From the NCBI GenBank assembly GCA_017941705.1, contig JAGAVX010000138.1, forward strand, positions 1 through 64,000: a stretch of 64,000 bases of DNA, read 5' to 3'. Below are positions 1 through 64,000 of this stretch, piece after piece. Origin of the DNA: Atopobiaceae bacterium. GTDB taxonomy: Bacteria > Actinomycetota > Coriobacteriia > Coriobacteriales > Atopobiaceae. The notes beneath the pieces were generated by a model, which was not told the origin of the DNA, did no database searches, and saw only the letters and a program-made list of their open reading frames with translations. The translations under genes were made by a program, and so were the position numbers. How positions within the stretch are numbered: the first letter of the stretch is position 1; every line of letters starts with the position of its first letter.

Positions 1-2
1 AG

Positions 3-197
3 GGCGGAACCTTTGCCATCCATGACCTTATGGGCCCCGCCCGCTACGGAGACATGGAGCAGTTTGCGCAGAGCCTGCGCAACGAGGGATACGAGAGCGT
101 GGAGCTCATTCCCACCGATAACGGACTGTTCATGGACAAGACCGAGGCGACCCTCACGATGCTCAGAGGCTCGACGCTCCTCGTGGGCAGAAAGTAG
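3..197 (+). CDS. C-terminal end of a class I SAM-dependent methyltransferase (5' truncated by window edge)
   Basis: Only the last 64 residues are inside the window, read in frame 3 and ending at a TAG stop. The fragment starts GGTFAIHDLMGPARYGD and ends GSTLLVGRK, with the segment YESVELIPTDNGLFM between. The pattern of a helix followed by a strand, a small turn and a final L-V-G-R-K strand resembles the beta6/beta7 end of class I methyltransferases. The SAM-binding motif lies outside the window, so substrate and exact family cannot be judged. The gene converges on the M20 peptidase gene and is followed at once by a long hairpin. Confidence 0.55.
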   Translation, partial: GGTFAIHDLMGPARYGDMEQFAQSLRNEGYESVELIPTDNGLFMDKTEATLTMLRGSTLLVGRK

Positions 198-217
198 CGC
201 GATCGTACGCATCGTAC

Positions 218-274
218 GGAACGGAAAGTGCCCCGCGCCCCAGTGTCTTGGGGATGCAGGGCACTTTCCGTTCC
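218..274. terminator. Long perfect inverted repeat between convergent genes
   Basis: Two 16-base arms, 218-233 and 259-274, are exact reverse complements, with a smaller CCCCA/TGGGG stem inside the 25-base loop. The repeat sits between a plus-strand gene ending at 197 and a minus-strand gene ending at 303, where a bidirectional terminator is expected. There is no long T tract on either side. Confidence 0.6.
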
Positions 275-302
275 GTCCTTTGGGCCTGTCTTTAGCCCGA
301 TC

Positions 303-1715
303 CTAGAAATCGAGCTTCATCAGGCGGCCTAGCGAGACGATGTAGATCTCGAGTGCGCGCTTAAGCTGCTCCTCGGAGAATCCCTCGTCCGCAGAGTGCT
401 CGGCACCGATCCACTCGGGCATCGGGTCGAGGGGATCGTTGGGACCAAAGGCGCCGGAGCACTTGAAGTGACGGGCATAGGTGCCGCCACCGATGCAGTA
501 CGCCTCCTCATGGCGTCCCGTGAACTCGTTGTAGGTGTCGACCAGCGTCTGAATGGGAGCGCTGGTAGGAGCCTGATACGAGGGGACCATGTCGAGGTCG
601 CAGGTGAGCTTTGCGCCGTACTGCTCGGCAAGTGCGCCGACGGTCGCCGTGATCTGCTCGCCCGTGATGGACTCGGGATAACGGCTGTCGATGGTCTGTA
701 CGAACACGCCATCCTTGGTGCGCATGGTGCCACCGATGCAGGTGAGGGCACCCAGGCGCTTGTCCTCGCTCTTGATGCCGAGCGTGGAGCCATCCGTGGA
801 GGCGAACACGAGGTGCTCGAACTCGAGGAAACGGCGCTCGGCCTCGGAGCAAAGGTTGTTGGCCAGCAGGTACTCGACGAGAAGCCCGATGGCGTTGATC
901 GAGCCCTCGGGAGTCGAAGCATGGCTGCCGATTCCATGGGCCGTGAGCTTTGCAAGCCCCTCCCCTGCCGGCTCGACGTCGATGCGCTCCGCGGCAGGCA
1001 ACGTAGACGCATCCGCGTGCACGAGGGCGGTGGCCTCACCGGCGACGGCATTGCCCACGGTGCCGCCATCGAAGTCGACGATGACATCGGAGATCTTGCC
1101 GGACTCGATGAAGGCGGAGTAGCCGCCCTTCTCGCCGCAGATCAAGGGGAAGTCGGCATCGGGCGTGAAGAGGAACTCAGGCTGCTCGAAGTTCTCGAGA
1201 TACCAATCGACATCGCGCATCTCGGTCTCCTCGTTGTTGCCGATGATGACGCGAATCGTGTAAGGATTGGGCTCTCCGGTCTGGGCAGCCTTGTCGGCAA
1301 AGAACTTCGCGGCATACAGCGCCAGCACGGTCGGGCCCTTGTCGTCAAGCACGCCACGGCCAATGAGGTAGCCATCCTTGCGGGTGACCTTGAAGGGGTC
1401 ATAGTGCCAGCCCGTGCCCTCCGGGACGATGTCGGTATGCCCGATCATGGCAATCTGCTTGGGAGAGGCGCCGGCCACATCGGCGTATCCGATGTTGCCA
1501 TCGCAATTGTGGGCATCCATGCCCATACGACCCGCAATGTCAACCGCAAGCTGCAGAGCCTCGAACGGAGCCGGTCCGTAGGGCTTGCCTGGCTCGGCGT
1601 GGTCGATGTCCTCGACCGAACGAATGGCAACAAGATCGACTATATCCTTGACCGCATCCTCCCAGATACGCTCTACGTACTCGTGAGCTTCGCGCTTAAG
1701 CTGCTCGTCAGCCAT
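303..1715 (-). CDS. M20 family metallopeptidase, PepV/Sapep-type dipeptidase (paralogue 1)
   Basis: The 470-residue product should be a cytoplasmic zinc dipeptidase that cleaves peptides taken up from outside. Metal ligands are visible in the usual order: H93 and D95 in IGHTDIVPEG, D124 in GVLDDKGP, E162-E163 in GNNEET, D186 or D188 in FTPDADFP, and a late H in GAEHSADEG. Length fits the family (about 450-480). The start is the ATG of MADEQLKR, preceded by GAAGGT at normal spacing; the reading frame stays open further upstream but has no ribosome site there. A close paralogue lies at 8232-9662 with the same residue numbering for its ligands. Dipeptide specificity is inferred from the family, not shown. 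Confidence 0.9.
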   Translation of the reverse strand: MADEQLKREAHEYVERIWEDAVKDIVDLVAIRSVEDIDHAEPGKPYGPAPFEALQLAVDIAGRMGMDAHNCDGNIGYADVAGASPKQIAMIGHTDIVPEGTGWHYDPFKVTRKDGYLIGRGVLDDKGPTVLALYAAKFFADKAAQTGEPNPYTIRVIIGNNEETEMRDVDWYLENFEQPEFLFTPDADFPLICGEKGGYSAFIESGKISDVIVDFDGGTVGNAVAGEATALVHADASTLPAAERIDVEPAGEGLAKLTAHGIGSHASTPEGSINAIGLLVEYLLANNLCSEAERRFLEFEHLVFASTDGSTLGIKSEDKRLGALTCIGGTMRTKDGVFVQTIDSRYPESITGEQITATVGALAEQYGAKLTCDLDMVPSYQAPTSAPIQTLVDTYNEFTGRHEEAYCIGGGTYARHFKCSGAFGPNDPLDPMPEWIGAEHSADEGFSEEQLKRALEIYIVSLGRLMKLDF

Positions 1716-1978
1716 GGTTCTACCTTCTTTCGCATGAAAATGGCCTCTTTCTGCATACGATAGTAGAGTAACACGAGAGAAACAAATTGGCACCACGCTC
1801 CATTGGTTGACCAAATGCAACCGTTAGCCAAATGATGTGGCCTCATAGCCTCCTTGGCATTGGGAGGAAGGTTGACGGCACATATCGAATAAGGAGGACG
1901 TCGGGCGAGCGGCCACGTGACGTCACGGGCATGTTAGACTCAACACCTGTGAGCCCTACACCCTACGAAAGGCCTAAC

Positions 1979-2656
1979 GTGACGAACTCGCCAACCAGAT
2001 TGTGGCCTCCCGCATTTGACGCTGCCATCTTTGACTTCGATGGAACCATCGCCAACACCGGATGGATCTGGGAGGAAGTCGACCGCACGTTTCTGGGCTC
2101 GCGGGGCATCCCCTACACCCATGAATACGCTCGCATGCTCTCTGTGCTCGGCTTTTCGTCAGGAGCGCAGTACACCATCGAGACCTACCACCTTGAGGAG
2201 GATCCACAGGACATCTGCGAAGAGTGGACCCGCCTCAGCCAAGCCCTCTACCACACGCGCGTGGAGTTACGTCCCGGAGTCGAGGAGTACATCATGGCGC
2301 TGCGCGGCCGAGGGATTCCCATCGCACTCGCAACCGCCAACGAGCCAGAACTGATTTCGTCGATGAGACTCGTGGACATCGATGCGCTCTTTGACGTATG
2401 CGTGCACGGACGAGACGTGGGCGTTGCCAAAGACGAGCCCGACATCTATATCGAGGCGGCTCGCAGACTCGGAGTCGACCCCCAGAGGTGCATCGTCTTC
2501 GAGGACATCGAGCCTGGACTCGTCGCGGCGCGGGGCGCCGGCTTCATCACCTGCGCCGTCGAGTCGGGAGAGGCGACACAGAACTTCGAGCGCGTAAGCA
2601 GGGTCGCCGACCTCGCCCTTCATGACTGGACAGCCCTGACCAGCCCGGAGATCTGA
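1979..2656 (+). CDS. HAD superfamily hydrolase, beta-phosphoglucomutase-like subfamily
   Basis: The 225-residue protein has HAD motif I DFDGTIANT near its N-terminus, a helical cap, the motif II region in IALATANEP, and motif III/IV residues in VAKDEPDIY and VFEDIEPGL. This is the subfamily IA layout of small sugar-phosphate phosphatases and phosphoglucomutases. The substrate cannot be told from sequence. I chose the GTG at 1979 because GAAAGG lies six bases upstream; an in-frame ATG at 1931 has no good ribosome site. The gene stands alone, divergent from the dipeptidase at 303-1715. Confidence 0.8.
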   Translation: MTNSPTRLWPPAFDAAIFDFDGTIANTGWIWEEVDRTFLGSRGIPYTHEYARMLSVLGFSSGAQYTIETYHLEEDPQDICEEWTRLSQALYHTRVELRPGVEEYIMALRGRGIPIALATANEPELISSMRLVDIDALFDVCVHGRDVGVAKDEPDIYIEAARRLGVDPQRCIVFEDIEPGLVAARGAGFITCAVESGEATQNFERVSRVADLALHDWTALTSPEI

Positions 2657-2746
2657 CGGGCACAGCGCAGCACTGGCAACGTGTGGTTTCGAACCATCGG
2701 TTTGCCGTAGGCGCTCTCCGCGCGCATGTCCACTATGAGCATGAGA

Positions 2747-3144
2747 CTTTGTCAGCGCTTTTTTCGGAAGGCACGAAAAGGTATACCTACGACCTGCTTT
2801 GTATGCGCATTTTCAGGGCCAAAATGCCTGCCTGTCAACTCACGGTCTTCAGAACTACAGACAGGATCAAAAAGGAATTGATTCTGTCACGACAAGGCAC
2901 CTACAAGACAGGTTGTAGGTGCCAGCAACACAAGCACAATGATTGTCGATTCAAGCCTTTTTGGACAGGTGCTGACAAAGCAACTTGTAGGTGCCAAATC
3001 GACGCTCCGGGCGCCTCATCGAAGCTTTGTATGCAGTTTTAGCGCTCCCTCAAAGGACACCTTTTGTTTTTGAGTCCAAAACGCGCATACAAGGCGGGTT
3101 GTAGGCGCATCTTTTTTGCACTCGTCAGAAAAGCACTGACAAGC
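2747..3144. repeat. Cluster of ten short GCRC-NN-ACAA repeats in a 570-bp gap without a credible gene
   Basis: The gap 2657-3226 is less GC-rich than its surroundings and holds ten copies, on both strands, of a motif of the form GC(A/G)C + CT, TG or AT + ACAA. Plus-strand copies are at 2896-2907, 2968-2980, 3083-3094 and 3133-3144. Minus-strand copies are at 2747-2758, 2797-2808, 2913-2923, 2984-2995, 3024-3036 and 3097-3108. Two head-to-head pairs make hairpins: 2896-2906 with 2913-2923 is a perfect 11-bp stem, and 3083-3092 with 3099-3108 is a 10-bp stem with one mismatch. A 119-codon open frame from GTG 2683 crosses the region but has no protein-like character. Confidence 0.7.
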
Positions 3145-3178
3145 TGTCGTTTGGGCAAAACGCCTCGATATAACAGAC

Positions 3179-3200
3179 GAGCGCCCACTCGGAGGCGCTC
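3179..3200 (-). terminator. Hairpin downstream of the exporter operon
   Basis: GAGCGCC at 3179-3185 pairs with GGCGCTC at 3194-3200, just past the stop of the ABC transporter gene ending at 3227. The following minus-strand sequence is only moderately T-rich, so termination strength is uncertain. Confidence 0.45.
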
Positions 3201-3226
3201 GCCATAGCCAGCTCTCTTAATCTTGC

Positions 3227-5410
3227 CTAGTCTTCCAGACGCTGCCGCTCGACAAGCTTTGCGAAGAGCCCGTCCTGAGCGACCAGCTCGTCGTAGGTAC
3301 CCTCTTCCGCAATGCGGCCCTCGTCGACGACCATGATGCGGTCGCAGTTGCGGATCGTGGACAGGCGGTGCGCGATCACCACGCGTGTGCAGTCAAGTGC
3401 GGCAAGCGAGTCGGCAACACTCTTCTGCGTGATGTTGTCGAGGGCGCTCGTCGCCTCGTCAAGCATCAGAATCCGCTTGTGACCGCAGATGGCGCGCGCG
3501 ATCATGATGCGCTGTCGCTGACCGCCCGAGATACCGCCGCCACCTTCGGTCACCATCGTCTGCATGCCCATCGGCATCGCGCGGATGTCGTCGGCGATGC
3601 CTGCCACCTCCGCCGCAGCCCAGGCGTCATCGAGCGTCGCGGTTGGGTTGGCAACCGTGATGTTCGAGAACAGGCTGCCCATAAAGAGCTTTCCGTCCTG
3701 CGTGACGACGCCAATGGAGCGACGCACCGAGCGGGGGTCGACCTTCGAGAGGTCGTAGGGTCCGTAGAGGATGCTTCCTCGGGCCGGCTTCTCGAAGCCT
3801 AGGAGCAGACGCATGATGGTCGACTTGCCGCAGCCGCTCTTTCCGACGATTGCCACGTACTCGCCTGGGCGAATCCTGAACGAGAGGTTCTTGAGGATGT
3901 AGGGCGCACCCTCGGTGTAGCGGAACGAGACGTTCGACATCTCGATTGAACCTGACAGGTTGCCGACCGAGATCTTGTCCTCGCTGACCTCCGGCTCGGC
4001 CTCGAGCAAGGGCGCGACCATCGACAGGGTCGGACGGATGAGGGCGATCTCGCCAGTCATGCCAGCAAGCGACATGATGGCTCCCGTCATCTGACCGTAG
4101 GCGACGCTGAACGACATGTAGTCGGGAACCGTCACTCCCGCATTGCCAGCAACCAAGTAGATGATCATGCTGCCCAGCATTCCGATGGCTGGCAGCAGCG
4201 CCGGCATTGCCAGAAGCAGCTTGGGGCGGTTGTAGGTGGCACGCGCATACTCGGAGTAACCGTGGGCCCATTTGGCAAACGCCCTGTTCTCGGCACCTGC
4301 AAGCTTGATCTTTTGGATGCCGCTCAACAATGCCGTCTCGGTGCCGGACAGCTTTGACGACACCTCGATGGCAGACCGCTCGAACCGTGTGGTCGCACGT
4401 GTCACGAGAATCGTGATCGCCGCCTGGACAGCCACCACCGCAAATGCGGGGAAGGCAAGATAGGGCGCATAGGCCAGGATCTGCAGCAGGTAGACGAGAG
4501 ACAGGATGAGCGAAAGCGCCGACCCCATCGTCAAGCCGACGATGCTCTGCGTCAACCTATTCAGGCGTGCGATACGGCTGCTCAAGTCGCCTGAGGCGAA
4601 TTCCTTGAAGAAGGAGGGCGGCAGCGAGAGCATGCGGGCGAAGGTCGCCGCCTCGACGCATACCCTGAGCTTGGTGCTGATGCGCCGCATGACCAGGTTG
4701 CGCGTCGCGCCGATAAGCGTGGACGACAGCGCCACACCAAGCAGCAGCACGCCGATGGGCATGATGAGGCCGGTCTGCCCGGAGGGAACCACGAGCCTGA
4801 ATGCGATGTTGTTCGCCCAGGCGGGAAGCAGGCCAATCAGCGTGACGGCGGCAGCAGCACAGATCACGGAGATGTAGTCGGAACGACCATAGGTCTGGAA
4901 GATAAACGTCAGTAGGTCAGTGACCTTCAGCGAACGCGCGGGAAGCGCGCGATAGAACAGGATGGCCTCGCGCTGGATGAGGTCGTCGGTCGTTGTCGAA
5001 AGCTTCACGTCCTCACCGGTCGCTGGGTCGATGTAGTGATAGCCCCTCATACCTTTGGGGAGCAGGGCAATCGGCTCACCGGTCTTCAAATGGCCGAGCA
5101 TCGCGCCAAAGGACTGCTGATACCACCTGTCCTCAAAGCGTACGGCTCGAAACATCGTTCCCGAAGGGCGACACATGTAGGTCATGCGCTCATCGGGGTC
5201 GTCGATGCCATCAGGCACCTCGCCGGCCTGCACGCCATAGTACTTCAGGCATTCGATCACGGCGCCGTCAGCCTTTTCGAGGTCGTTCATCCAGGGCGAG
5301 GAGAGATGGCGTGTACCGGTTACGCTGGCAGCAAGTTCGGAATACGCACGCGTGGCCATTTCGCCATCGTAGCGTGCCCGCGCATCCAGCTGTGACTCGA
5401 GCAGGGACAT
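3227..5410 (-). CDS. NHLM-type peptide export ABC transporter, permease/ATPase subunit 2
   Basis: The 727-residue half-transporter has an unusual soluble N-terminal region of about 160 residues, then six predicted membrane segments, then a nucleotide-binding domain. In that domain I see Walker A GKSGCGKST at about 523-531, signature SGGQR at 628-632, Walker B MLDE at 649-652 and the H-loop H681. The soluble N-terminal region without a C39 peptidase matches the second ABC subunit of the NHLM bacteriocin export systems (TIGR03797 type). The start follows the stop of the upstream transporter gene by one base, with AGGAG inside that gene's end, so the two are translationally coupled. It probably pairs with the C39-containing transporter. 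The exported peptide is not visible here. Confidence 0.85.
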   Translation of the reverse strand: MSLLESQLDARARYDGEMATRAYSELAASVTGTRHLSSPWMNDLEKADGAVIECLKYYGVQAGEVPDGIDDPDERMTYMCRPSGTMFRAVRFEDRWYQQSFGAMLGHLKTGEPIALLPKGMRGYHYIDPATGEDVKLSTTTDDLIQREAILFYRALPARSLKVTDLLTFIFQTYGRSDYISVICAAAAVTLIGLLPAWANNIAFRLVVPSGQTGLIMPIGVLLLGVALSSTLIGATRNLVMRRISTKLRVCVEAATFARMLSLPPSFFKEFASGDLSSRIARLNRLTQSIVGLTMGSALSLILSLVYLLQILAYAPYLAFPAFAVVAVQAAITILVTRATTRFERSAIEVSSKLSGTETALLSGIQKIKLAGAENRAFAKWAHGYSEYARATYNRPKLLLAMPALLPAIGMLGSMIIYLVAGNAGVTVPDYMSFSVAYGQMTGAIMSLAGMTGEIALIRPTLSMVAPLLEAEPEVSEDKISVGNLSGSIEMSNVSFRYTEGAPYILKNLSFRIRPGEYVAIVGKSGCGKSTIMRLLLGFEKPARGSILYGPYDLSKVDPRSVRRSIGVVTQDGKLFMGSLFSNITVANPTATLDDAWAAAEVAGIADDIRAMPMGMQTMVTEGGGGISGGQRQRIMIARAICGHKRILMLDEATSALDNITQKSVADSLAALDCTRVVIAHRLSTIRNCDRIMVVDEGRIAEEGTYDELVAQDGLFAKLVERQRLED

Positions 5411-5411
5411 G

Positions 5412-7580
5412 CTAGTTACTCCTAATCAAAGTCGCGTACGTGCCGTCCTTGGCGATCAGCTCCTCGTGGGTCCCGCGCTCATCCACCTTTCCGTGCTTGA
5501 GCACGATGATCTCGTCGCAGTCACGGATGGTGGACAGGCGGTGGGCCACCACGATGCACGTCGCCCCTCGGTCGCGGATACGCCGGATGACGTCCGCCTC
5601 AGTCTGCGCGTCCAAGGCACTGGTCGCCTCGTCGAGGATGATGATCGAGGGGTCCTGCGCCAGCACGCGTGCGATCTCGATGCGCTGCAGCTGGCCACCC
5701 GAGAAGTTGCTTCCGCCGGGAAGGATCTTGCACTGGTAGCCACCCTCACGCTGCGAGATGTCCGAGTGGATGCTCGCGTCACGACATGCAAGGATGACCT
5801 CATAGTCCTCGATGGAGCGGTCCCAAAGCTTCACGTTCTCGCTGACCGAATCCTCAAAGGTGACTATGTCCTGGTCAACGACCGCAAGCGAGCCCCTGAG
5901 GACCGCACGGGGCACCTCCTCGATGGGGACGCCGTCAAAGCGGACGCTGCCGGACCACGTCGGGTACAGCCCAGCGACGATCTTGGCGATCGTCGACTTG
6001 CCACAACCCGACGGTCCGACGAAGGCAACCCACTGACCGGGCTTGATGTGCAGGTCAAAGTCCTCGATGAGCGGCGGCTCGAGCGGAGAGTAGCCAAAGC
6101 TCACTCCCTCGAGGTCTATCTGGCCACGCAGCTTCTGACGGCCAAACTCCGAGACCTCCTCGTCGTCGTCCTCCGCATCCTCGAGCTCCTCGGGAACGTC
6201 GCACTCGTAGCGCATGACGTCCTCGACGCGCTCGGCCTGGGTTCTCATCTCCTGGATGGTCTGTCCAAGGCCAATGAGCTGCGTCACAGGCGAGAGGAAC
6301 GAAGACAGCAGCTGGTTGAAGGTAAGCAGGGCGCCTTCGGAGAGACGGCCATTCACGATGAGCCATACGCCGAGCGTCAACACGAGTACGTTGACGACGC
6401 TTGAGACGAGCATGGGCACTGCGCCGAGGTACTCGTTGAGGGTAAGGATACGGACGTCCGCCTCACTCACCGCCGCCTGGTATCCGGCCCACCGGCCAAA
6501 GTAGCCATTCTCGGCGCCCGAAGCCTTGATGGTCTCGATCATCTCGACGCCGCCGACGGTCGTCGCATAGAGCTTTCCGCTCTCGGTAGCGGCGGAGCGT
6601 GCGATATTGATGCGCCGCTCGGAGATGTAGTGCGCTAGGAAGGCGTTGATGACCACGCCGGTGACACCCACAAATGCGAGCAACGGGCTGTATCTGATCA
6701 TGGCTGCGAGATACATGACCAGCATGAGCCCATTGACCAGGACAGGCGCAAGCTCGCTGATGAGCGACATGGCGATACTCTCGTTCGAGTTCTGTCGCTG
6801 CTGGAGGTCACCCACCATACGTTGTGAGTAGAACCCGATTGGAAGGTGCAGCAGGTGGCGCATGAAGCGCGACGACGACACGATCGCTATCTTGCCACGG
6901 ATGCGATTCTGGTTGATGGCGCTTATGCCAGCCGTGACCGCCGTGACAAAGGTCAAAAGCAGCAACACCGACACGATTACATTCAGCCAGTCATAATCCC
7001 TGTTTGTGAGGACCCTGTCGACGAACGCCGTGTTGAGCGAGAGGCTGATGACGCTCACGAGGGCCGTTATCCCCGCGGTGAGCATGGCAAAGACCACGGC
7101 AGGCGCAAGGCCTTCGAGACGCTTGCGCACGAATCCGAACATGTCGGGCTTCTTGCCGCCCTCCTCGAAGGCGTCGGTCTTCTTGAACGTGAGCACGACG
7201 CCGGTAAACGCCTCGTCGAACTCCTTGAGCGAGATCTTCACCTGGCCCTTTGCCGGGTCATTGAGGTACACGTAGTTGCCCTTGAAGCCATCGACGACCA
7301 CAAAGTGCACGAAGTTCCAGAAGACGATGCAGGGAAACACATCAGACTTGCGCAGGGCATTTGTAGAGAAGGTCATGCCCTTCGCCTCGAGGCCGTAGTT
7401 GCGTGCCGTCTTGAGGATGTTGACCGCCTTCGAGCCATCGCGGCTGACGCCGCACTCGACGCGCATCTGCTCGAGGGGAACCCATCGCCCATAGTAGGCG
7501 AGAATCATGCACAGACAGGCGGCGCCGCACTCGAGCGCCTCCATCTGCATAATCTGAGGTACTTTTGCCACCTTGCCCAT
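5412..7580 (-). CDS. Peptidase-containing ABC transporter (C39 peptidase, NHLM-type subunit 1)
   Basis: The 722-residue protein begins with a C39 double-glycine peptidase domain whose catalytic residues are intact: C18 in LECGAACLC, H92 in FVHFVVV and D108 in YLNDPA. A six-helix permease and an ATPase follow, with Walker A GPSGCGKST at about 522-530, SGGQ at 627, Walker B ILDE at about 648-651 and H680. The family removes a leader after a Gly-Gly type site and exports the mature peptide across the membrane. The ATG shares its first base with the TAA stop of the preceding HlyD-like gene, so translation is coupled. An intact peptidase suggests a real substrate is encoded elsewhere on the chromosome. 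Confidence 0.9.
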   Translation of the reverse strand: MGKVAKVPQIMQMEALECGAACLCMILAYYGRWVPLEQMRVECGVSRDGSKAVNILKTARNYGLEAKGMTFSTNALRKSDVFPCIVFWNFVHFVVVDGFKGNYVYLNDPAKGQVKISLKEFDEAFTGVVLTFKKTDAFEEGGKKPDMFGFVRKRLEGLAPAVVFAMLTAGITALVSVISLSLNTAFVDRVLTNRDYDWLNVIVSVLLLLTFVTAVTAGISAINQNRIRGKIAIVSSSRFMRHLLHLPIGFYSQRMVGDLQQRQNSNESIAMSLISELAPVLVNGLMLVMYLAAMIRYSPLLAFVGVTGVVINAFLAHYISERRINIARSAATESGKLYATTVGGVEMIETIKASGAENGYFGRWAGYQAAVSEADVRILTLNEYLGAVPMLVSSVVNVLVLTLGVWLIVNGRLSEGALLTFNQLLSSFLSPVTQLIGLGQTIQEMRTQAERVEDVMRYECDVPEELEDAEDDDEEVSEFGRQKLRGQIDLEGVSFGYSPLEPPLIEDFDLHIKPGQWVAFVGPSGCGKSTIAKIVAGLYPTWSGSVRFDGVPIEEVPRAVLRGSLAVVDQDIVTFEDSVSENVKLWDRSIEDYEVILACRDASIHSDISQREGGYQCKILPGGSNFSGGQLQRIEIARVLAQDPSIIILDEATSALDAQTEADVIRRIRDRGATCIVVAHRLSTIRDCDEIIVLKHGKVDERGTHEELIAKDGTYATLIRSN

Positions 7581-8098
7581 TATGACACCTCGCCAGTGTC
7601 AAAGAGGGCAGCCAGCGGCGCGACGCGCTTGGTCGTGATGACGGCGTCCTCGACCCATCCCTTATCCACGTCAAGCTCAGCGATCTGAACCACGAAGGCC
7701 CAGTTATGGTTTGCCGGCATCAACGTGTCGGTCAGATAGTCGCTCTGCACCAGTTCGCGGACTTCTGCGCGCGAGAGCGGGACCGTCGCCACGCTCGAGA
7801 CGTATCCACGGGAGTCATCGGTGGCGATCGGGTCGTCCTGCTTCACGTTCGCGATGTCCTTGGGCGAGATGAGGCAGATGACGTCCCCCGAAGGTATCAC
7901 GACGCAACTTGCGTCGACGTTGGTCGACACCGTTCCAAAGACGCCCCAGACCAGCAACCCCACAAGCAGAGCGACGCACCCAAGGAGTGCAACCCACCCG
8001 CTGGGATTGGTGACGCGCACATACTTGTCAAGATCGTCAGGGCTACGCAGTTTCTCGTAGGCTTTCTCATTGAATATGGAGGGGGTTTCGTTTGCCAT
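7580..8098 (-). CDS. Short HlyD-like NHLM-type secretion protein
   Basis: The 172-residue protein has the head typical of NHLM secretion adaptors: a stretch around FNEKAYEKLRSPDDLDKYV, then N-P-x-G-W leading into one membrane helix at about residues 33-56, followed by a short extracytoplasmic part. Known family members (TIGR03794 type) are roughly twice as long and carry a coiled-coil hairpin and lipoyl halves, and here that part is missing. The remaining tail still has beta-rich segments such as WAFVVQIAEL. I chose the ATG at 8098, which has GGAG five bases upstream; an ATG four codons earlier lacks a site. It is first in the exporter operon. It may be a reduced adaptor suited to a single-membrane cell. 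Confidence 0.75.
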   Translation of the reverse strand: MANETPSIFNEKAYEKLRSPDDLDKYVRVTNPSGWVALLGCVALLVGLLVWGVFGTVSTNVDASCVVIPSGDVICLISPKDIANVKQDDPIATDDSRGYVSSVATVPLSRAEVRELVQSDYLTDTLMPANHNWAFVVQIAELDVDKGWVEDAVITTKRVAPLAALFDTGEVS

Positions 8099-8231
8099 GG
8101 CATCTCCCATTGCTTTCAGACATGTTGCGAGGCCTTCTCGGCCCGGTCACAAAACCACGATAGCACGTGTGCAGACAATCAGGGGGCTGTTGTCCGGCGT
8201 TTTGCCGCCGCAAGCAGGCTCCTTTGGCCTA

Positions 8232-9662
8232 CTATCCAAGGTCGAGCCGCATGAGACGCGCAATCGACATGATGTAGACCTTGAGCGCCATGCGCAGCAC
8301 CGCCTCCGATACGCCCTCGTCGGCCCCGTGCTCTGGGCCAACCCACGACGGCTGATTCCCATCATCGATATTGGGCCCAAAGGCGCATGCCTTGGCAAAG
8401 TTACGCGCGTAGGTCCCTCCGCCAATCACCATCGGCTCGGACATGTCGCCCGAGTACTCGCGGTAGGTCTCGAGCAGCGCCTTGATCTCGGGGGTATCGG
8501 GGCTCGTGTAGAACGGCACCTTCACATGGTCGCGTACGAAGGAGCAGCCATACTCGTTGGCAACACGCTCGAGCGCCGTGTCGATGTCGGTGTGCTCGAT
8601 CGAAGACGGATAGCGCGAGTCGATGGTCTGCACGAAGTGCGCCCCGACGGTACGCAGTGTGCCACCGATGCAGGTAAGCGGGCCAAACACGTCGTCAGCG
8701 CTGGCGATGCCAAGCGCAGTACCGTCGGTGTCGACGGCGCAAACCCGATGCACCAGCTTGAGGAAGCGTCGCTCGGTGGCAGAGCAGCAGTCCTGTGCAA
8801 GAAGGTAGTCGGCAAGGACGCCAATGGCATTGAGGGTTCCCTCGGGAAGCGACGCATGTCCTCCCCTACCATGGGCAGTAATCGTAACAAGCCCATCCTC
8901 GCCTGCACTGACCTCGATGTTCTTAGCCTGGGAGAGGCTCGCGGCATCACAGCGCAGCGTTGCCGTCGCACGACCCGGCACGGCATTGGGCACCGTGCCG
9001 CCGTCAAGCGAGACTATTGCGCCCCCGTCCTCACCAATGATGTCCTGCGACACGATGCTCGCATGGTAGACACCCTTCTCGCCGCAGATGAGGGGAAAGT
9101 TGCCATCGGGCGTGAAGGCGAACGCGGGCATGGGGTAGTTGTCGAGGTACCACAGCAGATCTGCCATGGTGGTCTCCTCGTCGTTGCCAATGATGCACCT
9201 GAGCGTGTAGGGCAGCCTCTCGCCCGTGCGCTCGACCTCACGTGCAAAGAAATGGGCAGCGTACAGCGAAAGCACCAGCGGGCCCTTGTCATCGATGACA
9301 CCGCGACCCAACAGGTATCCTTCGCGACGCGTGACGTCAAAGGGGTCGACCGTCCAACCAAGGCCCTCAGGCACCACATCGGAATGCGCGATGGTCGCAA
9401 TCTGCGTCGTGGACTGCCCGGGCAAGTCGGCGTAGCCGATGTAGCCTTTGCAATCATGCCCCTCGAGTCCCAAGCGTTCCGCGATGCGGAGAGCGGCGAC
9501 GAGCGCCTCGTGGTTGGCAGGTCCCCACGGCATGCCGGGGGCAGCAGCCTCCAGATCCTCCACCGAGCGTATGTGCACCAGGGTGCGCACGTCCTCGATT
9601 ATGTCCTCCCACACCTCGTCAACGAAGGCGTCAACCCGTACCTTGAGCTCCTCGTCAGACAT
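8232..9662 (-). CDS. M20 family metallopeptidase, PepV/Sapep-type dipeptidase (paralogue 2)
   Basis: The 476-residue protein matches the paralogue at 303-1715 along its length and has the same ligand positions: H93 and D95 in IAHSDVVPEG, D124 in GVIDDKGP, E162-E163 in GNDEET, D in FTPDGNFP and a late H in GPEHGADEG. The start is the ATG of MSDEELKV, with GGGGG six bases upstream; the open frame extends 56 codons further but without a ribosome site. It lies 133 bp upstream of the exporter operon on the same strand, so co-transcription is possible. A role in degrading short peptides, perhaps including cleaved leader fragments, is speculation. Confidence 0.9.
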   Translation of the reverse strand: MSDEELKVRVDAFVDEVWEDIIEDVRTLVHIRSVEDLEAAAPGMPWGPANHEALVAALRIAERLGLEGHDCKGYIGYADLPGQSTTQIATIAHSDVVPEGLGWTVDPFDVTRREGYLLGRGVIDDKGPLVLSLYAAHFFAREVERTGERLPYTLRCIIGNDEETTMADLLWYLDNYPMPAFAFTPDGNFPLICGEKGVYHASIVSQDIIGEDGGAIVSLDGGTVPNAVPGRATATLRCDAASLSQAKNIEVSAGEDGLVTITAHGRGGHASLPEGTLNAIGVLADYLLAQDCCSATERRFLKLVHRVCAVDTDGTALGIASADDVFGPLTCIGGTLRTVGAHFVQTIDSRYPSSIEHTDIDTALERVANEYGCSFVRDHVKVPFYTSPDTPEIKALLETYREYSGDMSEPMVIGGGTYARNFAKACAFGPNIDDGNQPSWVGPEHGADEGVSEAVLRMALKVYIMSIARLMRLDLG

Positions 9663-9841
9663 GGAAACCCCCATGAGCGTTCGTCGTTCGCATAATGTGA
9701 CCATTGTACTCTCAGTATGTGACTGTCGGGCAACCGGTCTTGCGATCCTCTCCATGGAATGCGATGTGGACAGACAGTTGCCGCAAGTCAGGGCACATCT
9801 ATCAGCTGCCGACCACAAGGCGCCATCCACGACCGCATATG

Positions 9842-9871
9842 CAAAAAGGGACCGCCTAGGCGATCCCTTCT
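9842..9871 (-). terminator. Rho-independent terminator of the cold-shock gene
   Basis: Read on the minus strand, AAGGGATCGCC pairs with GGCGGTCCCTT across a two-base loop, with one wobble or mismatch, followed directly by TTTTT. It lies 25 bp past the stop of the cold-shock gene. Confidence 0.85.
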
Positions 9872-9894
9872 TAAGCTCTCTTGAATGAGGCTAC

Positions 9895-10098
9895 TTAGAT
9901 CTTGCGGACAGCGGAAGCCTGGAGCTTGCCGTTCTGGCCCGTGGTGATCTCGAACTCGACGGCCTGGCCCTCGTCGAGGGTCTTGAAGCCATCCATCTGG
10001 ATCTCGCTGTAGTGGACGAACAGATCGTCGCCATCCTCGCGAGAGATGAAGCCGTAGCCCTTGTCGGGGTTAAACCACTTAACAGTACCCTGTGCCAT
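9895..10098 (-). CDS. csp: Cold-shock domain protein (CspA family)
   Basis: This 67-residue protein is a single OB-fold cold-shock domain. It shows RNP1 KGYGFISRE and RNP2 DLFVHYSEI, starts [14 protein letters not shown] and ends near ASAVRKI. It should bind single-stranded RNA in the cytoplasm and melt secondary structure. The ATG has GAAAGG six bases upstream. The 207 bp upstream contains a possible -10 box (TAGAAT on the minus strand, complement of 10177-10182) and a leader of roughly 70 nt, as is common for csp genes. A strong terminator follows, so it is monocistronic. Confidence 0.95.
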
Positions 10099-10305
10099 GA
10101 CGTGCCTTTCTTTCTTGCCTGTTGAGGCATAGTGCTGCGCTTGCGCGCGATACATGCGGCTTTTGCCACGAGGGGTATTCTACCCCATCCAATCCGTACA
10201 CAACCTGTCAATCTGTAAGCGGCACGTATGCGCCACTCCGCAAGCCCTCACTCCCCCTTTTATACACATTCCCATATTTGTCAATAGATTGACGGCCAGC
10301 GCCGG

Positions 10306-12063
10306 CTAATCCATGACGATGGGGATGCGGTTGAGGCGGTCGGCGGCTCCAGCAGGAAGGTAGACCGCAGTCATCGAGGCCTTGCTGGCGGGGAAGCGTC
10401 CCACGCCCTCGTCGTCGATCAGGACCTCGCGATGATTGCCCAGCACGCAGCGCCACGTCTCGCCCGCATGCTGACTGCCCACATACATCTCCTTGGCTGG
10501 CCAGCCGTCTGGCAGGCCGGGATCGCTCGGCTCGGGTTCGGCCACGGGCTCCGGATCGGTGTCTCCGTCACCTTCGGCCACGCCTGCCTGCTCGGATGTG
10601 GAGTCCTGCTCAACGGCGATCGCATCGGTGGAAGCGTCACCGTTATCTTGTGTCACATCCTGCGACTCGCCGTCCCCGGCGTCAGCGGACGCACCCCCTT
10701 CTCCCTGCTCGTCCTGCGGCTGTTCCGGCTGATCGACGGGCTCGGGAGGCTGCTCCTCGGGAAACGCGCGGTTGCACAGCACCACGGCAAGGCCGGACTC
10801 GTCCATGTCGGCATCGCCCTCGCGCGTCCAGCCCGCGAGGTCGGACTCGTCGAGGTAGTCATGCTGCGCTCCATAGGAGTAGCGCTTGCGAATCTCCATG
10901 AGAAGCGGCAGCTCGGCAACTGCCGGAATCGCATCATTGGGAAGCCCGTACAGATCGGCAAAGAACACGCAGGGGTATCCCGCCTCGCGCAGGAGGATGA
11001 TGGAGTACGCCACCGGCTTGAACCAGTGCTCGACCGTCGAGGCCAGCGACTGGTTGGGCTGCGTGTCATGGTTGTCGACGAAGGTGACCGCATGCACCGG
11101 GTCGACGGATACATACGCCTCGTCGAGGATGTGCGAGAAGTCGATATGCTCGCGGTCGACGGACGCTCGATAGAACGCGAAGTGCAGCGGCACGTCAAAC
11201 AGGTTCATTACCGGCTGGTCGCCCGCGTAGTTACACAGCTCGCCCGACGTGAAGGCCCAGTACTCGCCCACCACAAACAGCTCATGGTCGACCTTGGCAC
11301 GCACGTCCTTCAGCCAGCGCCGGTAGAAGTCCCTGCTCATGTGCTTGATGGCGTCGAGGCGCAGACCGTCCAAGCCCACCTCGTCGACAAACCAGACACC
11401 CCACTTGACAAGCTGCTCATATACGTCGGGATTATTGAAGTCGACATCCGCACCCATGAGATAGTCGAAGTTACCCATCTCCTGGCTCACGTCAGAGTCC
11501 CAGCCCTTGCCGTCAAACAGCCATATGCCGTTGCTGCCGGTGGCCTGGTTGTAGTCAGTGCCCTTGAAGCAGTGCCAGTCCCACGTGAAGTCGTCGTACT
11601 CGCCATTGCGGCCCGGGAAGGTGAAGGCGGTCCAAGCCTCGATGGTCTCGAGGTCGCCCAAGTCGTACAGGCGGTTATCCGCGGCAACGGGCCTTGCCTT
11701 GACCTGTTCGGTCGCATCCGCACCCAGCCTGTGATTGAGCACGACGTCACCCAGGACGTCGATGCCCGCCTCATGCATGGCAACGACCGCCGAATTGAGC
11801 TCGCGGCGGGTGCCATACTTGGTGGGCACACTGCCCCTCTGGTCGAACTCGCCAAGGTCCCACAGGTCGTAGACACCGTAGCCGACGTCGTTCTGCCCTT
11901 GCGTCCCCTTGTATGCAGGCGGCAGCCATACGGACGTGATGCCTTTCTCAACAAAGCCCGACGCCATCTGGCCCAAGCGCCGCCAGTGCTGCCCGTCGGA
12001 AGGGAGATTCCAAGAGAATCCCTGGAGCATGGTTCCATTGAGCTGCATTTCCTTTTTGCTCAT
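10306..12063 (-). CDS. Cytoplasmic alpha-amylase (GH13) with an acidic low-complexity insert
   Basis: The 585-residue protein has no signal peptide, so it is expected to hydrolyse maltodextrin or glycogen inside the cell. The GH13 motifs are intact: DVVLNH at 106-111, nucleophile D237 in GLRLDAIKH, acid E267 in VVGEYWAF and D333 in FVDNHDT. The (beta/alpha)8 barrel runs to about residue 400. The C-terminal beta domain starts near 410 (GWTREGD...LAVVLCNRAF) and resumes near 520 (DGWPAKEMYVG). Between them lies an insert of about 85 residues rich in Glu, Asp, Gln, Pro, Ser and Ala. Without the insert the length of about 500 fits bacterial intracellular amylases such as E. coli AmyA. The start has AAGGA five bases upstream. 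Confidence 0.92.
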   Translation of the reverse strand: MSKKEMQLNGTMLQGFSWNLPSDGQHWRRLGQMASGFVEKGITSVWLPPAYKGTQGQNDVGYGVYDLWDLGEFDQRGSVPTKYGTRRELNSAVVAMHEAGIDVLGDVVLNHRLGADATEQVKARPVAADNRLYDLGDLETIEAWTAFTFPGRNGEYDDFTWDWHCFKGTDYNQATGSNGIWLFDGKGWDSDVSQEMGNFDYLMGADVDFNNPDVYEQLVKWGVWFVDEVGLDGLRLDAIKHMSRDFYRRWLKDVRAKVDHELFVVGEYWAFTSGELCNYAGDQPVMNLFDVPLHFAFYRASVDREHIDFSHILDEAYVSVDPVHAVTFVDNHDTQPNQSLASTVEHWFKPVAYSIILLREAGYPCVFFADLYGLPNDAIPAVAELPLLMEIRKRYSYGAQHDYLDESDLAGWTREGDADMDESGLAVVLCNRAFPEEQPPEPVDQPEQPQDEQGEGGASADAGDGESQDVTQDNGDASTDAIAVEQDSTSEQAGVAEGDGDTDPEPVAEPEPSDPGLPDGWPAKEMYVGSQHAGETWRCVLGNHREVLIDDEGVGRFPASKASMTAVYLPAGAADRLNRIPIVMD

Positions 12064-12139
12064 ATATATCCTTCGCTGCCATCTCCCTGTCTTGCCATAG
12101 GGTGATGGCCATCGGTTCTAAGACCGTCGGATGCGCACG

Positions 12140-12949
12140 CTACGCATACGACCCAATCAGCATACCCCTCACGACGTCAAGTGATGCATCACTGATGCCA
12201 CATGCCGCAAGATAAGCACGAGTCGACCCATATCCCTCCCCCACGCGATCGAGCATGAACTCGATGGCCTGCTTGCGGGATGGAATGGGGTTCCACGAGG
12301 CAGGCGTCACCCGCGGGTCCTCGCCATCAAACACCACGCGATCGACCTCCTCGACGGAGGCAAACGAGTACAGGTAGTCCGCGACGATCTGCCGGTAGGG
12401 CACCTCGGCGAGCCCGAGGAGCAGCATGGCCGTCATACCGGTCCGGTCCATGCCCGCCGCGCAATGAAACAGCACCGTGCCTCCTTTGGGCGTGGCGGCA
12501 AAGAACTCGAACGCCCGCCGTATCATCTCGTGGTTCGAGAGCATGGTCACGTATCCGTCGATGAGGTAGTTGCCGTCCGGTATCTCTGTGCCAGAGAGCT
12601 TTGGATCTGACAGGTCGTAGTCAAAGAGGGGCACGTTGAGCCAGGCGATTTTGGGCCTCCGCGAAAAGCGGCAGCTCTCTGCCGGGTCTTCAAAGGGGCT
12701 GCGCAGGTCGAGCACGCGGCAGACGCCGTAGGCTTCCAGGCGTTCGAGGTCACGCCTCGTGAGGCTTGACGTCGACCCCGCGCGCACGAACCGCCGGTAG
12801 GCCGTCGGACCCCACGGCGTGTCATAGCCGCCAAGGTCGCGGTAGTTGTCACCGGAGCTCACGTCGAGGTGGCGCCCCTCGATGATCGGGCCGGAAGAAG
12901 AGCCATCCCCGCCGGAAAACCACCGCATGATGTCGTTGACAATGCCCAT
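12140..12949 (-). CDS. Tyrosine/serine protein phosphatase family protein (paralogue 1)
   Basis: The 269-residue protein carries the cysteine phosphatase loop HCAAGMDRTG, with C163 and R169, and an N-terminal NYRDLGGY segment typical of the bacterial Y_phosphatase3 (PF13350) group. A general-acid segment may lie in LFDYDLSDP. Substrates in this family include phosphotyrosine proteins and phosphoinositides, and specificity cannot be read here. The ATG at 12949 has GAGGAG eight bases upstream. It is downstream of the GH32 gene and upstream of the amylase gene on the same strand, with gaps of about 75 bp each. A second copy is at 56268-57059. Confidence 0.85.
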   Translation of the reverse strand: MGIVNDIMRWFSGGDGSSSGPIIEGRHLDVSSGDNYRDLGGYDTPWGPTAYRRFVRAGSTSSLTRRDLERLEAYGVCRVLDLRSPFEDPAESCRFSRRPKIAWLNVPLFDYDLSDPKLSGTEIPDGNYLIDGYVTMLSNHEMIRRAFEFFAATPKGGTVLFHCAAGMDRTGMTAMLLLGLAEVPYRQIVADYLYSFASVEEVDRVVFDGEDPRVTPASWNPIPSRKQAIEFMLDRVGEGYGSTRAYLAACGISDASLDVVRGMLIGSYA

Positions 12950-13023
12950 GTCAGCATCTCCTCGACGTGCCCGAAACGCATGGCGACCCAAGCACGTCTC
13001 TCGCGAGAAACGCTCCGACTGCA

Positions 13024-14475
13024 CTACTCCGTGGCGTCAATGTCCCACAGGCTGATCTGGGCGCCAGGAGCCTCCACGGCAACGTTGTACTCGTTGGGAT
13101 AGTAGCGCGACGAGAAAGCGAGCTCGCCATCGTTGACGAAGACCTCGATGGACGAGACGTCGCCCACCACGCGGACGTTACGCAGCTCGTCAAGGTACTC
13201 GAAGCGCGAGCGACGTCCCGCGCCGACCGACTCCATGTCCTCGCTGGCAAAGCGAAGCTCGAACTTGCGGTCGCTCCACAGGATCTGCAGCTGGTCTGCC
13301 AAGGAGATCGAGAGCTCCTCGTCAGAGCGCACCTGCTCGACGAGCAGGTCGAACGCACGCGTGTCAGAGGCCTCGATCGCGTCGGTGGCCTTGCGCCCGT
13401 TGGTGCGGAACGACTCGAGCTCGCGAATGGGCCACTGCAGCACGCGTCCGTTGCGCGCCGTCACCTCTCGCGGGACGGTAAAGCAATGCTGCCAGCCGTC
13501 ACGTACGGTAAGGTTCGTGTAGGTCTTCTCGTCGGGCATGCCCATCCAGCCGATGAGGATGCGACGGCCGTCGTCGGCCATGAACGACTGCGGGGCGTAG
13601 AAGTCGAATCCCGCGTCCCACAGGGCAAAGGGCAACAACGCGCACGTGCCGGTGACGTCGCCCAGCAGCACGAAATAGCCCGACTGGTAGACGTTGCGAC
13701 GGTCCCAGTCACCTCCATGCAGCCCCTGCGGGGAGACCGAGAGCACCTTGACGGCGTCGCGCGGGGCGAAGTCGCCGGTGTCAGTGAGCTCGAAGTAGTC
13801 GGGGCACTCCCACATGTAGCCAAAACGCGTGTTGGACGTGATGCGGTTGCAGAGCTCCCAGTGAACGAGGTCGGGAGACGAGAAGACCAGCACCTCGCCC
13901 GTATCGTCCTTCTTGCGTGCTCCCTGGACCATGTAGTAGGTGTCCCCGTCACGCCAGACCTTGGGATCGCGGACATGCTCGGTGTCGTCGCCGGGGTAGT
14001 CGGCGTTTGCCATCACGAGCTTCTTGGGACCAAAGTTGACGCCGTCAGTCGAGGTGACGTAGACCGTGTTGGCCTCACGACCCGTGTTGACGTAGTCGTA
14101 GTTCGTGTCGTCCTCACGCTTGACGTTGCCGGTGTAGAAGACATGCATCACGCCGTCCTCCACATAGGCGCTCCCCGAGTACACTCCACCCACATCAACG
14201 GGTTGGTCGGGATAGAGGGCCGTGCCCTCGTAGGTCCAACGCACCATGTCATGGCTCGTGCAGTGACCCCACATCTTGACACCACCCTCGGCGGAGAAGG
14301 GCGAGTACTGGAAGAAGGCGTGGTAGGTGTCACCGAGCTGGCAGAGGCCGTTGGGATCGTTGAGCCAGCCGGTGGGGGGAACGAGATGGAAGGTCTGGGC
14401 AAATCGCCCGGGATTGGCATTCTGCTCGACGACCTTGCGCAGAGTGTTCAGGTCGCTGGCGAGGGGATTGCTCAT
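13024..14475 (-). CDS. Glycoside hydrolase family 32 (sucrose/sucrose-6-phosphate hydrolase or fructosidase)
   Basis: The 483-residue protein shows the three GH32 catalytic motifs: nucleophile D40 in GWLNDPNG, transition-state stabiliser D170 in EHVRDPK and acid/base E223 in MWECPDYF. There is no signal peptide, so it acts inside the cell on imported sucrose, sucrose-6-phosphate or fructo-oligosaccharides. No PTS or sugar permease gene is adjacent, so which substrate is used is open. The ATG follows AAGGAG with good spacing. It lies upstream of the phosphatase and amylase genes and may be co-transcribed with them. Confidence 0.9.
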   Translation of the reverse strand: MSNPLASDLNTLRKVVEQNANPGRFAQTFHLVPPTGWLNDPNGLCQLGDTYHAFFQYSPFSAEGGVKMWGHCTSHDMVRWTYEGTALYPDQPVDVGGVYSGSAYVEDGVMHVFYTGNVKREDDTNYDYVNTGREANTVYVTSTDGVNFGPKKLVMANADYPGDDTEHVRDPKVWRDGDTYYMVQGARKKDDTGEVLVFSSPDLVHWELCNRITSNTRFGYMWECPDYFELTDTGDFAPRDAVKVLSVSPQGLHGGDWDRRNVYQSGYFVLLGDVTGTCALLPFALWDAGFDFYAPQSFMADDGRRILIGWMGMPDEKTYTNLTVRDGWQHCFTVPREVTARNGRVLQWPIRELESFRTNGRKATDAIEASDTRAFDLLVEQVRSDEELSISLADQLQILWSDRKFELRFASEDMESVGAGRRSRFEYLDELRNVRVVGDVSSIEVFVNDGELAFSSRYYPNEYNVAVEAPGAQISLWDIDATE

Positions 14476-14589
14476 GGTTGCTCCTTGCAGTCATGTGGGG
14501 CGCGTCACGTCCCCTCATTCTACCAAGCGGCAGCAGCTCCCCCATACGGTTGCGCCTAATGTCCGCTATAACTACAAGGGTCGACGCAC

Positions 14590-15024
14590 TCAGTGACCGG
14601 CCTCGATCGCCGAGGAGGTCGCAACACACGCAAGGCGCCCAAAGCGCACTCCCTTGGTGCCCAAAAGCAGGTCGGAGAGCATGCGGATGCTTCCGCTCCT
14701 CCCACGGACCGCCAGCACCTCGAGGCAGCTGTGATGGTCGAGGTGCACGTGCATAGTCGACACGATCTCGTCCATATGGTCGTGTTGTATCTCGTCGAGC
14801 GCACCAGACAGACCGACCGTATGATGGTCGTACACCATCGTGATGGAGCCGACTACGTCAGTATCCGGATCGGTCGTGTCATCTCCTGCCATCTGCTCGC
14901 GCATGAGGTCGCGCACCGCCTCGGAGCGATTGACGTGCGTGCCGCGGCGCGCCGTGTGCTCGTCGAACTCCCGCAGCAGTCCCTCGGGCACCGCCACGGT
15001 AAAACGGACCAGATCGCTTGCCAT
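14590..15024 (-). CDS. nikR: Nickel-responsive regulator NikR
   Basis: The 144-residue protein has an N-terminal ribbon-helix-helix domain (SDLVRFTVAVPEGLL, then RSEAVRDLMRE) and a C-terminal ACT-like metal domain. The four high-affinity nickel ligands of E. coli NikR (H76, H87, H89, C95) have counterparts with the same spacing at H81, H92, H94 and C100. It should repress nickel-uptake or nickel-enzyme genes when nickel is bound. No such gene is in the window. I chose MASDLVRF as the start, since this is where family members begin; an ATG four codons earlier is possible. It is divergent from the phosphofructokinase gene, with 164 bp between. Confidence 0.88.
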   Translation of the reverse strand: MASDLVRFTVAVPEGLLREFDEHTARRGTHVNRSEAVRDLMREQMAGDDTTDPDTDVVGSITMVYDHHTVGLSGALDEIQHDHMDEIVSTMHVHLDHHSCLEVLAVRGRSGSIRMLSDLLLGTKGVRFGRLACVATSSAIEAGH

Positions 15025-15188
15025 ACCCAACCCCATTCTCGACGAGGTGACGCGGCTGCACACACGCACCTTGCGCCAAAGACGTTCCCTACGGAAGAAT
15101 TTCATCCGATTGTGGACATATTACCAATTGGAAACAGCCGTTGTGGCAAATTGAGTATCACTGTGCGCTCTACAAGAGAGGGGTTCCT

Positions 15189-16319
15189 ATGCTCAAGATC
15201 GGTATGCTCACGAGCGGTGGCGACTGCCAGGCGCTCAACGCAGCCATGCGTGGCGTCGTCAAGGCGCTTTCACACAACGCCGAGGATGGCGTCGAGTTCT
15301 ATGGCTTTCTGAATGGCTATCAGGGCATGATCTACGGCAACTACCGCAAGCTCACCTCCGAAGACTTCTCGGGGATCCTCACGCGCGGCGGCACCATACT
15401 CGGCACCAGCCGCACCCCCTTCAAGCTGCTCGACGAACCGACGCCCGAGGGCATCAACAAGGTCGAGGCCATGAAGGAGAATTACCGCAAGCTCGGACTT
15501 GACTGCCTGGTCATGGGCGGTGGCAACGGCTCGACCAAGACCGCTCATCGCCTCTCGCAGGAGGGCCTCAACGTCGTCGCGCTGCCCAAGACCATCGACA
15601 ACGACACCTGGGGCACCGACATGACCTTTGGCTTCCACTCGGCCATCGAGATCGCCACCAAGTGCATCGATGACATCCACACCACGGCCAGCTCGCACGG
15701 TCGCGTCTTCGTCATCGAGATCATGGGCCACAAGGTTGGCTGGATCCCCCTGCATGCCGGCATCGCCGGTGGCGCCGACGTGATCCTGCTGCCCGAGATT
15801 CCCTACTCCATCGACAACGTCATCAAGGCCATCGAGAAGCGCGACAAGAACGGCAGCCGCTTCACCATCGTCGCCGTCGCCGAGGGCGCCATCTCCGTCG
15901 AGGAGGCCAGCCTCAAGCGCAAGGCCTACAAGCAGCGCATCGCCGAGCGCACCTCCCCCTCCATCGCCTACGACATCGCAGCCGAAATCATCAATCGCAC
16001 CGGTCGCGAGGTTCGCGTCGCGGTTCCCGGCCACACCCAGCGCGGCGGTCAGCCCTGCGCCTACGACCGCGTGTTTGCAACGCAGGTGGGCGTCGAGGCC
16101 GCACGCGGCATCCTCGACGGCGAGTTTGGCTTCATGGTCGCCGACAAGAACCGCGAGATCGTGCGCGTGCCGCTCGACATCGTCGCCGGACGCCTGAAGA
16201 CGGTTCCGCCAGACTGCCAGCTGGTCCAGGAAGCCAAGCTCATGGGCATCTCGTTTGGTGACGAGGGCGTCGAGGGCGCCATCAACCCCATCCTCAAGCC
16301 CCGCAAGTCCAAGAAGTAA
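15189..16319 (+). CDS. pfkA: 6-phosphofructokinase
   Basis: The 376-residue protein phosphorylates fructose 6-phosphate in glycolysis. N-terminal motif SGGDCQALNAAMRG and catalytic PKTIDND (D137) are present. The phosphoryl-donor site reads GGNGS at 111-115, where ATP-dependent enzymes have GGDGS, so Asp103 (E. coli numbering) is replaced by Asn113 while Gly104 is kept (G114). Lys134, in PKTIDND, sits where E. coli has Gly124. Lys there is usual in PPi-dependent and mixed group III enzymes. Donor preference, ATP or PPi, is therefore unsettled. The ATG at 15189 has GAGAGGGG upstream. A strong terminator follows, so the gene is monocistronic. Confidence 0.9.
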   Translation: MLKIGMLTSGGDCQALNAAMRGVVKALSHNAEDGVEFYGFLNGYQGMIYGNYRKLTSEDFSGILTRGGTILGTSRTPFKLLDEPTPEGINKVEAMKENYRKLGLDCLVMGGGNGSTKTAHRLSQEGLNVVALPKTIDNDTWGTDMTFGFHSAIEIATKCIDDIHTTASSHGRVFVIEIMGHKVGWIPLHAGIAGGADVILLPEIPYSIDNVIKAIEKRDKNGSRFTIVAVAEGAISVEEASLKRKAYKQRIAERTSPSIAYDIAAEIINRTGREVRVAVPGHTQRGGQPCAYDRVFATQVGVEAARGILDGEFGFMVADKNREIVRVPLDIVAGRLKTVPPDCQLVQEAKLMGISFGDEGVEGAINPILKPRKSKK

Positions 16320-16344
16320 CCCGAGCCTCGCAAAGAGACTGGAC

Positions 16345-16385
16345 AAAGGCGCGCCCCTGCCACCGTCGGCAGGGGCGCGCCCCTT
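16345..16385. terminator. Strong terminator after phosphofructokinase
   Basis: A GC-rich stem of about 14-16 bp with loop ACCGTC is followed by CCCTTT on the plus strand and mirrored by AAAGG on the left, so it could work in both directions. It lies between the convergent pfkA and tautomerase genes. Confidence 0.85.
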
Positions 16386-16432
16386 TGCTCGTCATGGCGA
16401 TCATCGCCGCACGACAGGCCCGATGTCACGCG

Positions 16433-16780
16433 TCAGAAGGTTCCGCCGTTCCAGCCCCACCGCGTGTTTGCCATGGGATGGAAGGTGATGTAGACGTTGC
16501 TTCCCGGAACGCCCGCTTCGCGCTCGAGAATGTCACAGACCTTGGCGGAGAACTCGGCACAGCCGGCGTCGGGCGTGTCGCCGATCATGCTGAACGAGAC
16601 ATAGGCACCCTGGTCGAGCTTGCGGCCACCCAGCCACAGGTCGTAACCATCGGCGATGCCAACCATCAGGAAGCTCTCCCCCTTCCCAAAGGTCGAGACC
16701 GCCTTGCCGAGGTCTGCCTTGATGGCGTCCTTCTGCTCGTCGGTCAGGACGGCGGTGATGCGTGCGTCAACAAAGGGCAT
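16433..16780 (-). CDS. MIF-like tautomerase superfamily protein
   Basis: The 115-residue protein matches macrophage migration inhibitory factor in length and layout. It has a catalytic Pro2 directly after the initiator Met (MPFVDARI), a central segment SFLMVGIADG and the C-terminal signature NVYITFHPMAN followed by WGWNGGTF. The last part corresponds to the W/N-rich end of mammalian MIF. Members tautomerise phenylpyruvate-like keto-enols, and the physiological substrate in bacteria is mostly unknown. The ATG at 16780 has GGAG six bases upstream. It stands alone, converging on pfkA and divergent from the esterase gene. Confidence 0.85.
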   Translation of the reverse strand: MPFVDARITAVLTDEQKDAIKADLGKAVSTFGKGESFLMVGIADGYDLWLGGRKLDQGAYVSFSMIGDTPDAGCAEFSAKVCDILEREAGVPGSNVYITFHPMANTRWGWNGGTF

Positions 16781-16966
16781 GGGATTCTCCAATCGTCGGT
16801 TTCGGATGTGACCATTGTAGAACGACACGTGCCCCGATTCGTCCTGTGTCCCCTGGGCAACACTGCCGACGCGTCGGATGACAGTCGCCGCTCGCGGACC
16901 CGCTTGGCAGCGCGGCAGAAGAAGGGCTAGAGTGTGACGCTGCACGCAATTTGATGGGAGGATCAG

Positions 16967-17755
16967 GTGGGAACCGTTTTCACGCATGACATGTGGTACT
17001 GGCCGGCAGAGCGCACGCGCACCTTGCATATCTATCTGCCCGACGGATACGAGCACTCGTCCGAACGCTACCCGGTCATGTACTTCTTTGACGGCCACAA
17101 CCTGTTCTTTGACCACATGGCCACCTACGGCAAGAGCTGGGGCCTCAAGGGCTTCCTCGACCGGTGGGAGAAGCCCCTCATCATCGTCGGCATGGAATGC
17201 AGTCACGAGGGAGACGCGCGCCTCGACGAGTATTGCCCCTACGACAGTCGCATGTTCGGCCGCCAGATTCGCGGCATGGGCGAACAGACCTTCCAATGGA
17301 TCATCGGTGACGTCAAGCCTTGGGCGGACGCGAACCTGCGCACCTGGAGCCATCGCGAGGCGACGGGAATCGGCGGGTCGAGCATGGGCGGACTCATGAG
17401 CCTTTACGGCATCCTCGCGCACAATGACGTGTTCTCGAAGGCGGCCTGCCTCTCGACGGGCGTCCGCATCTGGTCTCGTCAGCTGAATCGCGAGCTGGGC
17501 AAGGCTCACATCAACCCCGACACGCGCATCTACCTGTCATGGGGCGAGCACGAGGCCGGTCGCCACAGCGCCGGCATAGACCCGGCCCGTGAGAGCCCCG
17601 AGGCCAAGGCTGAGCTCGCATACATCAGGAAGCTCGAGGCCACAGGCGCCGACACCTACTGCTACTTCCAGCCCGGCGGGCGCCATTGCGAGGAGGACTG
17701 GGAGCGCCAGAACGGTCGCTACCTTGACTACCTCTGGCTCGACCGCAGGTGGTAG
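16967..17755 (+). CDS. Alpha/beta hydrolase, esterase D/enterochelin-esterase-like
   Basis: The 262-residue protein has the esterase (PF00756) layout: N-terminal strand RTLHIYLPDGY, then VMYFFDGHNLF, and the nucleophile elbow GIGGSSMGGLMS with S139. A late His in PGGRHCEEDW is the likely catalytic base, and the acid is probably the Glu or Asp in SWGEHEAG. Substrate is unknown; family members act on acyl or feruloyl esters or S-formylglutathione. The start is a GTG with GGGAGG five bases upstream. It is followed 87 bp later by the rhomboid gene on the same strand. Confidence 0.8.
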   Translation: MGTVFTHDMWYWPAERTRTLHIYLPDGYEHSSERYPVMYFFDGHNLFFDHMATYGKSWGLKGFLDRWEKPLIIVGMECSHEGDARLDEYCPYDSRMFGRQIRGMGEQTFQWIIGDVKPWADANLRTWSHREATGIGGSSMGGLMSLYGILAHNDVFSKAACLSTGVRIWSRQLNRELGKAHINPDTRIYLSWGEHEAGRHSAGIDPARESPEAKAELAYIRKLEATGADTYCYFQPGGRHCEEDWERQNGRYLDYLWLDRRW

Positions 17756-17842
17756 GCCGGCACGCAGCGCAACGACCGCGGGGCTGCATCCAAAAGACCT
17801 GCTACCATACATGCAGGTTAACCGCTCCCCGAAGGGATTGAC

Positions 17843-18457
17843 ATGACCGGAGCAAACGGCATCCCACGCCTTCGCGTCACATTCAACGCACCCACGGTGC
17901 TCATCTTTGTGGCGGCATGCACGCTCGCCACCGTCCTCGGCCAGCTCTCCGCAGACAGGCTGACCATCCTGCTGTTTGCGACCTACCGGTCATCCCTGCT
18001 CAACCCGCTCACGTACCTGCGTCTCTTTACGCACGTACTTGGCCACAACGGTTGGGAGCACCTGTTTGGCAACATGATCTACATCCTGCTTCTGGGCCCG
18101 CTGCTCGAGGAGAAGTACGGCTCGCGGAACCTCATGCAGGTCATAGCCATCACTGCGGTGGTTACGGGAATCATCAACTCGCTGTTCTTCCCCAATCAGG
18201 CACTCTGCGGGGCAAGCGGGGTCTGCTTTGCGATGATCCTGCTCTCCTCGCTCACGAGCTTTCGCGAGGGCGAGATTCCGCTGACGTTCATCCTGGTTGC
18301 CGTTCTGTTCATCGGGCAGGAGGTCGTGCAGGGAGTCTTTGTCAGCGACAACGTCTCGAACCTCTCGCACGTGATTGGCGGGATGGTCGGCGCGGCAGTC
18401 GGCTTTGGGATGGCAGGCTCGAGCGGGAGCAACGCCCGGCGGCGGCCGCTATCGTAA
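17843..18457 (+). CDS. Rhomboid family intramembrane serine protease
   Basis: The 204-residue integral membrane protein has the rhomboid active site: the HxxxN motif at H73-N77 in WEHLFGNMIY, catalytic S125 in CGASGVCF and H176 in LSHVIGG. About six membrane helices are predicted. It should cleave membrane-anchored substrates inside the bilayer, but the substrate is unknown. The ATG has AAGGGA upstream. Its last nine bases overlap the end of the convergent fRMsr gene. Confidence 0.9.
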   Translation: MTGANGIPRLRVTFNAPTVLIFVAACTLATVLGQLSADRLTILLFATYRSSLLNPLTYLRLFTHVLGHNGWEHLFGNMIYILLLGPLLEEKYGSRNLMQVIAITAVVTGIINSLFFPNQALCGASGVCFAMILLSSLTSFREGEIPLTFILVAVLFIGQEVVQGVFVSDNVSNLSHVIGGMVGAAVGFGMAGSSGSNARRRPLS

Positions 18458-18919
18458 GTTGGGAAGAAGCTCCTCCAGCGCGCCCACGAACAGCTCGAGC
18501 CCTGCCGCATCATCCTCGTCAAAGCGCACGAGCGAAGTGCTGTCAAGGTCAAGCACGCCCATGACCTCGCCGTTCTCGTGAATCGGAATCACGACCTCGC
18601 TGTTCGACGCACTGTCACAGGCGATGTGTCCCGCGAACTCATGCACGTTTGGCACGAGCTGCGTCGCGTCTTCCTGCGCGGCAGTCCCGCAGACGCCTCT
18701 CCCCCACGCAATCCGCATGCAGGCCACCTTGCCCTGAAACGGCCCCAGTACCAGCTCGCCCGCTCCGTCATCCAGGTAGAATCCCGCCCAGCTCACGTCA
18801 GGTAGAGCCTCCATGATCAGCGCAGACGCGTTCGCAAGAATCGGCAGGCGCGCCGTCTCGCCCTCGGCAAGCGCACGCAGCTGTGCCGCCAGCAGCTGAT
18901 AGTCAGTCCCCTTGCTCAT
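18449..18919 (-). CDS. msrC: Free methionine-(R)-sulfoxide reductase (GAF domain, fRMsr)
   Basis: The 156-residue GAF-domain protein has three cysteines, C67, C77 and C101, with exactly the spacing (10 and 24) of the catalytic Cys84, Cys94 and Cys118 of E. coli YebR/fRMsr. It should reduce free methionine-(R)-sulfoxide in the cytoplasm. The ATG overlaps the stop of the upstream thpR gene (ATGA), so the two form a coupled pair. Its 3' end overlaps the rhomboid gene on the other strand. Confidence 0.88.
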   Translation of the reverse strand: MSKGTDYQLLAAQLRALAEGETARLPILANASALIMEALPDVSWAGFYLDDGAGELVLGPFQGKVACMRIAWGRGVCGTAAQEDATQLVPNVHEFAGHIACDSASNSEVVIPIHENGEVMGVLDLDSTSLVRFDEDDAAGLELFVGALEELLPNLR

Positions 18920-19485
18920 ACAAGCATCCCCATTCCCTCAGAGTCATCCAAAAGCTCCCAGCGTAGGGTCACACGATGTACCGGCTCGTAGCGTGGGCGT
19001 TCTCCACTGAGGTCGGAGCTGAACAGCGTCACCGTATCGATGACACCCCGCTCGACGACCGGCGTCGGCAAGAGCCCGCCGGTGAGATCGGCCCGGCGCA
19101 TCAGCGTGACGTGCGGTGCAAACGCCGTGCTGTCGTAGACGAGGCCATGGTCCGCCAAGCTCTCGCGAACGTCCCCCGCAAGGCCGCCCAACTCGTCGAC
19201 GCCTCGGGCAAAGCCCTGCCAGAGCGTGGCCTTGTGGGCCCTCCCAAACGACCCGAGCGGTCCAAACGCCACGGCAATCGGAGGCTGCAGCGCACAAGCC
19301 TCGTCAAGCGCGGCGCACGCGTCGTCAACGCGTGCCACCGGAACCTCGCCCAAAAATGCCAGCGTCAGATGAAAGCTGCCAGGGGCCACATAGCGTCCGC
19401 TCACGTGATCGCGCAGCAACGCCGACGTCTCGCCGAGTGCCTCCATCATGGCATCGGGCAGTTCGGCTGCCACAAAGAGCCTCAT
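18916..19485 (-). CDS. thpR: RNA 2',3'-cyclic phosphodiesterase (ThpR/LigT, 2H family)
   Basis: The 189-residue protein has both HxTx motifs of the 2H phosphoesterases: HLTL at 39-42 and HVTL at 125-128. It starts MRLFVAAELPD, as usual for the family. It should open 2',3'-cyclic phosphates at RNA ends; the in vivo role is not well known. It overlaps the next gene, fRMsr, by four bases. It is divergent from the asparaginase gene with 173 bp between. Confidence 0.88.
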   Translation of the reverse strand: MRLFVAAELPDAMMEALGETSALLRDHVSGRYVAPGSFHLTLAFLGEVPVARVDDACAALDEACALQPPIAVAFGPLGSFGRAHKATLWQGFARGVDELGGLAGDVRESLADHGLVYDSTAFAPHVTLMRRADLTGGLLPTPVVERGVIDTVTLFSSDLSGERPRYEPVHRVTLRWELLDDSEGMGMLV

Positions 19486-19658
19486 GTCCCACCTCCAGAG
19501 TGTCGGCTCACGGTCCCTTTAGCATAGCGAATCGCATGGGAGACAAGCCTCCCGACTCGCACGAACAGCCGCCTCCCACGGTCGCCCGACCGCGCATGCG
19601 CGTGAGATTCTCCTCAAAGCCGTTCGTCTACAATGGCTCATGCGGGACAGGAGGTCAC

Positions 19659-20660
19659 ATGAAGCGCGTATTGGTCATAGCAACCGGCGGCACCATCGCA
19701 TCGATGCCGGAGGCGGATGGGCTGGCACCCGCGCTCACCGGCACAGAGCTCGTGACGCGCGTGCCACTCATCGACGGACTCTGTCACATGGACGTCATCC
19801 AGCCCATGAACATCGACAGCACCAACATGAGGCCACGGGACTGGATGCTCATTGCGCGTGAGATCGCCACCGCATATGACCGATATGACGCGTTCGTCAT
19901 CCTGCACGGCACCGACACCATGGCATACACGGCCGCGGCACTCTCGTACCTCATCCAAGGCAGCCCCAAGCCGATCGTGCTCACCGGCTCCCAGCAGCCC
20001 ATGGCCAACCCCTTCACCGACGCCAAGCTGAACCTGTACCACAGCCTGCTCTGGGCTACGGACGACCGGAGCAGCGACGTCTGCATCGTCTTTGACGGCA
20101 AGGTCATCGCAGGAACCCGCGCACGCAAGCAGCGTACGATGAGCTTCAATGCGTTCACCAGCGTCAACTATCCCCCACTCGCCTACCTTCGCGGCGACCG
20201 AGTCGCACGCGCAGCCGGCATGCCCATCGTCGACACGCGCGAGGCGCCGCGCGTCTATGGCGAGCTCGATGACCGTGTCATCGTCATAAAGCTCACGCCC
20301 GAGCTTCGTCCCAGTATCTTTGGGCTCCTGCGCGACGACTACCGCGCGATCGTCCTTGAGACCTTTGGCATCGGAGGCATACCAGAGTACGAGGGTGGAT
20401 CCTTCCGAGAGGCCATCTTCTCATGGGTAGAGTCCGGTCGCACGCTGGTCCTGACGACGCAGGTACCTGAGGAGGGCCTTGACCTGGGCGTGTACGAGGT
20501 CGGTCGCGCCTATGCCAACCATCCCGGAATCCTGCGCGGAGACGACATGACGATCGAAGCCCTGGTCGCCAAGACCATGTGGGCACTCGGTGGCTCGCCT
20601 TCTGCCGACAAGGTCTCCGAGCGATTCTATCGTGTGATCAACCACGACCGCACAGCATAA
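19659..20660 (+). CDS. ansA: L-asparaginase, type I (cytoplasmic)
   Basis: The 333-residue protein hydrolyses asparagine to aspartate and ammonia. Catalytic motif 1 is IATGGTIAS with nucleophile T12, and motif 2 is LHGTDTMAY with T85 and D86. No signal peptide is seen, so it is a cytoplasmic type I enzyme. The ATG at 19659 sits seven bases after AGGAGG; the frame remains open far upstream but only as a shadow of the opposite-strand thpR gene. Three hairpins follow before the convergent degV gene. Confidence 0.92.
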   Translation: MKRVLVIATGGTIASMPEADGLAPALTGTELVTRVPLIDGLCHMDVIQPMNIDSTNMRPRDWMLIAREIATAYDRYDAFVILHGTDTMAYTAAALSYLIQGSPKPIVLTGSQQPMANPFTDAKLNLYHSLLWATDDRSSDVCIVFDGKVIAGTRARKQRTMSFNAFTSVNYPPLAYLRGDRVARAAGMPIVDTREAPRVYGELDDRVIVIKLTPELRPSIFGLLRDDYRAIVLETFGIGGIPEYEGGSFREAIFSWVESGRTLVLTTQVPEEGLDLGVYEVGRAYANHPGILRGDDMTIEALVAKTMWALGGSPSADKVSERFYRVINHDRTA

Positions 20661-20673
20661 AGGTACGTCCACA

Positions 20674-20834
20674 GCGTCCACAGTGGACAACTGTGGACGC
20701 TAGCAACGAAAACAGGGGCAAAATCGCGGCCGTTTCTCGTCATGAGGGCACACAGTGCGCGACTGTGTACCCTCATGACGAAAATCTGCGTCCGCAGCGT
20801 CCATAGCGGGTGACTATGGACGCTGCGGACGCAG
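20674..20834. repeat. Three consecutive hairpins between convergent ansA and degV genes
   Basis: Hairpin 1 has 10-bp arms at 20674-20683 and 20691-20700. Hairpin 2 has arms 20737-20748 and 20770-20781 (12 bp) extended inward by 20750-20756 and 20762-20768 (7 bp). Hairpin 3 has perfect 21-bp arms at 20786-20806 and 20814-20834 with a 7-base loop. Hairpins 1 and 3 share the core GCGTCCAYAG. Together they fill most of the 201-bp gap. One may terminate both genes, but three are more than needed. Confidence 0.8.
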
Positions 20835-20861
20835 TCTCACCTCGTTATTTGGATCGCACGT

Positions 20862-21707
20862 TTACGCAGTCTTGCCAAAGTAGGCCAGCAGGAAGCCGCC
20901 GGGACCCGTGTGCGTACCGATCGTGGCACCAATCGACGAAACAGGTACCTCGCCCTTTCCTTCCCACAGGTCGGGACAACTGTCGAGGAACTGCCGGACG
21001 GGCTTGTCGGAATTGCCGGTATAGCCAATGCAGAGCGGCTTGTCAAAGTCAAAGCCACCGTCCTTGCGAATGAGGTCCGCAATGATGTTACGGCCGTTCT
21101 TGAGGCCGCGAGGCTTGTCCATGACGACGATCTTACCGTCCGTGCAGGTCACGACCGGCTTGATTGCCAGAATCGTGCCCAGCGCGGCACTTACGTTGGA
21201 GATGCGGCCACCACGGCGGAGGTACTCCAGCGTGTCAAGAAGCGCCAGGAAGTGAATCTTGGCCTTGCTCTGCTCGAGCACCTCGACGATCTGATCTGCC
21301 GTGGCGCCGTCCGCAGCCATCTGCAGACCCATCTCGACCAGCAGGCGAATGCCAACGCTCACGTGCAGACTGTCCACGACGTGAATCTTGTCGGGATACT
21401 CCGTCGCGGCCGAGCAGGCGCTCTCCCATGTGCCAGAGACCCCTGACGAGATGGTGATGACGACAGCCTCGTCACCCTGTGCGACAACCTCGTCAAATGC
21501 CTGCTTGTAGCGGAACGGGGGGACCTGGCCGGTAGTGGGGTTCTCGCTACTCTCCGCCAGAAGGTTGAAGAACTGCTCGTGAGAAAGGTCGACTCCGTCA
21601 TGGTAGACGTCATTGCCAAAAGCGATGGTCAACGGAAGAACGATGAGACCCTCCATCTCACCAGGCAGAATGTCCGAGCCAGAGTCGGTGATGATGCGAA
21701 CTGCCAT
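20862..21707 (-). CDS. DegV family fatty-acid-binding protein
   Basis: The 281-residue protein has the DegV start VRIITDSGSDI, the fatty-acid-pocket segments FKQAF-like RYKQAFDEV and ISSGVSGTWESA, and the C-terminal GTHTGPGGF motif. Family members bind fatty acids and some (FakB) present them to the FakA kinase for phosphorylation. No fakA gene is nearby. The ATG at 21707 has GAGAGGTG upstream. Length is usual for the family. Confidence 0.88.
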   Translation of the reverse strand: MAVRIITDSGSDILPGEMEGLIVLPLTIAFGNDVYHDGVDLSHEQFFNLLAESSENPTTGQVPPFRYKQAFDEVVAQGDEAVVITISSGVSGTWESACSAATEYPDKIHVVDSLHVSVGIRLLVEMGLQMAADGATADQIVEVLEQSKAKIHFLALLDTLEYLRRGGRISNVSAALGTILAIKPVVTCTDGKIVVMDKPRGLKNGRNIIADLIRKDGGFDFDKPLCIGYTGNSDKPVRQFLDSCPDLWEGKGEVPVSSIGATIGTHTGPGGFLLAYFGKTA

Positions 21708-21911
21708 GTGACACCTCTCATGGTATGAATCGGGAACGCCACGAAGCGCTGGCGCAACGACTAGCCACGTTCCAACAATCATGTATTCCGTTAGCGATTC
21801 TACGACAAAGAGCCCGATATGTTGCGAACGAACACCCTCTCAGCAGAATCATCAGCCGCAACGGCACATTGCCTGGGACGCATCCCGTCACCCCAGAGAC
21901 CTCCGCGCACG

Positions 21912-22955
21912 TTACGTACGCATCGCCTGTGCCAACTGCAAGACGACAAAACGGTACTCGGCACGCTCACGATGAGCCATCACGACGTTCTCGTTTCGCT
22001 CCAGTCCGTTTATGGCTCGACGATGCTCCTCAGCCATCGCGCGGCGCCGGAGTCCGTCCCTTGCCCCATAGAGGATCGCCAGGATTGCCAACGCACCCAT
22101 AACACCACCCACGGCCAGGCCAGCCGTGGGGCCGACATGGCGATAGACACCATACAAAAGCAACGTGACCAGCGCCGGCAAACCAAGGAGGAGGACGCAC
22201 ACGGGCGCCAACGCCAACCGTACCACCTGCGGAAGCGCAGCATATCGGGCAAAGAGCGACGTCAGGGCATTGGGACCTTCGAGCAGGCCCTCCAGCAGCG
22301 CCGGTCCACACAGGATGGTGTGCAGCGCCAGCAATCCCGCCGGGAGCAACGAATAGGAGATGAGAAGGGGCTTCCAGGGGATGCGCATGCGGCAGGATTT
22401 GAGCGCCCGCCGCTCCTGCTCCAGCCGAACCTCCTCGGCAACCTGGGGAATCGCCTCTTCTGCCGAGGGAAACGCGAAGGTGAAATAGACCTCGTTTCTT
22501 AGGTAGTCATCGATCGCCGTGGCGACCTCATGCTCCGCATGATTCAGATGGCCCTGGCTTGCAAGGCCTCCCTCAATCGGAACGTGGACCCTCGCCTCTG
22601 GCCAGCTGTCGATGAATCCGTCGTGACGCTTGAGGTATTCGACTATCTGCAGGGCACAGGCGGTCTGAATTGACCTCGTTGAACGGTCGACGTCCTCACT
22701 CACGGCGCGTACCGCACGCTTCCGTTCGGCATCGAGCTCGGCGCCTCCGACCGCAACACCCGGCAGCAGCTTTTTCCAACCGTCGGCATGTTCGGCCTGA
22801 ACCCGGCTCGACAGATCCCGGACACCCTGCTCAAGGCATCCATAGCAGAAGGAGGCAAACAGGTGCTGCCCGCGATCCTCGCGCGAGGCATGCCGATAGC
22901 GCTCGTAGGAGTACACGTTTCCCGTACGTGGGACGGCTTGTAGCGTAAACGGCAT
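21912..22955 (-). CDS. Membrane protein of unknown function
   Basis: I do not recognise the family. The 347-residue protein has a soluble N-terminal half of about 190 residues containing a CYGC motif and helical, charged segments. Three or four hydrophobic stretches follow (PLLISYSLLPAGLLAL, VVRLALAPVCVLLLGLP with ALVTLLLYGVY, and AGLAVGGVMGALAILAILYG), then a basic C-terminal tail. No signal peptide is seen. The ATG at 22955 has GAGGGG five bases upstream; a GTG two codons earlier is possible. The 88-residue membrane protein gene lies 68 bp upstream on the same strand, so they may form a pair. Confidence 0.6.
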   Translation of the reverse strand: MPFTLQAVPRTGNVYSYERYRHASREDRGQHLFASFCYGCLEQGVRDLSSRVQAEHADGWKKLLPGVAVGGAELDAERKRAVRAVSEDVDRSTRSIQTACALQIVEYLKRHDGFIDSWPEARVHVPIEGGLASQGHLNHAEHEVATAIDDYLRNEVYFTFAFPSAEEAIPQVAEEVRLEQERRALKSCRMRIPWKPLLISYSLLPAGLLALHTILCGPALLEGLLEGPNALTSLFARYAALPQVVRLALAPVCVLLLGLPALVTLLLYGVYRHVGPTAGLAVGGVMGALAILAILYGARDGLRRRAMAEEHRRAINGLERNENVVMAHRERAEYRFVVLQLAQAMRT

Positions 22956-23023
22956 TTGCACCCCTCATTGAGGCCGCCGGGAGAGCTTGCGGCCTTGCGG
23001 AGAACCGGGTATGCGCAGCTGCG

Positions 23024-23290
23024 CTACTCGTCGTCCTTCTCTTGCAGAACCTTGACCGTAAGACGCGCAAAGGCGATGGAGGCCCACAGGCAGACAAGCA
23101 GTCGCACGATCGTCATGACCATAAAGCCCGTCTGTCCCATGGCCTCGACCAGCATCTGCGATTGCTCATTGGGAGAGACGATGTCAAACACGGCACTGAC
23201 GGCATAGTATCCGCAGATGACAGCACAGAACCCATTGAGGGCCAGCCGTACGGCCTTGCTCTGCATGAACGAGTTCCAGTCGTTACCCAT
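23024..23290 (-). CDS. Small membrane protein of unknown function
   Basis: The 88-residue protein has two hydrophobic segments, around LALNGFCAVICGYYAVSAVF and MVMTIVRLLVCLWASIAFA, joined by a short polar loop, and ends in a charged KVLQEKDDE tail. I know of no matching family. The ATG at 23290 has a weak ribosome site (AAGGA ten bases away). It precedes the larger membrane protein gene on the same strand. Confidence 0.55.
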   Translation of the reverse strand: MGNDWNSFMQSKAVRLALNGFCAVICGYYAVSAVFDIVSPNEQSQMLVEAMGQTGFMVMTIVRLLVCLWASIAFARLTVKVLQEKDDE

Positions 23291-23441
23291 GACGACACAT
23301 CCTTTGTTAGTAGTCGCAACACGCAAGAGTGTACCCGTTCGGCGCCCCGGCAATACGACATGTGACGCCTATGGCCACATGTCGCAACGCACACGCAACG
23401 AACCGCTCGTTCGCGATTGGCAGTCGAAATCGACCGTACTC

Positions 23442-24860
23442 CTACAGGCTCGCCAGGAACCTGTCGAGTGCCGCGCGACCAGCCTCGTCCCACTTGAACA
23501 CGCCGGCGTCCTCGAGCACCATCCCAAAGACGCGACCAATCTCGTCACGCGTGAGCGCACCCGACTCAAGCTCGGCCTCAAGCCGCGGAGGAAGGATGGC
23601 CAGGCCCATCACCTCGATGAGACCGATGTTCTCCTTCTTGACATGCCATTTGTCCTCGTGTGGGTGGAACACGCCAAGAGGATGCTCGTCGCTGGTTATG
23701 TTGCAGCGCAGGGCAAGATCCAGCTCGTACATCCCATCGCGCATGCGGCATATGGGCGTCACGGTGTTATGCGGTGTGCCGTCCGAACTCGCGGCCAGCA
23801 CACCGACCTCGGGGTCACTCCAGCCACGCCAGGCGTCGAGTACGTACACGGCCGCCTCGAGCAGCACATCGCGGTCATCGCAAGACAGGCGCAGCACCGT
23901 GAGCGGCCACTCCAGCACACCGGCTTCGACACCGAGAAACGATGATAGGGTGACACTCTCCACGACCTTCGCCCGCATCATGGGGAACTCGTGCAGGCCT
24001 CCCTGAAAGTGGTCGTGCGAGAGGATCGAGCCGCCCACGATGGGCAGGTCGGCATTGGATCCCACGAAGTAGTGCGGGAACTGGTCGACAAAGTCGAGCA
24101 GGCACGAGATCGAGGCGCGGTCCACGTGCATGGGTCTGTGCTCCGCGCTCATCGCTATGCAATGCTCCTCGAAGTAGGCGTAGGGACTGTATTGGAAGCC
24201 CCAGCGCTCACCGCCCAGCTCGATGGGCACGATGCGCAGGTTCTGCCTGGCGGGGTGGGTGCCATGGGCGTCAGCCGCCGGGCGACCCGAGTAGCCCTCG
24301 TTCTGCACGCATAGCTGACATGCCGGATAGGCCTCCCCGACAGGCGCCGCACCAGCCGCAGCGATGTCGCGAGGGTCCTTCTCGGGCTTCGACTTGTTGA
24401 TGGTGATCTCGAGGTCGCCCCAGCGGGTGGGCGTGGTCCACGCCACATTGCGGGCGATGGCGGACCGTCGTACGTAGTCGACATCGCAGCACAGTCTATA
24501 GAACCAGTCCGTCGCCGCCTTTGGCCCCCTTGCCCCAACCAGCATGTCAAAGTGCTGCGCCACCTCGGATGGCCGCGGCATGATTGCACCTATGACGCGC
24601 ATCATGATGCGGTCGCGACCGGTAGCAGAGTCCTCCGCCTGCCCGGCCGCCACTGCGGCATCGGCAAGCACCGACAGGTCTCCTTCGAAGTCGTACGCCT
24701 CGTCCAGCTCATCAAAGGGAGCCTGCGGTCCAAAGAGCCCGCAGCACTCGAGCACGCGGTTGTATGCCCATATGCGATCCTGTGGACCAACAATGCCCCT
24801 CACGGACGCATACTGCGCCAACCGCGCTGCGGCGCGTACGACCTCGCTTGCCTCGTTCAT
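23442..24860 (-). CDS. galT: UDP-glucose--hexose-1-phosphate uridylyltransferase (class II GalT)
   Basis: The 472-residue protein exchanges UMP between UDP-glucose and galactose 1-phosphate in the Leloir pathway. It has the class II (Firmicutes/actinobacterial) layout, with the active-site motif GSILSHDHFQGG (His-x-His-x-Gln) and PRPSEVAQHF near the middle. The ATG at 24860 (MNEASEVV) lines up with the usual class II start and has GGAG seven bases upstream; an ATG 27 codons earlier lacks a site. galK and galE are not in the window. It is divergent from the LTA-synthase-like gene. Confidence 0.9.
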   Translation of the reverse strand: MNEASEVVRAAARLAQYASVRGIVGPQDRIWAYNRVLECCGLFGPQAPFDELDEAYDFEGDLSVLADAAVAAGQAEDSATGRDRIMMRVIGAIMPRPSEVAQHFDMLVGARGPKAATDWFYRLCCDVDYVRRSAIARNVAWTTPTRWGDLEITINKSKPEKDPRDIAAAGAAPVGEAYPACQLCVQNEGYSGRPAADAHGTHPARQNLRIVPIELGGERWGFQYSPYAYFEEHCIAMSAEHRPMHVDRASISCLLDFVDQFPHYFVGSNADLPIVGGSILSHDHFQGGLHEFPMMRAKVVESVTLSSFLGVEAGVLEWPLTVLRLSCDDRDVLLEAAVYVLDAWRGWSDPEVGVLAASSDGTPHNTVTPICRMRDGMYELDLALRCNITSDEHPLGVFHPHEDKWHVKKENIGLIEVMGLAILPPRLEAELESGALTRDEIGRVFGMVLEDAGVFKWDEAGRAALDRFLASL

Positions 24861-25103
24861 GCCCAAACTCCGTTCACTAGGCCACCGTGCCGACAGTTTT
24901 TCGCCAGCAAAGCTCTGCAGCTGTCCCACATCAATATCCATAGAATTCTACTATGTGCCGCGCATCGTTTGCCACGGAATTGCAGTCTGAGGTCCATGCG
25001 GGTTCGCTGTGCAGGCACGCCTGCATCACAAGTGAGAGGGGTAAGCTAGGCTATGATGGCTGTTCACCATCTGATGGAGCATCTGCAACGTACGGAGTAG
25101 GTA

Positions 25104-27212
25104 TTGGAATCGCAACACGCATATCCTCAGTGGCTGTCCACAAGGAATCTATCCGGGCCATTGGCGCTCACGGCGAGCGTTCTCTATCTCGAGCTCGTAT
25201 TCAAGGCGTCAACGACAGGCCACTTCTTCCCACAAGTGCTTCCCATCGTCGCGTTCTCGATCTCGATCGGACAGGCGCTGCAGCTTCTCTGCTCCCTCTC
25301 ACGCCATCCTCGCGCCAATCGCGTGCTCAAACTGACCACCCTTGTCACGCTCGGCGTGCTCTTTTGCGCCGAGTACTTTGTGTACAGGCAGTTCAAGCTT
25401 TGCTATGACCCCATAACCGTGCTCGCGGGAGCGGGGGATGTCGCCGGGCAGTTCGGTGGCACCGTTCGCAATCTGGTCCTCTCGCCCGACGGCATTCTCC
25501 ACATCGCCCTCTTCCTCGCACCCGCACTCGCCTATGCGCTGATCGGCTGCGGGCGCAAGCTTGACCCGGCGGAGCGGTATGACTCCACCAGTAGAATCCT
25601 TGGGGGATGCACCGTCGCAGGGACATACCTCCTTGCGATCTTCCTTTTGGCCTGCCTCCCTCCCCTCGGGAGCCTCTACACCACGCACTACAGCTTTCAG
25701 AACGGCGTGCAGAGCTTTGGCCTGCTCACGAGCCTACGCAAGGAGGCACAGCTGGCGGCCTTCGGCAAAGGTCGGACGTTCGAGCCTGAAGTGGAAGAGC
25801 CGCCAACGCAAGCTGCCGAGCGGGATGAACATGAGACAGACGACGCCAAGACCGAACGGAAGGCCAAGACGGAGAAGCCAAGGGAATACCCGCCCGCGGT
25901 ACTCGACATAGACTTCGACGCCCTCGCCGAGAGCACCGATGGCACCTGGGCAGACCTGGACCGATACGTCGCATCCGTCACCCCCAGCAGGCAGAACGAG
26001 TACACCGGGATCTTCGAGGGATACAACCTGATATTCATATCAGCCGAGGCCTTCAGCGCCGAGGCCATTCGTCCTGACACCACCCCGACCCTCTACAAGA
26101 TGTGGAAGCACGGCATACAGCTCACTGATTACTACCAATTTGACACCGCAGGCACCACCGGCGGGGAGTGCGCAAACCTGTTTGGCCTGCTGGCAACCGA
26201 AGGCGGCAGCTCCGTCAAGATGACCGCCGACCACAACAACTACCTCACGATGGGCAACCTTCTCAACCGCAGGGGCTATAACGGCTGGGCGTTCCACAAC
26301 AACACCTACACCTACTACGGTCGCGACACCACCCACTTCAACCTCGGCTACAACAACGGCTACGTGGGATACGGCAACGGCATGGAGCAATGGGTCACCT
26401 GGCAGTGGCCGCAAAGCGATCTCGAGATGGTGCAAGGGACCTTTGACAACCTTTACGGAAAGGCTTCGCCCTTCAACGTCTACTACATGTCCGTCAGCGG
26501 TCATAGCGACTATGACCTCGGCGAGAACATGATGGCCGTGAAGAACTGGGACGTCGTCGAGGGACTCCCCTACTCCGACCGCGTCAAGGGATATCTGGGC
26601 GCCAACGTCGAGCTAGACCGGGCGATGGAATACCTGCTCGCCCGCCTCAAGGAGGAGGGCATCTACCGCAAGACGGTCATCGTCATCAGTGCCGACCACT
26701 TCCCCTATGGCCTCGATGACGACGCGCCTCTGGGACAGCTTCCCTATCTCTCCGAACTGTACGGATACGAGGTGCAGAACATCTTCCAGCGCGACCACAA
26801 CTTGCCCATCATCTGGTGTGGGCAGCTTGCCAAGCGCCCCGAGCCCATAGTGATCGACACCCCCACGATGTCCATCGACCTTCTGCCCACGCTATGCAAC
26901 CTCTTTGGGGTTGAATGGGACTCTCGCCTGCTGCCCGGACGCGATGTGCTCGATCCGGGCACGGAGGGCATCGCGTTCAATCTCGACTATGACTGGCGCA
27001 CGAGCCTGGGAACGTATTGGGCCTCCAGCGGCTCCTTTGAGCCGAATGACGGCGTCGAGGTGCCCGATGGCTACGTCGACCAGCACAATGCGATGGTGGC
27101 CAACAAGATCGGCTACTGCCGCGGCGTGTTGACCACCGACTACTATCGCCACGTCTTTGGCGAACCCGAAGACGTGGTTGCCGTCCACGATGCCGCAGTC
27201 ACAGGCTCGTGA
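25104..27212 (+). CDS. LTA synthase family membrane sulfatase-like protein (phosphoglycerol transferase)
   Basis: The 702-residue protein has about five N-terminal membrane helices (residues 20-210), a charged linker at about 225-265 and an extracytoplasmic alkaline-phosphatase-fold domain. Residues matching S. aureus LtaS are visible: E315 in FISAEAFS (E255), T351 or T352 in AGTTGGE (T300), and D531-H532 in SADHFPYG (D475-H476). It probably moves glycerol phosphate or a similar group onto a cell-surface glycolipid or polymer. The start is TTG with GGAG about seven bases upstream; no ATG alternative is nearby. A very long hairpin follows. Confidence 0.85.
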   Translation: MESQHAYPQWLSTRNLSGPLALTASVLYLELVFKASTTGHFFPQVLPIVAFSISIGQALQLLCSLSRHPRANRVLKLTTLVTLGVLFCAEYFVYRQFKLCYDPITVLAGAGDVAGQFGGTVRNLVLSPDGILHIALFLAPALAYALIGCGRKLDPAERYDSTSRILGGCTVAGTYLLAIFLLACLPPLGSLYTTHYSFQNGVQSFGLLTSLRKEAQLAAFGKGRTFEPEVEEPPTQAAERDEHETDDAKTERKAKTEKPREYPPAVLDIDFDALAESTDGTWADLDRYVASVTPSRQNEYTGIFEGYNLIFISAEAFSAEAIRPDTTPTLYKMWKHGIQLTDYYQFDTAGTTGGECANLFGLLATEGGSSVKMTADHNNYLTMGNLLNRRGYNGWAFHNNTYTYYGRDTTHFNLGYNNGYVGYGNGMEQWVTWQWPQSDLEMVQGTFDNLYGKASPFNVYYMSVSGHSDYDLGENMMAVKNWDVVEGLPYSDRVKGYLGANVELDRAMEYLLARLKEEGIYRKTVIVISADHFPYGLDDDAPLGQLPYLSELYGYEVQNIFQRDHNLPIIWCGQLAKRPEPIVIDTPTMSIDLLPTLCNLFGVEWDSRLLPGRDVLDPGTEGIAFNLDYDWRTSLGTYWASSGSFEPNDGVEVPDGYVDQHNAMVANKIGYCRGVLTTDYYRHVFGEPEDVVAVHDAAVTGS

Positions 27213-27217
27213 GCCCG

Positions 27218-27294
27218 CCGCGGCACACCTCTTCCCCGGGAACCCCTGTGCCACTCGGTGGCACGGAAGTTCCCGGGGAAGAGGTGTGCCGCGG
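27218..27294. repeat. Long perfect inverted repeat (26-bp arms) with nested stem
   Basis: Arms 27218-27243 and 27269-27294 are exact reverse complements. Inside the 25-base spacer a 7-bp stem (27248-27254 with 27258-27264) forms a second hairpin. The left arm plus spacer, 27223-27254 region, aligns base for base with the repeat near 63417. It starts six bases after the stop of the LTA-synthase-like gene and ends before the exonuclease gene on the same strand. Confidence 0.85.
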
Positions 27295-27347
27295 ACCCAC
27301 TTGTGCTAGGCTTTTCACCTGCTGACACCAATCCCAAGAAGGTTCCC

Positions 27348-28310
27348 ATGGTCCTTGCAGAGGCAATAGAGCTAGCGAATGCGTTCTCGCTTCCGGGGTT
27401 CTTCTCGGACGATGCGACGCTCACGGAGGAGCGCCGCCGCAACGAGGAAGCCATAGGGCTGCTCATGGCGGCCTGGTTCGAGGCTCCGGCGGGGCAGGAG
27501 ACGTTTTCGTTCGATCTGGTGCGAGCCCTTGCGGACCGCAATCGCAATACGTGCGACTCCTATGGCGCCGAGAGGCTGCGCGATGCCAACGGCTCAAACC
27601 TCCAGCGAAAGCTGCCAGACAAGGATCTGATTCATGCCGTGGCAAAGCTCCAGCGCAGACGTGACTCCCAAGTGGCTCGCACGGCGGGGCCCGGCGCCCA
27701 GGACCTGGGAATCGCCATGGCAGAGGCGCCCCTGAAGGGTGCCGTGATGGGCTTTGACATCGAGACCACCGACCGCTACCCCGACCGCGGCTACATCGTC
27801 AACCTCGGCCTGGCGTTCATGGAACTCACCCCTGATGCCATCCCCCGCGAGGGGCACACCGCATACTTCGGCATCCCCGAAATCTACCGTGACAAGGGCG
27901 TGCCGTTGTCTGACATCCATCGCATAACGTGGAATGACGTCGAGGGCAAGACACCGTTCAGGGAGGACAAGCAGGTACAGAAAGCCTTGCTCAAGGCGTT
28001 CTGCAAGATTCCCTACATGGCGCACAACGCGGCGTTCGAGGATTCGTGGCTCATGTTGCACCTCGACGGATATGCCGAGGCGCGCAAGGCTGGCAAGGTC
28101 ACGATCGTCGACTCGCGAGACATATGCCGGCGCATCGACGTGGACGGACGCTCGCTCCCTCGCGAACAGATGCCTAACACCCTCGAGAACTGGGCGCGTC
28201 GCCGTGGCACGCTCAAGCCTGACGAGAAGGAACGTCACCTCGGTCTGGACGACGTCTTCCTCATGCTTCGCACCGCGCAGGCGGAGCTTGTGCTTCGAAA
28301 CATGCTATAG
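27348..28310 (+). CDS. DnaQ-like 3'-5' exonuclease (DEDDh)
   Basis: The 320-residue protein has an N-terminal helical part of about 130 residues without clear family, followed by an exonuclease domain. Exo I is GFDIETTD with D137 and E139, Exo II is MAHNAAFEDSW and Exo III is RHLGLDDVF, giving the DEDDh type. It is too different in length and layout to be certain that it is the polymerase III epsilon subunit; a stand-alone DNA or RNA exonuclease is as likely. The ATG at 27348 has AAGAAGG five bases upstream. Confidence 0.8.
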   Translation: MVLAEAIELANAFSLPGFFSDDATLTEERRRNEEAIGLLMAAWFEAPAGQETFSFDLVRALADRNRNTCDSYGAERLRDANGSNLQRKLPDKDLIHAVAKLQRRRDSQVARTAGPGAQDLGIAMAEAPLKGAVMGFDIETTDRYPDRGYIVNLGLAFMELTPDAIPREGHTAYFGIPEIYRDKGVPLSDIHRITWNDVEGKTPFREDKQVQKALLKAFCKIPYMAHNAAFEDSWLMLHLDGYAEARKAGKVTIVDSRDICRRIDVDGRSLPREQMPNTLENWARRRGTLKPDEKERHLGLDDVFLMLRTAQAELVLRNML

Positions 28311-28374
28311 CCGACCCGGATTGGACCTCGCTGGCGAGCTTGGTGTCAAACACGGTCATCAAACGTCATAGCTG

Positions 28375-28416
28375 CTGGGTGAAAGCGCCTATCATCATTC
28401 ACGTTTCTTCACCCAG
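28375..28416. other. Hairpin in the 231-bp gap after the exonuclease gene
   Basis: CTGGGTGAA at 28375-28383 pairs with TTCACCCAG at 28408-28416 around a 24-base loop. No T tract follows, so it is either a weak terminator or an operator-like dyad upstream of the small unknown gene at 28542. Confidence 0.4.
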
Positions 28417-28541
28417 ACGCTACTCACCGAATCACGCCACGAAAATTGCTAGTTCTACCACACAGAATGCGTTTTCAGTGGCAAAGTGGTCGGTATAGGC
28501 AAGAGGCATACGCCTCTCCACAAGATACGATAGGAGTCACC

Positions 28542-28931
28542 ATGCGCGTACTGCTCATCTACAACGACGGTCTCGTCGACTCGTTCGATACGATCTATGA
28601 TCCCAGCCAGGAATACGCACACGCACAGCTCATGACCTTCGTCGAGGAGGACGATGAGAAGGAGGGCGTCTTCACCGCAGGCATCGACCTTGTTCCCATC
28701 ATCCACACTGGTGCACATGAGCAGCCCACCATCCGCCGCATCTGCTCGGTCACCTTCTCTTCCGACTATCCGCACGGCTCACGCCCCTCGATTCCTGTCG
28801 TCTGCGGCATGATCGACGGACTCGAGAAGCTCATCGTGGACGGTTCGGTCATTTGGGAGGGAGAGCCCGCACCCTACATCTCCGACGATAACTATGCCAA
28901 CGTGTTCGTCGAGCGCAGCGAGCGCGTCTAG
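28542..28931 (+). CDS. Hypothetical protein, small and acidic
   Basis: The 129-residue protein starts MRVLLIYNDGLV, is acidic (run of E/D around FVEEDDEKEG) and ends NVFVERSERV. It has alternating strand-like segments (RRICSVTFSS, IPVVCGMIDGLE) and no membrane segment or signal. I do not recognise a family. The start is well supported by AGGAG five bases upstream. It is monocistronic, with a terminator after it. Confidence 0.65.
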   Translation: MRVLLIYNDGLVDSFDTIYDPSQEYAHAQLMTFVEEDDEKEGVFTAGIDLVPIIHTGAHEQPTIRRICSVTFSSDYPHGSRPSIPVVCGMIDGLEKLIVDGSVIWEGEPAPYISDDNYANVFVERSERV

Positions 28932-28957
28932 CGACACGCGCGACAAGCGTCCCAGCT

Positions 28958-28994
28958 ACGGGCCATCGCATCATTGCGGTGGCCCGTTCTTTGT
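28958..28994 (+). terminator. Terminator after the small acidic protein gene
   Basis: ACGGGCCA pairs with TGGCCCGT, extended by CGC/GCG with one mismatch, followed by TTCTTT. It lies about 30 bp after the stop at 28931. Confidence 0.75.
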
Positions 28995-29111
28995 GTGTGT
29001 CACACGGCTTACAGATGTGTAGCGCAAAGCATAGGACACACATACGAAACAGCGCTCGGTTACCATGGCGTGCGTTTGATTGACACGTAAGGCATTGATT
29101 GGAGCAGTCTC

Positions 29112-30227
29112 ATGAAGATCGGTTGCGTCAAAGAGATCAAGAACAACGAGTTCCGCGTCGGCCTCACGCCCGATAACGTCAAGAGCTATGTTGCCGCCGG
29201 GCACCACGTATACGTCGAGATGGGTGCAGGAGAGGGGTCGGGCTTCACCGACGAGGAGTATGTCGCCGCAGGTGCAAGCCTCCTCGAGGATCCCAAGGAG
29301 ATCTGGCAGCTCGTTGACATGATGGTCAAGGTCAAGGAGCCCCTGCCCGAGGAGTATCCGCTCTTCCGCGAGGGCCTGATCCTCTACACCTACCTGCATC
29401 TGGCTGCAGACAAGCAGCAGATGGACGCCCTGCTTGACGGCAAGGTCAAGGCAGTCGCATACGAGACGCTCCAGGAGACTGACGGCAGCCTGCCCCTGCT
29501 CGCCCCCATGAGCCAGATCGCCGGCCGCCTTGCCGTTCAGGAGGGCGCCAAGTATCTCGAGAAGACCTATGGCGGCCGCGGCGTGCTGCTTGCCGGCGTC
29601 CCCGGCACACCCAAGGCAAACGTCGTAATCCTGGGAGGCGGGACGGTCGGTGCCAACGCCTGCAAGATCGCCGTGGGCATGGGCGCCAACGTCACCGTGC
29701 TCGACATCAACCTCCGCCGCCTCGAGCAGCTCGATGCCTTATTTGGCTCTCGTCTGCAGACCCTGGTGTCGAACGACGCGAACATCGAGCGCGCAGTCAA
29801 GGACGCCGACCTTGTCATTGGCGCCGTCCTGATTCCTGGCGGCTCTACGCCCAAGCTGTTCAAGAAGGCCTACCTGCCCGAGATGAAGCCTGGTGCGGTG
29901 TTTGTGGACGTCGCCATCGACCAGGGCGGCTGCGGCGAGAGCTCCCATGTCACCAACCATGATGACCCCGTCTATATCGAAGATGGTGTGGTGCACTACG
30001 CCGTTGGCAACATGCCTGGCGCCGTTGCGCGAACCTCGACCATCGCACTGACCAACGCCACGCTGCGCTATGGCCTCGAGATTGCCAGCAAGGGCCTCGA
30101 GAAGGCCGTGGCTGACAGCGATGTCATCGCATCGGGCGTCAACTGCTACGACGGCAAGATCTGCTGCAAGAACCTCGCAGACAGCTACGAGGGCTACGAC
30201 TACGAGGACATCAAGACCCTCGTGTAG
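29112..30227 (+). CDS. ald: Alanine dehydrogenase
   Basis: The 371-residue protein converts alanine to pyruvate and ammonia with NAD, feeding amino-acid fermentation. It has the standard length, start MKIGCVKEIKNNEFRVGLTP, the substrate-site stretch VKVKEPLPEE, a His in TYLHLAAD and a Rossmann motif ILGGGTVGANA. The ATG has GGAG seven bases upstream. The 180-bp upstream gap holds an inverted TGTGTGTC/GACACACA pair (28994-29001 and 29035-29042) that could be an operator. A strong terminator follows. Confidence 0.95.
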   Translation: MKIGCVKEIKNNEFRVGLTPDNVKSYVAAGHHVYVEMGAGEGSGFTDEEYVAAGASLLEDPKEIWQLVDMMVKVKEPLPEEYPLFREGLILYTYLHLAADKQQMDALLDGKVKAVAYETLQETDGSLPLLAPMSQIAGRLAVQEGAKYLEKTYGGRGVLLAGVPGTPKANVVILGGGTVGANACKIAVGMGANVTVLDINLRRLEQLDALFGSRLQTLVSNDANIERAVKDADLVIGAVLIPGGSTPKLFKKAYLPEMKPGAVFVDVAIDQGGCGESSHVTNHDDPVYIEDGVVHYAVGNMPGAVARTSTIALTNATLRYGLEIASKGLEKAVADSDVIASGVNCYDGKICCKNLADSYEGYDYEDIKTLV

Positions 30228-30250
30228 TCAGTCAGGCGAATCTGATTGGG

Positions 30251-30284
30251 TGGGCGGCATGAATCACATGCCGCCCATTTTTTT
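30251..30284 (+). terminator. Terminator of ald
   Basis: TGGGCGGCATG (30251-30261) pairs perfectly with CATGCCGCCCA (30267-30277) and is followed by seven T residues. Confidence 0.92.
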
Positions 30285-30373
30285 GGCGATGGGCTACGCA
30301 GGGACAGCGTTAGGAAGTCGGTTTGACCCACTTTGCGACTCTCAACGGTAGGCATTGTGCCTTAAGCGGTAAT

Positions 30374-30413
30374 TTTGCTTAAATGACCACTAATCACTGT
30401 ACATTTGAGCAAA
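30374..30413. promoter_or_regulatory. Dyad and possible -10 box upstream of the candidate RNA
   Basis: TTTGCTTAAATG at 30374-30385 and CATTTGAGCAAA at 30402-30413 are inverted copies with one mismatch. They lie in AT-rich sequence directly before TATAGT at 30420-30425, which could be a -10 box. No good -35 box is seen at 17 bp, so activation by a protein on the dyad is possible. Confidence 0.4.
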
Positions 30414-30478
30414 GTCGGTTATAGTGAAGTCAGTAAAAAGAGCTGCCAGAGAGGTAGCCGACCGAGGGGGTGATGCCG

Positions 30479-30541
30479 ATGTACAGTGAAGAGAATCATA
30501 TGGATCCCGCGGCTGACATTGCGCGCCCCATCTTCGAGTAG
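30479..30541 (+). CDS. Possible 20-residue peptide inside the candidate RNA
   Basis: An ATG at 30479 is preceded by GAGGGGG at eight bases and opens a 20-codon frame (start MYSEENHMD, end ARPIFE) to a TAG stop. The ribosome site is good, but such short frames occur by chance. If real it could be a leader peptide or a small secreted or regulatory peptide. Confidence 0.25.
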   Translation: MYSEENHMDPAADIARPIFE

Positions 30542-30792
30542 ACCCGCTTAAAAGGGGTTTCGTAAGCGATACGAGCATCGCACAGTCAGACAGAGATCGA
30601 CAGACGGCAGGTCCGATGTCACCGCGCAGGATCAACATCACGTAGGCAGGCATAGTAGTGGGTGCCTAGCAGTGCGTACCAGGTTTTGTGACACAGCCCA
30701 CGAGTCGCACTTCCCGAGAAGGCGGCTGACCTCAAGGGGATGATTCCAAAGGGCTAAGTACGAATCCGCGGGATGCGGAAGAAGGAATTCCA

Positions 30793-30825
30793 GGAGGGTG
30801 GCTGACGAGCCACCCTCCTTCTTTT
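30793..30825 (+). terminator. Strong terminator at the end of the candidate RNA
   Basis: GGAGGGTGGCT (30793-30803) pairs perfectly with AGCCACCCTCC (30808-30818) over a four-base loop, followed by TTCTTTT. The mirrored A/G-rich left side may also let it serve the convergent minus-strand gene that ends at 30881. Confidence 0.85.
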
Positions 30826-30880
30826 GCCCTACGACCTTGATTGATGGCAACCGAAAGCAGGGTGAATCTCCCCCACCTCG

Positions 30881-31123
30881 TCAGTTACGAGACTCTCCAG
30901 TAAGCTCGTCTCGCACGACCCTGCGAAGCTCCTCCTCAGCTGCCACCACATCGGCCTCGCTTCCTGATGCGCGAGCAGCCCTAAATGCGTTGATAGCCTT
31001 GAAGAAGTCGGATTCCAGGGGATCGTCATCGTCCTGCGCCGCGTCATCGAATGCCGTGTTCAGGCCCGTCTGCCCCAGCAACCCCTTCAGCTCCGCCGCA
31101 AGCTCGTCGTTGCTCTTGCTCAT
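30881..31123 (-). CDS. Small acidic hypothetical protein
   Basis: The 80-residue protein is helical and acidic, with a DDAAQDDDD run in the middle and a predicted C-terminal helix (EEELRRVVRDELTG). No family is recognised. The ATG at 31123 has GGGAG at normal spacing. It starts nine bases after the stop of the 83-residue gene upstream, so the two are co-transcribed. Confidence 0.6.
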   Translation of the reverse strand: MSKSNDELAAELKGLLGQTGLNTAFDDAAQDDDDPLESDFFKAINAFRAARASGSEADVVAAEEELRRVVRDELTGESRN

Positions 31124-31132
31124 TGCCACTCC

Positions 31133-31384
31133 CTAGCATCCCATAATGCACGTACCGCCCGTGCTCGGACGATTGCGGTCGCTCAGCACGTAGCTATGGG
31201 CGGCGCTGCGCATATTGCACTCCGCAAGCTCAAGCTCTCCGTCGATATAGGGTTGATACATGTCGTCGACACCCTTAGAAAAGCCCGAAACGCCGTCGCA
31301 GTCGTCACCCCACGACAGTGCCGCCTGAACGATGGCGATCCTCTCCTCGCGTGTCGTGTCCTTGATCAGCTTGCTCTTTGGCAT
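31133..31384 (-). CDS. Small hypothetical protein with a C-terminal cysteine motif
   Basis: The 83-residue protein starts MPKSKLIKDTTREERIA, has a central WGDDCDG segment and ends STGGTCIMGC. Four cysteines (C29, C56, C79, C83) could bind metal or form disulphides, but no known motif fits. The ATG has GGAGGGGG six bases upstream. It is the first gene of a two-gene unit with the acidic 80-residue protein. Confidence 0.6.
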   Translation of the reverse strand: MPKSKLIKDTTREERIAIVQAALSWGDDCDGVSGFSKGVDDMYQPYIDGELELAECNMRSAAHSYVLSDRNRPSTGGTCIMGC

Positions 31385-31525
31385 ACTCGGCCCCCTCCGT
31401 CTTTAACTCGAACCTGTTAAGGATACGCCAAGGGCGGGCCTGACGCCGCCCGGAATGGATTCTTATCGTCCAGAGTCTGCGAGGTCCCAACGCTGACGGC
31501 CTTTCTTCCGAAGGGGAATTCTCGC

Positions 31526-31556
31526 TTGACCATGACGCTACGTCATGGTTCATACT
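31526..31556 (+). promoter_or_regulatory. MerR-type promoter with 19-bp spacer and central dyad
   Basis: TTGACC (31526-31531) and CATACT (31551-31556) are separated by 19 bp, the long spacer typical of MerR-activated promoters. A perfect 9-bp dyad, ACCATGACG and CGTCATGGT at 31529-31537 and 31541-31549, lies over the spacer. It is 19 bp upstream of the merR gene start, so autoregulation is likely. Confidence 0.85.
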
Positions 31557-31574
31557 CATCGTGAGGTGATACCA

Positions 31575-32351
31575 ATGGACGCAACGACCTACAGCATCAG
31601 CGAGCTTGCAAGCCTGAGCGGCACCAGCGTGCGAACGTTGCACCACTACGACCATATTGGGCTTCTGGTGCCACGGCGCATGGAGAACGGCTACCGCGCG
31701 TACGGTGAGCAGGAGGTCAGACGGTTGCAACAGATTCTGCTCTGGCGGACGTGCGGAATCGAGCTCAAGCGCATCAAGTCGCTGTTGGATGACCCAGGTT
31801 ACGACGAGTCAGTCGCACTGCGCAGCCAGCTCGACGTGCTGGTGCATAGGCGCGAGCAGATAGACAGAACCATAGAGAACGTGAGGGACACACTTAGGAG
31901 TTTGGAGAAGGGAAACAGCATGACCGATAGTCAGCGTTTTGAGGGGCTCAAGCGCAAGGCAATCGAAGACAACGAGCGAGCCTATGGAGGGGAGGTGCGC
32001 GCCCGTTTTGGCAACCACGCCGCAGACGAAGCAAACGCCGCCCTGCTCGCCATGGACGAAGGGACCTGGAACGACATGAGCGCATTGGAAGAGCGCATCA
32101 AGGAGCTGCTTACGGCCGCCATGGCCACAGGAGACGCCAAGGGGCAGGAAGCGCAGGATCTCGTCCGTGCCCACGCCCGCTGGCTCTCCCTCCACTGGGG
32201 AGATGGCGCATACAACGTCGAGGCTCATCGCGGCCTCGCAGACGGCTATCTGGCTGACCAGCGCTTTGTCACCTATTACGACACAGCGTGCGGCAATGGC
32301 GCGACGCAGTTCCTGCACGATGCCATACTGGCCAATACGACAGCCGACTAG
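31575..32351 (+). CDS. MerR family regulator with TipAS antibiotic-binding domain
   Basis: The 258-residue protein has an N-terminal MerR winged helix (SISELASLSGTSVRTLHHYD, residues about 6-70), a coiled-coil dimerisation helix (residues about 80-120) and a C-terminal TipAS domain (about 130-258). TipAS domains bind hydrophobic or thiopeptide drugs and switch the regulator on. The ATG has GAGGTG upstream. Its own promoter carries the expected operator. The gene stands alone, so other targets must lie elsewhere. Confidence 0.9.
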   Translation: MDATTYSISELASLSGTSVRTLHHYDHIGLLVPRRMENGYRAYGEQEVRRLQQILLWRTCGIELKRIKSLLDDPGYDESVALRSQLDVLVHRREQIDRTIENVRDTLRSLEKGNSMTDSQRFEGLKRKAIEDNERAYGGEVRARFGNHAADEANAALLAMDEGTWNDMSALEERIKELLTAAMATGDAKGQEAQDLVRAHARWLSLHWGDGAYNVEAHRGLADGYLADQRFVTYYDTACGNGATQFLHDAILANTTAD

Positions 32352-32391
32352 GCGGACCGGACGAAACGCCCGCGGGATGTCCGCATCTAAG

Positions 32392-32424
32392 CGTGCGGCC
32401 CTACCATCAAGGCAGGGCCGCACG
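32392..32424. terminator. Bidirectional terminator between merR and livF
   Basis: CGTGCGGCCCT (32392-32402) pairs perfectly with AGGGCCGCACG (32414-32424) between two convergent genes. No T tract is present on either side. Confidence 0.65.
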
Positions 32425-32476
32425 TCGCACACACAATCAGGCGCACCTGTCTGGGCGCGCTGACCACAACCTAGGG

Positions 32477-33184
32477 TCAGCCGCCAAGATACGCCTTGCG
32501 CACGTCATCATCGACCAGCAGCTCGGAGCCGGTGCCCGTCTTGACCACACGGCCGGTCTCGAGCACATAGCCACGGTCCGCGACCGAAAGCGCCATGCTC
32601 GCGTTCTGCTCGACCAGAAGCACGGTCGTTCCCATCTCGTTGAAGACCTTGATGATGTCAAAGATCTCCTGCACCAAAATGGGCGCAAGTCCCATGGAGG
32701 GCTCGTCGAGCATCATGAGCTTTGGCTTGGACATGAGAGCACGACCCATGGCGAGCATCTGCTGCTCACCGCCAGAGAGGGTGCCCGCGCGCTGGTTGCG
32801 GCGCTCCTTGAGTCGAGGGAAGCGGTCGTAGACCACGGTACGCATCTCGGTCGCCTCTGCATCCGTGCGGATGAAGGCACCCATCTCGAGGTTCTCGCGC
32901 ACCGTGAGGTCCTGGAACACGCGTCGCCCCTCGGGGCACAGCGCGATGCCCTTGGAGACCATCTTGTGTGCAGGGATGCCCACGAGGCTCTCACCCTCGA
33001 ACTCGACACTGCCCGAGCGAGCCTTGAGCAGGCCCGCAACCGTATTGAGGGTCGTCGACTTGCCGGCGCCGTTCGCACCGATCAGCGTGACGATCTCTCC
33101 CTCCTGGACCTCGAACGAGACGCCCTTCACCGCGTGGATCGAGCCGTAGTACACGTTGAGGTCTGTGACCTTAAGCATTGCCAT
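32477..33184 (-). CDS. livF: Branched-chain amino acid ABC transporter ATPase LivF
   Basis: The 235-residue ATPase has Walker A GANGAGKST at about 36-44, signature LSGGEQQMLA and Walker B LMMLDEPSMGL, and the LivF-specific end around VETGRVVKTG. It powers the importer with LivG. The ATG has GGGGG five bases upstream and lies nine bases after the livG stop. It is the last gene of the liv operon. Confidence 0.95.
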   Translation of the reverse strand: MAMLKVTDLNVYYGSIHAVKGVSFEVQEGEIVTLIGANGAGKSTTLNTVAGLLKARSGSVEFEGESLVGIPAHKMVSKGIALCPEGRRVFQDLTVRENLEMGAFIRTDAEATEMRTVVYDRFPRLKERRNQRAGTLSGGEQQMLAMGRALMSKPKLMMLDEPSMGLAPILVQEIFDIIKVFNEMGTTVLLVEQNASMALSVADRGYVLETGRVVKTGTGSELLVDDDVRKAYLGG

Positions 33185-33193
33185 CGCTGCCCC

Positions 33194-34162
33194 CTAGTCC
33201 TGCTTGCCGAGATAGGCCTCGACCACTTGCGGGTTGGCCTGGATCTCCTCGGGCGTTCCCTTGGCAATGACCTTGCCAAAGTTGAGCACCACGATGCCCT
33301 CGCAAATTCCCATGACCAGGTCCATGTCGTGCTCGATGAGCAGCACGGCGATCTGGAAGTCGTCACGGATCTTGACGATGTTGTCCATGAGCTCTTCGGT
33401 CTCGACCGGGTTCATGCCCGCAGCCGGCTCGTCGAGCAGCAGCAGCTTGGGACCAGTCGCAAGCGCACGTACGATCTCGAGCCTGCGCTGGGCTCCGTAA
33501 GGCAGCGAGCCCGCGATGTCATTGGCGTTGTCAGCCATGTTGAATACGTCGAGCAGCTCGAGCGCACGGTCGTGGAACTCCTTCTCGGAGAGCCAGTAGC
33601 GGGGCATGCGGAAGATACCGCTCCACATGCCGCAGTCGACCTGGTTGTGCAGGCCAATCTTTACGTTGTCCTCGACAGTGAGGCTGTCAAACAGTCGGAT
33701 GTTCTGGAAGGTTCGCGCGATGCCCTCTCGCGAGACGCGCGCGGTATCCATGCCCGCCGTGTCCACACCATCGAGCAGAATCGTGCCACGCGTGGGCTGG
33801 TACACCTTGGTCAATAGGTTGAAGACCGTGGTCTTGCCTGCGCCGTTGGGGCCGATGAGACCGGCGATCTCGGTCTTTCCCACCATGAGGTTGAGGTCCT
33901 CGACAGCCTTGAGGCCACCGAAGTCGATGCCCAGATGACGGCACTCGAGCACAGGAGTCTTGAGTGCGTCGCGCTCCGGCACTAGATAGTTGTTGGGCGG
34001 TGCGACCATCTTGGTGCGCTGTCGCTTTGGATGGGTCTCCCGTCCTTGCTCGACCCCTGCCGCAGCGGCACGTTCGCTCTGTGCCTTGTAGGTCCCCTCG
34101 GTACGCCCCCCAACGGGAGCGCTGCCGCTTTGCACCTTGTAGGTCTTCTCGTCGCGCGTCAC
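33194..34162 (-). CDS. livG: Branched-chain amino acid ABC transporter ATPase LivG with duplicated N-terminal extension
   Basis: The 322-residue ATPase has Walker A GPNGAGKTT, signature LPYGAQRRLE and Walker B LLLLDEPAAGMNP. LivG proteins are usually about 255 residues. Here about 65 extra residues precede the domain start (LECRHLGIDFGGLKAVED). The extension contains two 17-residue imperfect repeats, EKTYKVQSGSAPVGGRT and EGTYKAQSERAAAAGVE. The start is the GTG that overlaps the livM stop, backed by GGAGGTG seven bases upstream. The alternative ATG just before VAPPNNYLV has no ribosome site, so the extension is probably made. Confidence 0.9.
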   Translation of the reverse strand: MTRDEKTYKVQSGSAPVGGRTEGTYKAQSERAAAAGVEQGRETHPKRQRTKMVAPPNNYLVPERDALKTPVLECRHLGIDFGGLKAVEDLNLMVGKTEIAGLIGPNGAGKTTVFNLLTKVYQPTRGTILLDGVDTAGMDTARVSREGIARTFQNIRLFDSLTVEDNVKIGLHNQVDCGMWSGIFRMPRYWLSEKEFHDRALELLDVFNMADNANDIAGSLPYGAQRRLEIVRALATGPKLLLLDEPAAGMNPVETEELMDNIVKIRDDFQIAVLLIEHDMDLVMGICEGIVVLNFGKVIAKGTPEEIQANPQVVEAYLGKQD

Positions 34163-35247
34163 TGGGCGTCACCTCCCTCGATGGCATCGCCAAGCGCCTC
34201 GTCGTCGTCCTTGCGCGAAAGGCGTCCGCGCAGGCCGTCGATCGCCATGCGCACCTGGGCGTTGTTGGAGAACAGCATGACGGCGATCAGCACGATGGCG
34301 TAGATGAGCATGCGGAAGTCACCGATGAAGCGCAGCTTCTCGGGAAGGATCGTGAGCAGCGCCGCCGAGATGATGCCCCCGCGGATGTTGCCCATGCCGC
34401 CCAGAACCACGAATACCAGAATCAGGATCGAGGTGTTGAAGTCAAACTTCTTGGGAACGATGGACGAGAAGTTCATCGCGTAGAGCGCACCCGCCATGCC
34501 AGCCAGCGCGGCTGCCACGACAAACGCCATCAGGCGGTACTTCGTGGTGTCGATGCCCACGCTCTCGGCTGCGATGCGGTTGTCACGGACGGCCATGATG
34601 GCACGACCGGAGCGGCTGTTGACGAGATTGGTCACCACGAAGAGCGTGAACAGTACGAGCAGGAAGCCCGCAATGAACGACGAGAGCTTCTCGATGCCCA
34701 CGGCCCCCTGGGGACCGTTGATGAGCACCTTGCCTCCGTTCATGCCGAGCGACGCGGTATCCTTCATCGAGAAGTGAAGGCTGCCGTCATAGCCGACATA
34801 GAGGTTGTTGAGCAGGTTCTTGATGATCTCGCCAAAGGCGAGCGTGACGATGGCGAGGTAGTCACCCTGCAGACGCATGACCGGAATGCCCACCAGCACT
34901 CCCGCGAGGGCAGCGAAGCACCCGGCGATCAGCATTGCCACCAAAAGCCTCACGGGGCCGCTGGTGATTGCGGGAGCAAGTACCTGGGCGGCAACCAGTC
35001 CCGTGAACGCACCGACGCTCATGAAGCCCGCGTGACCGAGCGACAGCTCGCCCGATATGCCTACCACGAGGTTGAGCGAAATCGACAGGCAGATGTAGGC
35101 GGTAATGGGAACGAGCAGGCCGATCATCGAGCTCGAGATGGCATGCATCGAGGCGAGCGCCTGCATGATGACGAAGGCGACGATGACGATGGCATAGGTG
35201 ATGAGCGTATCGCGCGAAGCCTTGCTGAGGTTCTTGAGTCTATCCAT
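34159..35247 (-). CDS. livM: Branched-chain amino acid ABC transporter permease LivM
   Basis: The 362-residue permease has about nine membrane helices and the family motif GELSLGHAGFM near residue 65, with a cytoplasmic coupling region around RLQGDYLAIVTLAFGEI. It overlaps livG by four bases and starts six bases after the livH stop. The C-terminal tail (KDDDEALGDAIEGG) is acidic and unrelated to transport. Confidence 0.93.
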   Translation of the reverse strand: MDRLKNLSKASRDTLITYAIVIVAFVIMQALASMHAISSSMIGLLVPITAYICLSISLNLVVGISGELSLGHAGFMSVGAFTGLVAAQVLAPAITSGPVRLLVAMLIAGCFAALAGVLVGIPVMRLQGDYLAIVTLAFGEIIKNLLNNLYVGYDGSLHFSMKDTASLGMNGGKVLINGPQGAVGIEKLSSFIAGFLLVLFTLFVVTNLVNSRSGRAIMAVRDNRIAAESVGIDTTKYRLMAFVVAAALAGMAGALYAMNFSSIVPKKFDFNTSILILVFVVLGGMGNIRGGIISAALLTILPEKLRFIGDFRMLIYAIVLIAVMLFSNNAQVRMAIDGLRGRLSRKDDDEALGDAIEGGDAQ

Positions 35248-35253
35248 GGCTGC

Positions 35254-36135
35254 CTACACCTTCTCGTGGATCTCTTTGCCGAGCAGGCCGGCAGGACGGA
35301 TGAGGAGCACCACGATGAGCACGGCAAACACGATCGCATCGGCAAGCTGCGTCCCAATGTAGGCTTTGGCGAAGATCTCGATGATGCCCAGGAGCACTCC
35401 ACCGAGTGCTGCGCCTGGAATCGAGCCGATGCCACCGATGACGGCAGCCGTGAACGCCTTGATGCCGGGAAGCGAGCCCGTCGTGGGCATGAGCGTGGGA
35501 TAGGTGGAGCACAGCAGCACGCCGGCAATGGCCGCAAGACCAGAGCCGATGGCAAAGACCATCGAGATGGTCGTGTTGACGTTGATGCCCATGAGCTGCG
35601 CGGCGCCCTTGTCCTCGCTGCATGCGCGCATGGCCTTGCCCATCTTGGTGCGCGTGGTGAACAGCGTGAGACCCACCATGATCGCCACACAGGCCGCAAC
35701 CGTTACGAGCGAGATCGGGCTCACCGTGAGCTGCCCATTGAAGAGCTTGATCGAGGGCAGGTCGAGGATGGAGCGGAACGCCTTGGGATCGGCGCCCCAC
35801 ACCAGAAGCGCCGTGTTCTGGAGGAAGTAGCTCACACCAATGGCGGTGATCAGCACGGCAAGCGACGGAGCCTCACGCAGGGGCTTGTATGCAAGCCGTT
35901 CGACGACGATGCCCAGGCACGTGCAGCCGACAATCGACAGCAACACGGCAACCACCGGCGGCAGCCCTAGGTTGTTCATGGCTATGAAGCAGATGTAGCC
36001 TCCCACCATGATGACGTCTCCATGGGCAAAGTTGAGCATCTTGGCTATGCCATAGACCATCGTGTAGCCCAACGCGATGATGGCGTACACGCTTCCCAGG
36101 CTGATGCCGTTGATCATGTTGGTGATGAAGCCCAC
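35254..36135 (-). CDS. livH: Branched-chain amino acid ABC transporter permease LivH
   Basis: The 293-residue permease shows NGISLGSVYAIIALGYTMVYG and LNFAHGDVIMVGGY, both typical of LivH. I chose the GTG at 36135 (VGFITNMING) because GAGGAGG lies four bases upstream and family members begin here; the open frame extends 25 codons further. It is the first membrane gene after the binding-protein gene, behind an intergenic hairpin. Confidence 0.92.
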   Translation of the reverse strand: MGFITNMINGISLGSVYAIIALGYTMVYGIAKMLNFAHGDVIMVGGYICFIAMNNLGLPPVVAVLLSIVGCTCLGIVVERLAYKPLREAPSLAVLITAIGVSYFLQNTALLVWGADPKAFRSILDLPSIKLFNGQLTVSPISLVTVAACVAIMVGLTLFTTRTKMGKAMRACSEDKGAAQLMGINVNTTISMVFAIGSGLAAIAGVLLCSTYPTLMPTTGSLPGIKAFTAAVIGGIGSIPGAALGGVLLGIIEIFAKAYIGTQLADAIVFAVLIVVLLIRPAGLLGKEIHEKV

Positions 36136-36289
36136 GGTTCCTCCTCTCTTTCTTGGGGCCGAGCTGACCCTACGACCTTCGCAAGCCGCAGCGTGCTCGC
36201 GACACCTCACGCATTATGAGCCTGCCGCATCGCACCCACAGGCGCCATATCAAAATGTTTTGCAACAGACCAACTTATTCTAACAGCAT

Positions 36290-36317
36290 GCGGAGACCAC
36301 CGTACGGTGGTCTCCGC
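36290..36317 (-). terminator. Perfect palindrome between livJ and livH
   Basis: A 28-bp perfect palindrome (12-bp arms with GTAC centre) lies 27 bp after the livJ stop and about 155 bp before livH. No long T tract follows. Such hairpins commonly protect the upstream binding-protein mRNA or cause partial termination, which would give more binding protein than permease. Confidence 0.7.
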
Positions 36318-36343
36318 TGCAGGCATGCTATGCGGGGACGTGC

Positions 36344-37564
36344 CTACTCTTCGTCCAGCGGCATGTAGATGCCATTCTCGATGACCATGCCCTTGGGGGT
36401 CTTGGTGACCTCACCGGTCGTCGACCAGCTGGACTCGCCCGTCAGGCCGCTGTAGGTGAAGCTGGAATCGGTGAACTGCGCGATCAGCGCGTCACAGATA
36501 TCGCTGGCGGTCATGTCGGGCGTGATGCCGGCGGCCTCGATCGCCTGTGCGATCGCCTTGACGCAGTCGTAGGCGTCGGCGGCAAACTGGTTGGGGTTCT
36601 CACTCGTGCCAGCGGCCTTCTTGTAGGCCTCGACGAAGGCCTTGGTGGCGTCGTCCTCCGCCGTCGCGACGAAGGGGGTCAGCAGCATGACGCCCTCGGC
36701 CAGCGCGGTGTCGAAGCCCTCGAGCGTGAGGATGCCGTCCATGCCGTCAACGCCAAAGAACTTGGGAGCATAGTCCTGCTTCTTGGCCTCGGCCAGAATG
36801 AGCGATGCGGGCGTGTAGTAGATCGGGAGGAACAGGAGGTCGGCGCCCTTGCTCTTGGCGTCACCAACCTGAACCGAGAAGTCGGTCTGGTCGTCCGTGA
36901 AGGTCTGCGTCGACACGATATCGAGGTTGAGAGCCTTGGACTCGTCGATGAACTTCTGGTAGATGCCCGTAGAGTAGGCGTCCGCATTGTTGTAGATGAT
37001 GGCGATCTTGGTGCCGAGCTTCTTGTCTGCGATGTACTGGGCCGACGCGGTTCCCTGGTTGGGGTCGGTGAAGCACATCTGGAAGACGTTGTCCTTGCGC
37101 GGGTTGTCAGCACCGATCTCCTCGCCGCCGATGACGTTGACGGAGGAGGCGGACGGGGTCAGCTCGAAGATGCGGTCGGCATTGGTCTCGGTGGAGACGG
37201 CCACGCAGGGAGTGGTGGTCGTGGTGCCCACGAGAATCTGCATGCCCCAGTCCTTGAGCGTGTTGTAGGCGTTGACCGACTTCTCGGGGTCGTGCTCGTC
37301 GTCCTGCCAGTTGAGGTCCATCTTGATGGTACCGGCGGCATTGACCTCGTCGATGGCGACCTGTGCACCGTACTTGGTGGCGTTGCCGTAAATGGCTGCG
37401 GCACCCGTCACGGGGCCGATACCGCCGATCTTGAAGGTCGTGCCGTCATTGGAGGCGCTACCGCCATCAGAAGAGCCGCCGCCGCAACCAGCGAGGACGG
37501 CAGAGGCAGCAACGGCACCAGACAGCTGAACAAAGGAACGCCTGGACAGATTCAGGGTATTCAT
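36344..37564 (-). CDS. livJ: Branched-chain amino acid ABC transporter substrate-binding lipoprotein LivJ/LivK
   Basis: The 406-residue protein has a signal with a twin-arginine stretch (SRRSFVQLSG) and a lipobox LAGC (C27), so it is a membrane-anchored lipoprotein, possibly sent through Tat. The mature part has the periplasmic-binding-protein type I fold (FKIGGIGPVTGAAAIYGNAT at its start). It captures leucine, isoleucine or valine, or a related amino acid, for LivHMGF. The 256-bp upstream gap holds its promoter, which I could not place with confidence. Confidence 0.92.
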   Translation of the reverse strand: MNTLNLSRRSFVQLSGAVAASAVLAGCGGGSSDGGSASNDGTTFKIGGIGPVTGAAAIYGNATKYGAQVAIDEVNAAGTIKMDLNWQDDEHDPEKSVNAYNTLKDWGMQILVGTTTTTPCVAVSTETNADRIFELTPSASSVNVIGGEEIGADNPRKDNVFQMCFTDPNQGTASAQYIADKKLGTKIAIIYNNADAYSTGIYQKFIDESKALNLDIVSTQTFTDDQTDFSVQVGDAKSKGADLLFLPIYYTPASLILAEAKKQDYAPKFFGVDGMDGILTLEGFDTALAEGVMLLTPFVATAEDDATKAFVEAYKKAAGTSENPNQFAADAYDCVKAIAQAIEAAGITPDMTASDICDALIAQFTDSSFTYSGLTGESSWSTTGEVTKTPKGMVIENGIYMPLDEE

Positions 37565-37820
37565 AGCAATCCTTTCTCTCCCAACTCATGCCATGAAAGG
37601 CTTGTACCAGTACTGTAAGCTGTTTTTCCCCGATTCGAACCCGAATGGACAATAGTTTTCTGCTCTGAAATATGCGATTACGATAAACAAGGTAATCATT
37701 TTGTCGTGGGGCAAAGCGCGCCGCACGCGTGCCGCAACAGGTACGTTGTCGCATGTGACTGACCAGAAAGCAAGCGGGCAGCCCGTCGAGCCGCCCGCTT
37801 CATGGCATGTTTTGACGAGT
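37565..37820. other. Gap upstream of livJ
   Basis: The gap separates livJ from the end of the GRHF-repeat protein gene, both on the minus strand. It is AT-richer than its surroundings and should hold the livJ promoter. A sequence resembling a tRNA T-loop occurs near 37632-37652 but its stem does not pair. I see no gene. Confidence 0.5.
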
Positions 37821-39443
37821 CTATGCTTCGGCCGCATATCGGGGCGTCGCAAAGTGACGCCCGCGCTTCGAGGGCTTGGGCGCCGAACCCTCTGCCTCGC
37901 GCTTGTGAATCCTGAGGGGGCTCGTGCCACCCTCTATCACGCGCAGATGGGCATGGGTCGAGCTGCGCAGCACTTCCGAGCCATTGTGCGAGAGCTCGTC
38001 GCGCAGCAGGTAGTCAACGTAGGTCTCCGTGTCCACGACCTCGGGATGTGCCGCGGGAACCCTGAACGGAATGAATCCGGTCGACGGCTCAAGCCCATCG
38101 GGGTCGTCGATCGTCGCCGGGCCACCAACCACGTCCTGGAAGACGGCAGGGGTGTCGCGTGCGATGGTCTCCCCCATAGCCTCGAGCGCCTGCTCCCAAA
38201 CGTCCTCGTGCTTGAGGTCTTCGACGCTGCGACGCTCGGGGAACATGCCCTCGTCGACCTCGGCGACATGACGAGAGATGTATGAGGCTCGTGACGAGCC
38301 CCCCTGGGCATCGACTTGCTGCACGCTCACAACCTCACGCTGTGCGGTATCCTCGAGCTTGGAGTTGACTCCCGTAAGGCTCGCCAGGGCAGGAACGAGC
38401 TTCTGGTCGAACCATGTCGGCTGGACCTCTTCGACCGTACCGTCCGCACGCGGTATGAGGGGAACCCCATCGAGCGGATTGCCCCCCAGTCGGTCCTGCA
38501 GAACCTCACGCACGCTCCTGCGATGCTCAGAGATGCGCTGACGGAGCTTGCCGGTGATGCCTGCGGGTTCGACCTCTCGCTGCGTCGTTGCACGCGGCTT
38601 GGCAGGCTTCTCGGGCCTGGCATTGTCGAGGAACGAGAAGGTGTCGCTTGGAGACACTGCACGTGAGGTCACATAGGATCCGGGGACAGGCTTGGCATAG
38701 CGTGACTCGATGACGGGTAGTTGTGCAAGGCGCTCGTGAACCGGCCTTGTCTGGCTGTTCGGTACGCTCGCCACAACAGGCACAACCGGTACGGCAACGG
38801 GAACCCGAGCGGAATCGCTCTTAGTCTGGGCGGAGACAGTGGCATGCGTGGACTTTTGGCCCGATGCGACATGCCTGGCAGCACCCTTAAAGTGACGCCC
38901 GCGAGGAGCGGACACGCCGTTCTCGGGCTTTTGGTCCTGAGGCTGTTCGGACATCTTGCCAGCAGACGCAAAGTGACGGCCCTTACGCTTTGCCGGCGAT
39001 TGTGCCACGACGTGTGCCGACGCCATGGAGGCGCTGTGGCGCGGACGGCGCTTCTCAGAGGCTTTCTTGCCCGCATTGACCACCGGAATGTCAATCGTTA
39101 TCTGTCCCGTGCGGAAGCGTCCCAGGTCACCCGTGGGATCGTCGTCCTCATCCACTTGCGAACGCACGAGATTGAGCGATGACGAGCTCCAGAAGTCATC
39201 CACATCCTGGCTGGCATCCTCACTCTCAGTCCGCCGACGTGAGATGTGGTCTGCCACGAAGGCGATACCACCCGCGATGGCGGCACCCGCAAGGCATCCG
39301 ACAACAAACTGCAAGAGCAGCGAGCCGGCAACCGCATCGCCAATCCCCTCGAGCAGCGAAAGCTGCACGATCTTGGACTGGCCTACCTGGGTGCCTCCCA
39401 AGAGCCCTGCGAACACCGCTGGATGACTACCTAGTTCCGTCAT
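37821..39443 (-). CDS. Membrane-anchored protein with repeated GRHF motifs, unknown function
   Basis: I do not recognise the family. The 540-residue protein has one hydrophobic stretch near the N-terminus (about residues 38-66) and then a long, polar, low-complexity cytoplasmic or surface region. That region has four copies of a basic motif around RHF: RRPRHSAS at 132-139, RKGRHFAS at 153-160, PRGRHFKGA at 180-188 and RGRHFAT at 527-533, the last almost at the C-terminus. An ordered segment may lie at about 290-470 (ITGKLRQRISEHRRSVREVL, WFDQKLVPALASL, and later acidic helices). The ATG at 39443 has GGAGG upstream. It lies between rho and livJ and shares no clear role with them. Confidence 0.7.
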   Translation of the reverse strand: MTELGSHPAVFAGLLGGTQVGQSKIVQLSLLEGIGDAVAGSLLLQFVVGCLAGAAIAGGIAFVADHISRRRTESEDASQDVDDFWSSSSLNLVRSQVDEDDDPTGDLGRFRTGQITIDIPVVNAGKKASEKRRPRHSASMASAHVVAQSPAKRKGRHFASAGKMSEQPQDQKPENGVSAPRGRHFKGAARHVASGQKSTHATVSAQTKSDSARVPVAVPVVPVVASVPNSQTRPVHERLAQLPVIESRYAKPVPGSYVTSRAVSPSDTFSFLDNARPEKPAKPRATTQREVEPAGITGKLRQRISEHRRSVREVLQDRLGGNPLDGVPLIPRADGTVEEVQPTWFDQKLVPALASLTGVNSKLEDTAQREVVSVQQVDAQGGSSRASYISRHVAEVDEGMFPERRSVEDLKHEDVWEQALEAMGETIARDTPAVFQDVVGGPATIDDPDGLEPSTGFIPFRVPAAHPEVVDTETYVDYLLRDELSHNGSEVLRSSTHAHLRVIEGGTSPLRIHKREAEGSAPKPSKRGRHFATPRYAAEA

Positions 39444-39820
39444 GCACCGCACCTCCAACTAACCCTTGCGCGGTATTACGAAAGCACGTCACGATGAGAC
39501 CTCGAGCGGAACATGTTGGTGATCAGGCGGCGTGCTTCGTTTTATGTGTGTGTACCGTCACGATCGAGCGTCGGGGCATATTGCCCGGACAAGTTTAAAC
39601 TTTACCCAACTTCTCACAAAATGCAAGGAACACGGCATCCTTTAGGACAAATTGCCCGATCTCCACTGTAAGAGGCTCACTCCACTTTGGCGCCCCACCC
39701 CCCAGACGCCACACAAGCGTCCAGACAAAGCGAGGTGCGCCCAAGGAAGGTTCCTTGGACGCACCTCGAACTTGATTGACACATGCCGTGACATACCACG
39801 GCGCCAGACGCGGGATGCCC
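39444..39820. other. 377-bp gap between rho and the GRHF protein gene
   Basis: It holds the rho terminator at 39731-39768 and, nearer 39443, probably the promoter of the GRHF gene. A 9-bp direct repeat CGTCACGAT occurs at 39487-39495 and 39556-39564 and may be a binding site. I see no gene. Confidence 0.5.
39731..39768 (-). terminator. Terminator of rho
   Basis: A stem of 18 bp with one mismatch (CGAGGTGCG..CGCACCTCG and CCAAGGAA/TTCCTTGG) around a GG loop lies 50 bp past the rho stop, followed on the minus strand by CTTTG. Confidence 0.8.
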
Positions 39821-41851
39821 TTACATGACGATATCGCTCTGTTGCGCCTTGCGTGCCGAGCGAATGAGGAACTCCTGGTTGTCCTTGGTGCTCTTGAGCC
39901 CCTTGACCAGTGCGTTTGCGGCGCGTTCGGTATTGTTCATGTTGGCGAGGATCCGCCTGATGCCCCACACGAATGGCTGCAGCTCGGCCTCGATGAGCAA
40001 GTCCTCGTTGCGCGTGCCCGAGGCAACCGGGTCGATGGCCGGGAAAATGCGCTTGTCGGCGAGGTCGCGGTCGAGCTTGAGCTCCATGTTGCCAGTACCC
40101 TTGAACTCCTCGAAGATGACCTCGTCCATCTTCGATCCCGTGTCGACCAGTGCCGACGCAAGAATGGTGAGCGAGCCACCGTTCTCGATGTTTCGGGCAG
40201 CACCGAGGAACTTCTTGGGTGGGTAGAGGGCTGCCGAATCGACGCCGCCCGACAGGATGCGACCGGACGCGGGCTGCGCCAGGTTGTAGGCACGAGCGAG
40301 GCGCGTGATGGAGTCGAGCACGACGACGACGTCCTCACCAAGCTCGACCAATCGCTTGGCATGCTCGATGACCAGTTCGGACACCTTGGTATGGTTGTCC
40401 GCCGGCATGTCGAAGGTCGATGCGACGACCTCGCCGCGGATCGACCGCTCCATGTCGGTCACCTCTTCGGGGCGCTCGTCCACCAGCAGGCAGAACAGGT
40501 GCACCTCGGGATTGTTGACTGCAATGGACTGGCAGATGCGCTTGAGCACGGTGGTCTTGCCGGCCTTGGGCGGCGACACGATCAGGCCGCGCTGACCCTT
40601 GCCGATGGGCGCCACCAGGTCAATCGCACGACCGGTGATGGAATCCTGCCCATGCTCCATGACCAGGCGCTCGTTAGGATAGATGGGTGTCAGGTCACGG
40701 AAGCGGGGGCGCTTGCGCATCTCCTCGGGACTCTTTCCGTTGACCGTATCGATCTGGTGCAGGGGAGGATACTTGTTGCCCGAGCGGGAGGGAGCCAGCG
40801 AGCCCACGATCTTGTCGCCATAGCGCAGGCCATACTGGCGGATAATCTGCTGGTGCACGAACGCATCGCTATCGCCAGCCATGTAGTTTCCGGTGCGCAG
40901 GAAGCCGTAGCCCTCGCTCTGGATCTCGAGGACACCCGAGACTGGGCGGAAGCCCTCCGCCAGAGCGGCGGCCTCGTAGATTGCCTCGGCGAGGTCCTTC
41001 TTGCGAACACCCGCATACTCGACCCCAAGCTCTGCGGCCTTGATTCGCAGGTCCGCGACCTTCATCTCGGCAAGCTCCTCGCGCGTAAGAGAGGGCTCGA
41101 GGGCCTGTTCCTGCTGGTTGCGCCTGTTGCGACGACGGTTCTGGTTGTTACGCCGCCCGTTCTGCTGGCCGCCGTTTCCATTGCCGCCATTGTTGTTCTG
41201 CTGCGCGTTCGACGAATCGCCAGAGCCATTGCGGCGACGACGGCGTGATTGGCCATTGGATTGACCGTTGAGGGCGTCTGCCTCCGCCAGCGTCGTCGCG
41301 GGAGCCCCCATCGGGATGGAGCTCGCCTGAGTCGCCTCCTGAGTGGCGCGCGTCATCTCCTCGATGCGCATCTGGGCATCCATCTGCGCCTGTGCGCTGG
41401 CGTCCGCCACCATCTGGCCGGAAACGTCGGATGTGTCGGAGCTCATCCCTTCGCCCTCGACAGTCTCCGCGGCCTTTTTGGATGAACGGCGCTTGGGAGC
41501 CGGTTCAGCAGCCTCTGCCTCGGGAGACGTGGACTCCTCGGCTGTCTGGCTGTCCTGCTCGGCCTCAGCCTTGCGGGGACGACCACGGCGGCGCTTGGGT
41601 GCAGGAGCCTCCTCGCCATCCTCAGCAGCGACGGCAGTATCTGCAGCCTCAACGTCCGCCTTGCGTGGACGGCCACGACGCCGCTTTGGTGCAGGAGCCT
41701 CCTCGCCATCCTCGGCAGCGACGGCAGTATCTGCAGCCTCAGCATCCGCCTTGCGTGGACGGCCTCGACGCCGCTTGGGTGCGGAGGCCTCCTCTATCGC
41801 AGGCTCTATCGTGACATCAGGTTCCTGACTTACCGTGGTCTCTTCGGCCAT
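39821..41851 (-). CDS. rho: Transcription termination factor Rho with AT-hook-like N-terminal repeats
   Basis: The 676-residue protein is much longer than E. coli Rho (419). The C-terminal 420 residues are standard Rho: RNA-binding domain (LEIQSEGYGFLRTGNYM), Walker A PPKAGKTT, Walker B VVVVLDSITRLARAY and the Q/R-loop region around LSGGVDSAALYPPKK. The N-terminal insertion, as in many Actinobacteria, starts with three tandem 28-residue repeats carrying APKRRRGRPRKA, an AT-hook-like core in an acidic background. An Asn/Gly/Arg-rich stretch near residues 220-250 follows. The ATG at 41851 has AAAGG upstream. Extra DNA or RNA binding by the repeats is inference. Confidence 0.95.
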   Translation of the reverse strand: MAEETTVSQEPDVTIEPAIEEASAPKRRRGRPRKADAEAADTAVAAEDGEEAPAPKRRRGRPRKADVEAADTAVAAEDGEEAPAPKRRRGRPRKAEAEQDSQTAEESTSPEAEAAEPAPKRRSSKKAAETVEGEGMSSDTSDVSGQMVADASAQAQMDAQMRIEEMTRATQEATQASSIPMGAPATTLAEADALNGQSNGQSRRRRRNGSGDSSNAQQNNNGGNGNGGQQNGRRNNQNRRRNRRNQQEQALEPSLTREELAEMKVADLRIKAAELGVEYAGVRKKDLAEAIYEAAALAEGFRPVSGVLEIQSEGYGFLRTGNYMAGDSDAFVHQQIIRQYGLRYGDKIVGSLAPSRSGNKYPPLHQIDTVNGKSPEEMRKRPRFRDLTPIYPNERLVMEHGQDSITGRAIDLVAPIGKGQRGLIVSPPKAGKTTVLKRICQSIAVNNPEVHLFCLLVDERPEEVTDMERSIRGEVVASTFDMPADNHTKVSELVIEHAKRLVELGEDVVVVLDSITRLARAYNLAQPASGRILSGGVDSAALYPPKKFLGAARNIENGGSLTILASALVDTGSKMDEVIFEEFKGTGNMELKLDRDLADKRIFPAIDPVASGTRNEDLLIEAELQPFVWGIRRILANMNNTERAANALVKGLKSTKDNQEFLIRSARKAQQSDIVM

Positions 41852-42104
41852 GGACCATACCTTTCTACAGCAATGTGGCATTCATCGCCAATTGGTATCG
41901 GCGAACTTGTCTGAGTTTTGATCAGAGATTTAAAGCGCAGAACAACACCGCGCATGCTATGGATGCGGTTACTATAGCAGAACTCCAAGCGACACATAAT
42001 CGTCGTCTTGCATAATGCGACAAATAACTTCTGGCTGAATGCCGTAAAGAGAGGCGGCCATGCACATTACGTCATGGCCGCCGAGGATTTCTTGATGCAG
42101 GAGC
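41852..42104. other. Gap upstream of rho
   Basis: The gap holds the rho promoter and leader, which I could not define in detail, and the terminator of the MarR gene at 42053-42082. I see no gene. Confidence 0.5.
42053..42082 (-). terminator. Terminator of the MarR-type gene
   Basis: GGCGGCCATG (42053-42062) pairs perfectly with CATGGCCGCC (42073-42082). On the minus strand it is followed by TCTCTTT. Confidence 0.8.
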
Positions 42105-42770
42105 CTATTTGCGCCTTATGACCAGGGCGCGAATGCTCTCCTCCATCTTCGTCGCATGCGAGATGCCAAGATCGGTCAGCGCAAGGTCAAATGAGCGTCC
42201 CACCGCATCGTCCTGCTTGATACGTTTGATGCGCCCCTCCCCCTCGAGCGACGCAACAGACATCGAGACAGTCGGTTGGAGCAATCCCAGCGCAACCACC
42301 AAATCACTCACGGTACAGCGGCCATCGGGCGCTTGAAGCACTCCCAGCAGGACCAGGTCGCCCGACATGCACGTCAACGACCCCATCGCATCAATATAGT
42401 TGCACATACGACGAGACGTGGTGCGGGACAGCACAGATCCAGACCGCAGGATGTCACAAATGAGACCGCATGCCTCGTCGACAAAGGCCTTGCCCTCATC
42501 GGTAATCTCACATACGACATTTCGGCGGTCCGCACTCCCCTTGCTCCGCACCATGAAGCCAAGCTCAGACAGATGCTTGGTACGATGCGTCATCGTGGGC
42601 CTGAGGGCACCTTGATATTCAGCTATCTCGGATGTGTTCATGGCACGACCCAGTACGCTCATGCGACAGAGTATTGCCAGCTCGACAAACGTAAGCCTGC
42701 AATCCGCAGACATATCCTGCCTGACGAGATTGTACGCCCTCCGAATAGCCAGGTATTCGCGCAGTTCCAT
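42105..42770 (-). CDS. MarR-type regulator with two winged-helix domains
   Basis: The 221-residue protein is longer than usual MarR proteins (about 140-150). Residues about 1-105 form one winged helix (LTFVELAILCRMSV, the recognition region LRPTMTHRTKHLSELGF and wing SADRRNVVCEITDEG). Residues about 125-215 form a second with the same pattern (LVLLGVLQAP, LQPTVSMSVASLEGEGRI, DAVGRSFDLALTDLG). This looks like an internal duplication within one chain. The ATG has AGGAG five bases upstream. No neighbouring target gene is obvious. Confidence 0.8.
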   Translation of the reverse strand: MELREYLAIRRAYNLVRQDMSADCRLTFVELAILCRMSVLGRAMNTSEIAEYQGALRPTMTHRTKHLSELGFMVRSKGSADRRNVVCEITDEGKAFVDEACGLICDILRSGSVLSRTTSRRMCNYIDAMGSLTCMSGDLVLLGVLQAPDGRCTVSDLVVALGLLQPTVSMSVASLEGEGRIKRIKQDDAVGRSFDLALTDLGISHATKMEESIRALVIRRK

Positions 42771-42913
42771 GGCACTCCTGGATTCGTTGAGGAACAACTG
42801 CACCTCGCACAAACGCGAAGCACAGGCATCCCTTTCCTACCCTCAGTTAAAGTTAATGCCAAAGCACCGTCGCGAACAGTATCAATCTGTACAAATTCAT
42901 GTAAATGAAACTA

Positions 42914-42945
42914 GTGGGCCCGTAGCTGGTATGCTACGGGCCCAC
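42914..42945 (-). terminator. Terminator of argS
   Basis: Perfect 13-bp arms at 42914-42926 and 42933-42945 lie just after the argS stop and are followed on the minus strand by TAGTTTCATTT. Confidence 0.85.
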
Positions 42946-42951
42946 CACAGG

Positions 42952-44796
42952 CTACATTACATCGGGTGCCGAAACGCCAATGAGCCTCAATGCCACCTCG
43001 AGGTTCACGCGGACAGCGTCGCAGGCAGCGAGGCGTGCGCGCGAGAGCGCCGAATCCATCGGCCTGCCCTCGCTCGGCAGCACCTGGCAATCATGGTAGA
43101 AACCATGGTAGGCGCTGGCAAGCTCCTCGCAGAAATGAGTAATACGGAATGGGGCGCGGTCACGTGCGCAGCTGGCGATGAGGTCGGGGAACTCGCTGAT
43201 CTTGCGCGACAGGGCGAGCTCGGTCGGATCGGTGAGCAGCGACAGGTCGTAACCCTCGGCAAGCGCCTTGGCAGCCACGGCATCCATGCCCATCTCCTCA
43301 GCCTCCTCGAGCGTGACGCCCGCGGCGCGACGCAGGATGGAGCAGATGCGGGCGTGCGCGTACTGTACATAGTAGACCGGGTTGCTGTTGTCCTGCTTCT
43401 TGACGGCCTCGATGTCAAAGTCGATGGTCTGGTTGGACGAGCGGCTGATGAGCGTGTAGCGAGTTGCGTCCACTCCGGCCTCGTCGATGAGCTCCTGGAA
43501 GCTGATCATGGTTCCGCGACGCTTTGACATGCGCACCGGCTCGCCGTTGCGCAGGAGGTTGACGAACTGGCCAAGCAGGATCTCGTACTTGCCGGGATAG
43601 CCCATGGCGTCCGCGACGGACTGGACGCGCTTGATGTAGCCATGGTGGTCGGCTCCCCAGATGTTGATCTCGTAGTCGACAATCTCGAACTTCTTCCAGC
43701 AATAGGCCACATCGGAGGCGAAGTAGGTGTACTCGCCATTGGACTTGATGAGAACACGGTCCTTGTCGTCGCCGAAGTCGGTCGACTTAAACCACAGGGC
43801 GTTGTCATCCGTGCGGTACAGCAGCCCCTTGTCCTCGAGCATCTTGAAGGTCTTGTCGATGTACGAGACGCCAGTCTCGTCGGGAATGTAGAAGCTGCGC
43901 TCGCTACGCCACTCGTCAAAGTCGCAGCGCACCTGATGGCAGGTGTCCTTGATCTGCTGCAGCATGTCCTGGTAGGAACGCTCGCGGAACTCGGGGTCGC
44001 GCACCTCGGCGGACTCGTTTACCCACTTGTCGCCATCGGTCTCGTAGAAGCGCTTGGCGATGCCGATGATGTAGTCTCCGCCGTAGGAGTTGCCACCGAG
44101 TGCCTCGTTGAAGGCGTCCATGAACGGATGGGTCTCGGGCTTCTCGTCGAGCTCGTCCTCGACGTATGCCTCGCGGTCTGCGAGCAGCTTGGCAGCAGCC
44201 GCCTCGGCGTCGACGCCGTCCTTCTTGATGATCTCGGCGATCTGCAGATAGCGCATGGCGACGGACTGGCCAAAGACGTCCATCTGCGAACCGTGATCGT
44301 TGATGTAGTACTCACGCTGCACGTCAAAGTTGGCATGCTCGAGCACGTTGCAGAGCGAGTCGCCGATAGCCGCCCAGCGACCGTGACCAACATGGAGCGG
44401 GCCAGTGGGGTTGGCCGAGATGAACTCGACCTGAGTGCGCAGGCCATTGCCCACGTTCACCTTGCCCCAGTCGTTGCCAGACTCGATGACGGTGCGGAAG
44501 ACCTCGTTGTTGGCAGCGGAGTTGAGGTAGAAGTTGATGAAGCCGGGGCCAGCGACCTCGACCTTGGAAACCGAAGCGTTCTCAGGCATGTGCTGGACGA
44601 TGGCCGCCGCGATCTTGGCGGGAGCCATGTGCGCGAGACGTGCAGAACGCATTGCCACGGTGGAAGTCCAATCACCGTTCCCAGAGTCAGCCGGTCGCTC
44701 GATGCCGCAGTCCTTGACCTCGAACTCCGGTAGATCTCCCGCTGCCTGAGCAGCCGCAATGGCCTGCTTTACAAGCTCCTCGATAGTCTCGGGCAT
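42952..44796 (-). CDS. argS: Arginine--tRNA ligase
   Basis: The 614-residue enzyme charges tRNA-Arg. It has the HIGH-type motif GPLHVGHGRW near residue 120, the KMSKS-type sequence RMSKRRGTM and a DALR anticodon-binding C-terminus. The N-terminal additional domain starts MPETIEELVKQ. Length is usual. The ATG has AAGGAG at a slightly long spacing. It is monocistronic. Confidence 0.96.
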   Translation of the reverse strand: MPETIEELVKQAIAAAQAAGDLPEFEVKDCGIERPADSGNGDWTSTVAMRSARLAHMAPAKIAAAIVQHMPENASVSKVEVAGPGFINFYLNSAANNEVFRTVIESGNDWGKVNVGNGLRTQVEFISANPTGPLHVGHGRWAAIGDSLCNVLEHANFDVQREYYINDHGSQMDVFGQSVAMRYLQIAEIIKKDGVDAEAAAAKLLADREAYVEDELDEKPETHPFMDAFNEALGGNSYGGDYIIGIAKRFYETDGDKWVNESAEVRDPEFRERSYQDMLQQIKDTCHQVRCDFDEWRSERSFYIPDETGVSYIDKTFKMLEDKGLLYRTDDNALWFKSTDFGDDKDRVLIKSNGEYTYFASDVAYCWKKFEIVDYEINIWGADHHGYIKRVQSVADAMGYPGKYEILLGQFVNLLRNGEPVRMSKRRGTMISFQELIDEAGVDATRYTLISRSSNQTIDFDIEAVKKQDNSNPVYYVQYAHARICSILRRAAGVTLEEAEEMGMDAVAAKALAEGYDLSLLTDPTELALSRKISEFPDLIASCARDRAPFRITHFCEELASAYHGFYHDCQVLPSEGRPMDSALSRARLAACDAVRVNLEVALRLIGVSAPDVM

Positions 44797-44963
44797 TCTT
44801 GTGACTCCTTCTTCTCGAAATGCTTAACACTCTCTTTGACACAGCCAGACAGGCTGGCACGCTTATGCAACATTGTCGAGTGTAGCAAAGTTGACAACCG
44901 TTGACAGCAGCCCTCAGCTTATTCACCGATTTCTGTATATGCCACATAGCCACATAGCCCAAG

Positions 44964-45000
44964 CAGGTGCACCCAGGGGACAGTCCCCTGGGTGCACCTG
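44964..45000. repeat. Near-perfect palindrome with 17-bp arms
   Basis: Arms 44964-44980 and 44984-45000 are exact reverse complements around a CAG loop, with the core GGGGACAGTCCCC. It lies 18 bp past the stop of the pncB gene, so it may end that transcript, but no T tract follows. The core resembles intergenic palindromes I associate with several bacterial genomes. Confidence 0.8.
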
Positions 45001-45017
45001 TGGCACCTCTTGTTGCT

Positions 45018-46505
45018 TTAGTGCTTCCTGCGACCCGACCCCTTTGCCTCCTCGAGCGCAAGCTCGTTGCGCAGTCGGGCCAAGCCGCGCTCGAGGCCCA
45101 CGGGATAGGTCTGTGGGTTGAGGAAGCGCTTCGTGGCCGGATCGAGATGCATGAACGCCTCGCGGCAGCGCTCTTTGGCTGCCTCGAGGGTCTCTGCCGC
45201 CCCCACCCTGTGGCCGTCCTCGACCAGCTGCACCATGACCTCAGACGGAGTCGCCTCGGAAAGGTCATAGGTCGTCAGCTCGTCAAGCACGTCCACCATC
45301 GAGTTCGTGTCACCGCTGTCAACCGAGTCGTCCACGATCATGTCGCCCACAGGAACACCAGCCGCGTCGTAGTAGCGGCGGATGTGCTGCACGCCAGGGA
45401 TGGTGCGCTTGTATGCTTGCTCTGAGAGCTTGATGACGGGATCCCAAGGATCCTCGGGGGTCTCGCGTGTCGCCGAGAGCTTGTACACGCCGCCCAATGA
45501 GGGCTGTGGATCGCAGGTGGCGAGCTTGGTGCCAACGCCAAACGAGTCGATTGGTGCACCCTGCGCAAAAAGCGACTGGATCGTGTACTCGTCAAGGTCG
45601 TTCGAGACGGAGATCTTCACGTACGGAAGACCTGCCTCGTCGAACGCCTTGCGTGCCTCCTTCGCCAGACGGGCCAGGTCTCCCGAGTCCAGACGCACCG
45701 CAGCCAGACGCTCGCCGCGCTCCTCCATCTCCTTGGCGACCGTGATGGCGTTCTTGATGCCCTGACGGACGTCGTAGGTATCGAGCAGCAGGACGCAGTT
45801 CTTGGGACTCGACGCGGCAAACGCACGGAAGGCGTCGAGCTCTGTGGGGAACGACATCACCCACGAGTGGGCGTGAGTGCCAAAGACCGGGATTCCGTAG
45901 ATCTTCCCGGCAAGCACATTGGACGTCGACGAGGCCCCGCCCACGTACGAGGCGCGCGCAACCGCCAGGCCGCCATCAGGACCCTGTGCGCGCCTCAGGC
46001 CAAAGTCCGACACCGGGTGTCCCTCGGCCGCATACACCACGCGCGCGGTCTTGGTCGCAACCAGCGTCTGGAAGTTGACGAGATTGAGCAGCGCGGTCTC
46101 GATGAGCTGGCAGTCGATGAGCGGACCTTGGACGCGCACCATCGGCTCGCGGGCAAAGACCAGCTCTCCTTCGGGAATTCCCCATACCGAGACGCGCATG
46201 CGGAAGTCGCGGAGATAGTCGAGGAAGCCCTTCTTGAACATCGCCCCGCCACCCGGGGCCTGAATGCCAGCAAGGTACGAGATGGCCTCGTCATCATAGA
46301 CGAAGCTCTCCACAAGGTCGGCGATCTGCCCCGCTCCGCACGCAATGCCATAGCCGCCCTTGAAGGGCGCGTCGCGGAAGAACACGTTGAAGCACCCCTC
46401 GCCTCCCATCATGCCCGACTCCCAGTAGCCCTGAGCCATGGTCAGCTCGTAGAGGTCGGTGTTAAGTGCGACGTCGGTAGGTCGCGTGATGTCCGTCAGT
46501 GCCAT
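45018..46505 (-). CDS. pncB: Nicotinate phosphoribosyltransferase
   Basis: The 495-residue enzyme makes nicotinate mononucleotide from nicotinate and PRPP in NAD salvage. It starts with NTDLYELTMAQGY, has GTHAHSWVMSF carrying the catalytic His region, VRLDSGDLARL and the PRPP-binding stretch FGVGTKLATCDPQPSLGG. Length is usual for the actinobacterial form. The ATG has AAGGAG seven bases upstream. It is downstream of the tail-anchored protein gene on the same strand. Confidence 0.93.
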   Translation of the reverse strand: MALTDITRPTDVALNTDLYELTMAQGYWESGMMGGEGCFNVFFRDAPFKGGYGIACGAGQIADLVESFVYDDEAISYLAGIQAPGGGAMFKKGFLDYLRDFRMRVSVWGIPEGELVFAREPMVRVQGPLIDCQLIETALLNLVNFQTLVATKTARVVYAAEGHPVSDFGLRRAQGPDGGLAVARASYVGGASSTSNVLAGKIYGIPVFGTHAHSWVMSFPTELDAFRAFAASSPKNCVLLLDTYDVRQGIKNAITVAKEMEERGERLAAVRLDSGDLARLAKEARKAFDEAGLPYVKISVSNDLDEYTIQSLFAQGAPIDSFGVGTKLATCDPQPSLGGVYKLSATRETPEDPWDPVIKLSEQAYKRTIPGVQHIRRYYDAAGVPVGDMIVDDSVDSGDTNSMVDVLDELTTYDLSEATPSEVMVQLVEDGHRVGAAETLEAAKERCREAFMHLDPATKRFLNPQTYPVGLERGLARLRNELALEEAKGSGRRKH

Positions 46506-46612
46506 GTGCGGCTCCTTAATCGTGTGCCGGCTCGTACCTGATTAATGCCAAGAGCCGGCTGCCGCGCCATCACAGAGCACGGCATGCTTCATATCCCCTG
46601 CCCGCGGCAGGC

Positions 46613-46981
46613 CTATCCAACCAAGAACGTCATGATGACAACGATGATGACAAGCAGCGCCAGAACGCCCAGCACGACCTTTTGTCCCAGGGGCATGCGA
46701 AGGTCGTCGTCAGGCTCCATCAGCTTGGCCCCACGCTCGCGTGCCTCCCTGACGCGCAGGTCCTCCGCATTGGACTGTCGTCGAGGCTGCCGGCCTGCGG
46801 TCGGCCTAGTACGCTGGGATGCCACCGCATCCGCCCGCTCTGTGCTCTCGGCGCGCAGCGCCTCGAGCTCCGCGCGCTCGCGTGCGGCGCGCTCGCGCTC
46901 CTCGCGTGCAGCCTTCTCGGCACGAAGCGCTTCGAGCTCCGCGCGTTCCTCGCTGCTCAGGGGTAGAACATCGTCAGCCAT
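46613..46981 (-). CDS. Small coiled-coil, tail-anchored membrane protein
   Basis: The 122-residue protein has a charged helix of about 50 residues in which RAELEALRAE occurs twice (13-22 and 36-45), then a basic disordered stretch, then one membrane helix at 101-121 ending the protein. This is the layout of a tail-anchored protein facing the cytoplasm. No family is known to me. The ATG at 46981 has GAAGGGA upstream. It lies between the radical SAM gene and pncB on the same strand. Confidence 0.65.
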   Translation of the reverse strand: MADDVLPLSSEERAELEALRAEKAAREERERAARERAELEALRAESTERADAVASQRTRPTAGRQPRRQSNAEDLRVREARERGAKLMEPDDDLRMPLGQKVVLGVLALLVIIVVIMTFLVG

Positions 46982-47026
46982 GCCGGCTTCCCTTCGTCTG
47001 GCGCCTCCCACGGCGCAATATACCCA

Positions 47027-47989
47027 CTACGTCCGCTGCCGCAAGGCGCTTCCCACAAGCTCAGGTCCTCGGACACCCGTTGCGTCGAATGCGGGAACGA
47101 AGCTCTCGGATACAGTGCCACCCTGCTGCCACCACATGCGCTCGAAGCCGAGGGCGTCGGCGTAGTCGAGCACGGTCTCGTATTCGTCGTCATCCAGGGC
47201 GCGCGAAAGCTCCCCGCCCGCCTTGCGACAGAGCTCATTTGGCGTGTATTGGTTCATGACCGAAAGGTCGACCTCGTTGCCGCACAGCTCCCATACGCGT
47301 GCCAGCACCGACAGCGAATCTTCAACATGTCCAGGGAGCACCAGATGGCGCACGATGATGCCCCTCTGCATGGACCCATCCTCGGCCAATGCCATGCCAC
47401 CTGCGCGCCTTACGTTCTCGAGCATGGCCTCAAGCGCCTCTGTGGCAACCCGCGGATAGTCCGAGACCGCGGAAAGCTCCCCCGCCAACTGCTCGGAGGA
47501 ATACTTGAAGTCCGTAAGCCACACATCGACCACGTCGGCAAGGCTCCGAACTAGCTCGGCACGCTCGTAGCCCGATGTGTTGCAAACGATGGGCAAGCCA
47601 AGGCCGGCATCGCGAGCCATCGTCACCGCCTCGCACACATGAGGGGCAAAGTGAAGCGGGGTCACCAGGTTTATGTTGAGAGCCCCCTGATCACGAAGCT
47701 CGAGCATCATCTGTGCCAGGCGCGCCGCCGTCACCTCGAGGCCAAAGCCATCTTGCGATATGTCATGGTTCTGGCAGAAGACACAGCGCAGCGAGCAGCC
47801 CGAAAAGAAGATGGCGCCAGACCCCCGCTCGCCCGAGATGGGAGGCTCCTCCCAAAAGTGCAGGGCGCTACGCGCGACTCGCAGGGTGGCCGTGGCACCA
47901 CAGAGACCCTGCCTGCCCGATTCCCGTTTGGCGCCACACATGCGCGGGCACAGATGGCATGACTCGTATGCCGAATAGTCAACTCTCAT
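47027..47989 (-). CDS. Radical SAM protein, PflA-like (COG1313 type)
   Basis: The 320-residue protein binds a 4Fe-4S cluster and SAM through C65-C69-C72 in SGCSLRCVFCQN. An N-terminal cysteine cluster, C11, C14, C18 and C30 (CHLCPRMCG...LCG), may hold another cluster. The group is annotated as pyruvate-formate-lyase-activating-like, but its substrates are mostly unknown. The ATG at 47989 lies seven bases after the stop of the upstream transferase gene, with a weak ribosome site, so translation is likely coupled. The open frame extends further only as a shadow of that gene. Confidence 0.85.
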   Translation of the reverse strand: MRVDYSAYESCHLCPRMCGAKRESGRQGLCGATATLRVARSALHFWEEPPISGERGSGAIFFSGCSLRCVFCQNHDISQDGFGLEVTAARLAQMMLELRDQGALNINLVTPLHFAPHVCEAVTMARDAGLGLPIVCNTSGYERAELVRSLADVVDVWLTDFKYSSEQLAGELSAVSDYPRVATEALEAMLENVRRAGGMALAEDGSMQRGIIVRHLVLPGHVEDSLSVLARVWELCGNEVDLSVMNQYTPNELCRKAGGELSRALDDDEYETVLDYADALGFERMWWQQGGTVSESFVPAFDATGVRGPELVGSALRQRT

Positions 47990-47996
47990 AGGATCG

Positions 47997-49199
47997 CTAC
48001 TTGAGAAAGGGCACGTGAGGAGAGTGCTCCTGCTCGAAACGAGCTTCCTCCTTCTCGAAGGCCGGGTCTTGGGGCGAGATGAGCTCATCGTCACCCGTAC
48101 GCGGATTGTAGTGATGCAGCAACACGGGACTGAAGAGCCTGAGCTTTGCGGCAAACATGCCCGAGGCAACCACCAGCACCAAGAGAATCAGGATTCGCGC
48201 CGTTGCCGACACCTGGGTGAGCACAACCGCGCCGACGCTCAGCAGGATGGTCCAGACGTAGATGACCAGCACTGTCTGACGCTGGTCAAATCCCTCGTCA
48301 AGCAAGCGATGGTGAATGTGACCACGGTCTGCCTGGCCAACGCTCACATGTGCGCGGCTCCGACGGATGATGGCGGAGAGTGTGTCGATGATGGGAATGC
48401 CGGCGACTACGAGCGGGACCAGGATGGTCGTCAGGCTCGAGATGCGCGTTACCGACAGGAGCGAGGCTGTCGCCAACGAGAATCCGAGTAGCAGCGAGCC
48501 CGAATCCCCCAAGAAGATCGTTGCGGGATGAAAGTTGTAGCGCAAGAAGCCCAATGTGGAACCAGCGAGCGCCATTGTGAGCGACGCCGCGTCACTTTGT
48601 CCGCGGAGGATCGAGAGCTCGAACAACGTCACGCTGGCAATGAAGGCGATACCCGACGCCAGCCCATCGAGGCCGTCTATCAGGTTGAAGATGTTGACGT
48701 AGGCGACCAGATAGACAATTGTCACGGGGTAGGTGAGCCAACCGATGTGAAAGAGGCTGGTGCTTTCAAGCGGGTTGACGACGTCTCCAATCACAAGACC
48801 GCTTGCGACTGCGATGCTCGCGGCCAGCAGCTGGCCGAGAAGCTTTTGCTTGGGAGAGAGGGAAATGCGGTCATCGATGAGTCCGGTGACGAAGATGACC
48901 ACGAAGGCAACGGCCAACAGGGGGTAGTTAACCTTGCCCAGATGCGGCGAGGGCGTAAACACAAGCGGCCAGCCAAGGAACTGCGATCCGAGCAACTGGA
49001 GAATCACCATCGACACGATGCCCGCGAAGACGGCGATACCACCCATGCGCGGGATCGGTTGCCGGTTGATGCGCCGCTTGTCAGGATAGTCGACCGCATC
49101 AAGCTTCCAAGCAATCGCCGACGCCACGGGAGTCATGAGGAGCGAGACGACGAGTGACAGCAGGAAGATGCATAAATATGCTATCCACTGTTGTTCCAT
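47997..49199 (-). CDS. Undecaprenyl-phosphate sugar-1-phosphate transferase (WecA/TagO family)
   Basis: The 400-residue membrane protein has about eleven helices and the family motifs RIPRMGG-like QPIPRMGGIAV, LIDDR, NLIDGLDGLA, FLGDSGSL and ADRGHIHHRLLD. It should move GlcNAc-1-phosphate, or a similar sugar phosphate, onto undecaprenyl phosphate to start wall teichoic acid, arabinogalactan-like or other surface polymers. The ATG has GAGGAGG upstream. It is first in a unit with the radical SAM gene. Confidence 0.9.
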   Translation of the reverse strand: MEQQWIAYLCIFLLSLVVSLLMTPVASAIAWKLDAVDYPDKRRINRQPIPRMGGIAVFAGIVSMVILQLLGSQFLGWPLVFTPSPHLGKVNYPLLAVAFVVIFVTGLIDDRISLSPKQKLLGQLLAASIAVASGLVIGDVVNPLESTSLFHIGWLTYPVTIVYLVAYVNIFNLIDGLDGLASGIAFIASVTLFELSILRGQSDAASLTMALAGSTLGFLRYNFHPATIFLGDSGSLLLGFSLATASLLSVTRISSLTTILVPLVVAGIPIIDTLSAIIRRSRAHVSVGQADRGHIHHRLLDEGFDQRQTVLVIYVWTILLSVGAVVLTQVSATARILILLVLVVASGMFAAKLRLFSPVLLHHYNPRTGDDELISPQDPAFEKEEARFEQEHSPHVPFLK

Positions 49200-49306
49200 G
49201 TGTCCCTCCTCTCGCCTTTTGGGTCGTATGCGTTACAAAGACACATCATATGATTGTTTTCGGTTCTGCGTCACAAGTCAAGACTGGTATCCGCAAGGGA
49301 CACACG

Positions 49307-49312
49307 TATAGT
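49307..49312 (+). promoter_or_regulatory. Probable -10 box of the 6S RNA gene
   Basis: TATAGT lies seven bases upstream of the likely 5' end at about 49319. A clear -35 box at 17 bp is not seen. Confidence 0.45.
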
Positions 49313-49318
49313 GGAGTT

Positions 49319-49488
49319 GTCATCCCCCTGCGACTCTAACTGGGTGAACCGACAAGCGTTTCGAGGGAGTCCAGATATCGTGTCCAGTACAGGTATCCTC
49401 CGTTGTTGAGGAAGCTGGAAGAAGCGATGCGGACACCCACCTTATGGAGGTGGGTTCATAATCGAAGCTGCGGGGGGATGGCTTTTTT
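49319..49488 (+). ncRNA. ssrS: Probable 6S RNA
   Basis: The plus strand of the 330-bp gap 49200-49529 forms a closed structure of about 170 nt. CATCCCCC at 49321-49328 pairs with GGGGGATG at 49473-49480, followed by TTTTTT. Near the 3' side a conserved-looking hairpin CCCACCT/AGGTGGG (49436-49442 and 49448-49454) is followed by TTCATAATCGAAG. The central part contains CCTCCGTTGTTGAGGAAGCTGG. This layout (long rod, central bubble, GGTGGGTTCA segment, U tract) matches 6S RNA of Gram-positive bacteria as I recall it. 6S RNA binds the housekeeping RNA polymerase in slow growth. Confidence 0.7.
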
Positions 49489-49529
49489 CGCCTTCCGCGC
49501 ACTCGACACCACCATCCACGCCCGCAAGC

Positions 49530-50786
49530 CTACAGGCTGACCTCGTCCCAATGGGGGCTGGCTGGAATGGCCCTGATCAACGGGTTGGCTGCGGCAAGCA
49601 CGACCGAAACCGCAATAAGCCCCATCATAAGTAGGACAACACCGTGAAACCCGAGTCTGGGAAGCAGCTCGCCGGCAACGGCCCCGGACATGCTTCCAAA
49701 AAGCATGATGGTGGTCATTACGGCTGCACGCGTACGGCCCTGCCTGTCGACAGGCGTCTTGGAAAAGACAAAGCCGTTGACCAGAGCTGCAAACAGCGGC
49801 ATGGGGAGGCTCGCCATGATCGAGCTCGCGATAATGGCAGCATAGGAGCCAGAGAACACCAGTGGCAGATAGCCCAACCCGATCAAGGCAAGTATCACTA
49901 CTATTCCCTTTCCCACGGGAATCCTGTCGCAGACACGTGCGGAGATAAGCGAGCCGATCAGCGTGGCCATGCCACTGACCACATTGACGAGGCTGATGAG
50001 AAGCGCGTCGGTATCGCTCGATACGAGCTGAAGATTGATTGCCTGATGCATGGCAAAGGCACCAAACTCGCTGAGGCCGATAATCAGGACCGAACTCATG
50101 ATGAGGCGGCTGGCAAAGACCCACTGCCACCCCTCGATGAGATCCCCAAAGAACGATGCGGCATTGGGGGTAGTCCTACGCTGCCCCTGCTCCTCGGGGA
50201 AGCGCAAGAAGAGTGCTGAGACAAACGCCGCCGCGTCGCAGATCGCACTCGCAAAGAACGGAAGTGACTCGGCAATGCCAAACAGTGCCGCGCCAATGGG
50301 CGAGCCGGCCGTGCGTACAGCCGCGTCGCGACCCTGGTTGATGCTCTCGGCCTGCGCATAGCGCGACGGACCAACGACGCGGATGAGCGCGGCGTTGGAC
50401 GTCCCGTCCAAGAAACCAAAGATTGCCGAGGATGCGAGGCACAGGCCCGCAAACAGGAAGAACGTGAGCCGTCCCGTGACGAAGAGCAATCCCATGACAA
50501 ACCATAGAATGCCGCAGGAGCCAGACTGCACAAGTATGAGCGTGCGATGGTCATGGCGATCGATAAACGTGCCCCCGAGCACCTGCGTGACCACGCTCAC
50601 GATACCGCGAGCCGTGGCAAACCAACCCGCCAACGTGACTGAGCCCGAAAGCCGGTACGCCATAAGCGAGACGACGATCCAGTGCACGGCAGAGCTGCAC
50701 AACAGAAACGTGTCGGCACCAAACCATGCGGGATAGCCCGGCACGGAAAAGAGCGAGCCGGGACGGCCGGTCGAAGCGTCTGTCAT
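49530..50786 (-). CDS. Major facilitator superfamily transporter
   Basis: The 418-residue protein has about twelve membrane helices and the loop 2-3 motif in GGTFIDRHDHRTL, typical of MFS drug and metabolite exporters of the MFS_1/enterobactin-exporter-like type. Substrate is unknown. The ATG has GGAGGG six bases upstream. It stands alone on the minus strand between the 6S RNA and tpiA. Confidence 0.82.
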   Translation of the reverse strand: MTDASTGRPGSLFSVPGYPAWFGADTFLLCSSAVHWIVVSLMAYRLSGSVTLAGWFATARGIVSVVTQVLGGTFIDRHDHRTLILVQSGSCGILWFVMGLLFVTGRLTFFLFAGLCLASSAIFGFLDGTSNAALIRVVGPSRYAQAESINQGRDAAVRTAGSPIGAALFGIAESLPFFASAICDAAAFVSALFLRFPEEQGQRRTTPNAASFFGDLIEGWQWVFASRLIMSSVLIIGLSEFGAFAMHQAINLQLVSSDTDALLISLVNVVSGMATLIGSLISARVCDRIPVGKGIVVILALIGLGYLPLVFSGSYAAIIASSIMASLPMPLFAALVNGFVFSKTPVDRQGRTRAAVMTTIMLFGSMSGAVAGELLPRLGFHGVVLLMMGLIAVSVVLAAANPLIRAIPASPHWDEVSL

Positions 50787-50971
50787 AGGATTCCCTCCAA
50801 GAATGTGCCCGCTCTACCCTATCACAGATACAACGTAATACAGGTTGTCGATCCATCGTCTCTGTAGCGCGACCATCGGCCGGCTTGGCACCACTGCACC
50901 CCTGAGCCGCCCACGCAGTGTTGCCTTGGGTACCCAACACGGATGTCCACGACCATCACGGGGACATCGCC

Positions 50972-51003
50972 TAAAAAGGGACCCGAGCACATGCTCGGGT
51001 CCC
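50972..51003 (-). terminator. Terminator of the gapA-pgk-tpiA unit
   Basis: GGGACCCGAGC pairs perfectly with GCTCGGGTCCC around a four-base loop and is followed on the minus strand by TTTTT. It lies about 25 bp after the tpiA stop. Confidence 0.92.
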
Positions 51004-51028
51004 AGTCTCAAGCGTTATGCGCGAGAGC

Positions 51029-51796
51029 TTACGCCATGGCGGAGTGCACCATATCGGCAAAGCCGTCGGCCTTGAGCGAAGCGCCACCGACGAGAGCGCC
51101 GTCGACGTCTTCCTTCTCCAGGAAGCCAGCGATGTTGCTCGGGTTGGCGGAGCCGCCGTACAGGATGCGGATGCCGGCAGCGGTCTCCTCGCCGAAGATC
51201 TCAACGAGGGTCTTGCGGATGGCGCCGCAGACTTCCTGCGCGTCGTCAGCGGTAGCGGTCTTGCCGGTGCCGATGGCCCAGATGGGCTCGTAGGCGATGA
51301 CATACTTGGAAGGATCGGTGATCTCGAGACCAGCGGTGTCCTTCTTGATCTGATCGACGACGAACTCTACGTGCGTGCCGGCCTCGCGGATCTCGAGGGA
51401 CTCGCCGCAGCAGCTGATGGGGACGATGCCGTGAGCCATGAGGGCCTTGGCCTTCTTGTTGATGTCCTCGTCGGTCTCGCCAAAGTAGTCGCGACGCTCG
51501 GAGTGACCGATGATGCAGTAGGTGGCACCAACAGCCTCGAGCATGTTGGGAGCGGTCTCGCCAGTGTAGGCGCCGGCCTCTTCCCAGTAGACGTTCTGGG
51601 CGGAAAGGGCAAACGGGGCCTCTTCCTTCTCGATGACCTCAGCGACGCCCTTGAGGTTGACCGCGGGAGGAGCGACGACGACGTCGACGTCGCCCGTGCC
51701 GCCCTCAAGCTCCTTGGCCAGACCCTGGGCCAGCACGATGGCCTCAGAGAAGGTCTTGTTCATCTTCCAGTTACCAGCAATCATCCTCTTACGCAT
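51029..51796 (-). CDS. tpiA: Triosephosphate isomerase
   Basis: The 255-residue enzyme interconverts dihydroxyacetone phosphate and glyceraldehyde 3-phosphate. Catalytic residues are N9 and K11 in AGNWKMNK, H98 in IIGHSERR and E170 in AYEPIWAIGTG, with the phosphate-binding GGASLKADGF at the end. The ATG at 51796 has GGAGG nine bases upstream and overlaps the pgk stop by eight bases, so the two are coupled. Confidence 0.96.
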   Translation of the reverse strand: MRKRMIAGNWKMNKTFSEAIVLAQGLAKELEGGTGDVDVVVAPPAVNLKGVAEVIEKEEAPFALSAQNVYWEEAGAYTGETAPNMLEAVGATYCIIGHSERRDYFGETDEDINKKAKALMAHGIVPISCCGESLEIREAGTHVEFVVDQIKKDTAGLEITDPSKYVIAYEPIWAIGTGKTATADDAQEVCGAIRKTLVEIFGEETAAGIRILYGGSANPSNIAGFLEKEDVDGALVGGASLKADGFADMVHSAMA

Positions 51797-52979
51797 CGAG
51801 AAGCGCCTCCACTCCAGGAAGAGCCTTGCCCTCGACGAGCTCCATGGAAGCGCCACCACCGGTGGAGATCCAGCTCATCTGGTCAGCCAGGCCAAACTTG
51901 TTGATAGCCGCGACGGAGTCGCCGCCGCCGATGATGGACGTGCAGTCCGAAGCGCCGATGGCACGGGCCACGGCCTCGGTGCCCTTGGCAAACTGATCGA
52001 ACTCGAAGACGCCCATGGGGCCATTCCAGAACACGGTGGCCGCGTCCTTGACGGCATCGCAATACAGCTCGATGGTCTTGGGACCGATGTCCATGCCCAT
52101 CATGTCGTCAGGAATCTTGTCGGAGTCGAAGATAACGCCCTCAGCGTCCTCGCCAAAGTGGTCGGCGCAGACGTTGTCGACGGGCAGCAGGATCTTGCAG
52201 CCCTTGGCCTCGGCCTTCTTGAGCATCTCGCCAGCGCGCTCGATCCAGTCCTCCTCCTTGAGGGAGGTACCCACGGTGTAGCCCTTGGCCAGGAAGAAGG
52301 TGTAGGCCATGCCGCCACCGATGATCAGGGTGTCAGCGGACTCGATGAGGTTCTCAAGGACGCCAATCTTGCTGGAGACCTTGGAGCCACCAACGACGGC
52401 GACGAACGGACGCGCGGGATCGGCGAAGATGCCGGTAAGGGTGTCGACTTCCTTCTCCAGAAGGAAACCGGCGACTGCCGGGATGTACTCGGCGGGGCCT
52501 ACGACCGAGCCCTGGGCACGGTGAGCGGTGCCGAAGGCGTCGAGGACGAAGATGTCGGCGTAGGAGGCGAGCTTCTTGGCGACCTCGGGGTCGTTCTTCT
52601 TCTCGGCCTTGAGGAAGCGGACGTTCTCGAGCACGAGGATGTCGCCAGGCTTGACGGCTGCGCAGGCGGCAGCGGCCTCGTCACCATAGGTGTCGGCGAC
52701 GAACTTGACGTCATAGCCCGTGAGCTCGGCGAGCTTGTCGGCAGCCGGCTTGAGGGAGAGAGCGGGCTCGGGGCCGTCGCCCTTGGGGCGACCGAGGTGC
52801 GACATCAGGATGATGCCAGCGCCCTGCTCCTTGAGGTACTTGATGGTGGGGATGGCAGCGCGCACGCGCGTGTCATCGGTCACCACGCCGTCCTTCAGGG
52901 GGACATTGAAGTCGACGCGCATGATGATCTTCTTGCCCTTGACGTCGATGTCCCGGACGGTCTTCTTGGTAAAGGCCAT
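51789..52979 (-). CDS. pgk: Phosphoglycerate kinase
   Basis: The 396-residue enzyme makes ATP from 1,3-bisphosphoglycerate. RVDFNVPL, SHLGRPKG and the nucleotide-binding GGGDSVAA region are all present, and length is usual. I chose the ATG at 52979 with GGAG eight bases upstream; a GTG three codons earlier is less likely. It lies 108 bp after gapA, with a GC-rich hairpin between. Confidence 0.96.
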   Translation of the reverse strand: MAFTKKTVRDIDVKGKKIIMRVDFNVPLKDGVVTDDTRVRAAIPTIKYLKEQGAGIILMSHLGRPKGDGPEPALSLKPAADKLAELTGYDVKFVADTYGDEAAAACAAVKPGDILVLENVRFLKAEKKNDPEVAKKLASYADIFVLDAFGTAHRAQGSVVGPAEYIPAVAGFLLEKEVDTLTGIFADPARPFVAVVGGSKVSSKIGVLENLIESADTLIIGGGMAYTFFLAKGYTVGTSLKEEDWIERAGEMLKKAEAKGCKILLPVDNVCADHFGEDAEGVIFDSDKIPDDMMGMDIGPKTIELYCDAVKDAATVFWNGPMGVFEFDQFAKGTEAVARAIGASDCTSIIGGGDSVAAINKFGLADQMSWISTGGGASMELVEGKALPGVEALLDA

Positions 52980-53020
52980 GGGAATCACTCCTTACGAAAA
53001 TCGATGCGAACAGAAAGGAA

Positions 53021-53060
53021 GGGGCGCGGCGCGGGCCTTGCGAGCCGGCGACCGCGCCCC
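53021..53060 (-). terminator. GC-rich hairpin between gapA and pgk
   Basis: GGGGCGCGG (53021-53029) pairs with CCGCGCCCC (53052-53060). On the minus strand it is followed by TTCCTTTC. It may cause partial termination or protect the gapA message, giving more GAPDH than PGK. Confidence 0.65.
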
Positions 53061-53087
53061 GTCTACACCAGAGGTTCTGCCACGAAT

Positions 53088-54110
53088 TTAGGCAACGAAC
53101 TTCTCGAAGTACTTGATGGTGCGGACCATCTGAGAGGTGTAGGAGTTCTCGTTGTCGTACCAAGAGACGACCTGGACCAGATACTCGTCGTCGGAGACCT
53201 TGGAGACCATGGTCTGGGTGGCGTCGAAGAGCGAGCCGTACGTCATGCCGACGATGTCGGAGGAGACGATCTCGTCCTCGTTGTAGCCGAAGGACTCGTT
53301 GGACTGAGCCTTCATAGCGGCGTTGATGGCGTCAACGGTGACTTCCTTGTCCGTCTTGATGACGGCGAACAGGAGGGTGGTGGAGCCAGTGGGGGTCGGG
53401 ACGCGCTGAGCGGCGCCGATGAGCTTGCCGTTGAGCTCGGGGATGACCAGGCCGATGGCCTTGGCAGCACCGGTGCTGTTCGGGACGATGTTGACAGCGC
53501 CAGCGCGGGCACGACGGAGGTCGCCCTTGCGCTGCGGGCCGTCGAGGATCATCTGGTCGCCAGTGTAGGCGTGGATGGTGGCCATGATGCCGCTCTGGAT
53601 GGGAGCGAAGTCGTTCAGGGCCTTGGCCATCGGAGCCAGGCAGTTGGTGGTGCAGGAGGCGGCGGAGATGATGTCGTCGTCAGCGGTCAGCGTCTCATGG
53701 TTGACGTTGAAGACGATGGTGGGCAGATCGTTGCCAGCAGGAGCGGAGATGACGACCTTCTTGGCACCGGCGTCAATGTGAGCCTGGGCCTTGGCCTTAG
53801 CGGTGTAGAAACCGGTGCACTCGAGGACGACGTCGACGCCCAGCTCGCCCCAAGGCAGCTCGGCAGCGTTGGCCTTTGCGTAGATGGTGATCTTCTTGCC
53901 GTCAACCTGGATGAAGTCCTCGCCAGCCACGACTTCGTGGTCGCGAGCATAGTTGCCCTGGGAGGAGTCGTACTTCAGGAGGTGAGCAAGCATCTTCGGG
54001 GAGGTGAGGTCGTTGATAGCGACGATCTCGGAGCCCTCGTGACCGAACATCTGACGGAAAGCCAGGCGGCCGATACGACCAAAGCCATTGATAGCAACCT
54101 TAACTGCCAT
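53088..54110 (-). CDS. gapA: Glyceraldehyde-3-phosphate dehydrogenase, type I
   Basis: The 340-residue enzyme oxidises glyceraldehyde 3-phosphate with NAD. It has [11 protein letters not shown] at the N-terminus and the active-site Cys in [10 protein letters not shown]. Length is usual. The ATG has AAGGAG five bases upstream. It is first of the gapA-pgk-tpiA unit, with its promoter in the 166 bp before it. Confidence 0.97.
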
Positions 54111-54276
54111 ACTTTCTCCTTTCGCGAGGCCCCCCGAGGCCGTTCCCCGAGACAGGCCTTAACCAACATACTGTGGGTAGTCTAACCCCAAACCAGTCAC
54201 ACTCAAGCCATGACTTCCCTGACATATTCAAATTAATCCGTGTTTGGTATCCCAGCGCATTAAACGGCAAATTGTG

Positions 54277-55224
54277 CTATGGGCTGTCCTTGTCCTCCTG
54301 GGCGGCCTCCACCATCGTGCGCAAGCGAAGAATCCTATGGTACATGCCAGATTTTTTGGTCGGGGGCTTGGCGAGGGCGCCGAGGTCGGCAAGCGAGAGC
54401 TCGGGGTACGTTCGCCGCAGCTCGCAGAACTCGCGAACGGCAGGCGGTAGGTTTCGCAGGCCAAACAACCGCTCGGCAGCTTCGATCAGCTCGAGCTGGG
54501 CGCCCGCCGCATTGGTCGTGCGCGTCAGATTGGCCGTCTCGGCGTTCACGCGACGGTTGACCTCGTTCTTGAGAGACTTGACCTGTCGAACGTTCTCGAC
54601 GGCACGCGCAGAACGCATTCCCCCTATCACCCGAAGAAGCCTCACGACGTCGTCAAAGCTCTTGAGATAGATGGCGTATGCCCCGCGCCTGCGGTTGAGG
54701 CGAGCGTTGATGCCATGCTCCCCTATCAGCAGGCTGATGTCGTTGGCAAACTGCTCGCCCGTCACCGCAATCTCAAGGTGGAAGTCCCCGCGCGGGTCGG
54801 CGACGAAGCCGCCCGCCATAAACGCGCCGCGCACGAAGGCGGCCCGACAACAGCGTCTGCGCAGCAGCTGGACCGGCGCGCCGCTCGAGAGCCCACGACC
54901 CGGCACCAGGATTCCCAGTTTGATGAGGTCCTGCTCGAGCTCATCCTGCTCAGGTATCTCGATAAGGTAGTTGCGCGTGCGGTGCAGGTTGGAGTGGCGC
55001 ACCGTAAGCCTGGTCTCAAGGTCAAAGAGCTCGTGCGTGAGCTTGATCATCGTGCGAGCCACCGCGCCGGTCTCGGTCGACACCTTGATCGAGTAGCGTC
55101 CTGGTCCCCTGAACGAGAGCGTGCCGCAAATGCGGATGATTGCCGAGAGCTGCGCGTATGCGCATGCGGGGCAAGCCCCTTCCACACGCGAGAGCTCGTC
55201 TTTTACCTGCGCCGTGAACGACAT
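54277..55224 (-). CDS. whiA: DNA-binding protein WhiA
   Basis: The 315-residue protein has the WhiA layout: an N-terminal LAGLIDADG-like double domain (SFTAQVKDELSR, FVRGAFMAGGFVADP, GDFHLEIAVTG) and a C-terminal helix-turn-helix (LPPAVREFCELRRTYPELSLADLG). It regulates cell division or sporulation genes in Streptomyces and affects division and chromosome segregation in Bacillus. It starts nine bases after the rapZ stop, so they are co-transcribed. The ribosome site is weak, consistent with coupling. Confidence 0.95.
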   Translation of the reverse strand: MSFTAQVKDELSRVEGACPACAYAQLSAIIRICGTLSFRGPGRYSIKVSTETGAVARTMIKLTHELFDLETRLTVRHSNLHRTRNYLIEIPEQDELEQDLIKLGILVPGRGLSSGAPVQLLRRRCCRAAFVRGAFMAGGFVADPRGDFHLEIAVTGEQFANDISLLIGEHGINARLNRRRGAYAIYLKSFDDVVRLLRVIGGMRSARAVENVRQVKSLKNEVNRRVNAETANLTRTTNAAGAQLELIEAAERLFGLRNLPPAVREFCELRRTYPELSLADLGALAKPPTKKSGMYHRILRLRTMVEAAQEDKDSP

Positions 55225-55233
55225 GCCGGCTCG

Positions 55234-56151
55234 CTATGCGGTGTGACGCTCTGCGCGCGCGAGGTCGCGGTGACTCGAGAGCACGTGGTAGCCGGCTTTG
55301 GTGAGGTGGATGGCCGTCTCCTCGGCGATGGCCACCGAACGGTGTTGGCCGCCAGAGCATCCCACGCCCACCGACAGGCGGCTCTTCCCCTCGCCAACGT
55401 ATCCCGGCATCACCGTGTCGAGCAGCGCATTCCAACGCTCGAGAAAGACCTGCGTCTGGGGATGGTTGATGACGAAGTCGCGAACCAGCGGGTCTCGCCC
55501 GGTAAGGGGGCGCATCTCGGGATTCCAGTAGGGGTTGGAGAGAAAGCGCACGTCGATGATGATGTCAGCCTCCCCTGGCATCCCGTACTTGAAGCCAAAG
55601 GAGAACACGTGAACCTCCATGAGCTGCTGCTCGGTGAGGTGCGTGAACTCGGAGAGCAGCCGTGAGCGCAGCTGCTTTGGCTTGAGGCTGGTCGTGTCGA
55701 TGATGAGCGTCGCGCGCTCGAGCATGGCAGCCAGGTTCTGTCGCTCGCGACGTATGGCATCGATGGTCGACTCGCCCTCGACCGCAATGGGATGGGGCCT
55801 TCGGTTGAGAGCGTACCTGCGCAGCAGGGTGTCGTCACTTGCATCCAAGAAGAGGACGCCATAGGTGAACTCATGCGCCGACAGGTCGTCGAGAGCACCG
55901 TCAAGCTCGGCAAAGAGGCCCTGGCTTCGCAGGTCACACACCACTGCGAGATGGCGCCCGACTCCCGAGGAAAGGCCACCCATCTGGGCGACGGACAGGA
56001 TGAGGCTGGGCGGCAGGTTGTCGATCACGTAGTAGCCCAAGTCCTCGAAGGTGTGCATCGCCTCGGTGCGACCCGCACCGCTCATGCCCGTGATGATGAT
56101 GACGTCAGGGCTGTTGAGGGCGGATTCGCGCACGTGTTGTCCATCTGACAT
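55234..56151 (-). CDS. rapZ: RapZ/YvcJ family nucleotide-binding protein
   Basis: The 305-residue protein has Walker A TGMSGAGRTEA at 21-31, NLPPSL and the C-terminal GVGCSGGQHRSV loop. In E. coli RapZ controls a small RNA through RNase E; in Gram-positive bacteria the role is less clear. The ATG at 56151 has AAGGAGG five bases upstream. In many Actinobacteria yvcK lies between rapZ and whiA, but here it does not. Confidence 0.93.
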   Translation of the reverse strand: MSDGQHVRESALNSPDVIIITGMSGAGRTEAMHTFEDLGYYVIDNLPPSLILSVAQMGGLSSGVGRHLAVVCDLRSQGLFAELDGALDDLSAHEFTYGVLFLDASDDTLLRRYALNRRPHPIAVEGESTIDAIRRERQNLAAMLERATLIIDTTSLKPKQLRSRLLSEFTHLTEQQLMEVHVFSFGFKYGMPGEADIIIDVRFLSNPYWNPEMRPLTGRDPLVRDFVINHPQTQVFLERWNALLDTVMPGYVGEGKSRLSVGVGCSGGQHRSVAIAEETAIHLTKAGYHVLSSHRDLARAERHTA

Positions 56152-56267
56152 GCAGGCCTCCTTAGGCAAGAGTGACATCCTCAAGGATAGCGCAGCAGCA
56201 TATGATTATGGTGCGGAGCTGGCATCCTGCGCGCATTCGAGGGCATACCCCAATGCGCAAGCGTGGG

Positions 56268-57059
56268 CTACTCCAGGTACAGGTCGCGCAGGGCTTCGAC
56301 AGCGGGACGCCCGAGACCGTGCTCGCGTGCGAAGTAGGATTCGACCGAGCCGTCCCGCTCCTCGATCTCGTCCATGACCGCCACGAGGTCGCTTTCCTGC
56401 ACGCCATTCGCGCGTTGCCAGCGCTCGATGATCTCAGGTGGCGTCCCCGCGGGAAGACGGTCCGCGACCCCCTCGATGATCGAGCGTCGATACTCGTTGG
56501 TCAGCAAAAAGTCCCCTAAGATGGCCTCGCGCGTCACGCCGAGCAGAAGGCAGATCAAGAGCGCCGAGACGCCGGTTCGATCCTTGCCCGCCGTGCAGTG
56601 AAAGTAGACGGGCACGACTCCCCCGGCGACCTTGTTCACGAGTGCATGCATCGCGGCATTGCCAAAGGCCATGTTCACGTAGAGATCGCGCATGAAGCTT
56701 CCCGATTCGAAGATGTTTGGGTTCTCCCGCTCGAAGCGCTCGATCATCTTGGGAGAAAAGTCCACCTCAGAGCCATCGGCAAACCGCATGCCGCCAATGC
56801 GCTCGTAGGCGCAACCGTCGGGGACATAATCCCGACCGCCCTCTGCCTCCCCCGCGGCGCGCAGGTCGAGTATGAAGCGCAGGCCCATGCCATCGACGAG
56901 GGCCCGTTCGTCGTCCGATAGTCCCGACAGTGCGCTGCCCCTGAAGAAGAGCCCGCGGCGCACGTGGCGCCCGTCCGCGGTGGGCAATCCGCCCAACTCG
57001 CGCAAGTTGAGCTCGGTCGTGAATCCGGGCACGAATCCCGTCGTCGTGGCTAGGTTCAT
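56268..57059 (-). CDS. Tyrosine/serine protein phosphatase family protein (paralogue 2)
   Basis: The 263-residue protein carries the phosphatase loop HCTAGKDRTG with C155 and R161, and an N-terminal NLRELGGLPTADG segment of the Y_phosphatase3 (PF13350) group. It is only distantly like the paralogue at 12140-12949. The ATG at 57059 lies seven bases after the uvrC stop, so it is probably translated from the same message. A link to DNA repair or to cell-wall genes upstream is not shown. Confidence 0.85.
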   Translation of the reverse strand: MNLATTTGFVPGFTTELNLRELGGLPTADGRHVRRGLFFRGSALSGLSDDERALVDGMGLRFILDLRAAGEAEGGRDYVPDGCAYERIGGMRFADGSEVDFSPKMIERFERENPNIFESGSFMRDLYVNMAFGNAAMHALVNKVAGGVVPVYFHCTAGKDRTGVSALLICLLLGVTREAILGDFLLTNEYRRSIIEGVADRLPAGTPPEIIERWQRANGVQESDLVAVMDEIEERDGSVESYFAREHGLGRPAVEALRDLYLE

Positions 57060-57066
57060 GGCTCCC

Positions 57067-59046
57067 CTATCCGATCTCCCGCTGCTGTTCCGCCTCCCAG
57101 GCGCGCAGCGTCTTCCACACGTCCTCCGCAACCTGCTGCGGGACGCCCTTGACCTGGGCGATATCATCCACGCTCGCGGCACGCAGGCGCTTCATCGACC
57201 CAAAGTGGCGCATGATGGCCTTCCGCCGTTTGGGGCCGACCCCCTCGACCTCATCGAGCACCGACACTCCCTGCGCCTTGGTGCGCAGCTCTCGGTGGAA
57301 GGTGATGGCAAAGCGGTGGCTCTCGTCGCGCACTTGCTTGATGAGGTAGAGCGAGGGCGAACCACTCGGCAGCACCACCGGAGTCTCGTCCCATGGGACG
57401 AAGACCTCCTCGTCCGACTTGGCCAGGCCACACACCGGGATGTCCAACCCCAGCTCGTCAAGCTGCTCGAGCGCCGCCGTGAGCTGTGGCTTGCCACCAT
57501 CGACCACCAGCAGGTCGGGCGCGCGGCTCGCAAAGCGCTCGTCCGACATGTTCTTGGGCCCATAACGGCGGCCCAGCACCTCCTGCATGCTCACGAAGTC
57601 GTTGGCCTCGTCAAGCTCGGTGCGGATCTTGAACTTGCGGTACTGGCCCTTGTCGGGACGCCCGTCGGTGAAGACCACCATCGAGGCGACCGTGAAGGCT
57701 CCGTGCAGCGTCGAGATGTCAAAGCACTCGATGCGCAGTGGCGGGGCATCGAGGGCAAGCGCGCTCTCGAGCTGAAGAAGCGCCTGGTTGGTGCGGTCAT
57801 CCGCATATCCGGTGCGCACCATGTAGCGGTTGAGCGCATGATGGGCGTTGTCGGCCGCCATGCCAAGAAGATGTCGCTTCTCTCCACGCTTGGGCACATG
57901 CACGCGACAGGCGCGCTGGCGCTTCTCCGCGAGCCACTCCCCGAGCAGCTGCGCATCGGGTAGCTCGCAGGGTACGCACACCTCGGCCGGAATGTCCGCC
58001 GTCTCCCCGTAATAGCGCTTGACAAAGCCCTCCACCAGCTCCGTCTCGGTCACGTCGGCGCCTTTGTTGAGGATGAACTCCGACGAGCGGATGACGCGGC
58101 CCTCACGCACCACAAAGACGCAGGCAGCCGAGATGGTCTCCTCGCGATAGAATCCGAGCAGGTCAAGGTTGACGTCGGACGAGAACACGACCTGCTGCCG
58201 GTCATCGAGGCCCTCGAGTACCTCTATGCGATGCTTGATGCGCCCCGCCCGCTCGAACTCGAGCTCGGCCGCCGCCTCGGCCATCTGCTCGCGCAGGTCT
58301 CCGATGATCTGGGACCGGCGCCCCTCAAGGAACTGCTCGACCTGACGCACGTGACGCCCGTAGTCGGCGGTGGTGATAGCGCCACAGCACACGCCCGGGC
58401 CTCTCCCGACGTGGCTGTCAAAGCACGGCCTGCCCCGCTCGGCCAGCACCAGGTTTGCCACAGCCACGTCATCGGGATGGCTGTCGAGGTAGCGTTTGGA
58501 GCGCTTCCACTCGGCACAGGTCCCGATGCAGATGGGTACCGCCTTGCGCAGCATCGCGATCGTCTCGCGCGCCGCCTTCGCATCGGTGTAGGGGCCAAAG
58601 TATCGGGTCCCCTTTCGATGCTTCTCGCGCGTGTACTTGATGGCGGGATAGACGTCGCCCTCGGTAATCGCGATGAACGGGTAGCTCTTGTCGTCCTTGT
58701 AGTCGACGTTGAAGTATGGGTGGTACTGCTCGATGAGGTTTCGCTCGAGCACCAGAGCCTCGTGCTCGCTGCCCACGACCACATAGTCAAAGCTGCGAAC
58801 GACCTGCATCATAAGCGGAATCTTGTCGCGATCGTCCTGCAGAGTCACGTACTGCCGCATGCGAGCGCGAAGGTTCTTGGCCTTGCCCACATAGATGACC
58901 TCGCCCGCAGCATCCTTCCACAGGTAGCAGCCAGGTTCGGTTGGAACACGGGAGACCTGCTCGGCAATGCTCGCCAGGCCCTTGTCCTCAGGACGGGGCG
59001 CCTCGAGGTCGAAGTCGGTGACGTGCGAGGATTCGTTGACGCTCAT
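57067..59046 (-). CDS. uvrC: Excinuclease ABC subunit C
   Basis: The 659-residue nuclease makes the dual incision in nucleotide excision repair. It has the GIY-YIG domain (PGCYLWKDAAGEVIYVGKAKNLR region), a UVR motif (EQMAEAAAELEFERAGRIKHRI region), the RNase H-like catalytic half (CFDISTLHG, VVDGGKPQL) and C-terminal HhH pairs (VEGVGPKRRKAI, IAQVKGVPQQVAE). Its ATG overlaps the end of the upstream PLP-enzyme gene by four bases, so it is coupled to the cell-wall-like genes. Confidence 0.96.
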   Translation of the reverse strand: MSVNESSHVTDFDLEAPRPEDKGLASIAEQVSRVPTEPGCYLWKDAAGEVIYVGKAKNLRARMRQYVTLQDDRDKIPLMMQVVRSFDYVVVGSEHEALVLERNLIEQYHPYFNVDYKDDKSYPFIAITEGDVYPAIKYTREKHRKGTRYFGPYTDAKAARETIAMLRKAVPICIGTCAEWKRSKRYLDSHPDDVAVANLVLAERGRPCFDSHVGRGPGVCCGAITTADYGRHVRQVEQFLEGRRSQIIGDLREQMAEAAAELEFERAGRIKHRIEVLEGLDDRQQVVFSSDVNLDLLGFYREETISAACVFVVREGRVIRSSEFILNKGADVTETELVEGFVKRYYGETADIPAEVCVPCELPDAQLLGEWLAEKRQRACRVHVPKRGEKRHLLGMAADNAHHALNRYMVRTGYADDRTNQALLQLESALALDAPPLRIECFDISTLHGAFTVASMVVFTDGRPDKGQYRKFKIRTELDEANDFVSMQEVLGRRYGPKNMSDERFASRAPDLLVVDGGKPQLTAALEQLDELGLDIPVCGLAKSDEEVFVPWDETPVVLPSGSPSLYLIKQVRDESHRFAITFHRELRTKAQGVSVLDEVEGVGPKRRKAIMRHFGSMKRLRAASVDDIAQVKGVPQQVAEDVWKTLRAWEAEQQREIG

Positions 59047-60221
59047 CGTGAGACCACGGCACCGCGCAGTGCCTTGGCAACGTCGTGCACCCGAGCCGGG
59101 CTCAAGTCGCAGGGCAGCGCCACTGTGCCACGAGTGAGGGCTGCCGTGTTCGGAAGAGTGCCGAGCGATCCATCGTAGCCGTATATGCGCGGATCGCTCA
59201 CACCGGGGTACAGAAGCGGCCTATACCACGGAACGGCATAGAGGCCTGCAGCGGCGATGCCGGCAATCGCATCGTCGGCCTCCTTGTTGGTCGGAAGATT
59301 GACCGCAAGGCGAAGCAGCGGCTGGCCTGAGCCCACCAACGTGCGGGAGACCTTGACCCCATGCACGTCCGCAAGCTCGCGAGCATAGGTGTCGAGGGCC
59401 GCGACACGGAGGTCGAGGCTGGTCGGTAGTGCCTCGAGCGGACCGATGACCTGCTCGCACGACCAGGCATCCATGCGCATGGGCTCATGGGCGACCTCGC
59501 CCGCCATCTCGCCCTGGGCGATGGCCGGCTCAAAGCTCCCGTGTGCCACCATGCGCTCGCGCAGGCCATGTGCCAGCTTTGCCGGCATGTGGTTGAGGGC
59601 GCGAATCTGCGTGCGGTAGCTGCGCATGGCCTTGGCCAGCTTTCCCGCGGGCTCTGGCAGCGAGGAGAGCGCGGCCGCCACGGCATCGTGAAGCTGCGTA
59701 TCCTTCATGCGCGGATTGACCCATACCGCGCCGCCAAAGTAAGTCGGCAGCATCTTCTCGACACCAAAGGAATGGAACGAGAAGTCGGCGTAGGGCATGT
59801 CGTCATCGTCGGTTGCCAAACGCCCCACGCAATGCGCGCAGTCCTCGAGCAGCACCGCACCGCGTTCGTCGGCGGCCTTGCGCAATGCCCTCGATGAGGC
59901 CACGTCGATATAGCCAAACGTGTGCTGGTCGACGATGCCCATGACGGAGGGGTCGGTGGGAAGCGTGCCCGCGTCGAGCGACAGCGTCTTTGCCGACACG
60001 TCACCATAGAGCGGGTGCAACCCGGCTGCGATGATGGGATCTACGGCGGTGCAGCAGGTCAGGAGCTGCGTGACGATGGAACCCTCGCCATGCAGGCGGG
60101 CAAGCTCGCGCAGAACCACCAGCATGCCATGGCGCGCCCTGAAGACCAGAAACCAGTCGCCCGCATCGGTTCCCGTACGGGTAGCAAGCGTCTCCCGCAG
60201 TTCCGTCTGCACGTCAGCCAT
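59043..60221 (-). CDS. PLP-dependent aminotransferase-like protein (DegT/DnrJ/EryC1 type)
   Basis: The 392-residue protein has the fold type I PLP layout of the DegT group. D127 in LLEDCAHCVG contacts the cofactor, and K156 in SFGVEKMLPTYFGG is the likely Schiff-base lysine. Sequence around these sites is looser than in sugar aminotransferases, so the substrate may not be a nucleotide sugar. It lies six bases after the ATP-grasp ligase gene and overlaps uvrC. By context it may serve amino-acid or cell-wall precursor metabolism; this is inference. Confidence 0.75.
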   Translation of the reverse strand: MADVQTELRETLATRTGTDAGDWFLVFRARHGMLVVLRELARLHGEGSIVTQLLTCCTAVDPIIAAGLHPLYGDVSAKTLSLDAGTLPTDPSVMGIVDQHTFGYIDVASSRALRKAADERGAVLLEDCAHCVGRLATDDDDMPYADFSFHSFGVEKMLPTYFGGAVWVNPRMKDTQLHDAVAAALSSLPEPAGKLAKAMRSYRTQIRALNHMPAKLAHGLRERMVAHGSFEPAIAQGEMAGEVAHEPMRMDAWSCEQVIGPLEALPTSLDLRVAALDTYARELADVHGVKVSRTLVGSGQPLLRLAVNLPTNKEADDAIAGIAAAGLYAVPWYRPLLYPGVSDPRIYGYDGSLGTLPNTAALTRGTVALPCDLSPARVHDVAKALRGAVVSR

Positions 60222-60227
60222 CGTTGC

Positions 60228-61442
60228 CTACTCCTCCAGGTCGCGCTTGCCGAAGTACTTCTTGAAGTCGACGATATAGTGCACCCACAGCTTGGACATG
60301 TTCCAGAGGCGACGCGGGTCATTGTCGTGCGCGCCAAACAGCGTCGTGCCCACGCGCCCCTCGCGCATCAGGCGCATGGCCCAGTCCTTGTCGGGTCCCT
60401 CGGCCGCATAGCGACGGACGATGGTCTTGGGGACGCCGACCCACAGAACCTCCTCACTGGCATGGACGGGCGCCTCGCGGCGACCCTCGATGACGTCTTC
60501 GACCGCACAGCGTGCGAGGTTGTGGCCCGAGAGGGTCGTGAAGAAGCTGCTCCGCCCCTGGCGCGGGTTGAAGTCGAGCAGCTTGAAGATCCCATCGCGC
60601 TCGTCGTACTTCATGTCGATGTTGAAGTAGCCAAAGTAGCTCACGTGCTCGAGCAGGCGCTCGACCGTCTCGTAGACCTGCTCGTCGCCGTAGCTCACGA
60701 TGGCCGCATAGTTGCCGATGCGCATGGGGGCGCAGTCCTCGAGGATCGGGTGGCCCAACGACAGCAGGGACACCGTGCCGTCGGAGCGCACGTAGCCATT
60801 GAGCACGCGCATGTTCTCGTCCCCACCGGGAATGAAGTCCTGGATGACCAGCCCCTCGTCATAGCCGGAGGCATAGATGCGGCGGAGGGTCTCTGCCAAC
60901 ATGTCGCGGTCCTCGAGGATGAAGGCCTTCTTCTGGCCCTCGAAGGGATGCTCGCGATACAGTGCGGCATTGGTTGGCTTCACCGCGACGGGGAACGGGA
61001 AGGGCAAGTCGGGCACGTCGGCGCTGTCAACACGCACCGTCTTGGGATACGGAACCCCCTCTCGCTCGCAGAGCGCATAGAAGGAGGCCTTGTTCTCGAG
61101 CTCGGTGAGGACGCCCGGGCCCGAGCAGATGGGCATGTAGCGCTCATCGAGCTCGCTCTTGTGCTCGGACAGAAGCACCGAGTAGTCGTCGCCACAGGGA
61201 ATGATCAGCGGCACGGCGTCCCCAAAGGTCGCAGCGTCACGATTGAGCACCGCCACGAAGGTCTCTGCGTTGGCAAACCCGGGGTCGCAGCGCTGCTCGA
61301 TGAACTTGGAATGCGCCGTCGGCGTGAGGGGGAAGGTGCCGTACGCGACGCTCTTGACCTTGTAGGCCTCCCAAAACGCACGCGCCATGCCGTAGGCGCC
61401 GATCTCGGTCCCCAGAAGCACAGGGACAAACTTCCTTGCCAT
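60228..61442 (-). CDS. ATP-grasp carboxylate-amine ligase, D-aspartate-ligase-like
   Basis: The 404-residue protein has the ATP-grasp features KPTNAALYR, IQDFIPGGDENMRVLNGYV and LLDFNPRQGRSSFF. Its start, FVPVLLGTEIGAYGMARAF, and the segment YFGYFNIDMKYDERDGIFKL closely resemble, as I recall them, the Enterococcus faecium D-aspartate ligase Aslfm and its relatives. That enzyme adds D-Asp to the position-3 diamino acid of peptidoglycan precursors. An Asp/Glu racemase gene 1.2 kb away, divergent, could supply D-Asp. The ATG has GAGGAG seven bases upstream. The exact substrate is not proved. Confidence 0.82.
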   Translation of the reverse strand: MARKFVPVLLGTEIGAYGMARAFWEAYKVKSVAYGTFPLTPTAHSKFIEQRCDPGFANAETFVAVLNRDAATFGDAVPLIIPCGDDYSVLLSEHKSELDERYMPICSGPGVLTELENKASFYALCEREGVPYPKTVRVDSADVPDLPFPFPVAVKPTNAALYREHPFEGQKKAFILEDRDMLAETLRRIYASGYDEGLVIQDFIPGGDENMRVLNGYVRSDGTVSLLSLGHPILEDCAPMRIGNYAAIVSYGDEQVYETVERLLEHVSYFGYFNIDMKYDERDGIFKLLDFNPRQGRSSFFTTLSGHNLARCAVEDVIEGRREAPVHASEEVLWVGVPKTIVRRYAAEGPDKDWAMRLMREGRVGTTLFGAHDNDPRRLWNMSKLWVHYIVDFKKYFGKRDLEE

Positions 61443-61456
61443 GTGTCTCTCCTCGC

Positions 61457-62476
61457 CTACTCTTGCGTGCCGCGATTGCGGACCGCGCTCAGTACTTGCT
61501 TCCCCATGCAGAGCGTCTTGTAGAAGGCGCCCTTCACCGGGACATCGCGGTCGGGCGCAACGTGCGTCACCTCGGCGGCGAACTTGGTCTTGAAGGTGTT
61601 GAGGCTGTTGAGCGCGGGAGAGAAGTCCGAGCCGATGCCCATGAGGTCGAACACCTCACAGCCCAGGCGACCAAGCTCGCAGCACGCAAAGTAGAAGAGC
61701 TTGTCGGTCACGTTGCCACGGCGCGCCTCGGCGCTCGACGCGGCATAGTAGTAGGTCCCCAGAGTGCCCGACTTGGTGCAGATCGACCACGTCGCAAGCC
61801 GTCCGTCCTCCAGGCGCCCCGCAAACACGCGACAGTGCTCGGGACCAAGGATGCGCACCATGTCCTCGTAGTCGCTCTTGGGCGCGGGAGTGAAGCCGTC
61901 GCGCTCGGCGGTCTCGCGCATGATGGCGTAGTACTCGTCAAATGACGAGAGTGCCCGCTCGGTCTCATCCGCGCAGGTGATAGGAGCCTCGCGCAGTGCC
62001 TTGCGCACATCTCGACGACCACGGGCCTTCATGTTTGCCAGAATCGCCTCGTCCCCACCGGTGACATCGACGTGCACCGTCGTGTCATAGGGAATGGACG
62101 AGAGCGTGGGATGGGTCAGCTCCAGCTCGTGATCGACGGCGAGACGCATGAACGCGACCTTGCGGTCGTGTGCGCGCACGTAGGCGACAAGCGCCTTCAT
62201 GGCCTCGAGCTCCTCTTCGGCCGATGGGGCCTCGAGCCACATCGGACCGTGATGCGCACGCAGGTAGTGGTATCCATGGGTCTCGTAGTCGACAAGGCTC
62301 ACATACGCCACGTCAACGCCTGCCCGCGCAAAGGCGAGGCATCCCCAGAAGGTGCGGCCTTCGACGGTCTGTTGGTAGTCAGCCCATGCCATCGTCTGCT
62401 CGATGGGAACGAGGATGTCAGCCTCCTCGACAAGACGGGAAAACTCGTCCTTGCTCAGTTCTCTGATTTCGGTCAC
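61457..62476 (-). CDS. FemAB-like peptidoglycan cross-bridge amino acid transferase
   Basis: The 339-residue protein has the FemX/FemAB double-GNAT layout: an N-terminal VPIEQTMAWADYQ segment, a middle NMKARGRRDVRKA motif typical of Fem transferases, then AGRLEDGRLATW, GTYYYAASS and a late FDLMGIGSDF. Fem proteins add amino acids from aminoacyl-tRNA to lipid II. I chose the GTG at 62476, which has GAGGAG six bases upstream; an ATG eight codons earlier has no site. It is the first gene of the unit FemAB, ATP-grasp, PLP enzyme, uvrC, phosphatase. Confidence 0.85.
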   Translation of the reverse strand: MTEIRELSKDEFSRLVEEADILVPIEQTMAWADYQQTVEGRTFWGCLAFARAGVDVAYVSLVDYETHGYHYLRAHHGPMWLEAPSAEEELEAMKALVAYVRAHDRKVAFMRLAVDHELELTHPTLSSIPYDTTVHVDVTGGDEAILANMKARGRRDVRKALREAPITCADETERALSSFDEYYAIMRETAERDGFTPAPKSDYEDMVRILGPEHCRVFAGRLEDGRLATWSICTKSGTLGTYYYAASSAEARRGNVTDKLFYFACCELGRLGCEVFDLMGIGSDFSPALNSLNTFKTKFAAEVTHVAPDRDVPVKGAFYKTLCMGKQVLSAVRNRGTQE

Positions 62477-62648
62477 GCGATACTCCTCACAGACGCCCAT
62501 TGGGCGGTCACGTCATATCTGAACCATTGTAGATACGCCTTCGCCAACGCGGTCCCATTTGCATGGTAGAAACAGAACTCATGTCCTCCACATGGTGCGG
62601 TTAGAATAGCCTATGCGACATTTACGGCTCTACGGACGGAATTGGACG

Positions 62649-63374
62649 ATGAACAAACCCATTCTTGGCATCATAGGCGGGGTTGGCCCCCTGGCAACTG
62701 CCTGCTTCATGGAGGCGCTCATACGCAAGACCCCTGCCAGGCGCGACCAGGAGCATATGCCCATGATCGTCTTCAACGATCCGCAGATCCCGGACCGTAC
62801 GGCTCACATCCTCGACCACAGCAAGCCAAACCCCCAGCCCGAGATGGAAAACGTCGCACGCTGGCTCGAGCGCGCCGGAGCCGACTACATCGCCATCGCC
62901 TGCAACACCGCCCACTACTATTACGAGGGCATCGTCAACGCAGTGGATATCCCCGTCGTCAACATCATGGAGGAGACCGCCAAGCGTATCGCCGGCGAGG
63001 CCGGCGAGGGGAGCACCGTGGGTCTGCTCGCAACCGAGGGAACGGTGTCGTCCGGCGTCTTCCAGGACTACCTTGGTCGCTACGGACTCAAGACCGTCGA
63101 GCCGCTCGCGGAGCAGCAGCGTGAGGTCACGTCGCTCATCTACGACGGTGTGAAGGCGGGGGCCACCTATGACCCCCGTCAGCTCCTCGATCTTGGTGAG
63201 CAGCTGCGTGCGCGCGGATGCGACACCGTCATCGTTGGATGCACGGAGCTCTCCGTCATCTATCAGGCCCTTGCAGAGAAGCCCGCGTGGTTCTACGACT
63301 CGCTCGACGTCCTCGCCGACCGCTGCGTGCAGATCTATCTCGCATCCCGCCAGGCGGGATCGCTTGTGGTATAG
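62649..63374 (+). CDS. Aspartate/glutamate racemase family protein
   Basis: The 241-residue protein has the racemase start ILGIIGGVGPLAT and the two catalytic cysteines C85 in IACNTAHYY and C198 in IVGCTELSV. The GGVGPLAT motif and the length fit the aspartate racemase (RacD/YgeA) group better than glutamate racemase MurI. It is divergent from the FemAB-like gene with 172 bp between, and probably provides D-aspartate. The ATG at 62649 has a modest ribosome site (GGA-rich). Confidence 0.85.
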   Translation: MNKPILGIIGGVGPLATACFMEALIRKTPARRDQEHMPMIVFNDPQIPDRTAHILDHSKPNPQPEMENVARWLERAGADYIAIACNTAHYYYEGIVNAVDIPVVNIMEETAKRIAGEAGEGSTVGLLATEGTVSSGVFQDYLGRYGLKTVEPLAEQQREVTSLIYDGVKAGATYDPRQLLDLGEQLRARGCDTVIVGCTELSVIYQALAEKPAWFYDSLDVLADRCVQIYLASRQAGSLVV

Positions 63375-63416
63375 CAAGTCGAGCATAAGCCCGAGCCCAT
63401 CGTCACGACGCACAGT

Positions 63417-63519
63417 GGCACGCATGCTCCCCGGGAGCTGCTGTGCCATCGTGGGATTGAGACGTGCGCTCGACCATATTGCAGCGATGGCACAGTAGCT
63501 CCCGGGGAGCATGTGTGCC
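63417..63519. repeat. Very long inverted repeat (35-bp arms)
   Basis: Arms 63417-63451 and 63485-63519 pair over 35 positions with only two G/T wobble positions, around a 33-base spacer. The unit shares 25 of 33 positions, without gaps, with the repeat starting at 27222 (GGCAC..., centre CCCCGGGA, ...CTGTGCCA). It lies between the convergent racemase and NlpC/P60 genes. Confidence 0.85.
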
Positions 63520-63540
63520 ATCCATGGGCGACTCTCGCCC

Positions 63541-63576
63541 AAAACGCAAGCGCGGCGCCCCTAGGAACGCCGCGCT
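63541..63576 (-). terminator. Terminator of the NlpC/P60 gene
   Basis: AGCGCGGCG pairs with CGCCGCGCT around a ten-base loop and is followed on the minus strand by TGCGTTTT. It lies about 30 bp past the stop at 63602. Confidence 0.75.
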
Positions 63577-63601
63577 CTCTCTTACCTTTGCGCGCCTATC
63601 G

Positions 63602-64000
63602 TTAGACGACGGGGCCACCACCGACGAACGAGCCCGCGTTGTAGTACACGCTGGTGATCTCGACGCCGTTCCAGTTGGAGTGAATCATCTGGCCATTGCC
63701 GATGCACAGGCCCACGTGACCCGTCGACTCGACGCTTGAACCCCAGAACATGAGGTCGCCGGCCTGCAGGTTGGCCTGGCTGGTGGTCCAGCCTCCGTTG
63801 CTCAGGCACCAACCGATCATCGAGCTGCTATAGCCGTTGCTCAGGCGCTGGCCACGCGGAATCGAGATGCCGGCCTGCTGGAACGACCACCACACGAGGC
63901 CCGAGCAGTCAAACTCGGTATAGGCGATGGCGTTGCCGCCCCACGAGTAGCTCACGCCCAGCTGGGACTTGGCATACTCGATTGCGGCACCCACGCCCGA
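63602..64000 (-). CDS. NlpC/P60 family cell-wall hydrolase, C-terminal domain (5' part outside window)
   Basis: The visible C-terminal 132 residues form a full NlpC/P60 (C40) domain. Catalytic Cys is in FDCSGLVWW, the His in STGHVGLCIG and the third polar residue probably the His in MIHSNW. The frame is open to the window edge, so the N-terminal part, probably a signal peptide and a coiled-coil or SH3-like region, is missing. It should cut the stem peptide of peptidoglycan outside the membrane. The sequence ends GSFVGGGPVV. Confidence 0.9.
   Translation of the reverse strand, partial: SGVGAAIEYAKSQLGVSYSWGGNAIAYTEFDCSGLVWWSFQQAGISIPRGQRLSNGYSSSMIGWCLSNGGWTTSQANLQAGDLMFWGSSVESTGHVGLCIGNGQMIHSNWNGVEITSVYYNAGSFVGGGPVV

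Follow-up and report, generated by a model that had tools for sequence, protein, structure and literature searches.

Layout of the array in the window

The DNA analysed here is a 64-kb stretch (the window), in which a cluster of short repeats lies between two convergent genes, encoding a HAD-IA family hydrolase and an NHLP bacteriocin-type export ABC transporter. The initial annotation reported ten GCRCNNACAA-type units on both strands at this position. All ten are real (starting at 2749, 2799, 2897, 2913, 2969, 2985, 3027, 3083, 3099, and 3133), with eight matching the pattern exactly and those at 2969 and 3027 deviating from it. The pattern occurs 10 times in the window, with 8 matches falling within the approximately 400 bp at 2749–3142, and 100 whole-window shuffles gave a mean of 4.9 matches. 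The motif density is far higher than background, so that the count against shuffled sequence, which had been proposed as a check, did not refute the cluster. The ten units occupy a fixed lattice of 12 positions, of which the remaining two (2783 and 2855) are degenerate. The locus consists of the following features.

2000–2656, plus strand: neighbouring gene on the left, for a HAD-IA family hydrolase (above the TIGR01509 cut-off)
2749–3142, no strand: complete array of 394 bp, made up of two facing halves and set between convergent genes
2748–2924, plus strand: left half-element (match to model R1, 91.3 bits)
2749–2758, minus strand: site 1, TTGTCAGCGC followed by a T-tract
2783–2792, plus strand: site 2, degenerate ATACCTACGA, a lattice position
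2799–2808, minus strand: site 3, TTGTATGCGC
2855–2864, plus strand: site 3b, degenerate CTACAGACAG
2897–2906, plus strand: site 4, GCACCTACAA
2913–2922, minus strand: site 5, TTGTAGGTGC, forming a dyad with site 4 (centre 2909.5)
2923–2968, no strand: centre between the halves, 46 bp; in other copies unrelated sequence, with its length in one-helical-turn steps
2967–3142, minus strand: right half-element (match to R1, 100.3 bits)
2969–2978, plus strand: site 5', GTGCTGACAA
2985–2994, minus strand: site 4', TTGTAGGTGC, forming a dyad with site 5' (centre 2981.5, at a distance of 72 bp from the inner dyad of the left half)
3027–3036, minus strand: site 3b', TTGTATGCAG
3083–3092, plus strand: site 3', GCGCATACAA
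3099–3108, minus strand: site 2', TTGTAGGCGC, forming a dyad with site 3' (centre 3095.5)
3133–3142, plus strand: site 1', GCACTGACAA
3227–5410, minus strand: neighbouring gene on the right, for an NHLP bacteriocin-type export ABC transporter (TIGR03797, score of 704.3 bits against a cut-off of 709.4)

The two ends of the array form a 14-nt inverted repeat that is 93% complementary, and the dyad centres, taken from the coordinates, are spaced 114, 72, and 114 bp apart. The strands of the units alternate and their spacings are mirrored, in contrast to direct repeats with regular unique spacers, in agreement with the earlier judgement that the cluster is not a CRISPR. Its position downstream of the exporter operon, which reads towards the array (from 3227, minus strand), is true but incidental, because other copies adjoin unrelated genes. 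Among the hairpins that had been described, one is perfect (2896–2906 with 2913–2923), while pairing is not clearly the property that is conserved.

Elsewhere in the window, dipeptidase-like genes at 303–1715 and 8232–9830, whose translations are similar by eye, bracket the NHLP exporter genes. The HlyD-like NHLP secretion protein encoded at 7580–8110 has just 176 aa, aligns below the cut-off to positions 1–64 of a 421-position profile, and looks like a fragment. A tandem repeat with 2.5 copies of a 90-bp unit (91% matches) is located at 41568–41794.

The repeat family and its helical phasing

In the genome of the window (G000; 2.81 Mb in 171 contigs), GCRCNNACAA occurs 356 times, compared with 142 times for the reversed control pattern (2.5-fold), and a DNA search returned 116 matches. 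Site mapping round these matches revealed a half-element of approximately 175 bp with sites at 0 (−), 34 (+), 50 (−), 106 (+), 148 (+), and 164 (−). A full copy consists of two facing halves, the second being the mirror image of the first. Each half contains two back-to-back dyads, with the ideal form GCACCTACAA-N6-TTGTAGGTGC, together with the single sites 1 and 3b. The dyad places two TTGT/ACAA boxes ten bases, or one helical turn, apart, and A/T-tracts flank most of the sites. A first guess was that the sites might be XerC/D-, Tn7- or resolvase-like.

The sequence-only model R1 was built from 51 halves, whose alignment (A1) retained 51 of 89 fixed-offset template matches after removal of repeats in the inner register and of any half mismatched at two or more bases of site 1. 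Searching G000 with R1 identified 60 halves at ≥75 bits, and the stretches examined comprise 37 elements, of which 26 are double and 11 are single halves. The genome holds about 39 intergenic array copies, a figure obtained from the 37 by subtracting one (C152 and C136 carry one element, with an overlap of 141 bp) and adding three (C86, C116, and C128). Because a fixed-offset template was used to select A1, its lack of gaps arises partly by construction; the count from the model, free of this bias, gives a net indel in 4 of 59 G000 halves and 2 of 35 halves of a second species, G008, all of 1 bp. Single halves make up 11 of 37 elements in G000 (some cut by contig ends) and 24 of 31 in G008, and the double form is therefore not always needed. 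Partial arrays were considered as autoregulatory sites and rejected; those on C128, C116, and C86 are truncated where their contigs end.

Over the 51 halves, pair identity is 0.74–0.92 at the six sites, 0.34–0.36 in the spacers, and 0.26 in the flanks. Within a G000 element, the two halves resemble each other (0.343) no more than other pairs of halves do, and no recently copied pair of halves was found in G000, where the largest spacer identity (0.55) lies within the column-permuted null; short-read assemblies can lose near-identical copies, which bears on this absence. The near-saturation of the spacers beside intact sites indicated selection on each copy, and most G000 copies look old and individually maintained. 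Sites 2 and 4 nearly always read A.CT (44 and 45 of 51 halves, respectively), site 1 mostly reads G.TG or G.AT (34 of 51), and site 3b is variable. The switching of the middle bases among CT, TG, and AT first noticed in the window is real and depends on the lattice, as the favoured middle bases differ from one position to the next.

Analysis of 24 outer lengths, two of them extrapolated from the model (L065, cut by a contig end, and L070, in which site 1 is missing), revealed 11 at 393–395 bp, with the others measuring 404, 404, 416, 425, 435, 437, 446, 447, 457, 466, 477, 487, and 488 bp. These 13 longer lengths fit steps of 10.4 bp (R = 0.91), a fit reached by a fraction of 5e-05 of 20,000 random sets when any period from 5 to 20 was allowed. 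The inner dyad centres are 6.83 to 15.96 turns apart, near integers (7 to 16), and the sequences between the halves are unrelated among copies and are not tandem repeats. The AT content of the spacer between sites 3b and 4 follows a 10.2-bp period (R² of 0.72; 0 of 1,000 permutations), with A and T being interchangeable. Whole-turn phasing and this AT period speak for bent double-stranded DNA and against RNA. Several observations count against a looped array. The spacer between sites 3 and 3b has a poor period (13.8 bp, R² of 0.43), all masked spacers pooled give a period of 11.9 bp, not 10.4 bp, and phasing in G008 is weaker (7 lengths, R of 0.68–0.84 for periods of 10.0–10.5 bp). The single halves, and the genus genomes lacking a match and the limited clustering described below, count the same way.

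Sequence dialects and genomic placement

The exact dyad pattern is present at 40 places in G000 and at few in relatives, and from its search in 40 relatives, genome_contigs, and viral contigs the family was taken to be species-specific. This idea was wrong, since the model search revealed other sequence dialects. The five outside records with exact dyad matches (Patiriisocius, Macrococcoides, Geobacteraceae, Bacteroidales, and Coriobacteriaceae) look like single terminator-type hairpins. Among 140 genomes of the family, R1 found matches in 7. G008 has the same lattice with the letters TTGTCTGTAC, GTACAGACAA, and related forms, and its examined stretches contain 31 elements, 7 of them double. 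Alignment A2 holds 24 of 26 G008 halves, and the G008 model (R2), with at most 148 candidates scored per genome, matched 6 of 18 genus genomes at an E value of 0.01 or better and gave no match in 12. In G016, the motif is TTGTCTGCGG, with spacings of 36/16/56/42 and spans of 346 or 377–378 bp, the difference being 32 bp, or three turns. The G016 copies are younger, because their sites are 0.93 identical and their spacers 0.52 identical on average (up to 0.83). G003 and G014 hold one array each, read by eye. Comparison among related species, as suggested in the initial annotation, revealed that the architecture is kept while the letters of the motif change. In a second genus of the family, a 117–120-bp palindrome starting with TTGTGTGCRG is found at 13 places in 3 of 31 genomes (G124, G125, and G137; loci L220–L228, L141, and L142). 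Its ends read TTGTGTGCRGTTTTT, and GTAG/GTAT motifs lie further in; it is likely kin to the arrays, to judge solely by its end motif and A/T-tracts.

In the G000 and G008 stretches examined, no copy lies inside a gene called by our home-made codon scorer, and the proteins encoded next to the arrays are of unrelated kinds. The junctions are 13 convergent, 13 tandem, and 5 divergent in G000, and 11 convergent, 15 tandem, and 3 divergent in G008. Of 60 elements, 24 lie in convergent junctions; in the background, this orientation accounts for 45 of 429 junctions overall and for 30 of the 222 with a gap longer than 100 bp. Divergent junctions hold 8 of the 60 elements, compared with 61 of these 222 gaps. 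Four of the 31 G008 element positions are common to G000, with a rough expectation, by our own estimate, of 0.5–1. At the locus of an aldo/keto-reductase-like gene beside azlD, G000 has a full element and G008 has one half; the gap is short in G003, G013, G014, G002, G015, G011, and G009, and the neighbours differ in G005, G007, G017, and G004. The differences at this locus and the shared positions indicated that elements are gained and lost and that some positions are old. Clustering along the chromosome is seen only in G008, in which contig C4 (235 kb) carries 10 of 31 elements (binomial P of 0.001) and C12 (738 kb) carries 5; the GC skew of the G008 contigs is too weak a signal to place them.

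Several further arrangements were noted. At G008:C12:144343-144752 (L157), an array adjoins relatives of the dipeptidase and HAD genes of the window in a changed order. Single halves face outward round one or two genes, over 1.4–2.2 kb, at G000:C69:9155-10698, G008:C4:178238-180193, and G008:C11:14811-17057; the enclosed genes, considered as candidates for the binder, were rejected, being unrelated to one another. Downstream of the aldo/keto reductase gene, in the gap that holds an array in G000, G016 (L183) and G006 (L191) have long inverted repeats of another kind, whose arms carry GGGACACGCCC or GGGACGGTCCC.

Proposed looping complex and competing explanations

Selfish hairpins or terminators are the usual interpretation of dispersed repeats in bacteria. 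In this family, it is the geometry in helical turns and not the letters that survives, so that sequence alone predicts a complex on double-stranded DNA. Our preferred reading, to which we assign a probability of about 0.6, is that the cluster is a dispersed operator array on which a putative dimeric protein assembles a complex of bent and looped DNA. The observations on which it is based are the repeat family, its fixed geometry, the conserved sites, the phasing, the AT period, the placement, and the dialects. Of the three readings offered in the initial annotation, a binding-site array and a repeat family are supported, whereas a structured RNA is not. A putative sequence-specific dimeric DNA-binding protein would sit on each dyad, and the same protein could fill the single sites and bend the spacers, with the two halves being joined face to face across the centre into a compact loop. 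The complex may contribute to chromosome structure, for example by forming a topological boundary or a gyrase-type relief point at gene ends, and this role at gene ends is the least certain step. More tentatively, the arrays might represent a family-specific protein–DNA system in which several hundred sites at tens of loci are rewritten in each species together with the protein, while the geometry is kept to the base pair and the recognition code drifts faster than the architecture. If true, this would be a natural system for the co-change in specificity of a protein and hundreds of its sites, and would allow one to ask what acts at convergent gene ends. Letter-based repeat searches miss such families, the geometry being present in relatives under another dialect.

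The dispersal of the arrays could also be that of a non-autonomous, MITE-like mobile element, a possible but doubtful explanation under which the halves would be transposon ends, each with several transposase or recombinase sites, and the helical phasing would reflect synapsis of the ends on a short element. The array ends do read TTGT...ACAA within the terminal inverted repeats (14 nt, 93%), but no target-site duplication of 2–9 bp was detected at offsets 0–13 beyond an extension of the palindromic end motif (sets of 10, 24, 7, and 10 elements). Copy numbers vary among species, and the azlD-side locus, full in G000, half in G008, and a short gap in seven relatives, fits gain by movement, whereas the four positions common to the diverged species G000 and G008 do not. 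Similarly, the younger G016 copies, with left and right halves in types recognisable by eye, favour mobility, while G000 is without recent copies, yet its motifs are intact. No coding version was recognised in any copy, no array with genes between facing halves was recognised in the G000 and G008 stretches examined, and searches of phages, plasmids, and viral contigs gave no matches. In G016, at least, the elements have spread as whole units. From the absence of duplications, the near-saturated G000 spacers, and the younger G016 copies, we think that units spread at times and were afterwards held for function.

A bidirectional transcription terminator or a structured RNA between convergent genes is very improbable. 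The order of A-tract, dyad, and T-tract resembles an intrinsic terminator, and the enrichment at convergent junctions and the terminator-like exact-dyad matches in other taxa point the same way; 28 of the 60 elements, however, lie in tandem junctions and 8 in divergent ones. The hairpin pairs are 83.7% paired, compared with 83.2% in shuffled columns (29 of 500 shuffles reach the real value), and of five covariation measures, two slightly exceed the shuffles (5 and 15 of 500 reach them) and three do not, making hairpin covariation at best marginal. Rfam gave no match at the gathering threshold in the window and none at E values up to 1 in 2650–3230, and twelve sites over 400 bp with whole-turn phasing would be left unexplained. 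The position-specific site variants resemble tuned operators, but it is highly improbable that the arrays serve a conventional regulon made up of the genes beside them, given that promoter-rich divergent junctions are not favoured (8 of 60 versus 61 of 222) and that the neighbours are functionally unrelated.

According to excerpts of two reports (PMC3116915, PMC3733652), REPINs are dispersed extragenic palindromic units with conserved ends, a less conserved spacer, and a type that varies among species. As far as those excerpts go, dispersal, extragenic palindromes, conserved ends, and species-varying sequence are common to the arrays and the REPIN/RAYT systems of Pseudomonas and others, and G000 and G008 each contain one RAYT-like gene of about 260–280 aa. 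It is nevertheless very unlikely that the arrays are REP/REPIN-type elements moved by a Y1 (RAYT) transposase. They form a twelve-site lattice of approximately 400 bp rather than two short REPs, with little covariation in pairing, and their whole-turn phasing in double-stranded DNA is unexpected from a single-strand mechanism. G014 and G006 have arrays but no Y1 match, and the REPIN tag GTAG, which lies inside the G000 motif TTGTAGGTGC, is by eye absent from the G008 and G016 motifs. RAYT as the mover of the arrays was rejected on the gene flanks, in which other inverted repeats are found on both sides and no match to either half model occurs nearby.

The arrays point to an undescribed DNA-looping system, and a literature search limited to open-access papers found no description of such arrays. 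The BIMEs of enterobacteria have been reported to bind gyrase and IHF. Like the arrays, they are intergenic palindromic mosaics, often near gene ends; in a comparison of general features rather than of consensus sequences, the arrays differ in having dyads set at whole turns and a binding that is putative. The sites of matS/MatP, Noc, and RacA are single short palindromes, with tens of dispersed sites per genome. The arrays likewise occupy tens of dispersed loci, which may be uneven along the G008 chromosome, but each locus is a 12-site array and the binding protein is putative. Looping operators of lambda CI, lac, and AraC have dyads at whole-turn spacing and single sites of graded sequence, features that the arrays share, whereas the arrays are found at about 39 places per genome regardless of promoters. 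The RAYT-like genes and their inverted repeats are a separate REP-type system: the Y1 genes in G000 (L239, G000:C123:10451-10786) and G008 (L238, G008:C4:108475-108807) have a C-terminal extension, and each carries its own, differing inverted repeats.

Follow-up and report, generated by a model that had tools for sequence, protein, structure and literature searches.

Beside uvrC in an Atopobiaceae genome lies a group of genes that probably forms a peptidoglycan cross-bridge cassette, in which a D-aspartate ligase and a racemase would work with a FemAB-like protein and a PLP enzyme on the same branch. The gene set would most likely insert D-Asp plus a further component into the cross-bridges. 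What was observed directly is the gene content, the clade of the ligase, the co-occurrence of the genes, in-frame fusions and intact catalytic residues; from knowledge of the protein families we infer D-Asp as the substrate, the precursor as the acceptor and the use of tRNA by the FemAB-like protein. The news here is that the cassette is modular, exchangeable and in relatives fused, and that its PLP module is still to be explained; it is not the overlap with uvrC.

Organization of the locus

The window is a 64,000-nucleotide stretch of contig JAGAVX010000138.1 (assembly GCA_017941705.1). The host is an Olsenella-like gut bacterium, represented by an Atopobiaceae metagenome assembly. The genes under consideration are as follows.

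57067-59046, minus strand: uvrC (excinuclease subunit C), a conserved positional anchor, probably outside the pathway
59043-60221, minus strand: DegT/DnrJ-like fold-type I PLP enzyme, 392 aa, a new subfamily, assigned by its PF01041 match
60228-61442, minus strand: ATP-grasp ligase, 404 aa, putatively of the D-aspartate ligase (Asl) type, from similarity to Lactobacillaceae ligases and from the tree
61457-62500, minus strand: FemAB/GNAT-type aminoacyltransferase, 339-347 aa, assigned by PF02388 and PF13480; probable start GTG 62476
62613-63374, plus strand: Asp/Glu-type amino acid racemase, assigned by TIGR00035; probable start ATG 62649

On the minus strand the order of transcription is FemAB-like gene, ATP-grasp ligase, PLP gene and uvrC, with 14 bp between the first two, 6 bp between ligase and PLP gene, and the four bases ATGA (59043-59046) common to the PLP gene and uvrC. 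The FemAB start was set at GTG 62476 because homologues begin there; with the racemase starting at ATG 62649, the two divergent genes are 172 bp apart. Gene coordinates and family assignments thus confirm the three packed genes and divergent racemase described in an earlier note on this DNA. Relatives have these four genes in the same order and position, so the arrangement is not due to chance. Cultured commensals with the four-gene set include Olsenella phocaeensis (L037) and Kribbibacterium absianum (L039). The contig extends past the window, with an NlpC/P60 gene, hisF, hisA, other his genes, murJ and uvrA.

The ligase and the racemase

With Pfam the ATP-grasp protein stays below every cut-off (best score, 26.9 bits against 29.1), it found no match in a PDB search, and its structure model (pLDDT 51) was too poor for use. 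Nonetheless, ATP-grasp sequence features are present along the whole protein, and it aligns over its full length to ligases found near D-Asp genes. Its best matches outside its own class are Lactobacillaceae proteins, 38-40% identical over the whole length, and common to both are Lys155, Q201-x3-P205-G-x-D208, N274/D276/K278 and N292/R294. In a tree of 71 ligases with SH-aLRT support values, the clade of the window ligase (17 rows) is sister to the Lactobacillaceae ligases L090-L092, with a support of 99 for the joint 20-row group, and it stands apart from most of the ligases that occupy the same uvrC site in other Atopobiaceae. Of these other same-site ligases, one group has no partners, a clade of 18 rows is associated with the PLP gene, and a clade of 15 rows is associated with or fused to FemAB, the support being 100 for each clade. 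A sequence taken to be that of E. faecium Aslfm shows 60% identity to the ligases of L. crispatus and L. curvatus, 44% to the window ligase and 31-34% to most other ligase classes, and serves as a lead only. The ligase gene of L. curvatus lies behind aspS and an amino acid racemase gene, and that of L. crispatus lies behind asnB. Both contexts match those described for D-Asp ligases, namely the pairing of racD with aslA and an asparagine synthase that amidates D-Asp (PMC4155827), and so they support the reading of the window protein as a D-Asp ligase.

The racemase matches Pfam Asp_Glu_race at 150.2 bits (cut-off 31), keeps the catalytic residues Cys97 and Cys210 and matches the PDB aspartate racemase 1jfl at 1.6e-55. 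Its score with the CuyB cysteate racemase model (234.9 bits, cut-off 190) is slightly above its score with the TIGR00035 asp_race model (226.7 bits, cut-off 93.1). Were it a cysteate racemase or something similar, the ligase could attach another D-amino acid (D-cysteate, D-Glu or D-Asn), and the lack of such a racemase from most family genomes with other ligase classes would fit this as well. We regard that outcome as very improbable: both models also score the racemase encoded next to the L. curvatus ligase (238.7 bits for asp_race, 185 for CuyB), PDB aspartate racemases match the window protein at about 1e-55, and walls with D-Asp have been published within the family.

The motif DNPR is established for MurE enzymes that add DAP. 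At this position the host MurE has TEEDPA, and all sampled MurE proteins of the family have EDPA, DDPG, DDPW or near variants, the DAP signature being absent; such motifs fit walls built on L-Lys or L-Orn. The wall bridge of Olsenella uli is L-Orn-D-Asp (PMC3035265) and that of Atopobium parvulum is L-Lys-D-Asp (PMC3035223). We note that D-Asp is the only component named in the published bridges of the family, so that neither FemAB nor the PLP enzyme has a visible product there, and that an exact bridge structure for Collinsella was not found in the literature searched. The pairing of a D-Asp ligase with a racemase, as the earlier note had proposed, appears well supported, if short of proof, by the clade of the ligase, its pairing with a racemase in 14 of 14 genomes (see below), the published L-Orn-D-Asp and L-Lys-D-Asp walls and the non-DAP MurE.

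In having an Asp racemase partner and a ligase that falls in a clade with Lactobacillaceae homologues from D-Asp contexts, the locus is like the Aslfm-racemase pair of E. faecium and racD-aslA of L. lactis. It differs from them in that the racemase is divergent rather than in line, FemAB and DegT-like PLP genes are added, the ligase is only about 40% identical, and the cassette is without an asnH-like amidating gene.

The FemAB-like protein and the PLP enzyme

The FemAB-like protein matches PF02388 at 32.9 bits (cut-off 24) and also PF13480 (Acetyltransf_6), and it has a conserved C-terminal F303-K304 pair. In these FemAB/GNAT domains and the FK motif it is like the FemABX transferases, such as W. 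viridescens FemX and E. faecalis BppA1/A2, but it reaches only 19.9 of 500 bits with the equivalog model of FemX (Lys N6-alanyltransferase), and the FemAB-like proteins of relatives differ from those transferases in being fused to the ATP-grasp ligase. A PDB match is 9wqy, an aminoacyl-tRNA-dependent peptide synthase, at 1.7e-9; the nearest solved relatives are peptide synthases, not the cell-wall FemX.

The PLP protein matches Pfam DegT (PF01041) at 56.9 bits against a cut-off of 19.8, and all 29 homologues have Lys156 (catalytic), Asp127 (cofactor) and His130. Its predicted structure (pLDDT 85) has TlmJ, AHBA synthase, DesI and BtrR as best PDB matches, with a fold match at E = 3e-16, and also matches Fic25, a DegT-type enzyme whose solved structure contains an amino-acid adduct. 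As modeled, the protein thus resembles sugar and amino-cyclitol aminotransferases. With the DegT/DnrJ/EryC1/StrS aminotransferases (the same five enzymes) it has in common fold-type I and the catalytic Lys, Asp and His, whereas identity to them is only 13-21%, the PLP proteins of relatives are fused to ligases, and KAR[HY]GM stands in place of the SGT motif, which we take to be the usual phosphate motif of DegT-type enzymes. Among the named NCBIfam equivalogs none is reached, the best being DesI at 35.2 of 650 bits. The earlier note's remark that the PLP enzyme has no obvious place in the known pathway holds, and this protein remains the unexplained part of the locus. Within its class it is confined in our sample to two families, and no relative of it was found on plasmids.

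Two roles proposed for this enzyme can be set aside. It is unlikely to supply D-Asp, as a racemase is present in 14 of 14 genomes with the window ligase class; because the racemase already supplies D-Asp, the PLP enzyme probably makes or alters another substrate in the ligase branch. A role in histidine synthesis was suggested by loci L071 and L072, where the PLP gene sits between hisA and hisF, but we judged this a local relocation: in the window genome the his operon adjoins the cassette and is without a PLP gene.

Co-occurrence among relatives

In a sample of 111 genomes of the family Atopobiaceae, the window ligase class is present in 14, and the racemase, the PLP gene and FemAB are each present in all 14 (Fisher p = 2e-11, 7e-8 and 5e-5, respectively). 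The genes are not always adjacent: FemAB is unlinked in some of the 14 (G056 and G091); in G005 and G007 the PLP gene is found between hisA and hisF, and in G004 and G010 it is similarly distant. Because the genomes are related, we retested the association on a uvrC tree, on which the ligase class changes at least seven times. The racemase and the PLP gene change with it in about five of seven independent pairs and never in the opposite direction (sign test, about 0.03 and 0.06, respectively), and FemAB goes with it in about four of seven. Raw counts also tie the PLP gene to FemAB (30 genomes with both, 9 with PLP only, 28 with FemAB only and 44 with neither; p = 1e-4), but this association vanishes on the uvrC tree (p = 0.73).

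The presence of the PLP gene follows the ligase class rather than the MurE type or FemAB. This bears on the idea that the diamino acid at stem position 3, ornithine for example, is a product of the PLP enzyme, which would then act in the stem rather than in the bridge. In keeping with that idea, DegT-type enzymes belong to the aminotransferases, and the family has walls of both the L-Orn and the L-Lys kind, but the PLP gene is found with all three MurE types (EDPA, DDPG and DDPW) and is absent from other genomes of each. With no strict co-variation with the MurE motif, a tie to the third stem residue was rejected, and we consider the idea improbable.

In seven of nine loci of a sister or neighboring family (L138-L144), the PLP, FemAB and ligase genes are clustered next to uvrC, and in L139 a Pfam-confirmed gene for the lipid II flippase MurJ is directly upstream of the PLP gene.

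Fusions of the ligase with its neighbors

The ligase is fused in frame to one or both of its neighbors in 17 genomes altogether. PLP-ligase fusions occur in five genomes (L080, L082, L084 and L087, at 828-843 aa, and L148) and FemAB-ligase fusions in eleven (L094-L100, at 750-767 aa, and L147, L152, L153 and L154), and in L078 a single protein of 1235 aa combines PLP enzyme, ligase and FemAB. The fused proteins tested have the expected Pfam domains, the PLP catalytic motifs are retained, and the repeated occurrence of fusions in independent genomes argues against assembly error. To regard the added FemAB and PLP genes as new at this locus, as had been done before, is too narrow, since they are widespread in the family and in one neighboring family and often fused to the ligase.

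These fusions are the strongest evidence that ligase, PLP enzyme and FemAB share one pathway. They weigh against a simpler account, in which ligase and racemase make a plain D-Asp bridge and the PLP and FemAB proteins merely share the site while serving another pathway, such as that of a surface glycan for which the PLP enzyme would make an amino sugar and FemAB would aminoacylate it. That the best matches of the PLP model are sugar aminotransferases, that FemAB also matches Acetyltransf_6 and aminoacyl-tRNA-dependent peptide synthases, that published bridges list D-Asp alone, and that G023 and G055 have ligase and racemase without PLP or FemAB would all agree with it. The 17 genomes with in-frame fusions do not, nor do the co-occurrence in 14 of 14 genomes, even where FemAB or the PLP gene is unlinked, and the MurJ gene adjoining the PLP gene in L139; we find this account unlikely.

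Ligase exchange at the uvrC site

The ligase adjoins uvrC in most relatives. The earlier note had also proposed a coupling to uvrC; the common position stands, but a conserved operon does not, since at least ten relatives (L095, L097, L098, L101, L102, L104, L149, L150, L160 and L161) have uvrC on the opposite strand. Co-transcription is thus not general, functional coupling was rejected as a general rule, and the 4-bp overlap of the PLP gene with uvrC looks incidental. Within the window's own genus, G003, G011 and G015 have a uvrC 85-89% identical to that of the window, whereas the adjoining ligase is only 30-33% identical; the G016 ligase is 89% identical. This disparity indicates exchange of the ligase in place, at a fixed site, between close relatives, whose cross-bridge chemistry would probably change with it.

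A proposed pathway and its implications

In the cassette that we favor, the racemase would convert L-Asp to D-Asp, and the ligase would activate D-Asp with ATP and attach it to the cell-wall precursor. The acceptor would be the side-chain amine of L-Lys or L-Orn, the third residue of the stem, or a residue attached to that amine beforehand. The FemAB-like protein would transfer an L-amino acid or glycine from tRNA to this branch, and the PLP enzyme, predicted to be an active enzyme of the aminotransferase type, would most likely make or alter a substrate handled by the ligase. A bolder form of this proposal, which we offer tentatively as a possibility, is that PLP enzyme and ligase are a two-step unit, sometimes a single polypeptide, that makes a non-standard amino acid or modified residue and builds it into the peptidoglycan branch, FemAB being a third module, and that a fixed site with exchange of ligase classes allows the cross-bridge to change rapidly. 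If this is true, the PLP-ATP-grasp-FemAB protein would represent a type of cross-bridge synthase that is absent from the literature searched.

The make-up of the cross-bridge influences how endolysins and bacteriocins recognize the wall and how the immune system senses it, and the walls of gut Coriobacteriia are poorly described. The fusions link three enzyme families to one pathway without experiments, and the exchange of ligases in place provides a genomic marker from which wall differences between close relatives can be predicted.

Racemase flank of the cassette

The racemase gene (62613-63374, + strand) of the proposed D-Asp cross-bridge cassette encodes a protein that passes the curated cut-offs of both the NCBI cysteate racemase model, CuyB, and the aspartate racemase model; automatic annotation could give it a wrong name. 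A long hairpin at 63415-63521 (stem of 38 bp, z-score -11) separates this gene from one for a predicted cell-wall hydrolase, which also adjoins the cassette in the relatives L071 and L072. The hairpin is made up of a palindromic unit of ~33 bp with dozens of further sites in the same genome, frequently as inverted pairs, and the unit looks like a REP-type dispersed repeat.

63602-64000, predicted NlpC/P60 cell-wall hydrolase, N-terminus coiled-coil
L114:3603-4862, the same NlpC/P60 gene at full length

Cassette genes and MurE in other genomes

L071 and L072 also have a gene for the DegT-like PLP enzyme within the histidine operon, in the order hisA-PLP gene-hisF; unlike in these relatives, the hisA-hisF interval of the window genome is without it.

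L071:4395-5591, PLP gene inside the histidine operon
L072:10971-12170, PLP gene inside the histidine operon

Loci L101 and L161, from relatives, each carry two differing ATP-grasp ligases of the cassette kind, a few kilobases apart, one of which adjoins FemAB.

Across loci L115 and L162-L242, MurE shows the motif types EDPA, DDPG, and DDPW, and within single genera the type switches from species to species. This alternation suggests that the third stem residue, or MurE itself, has been exchanged.
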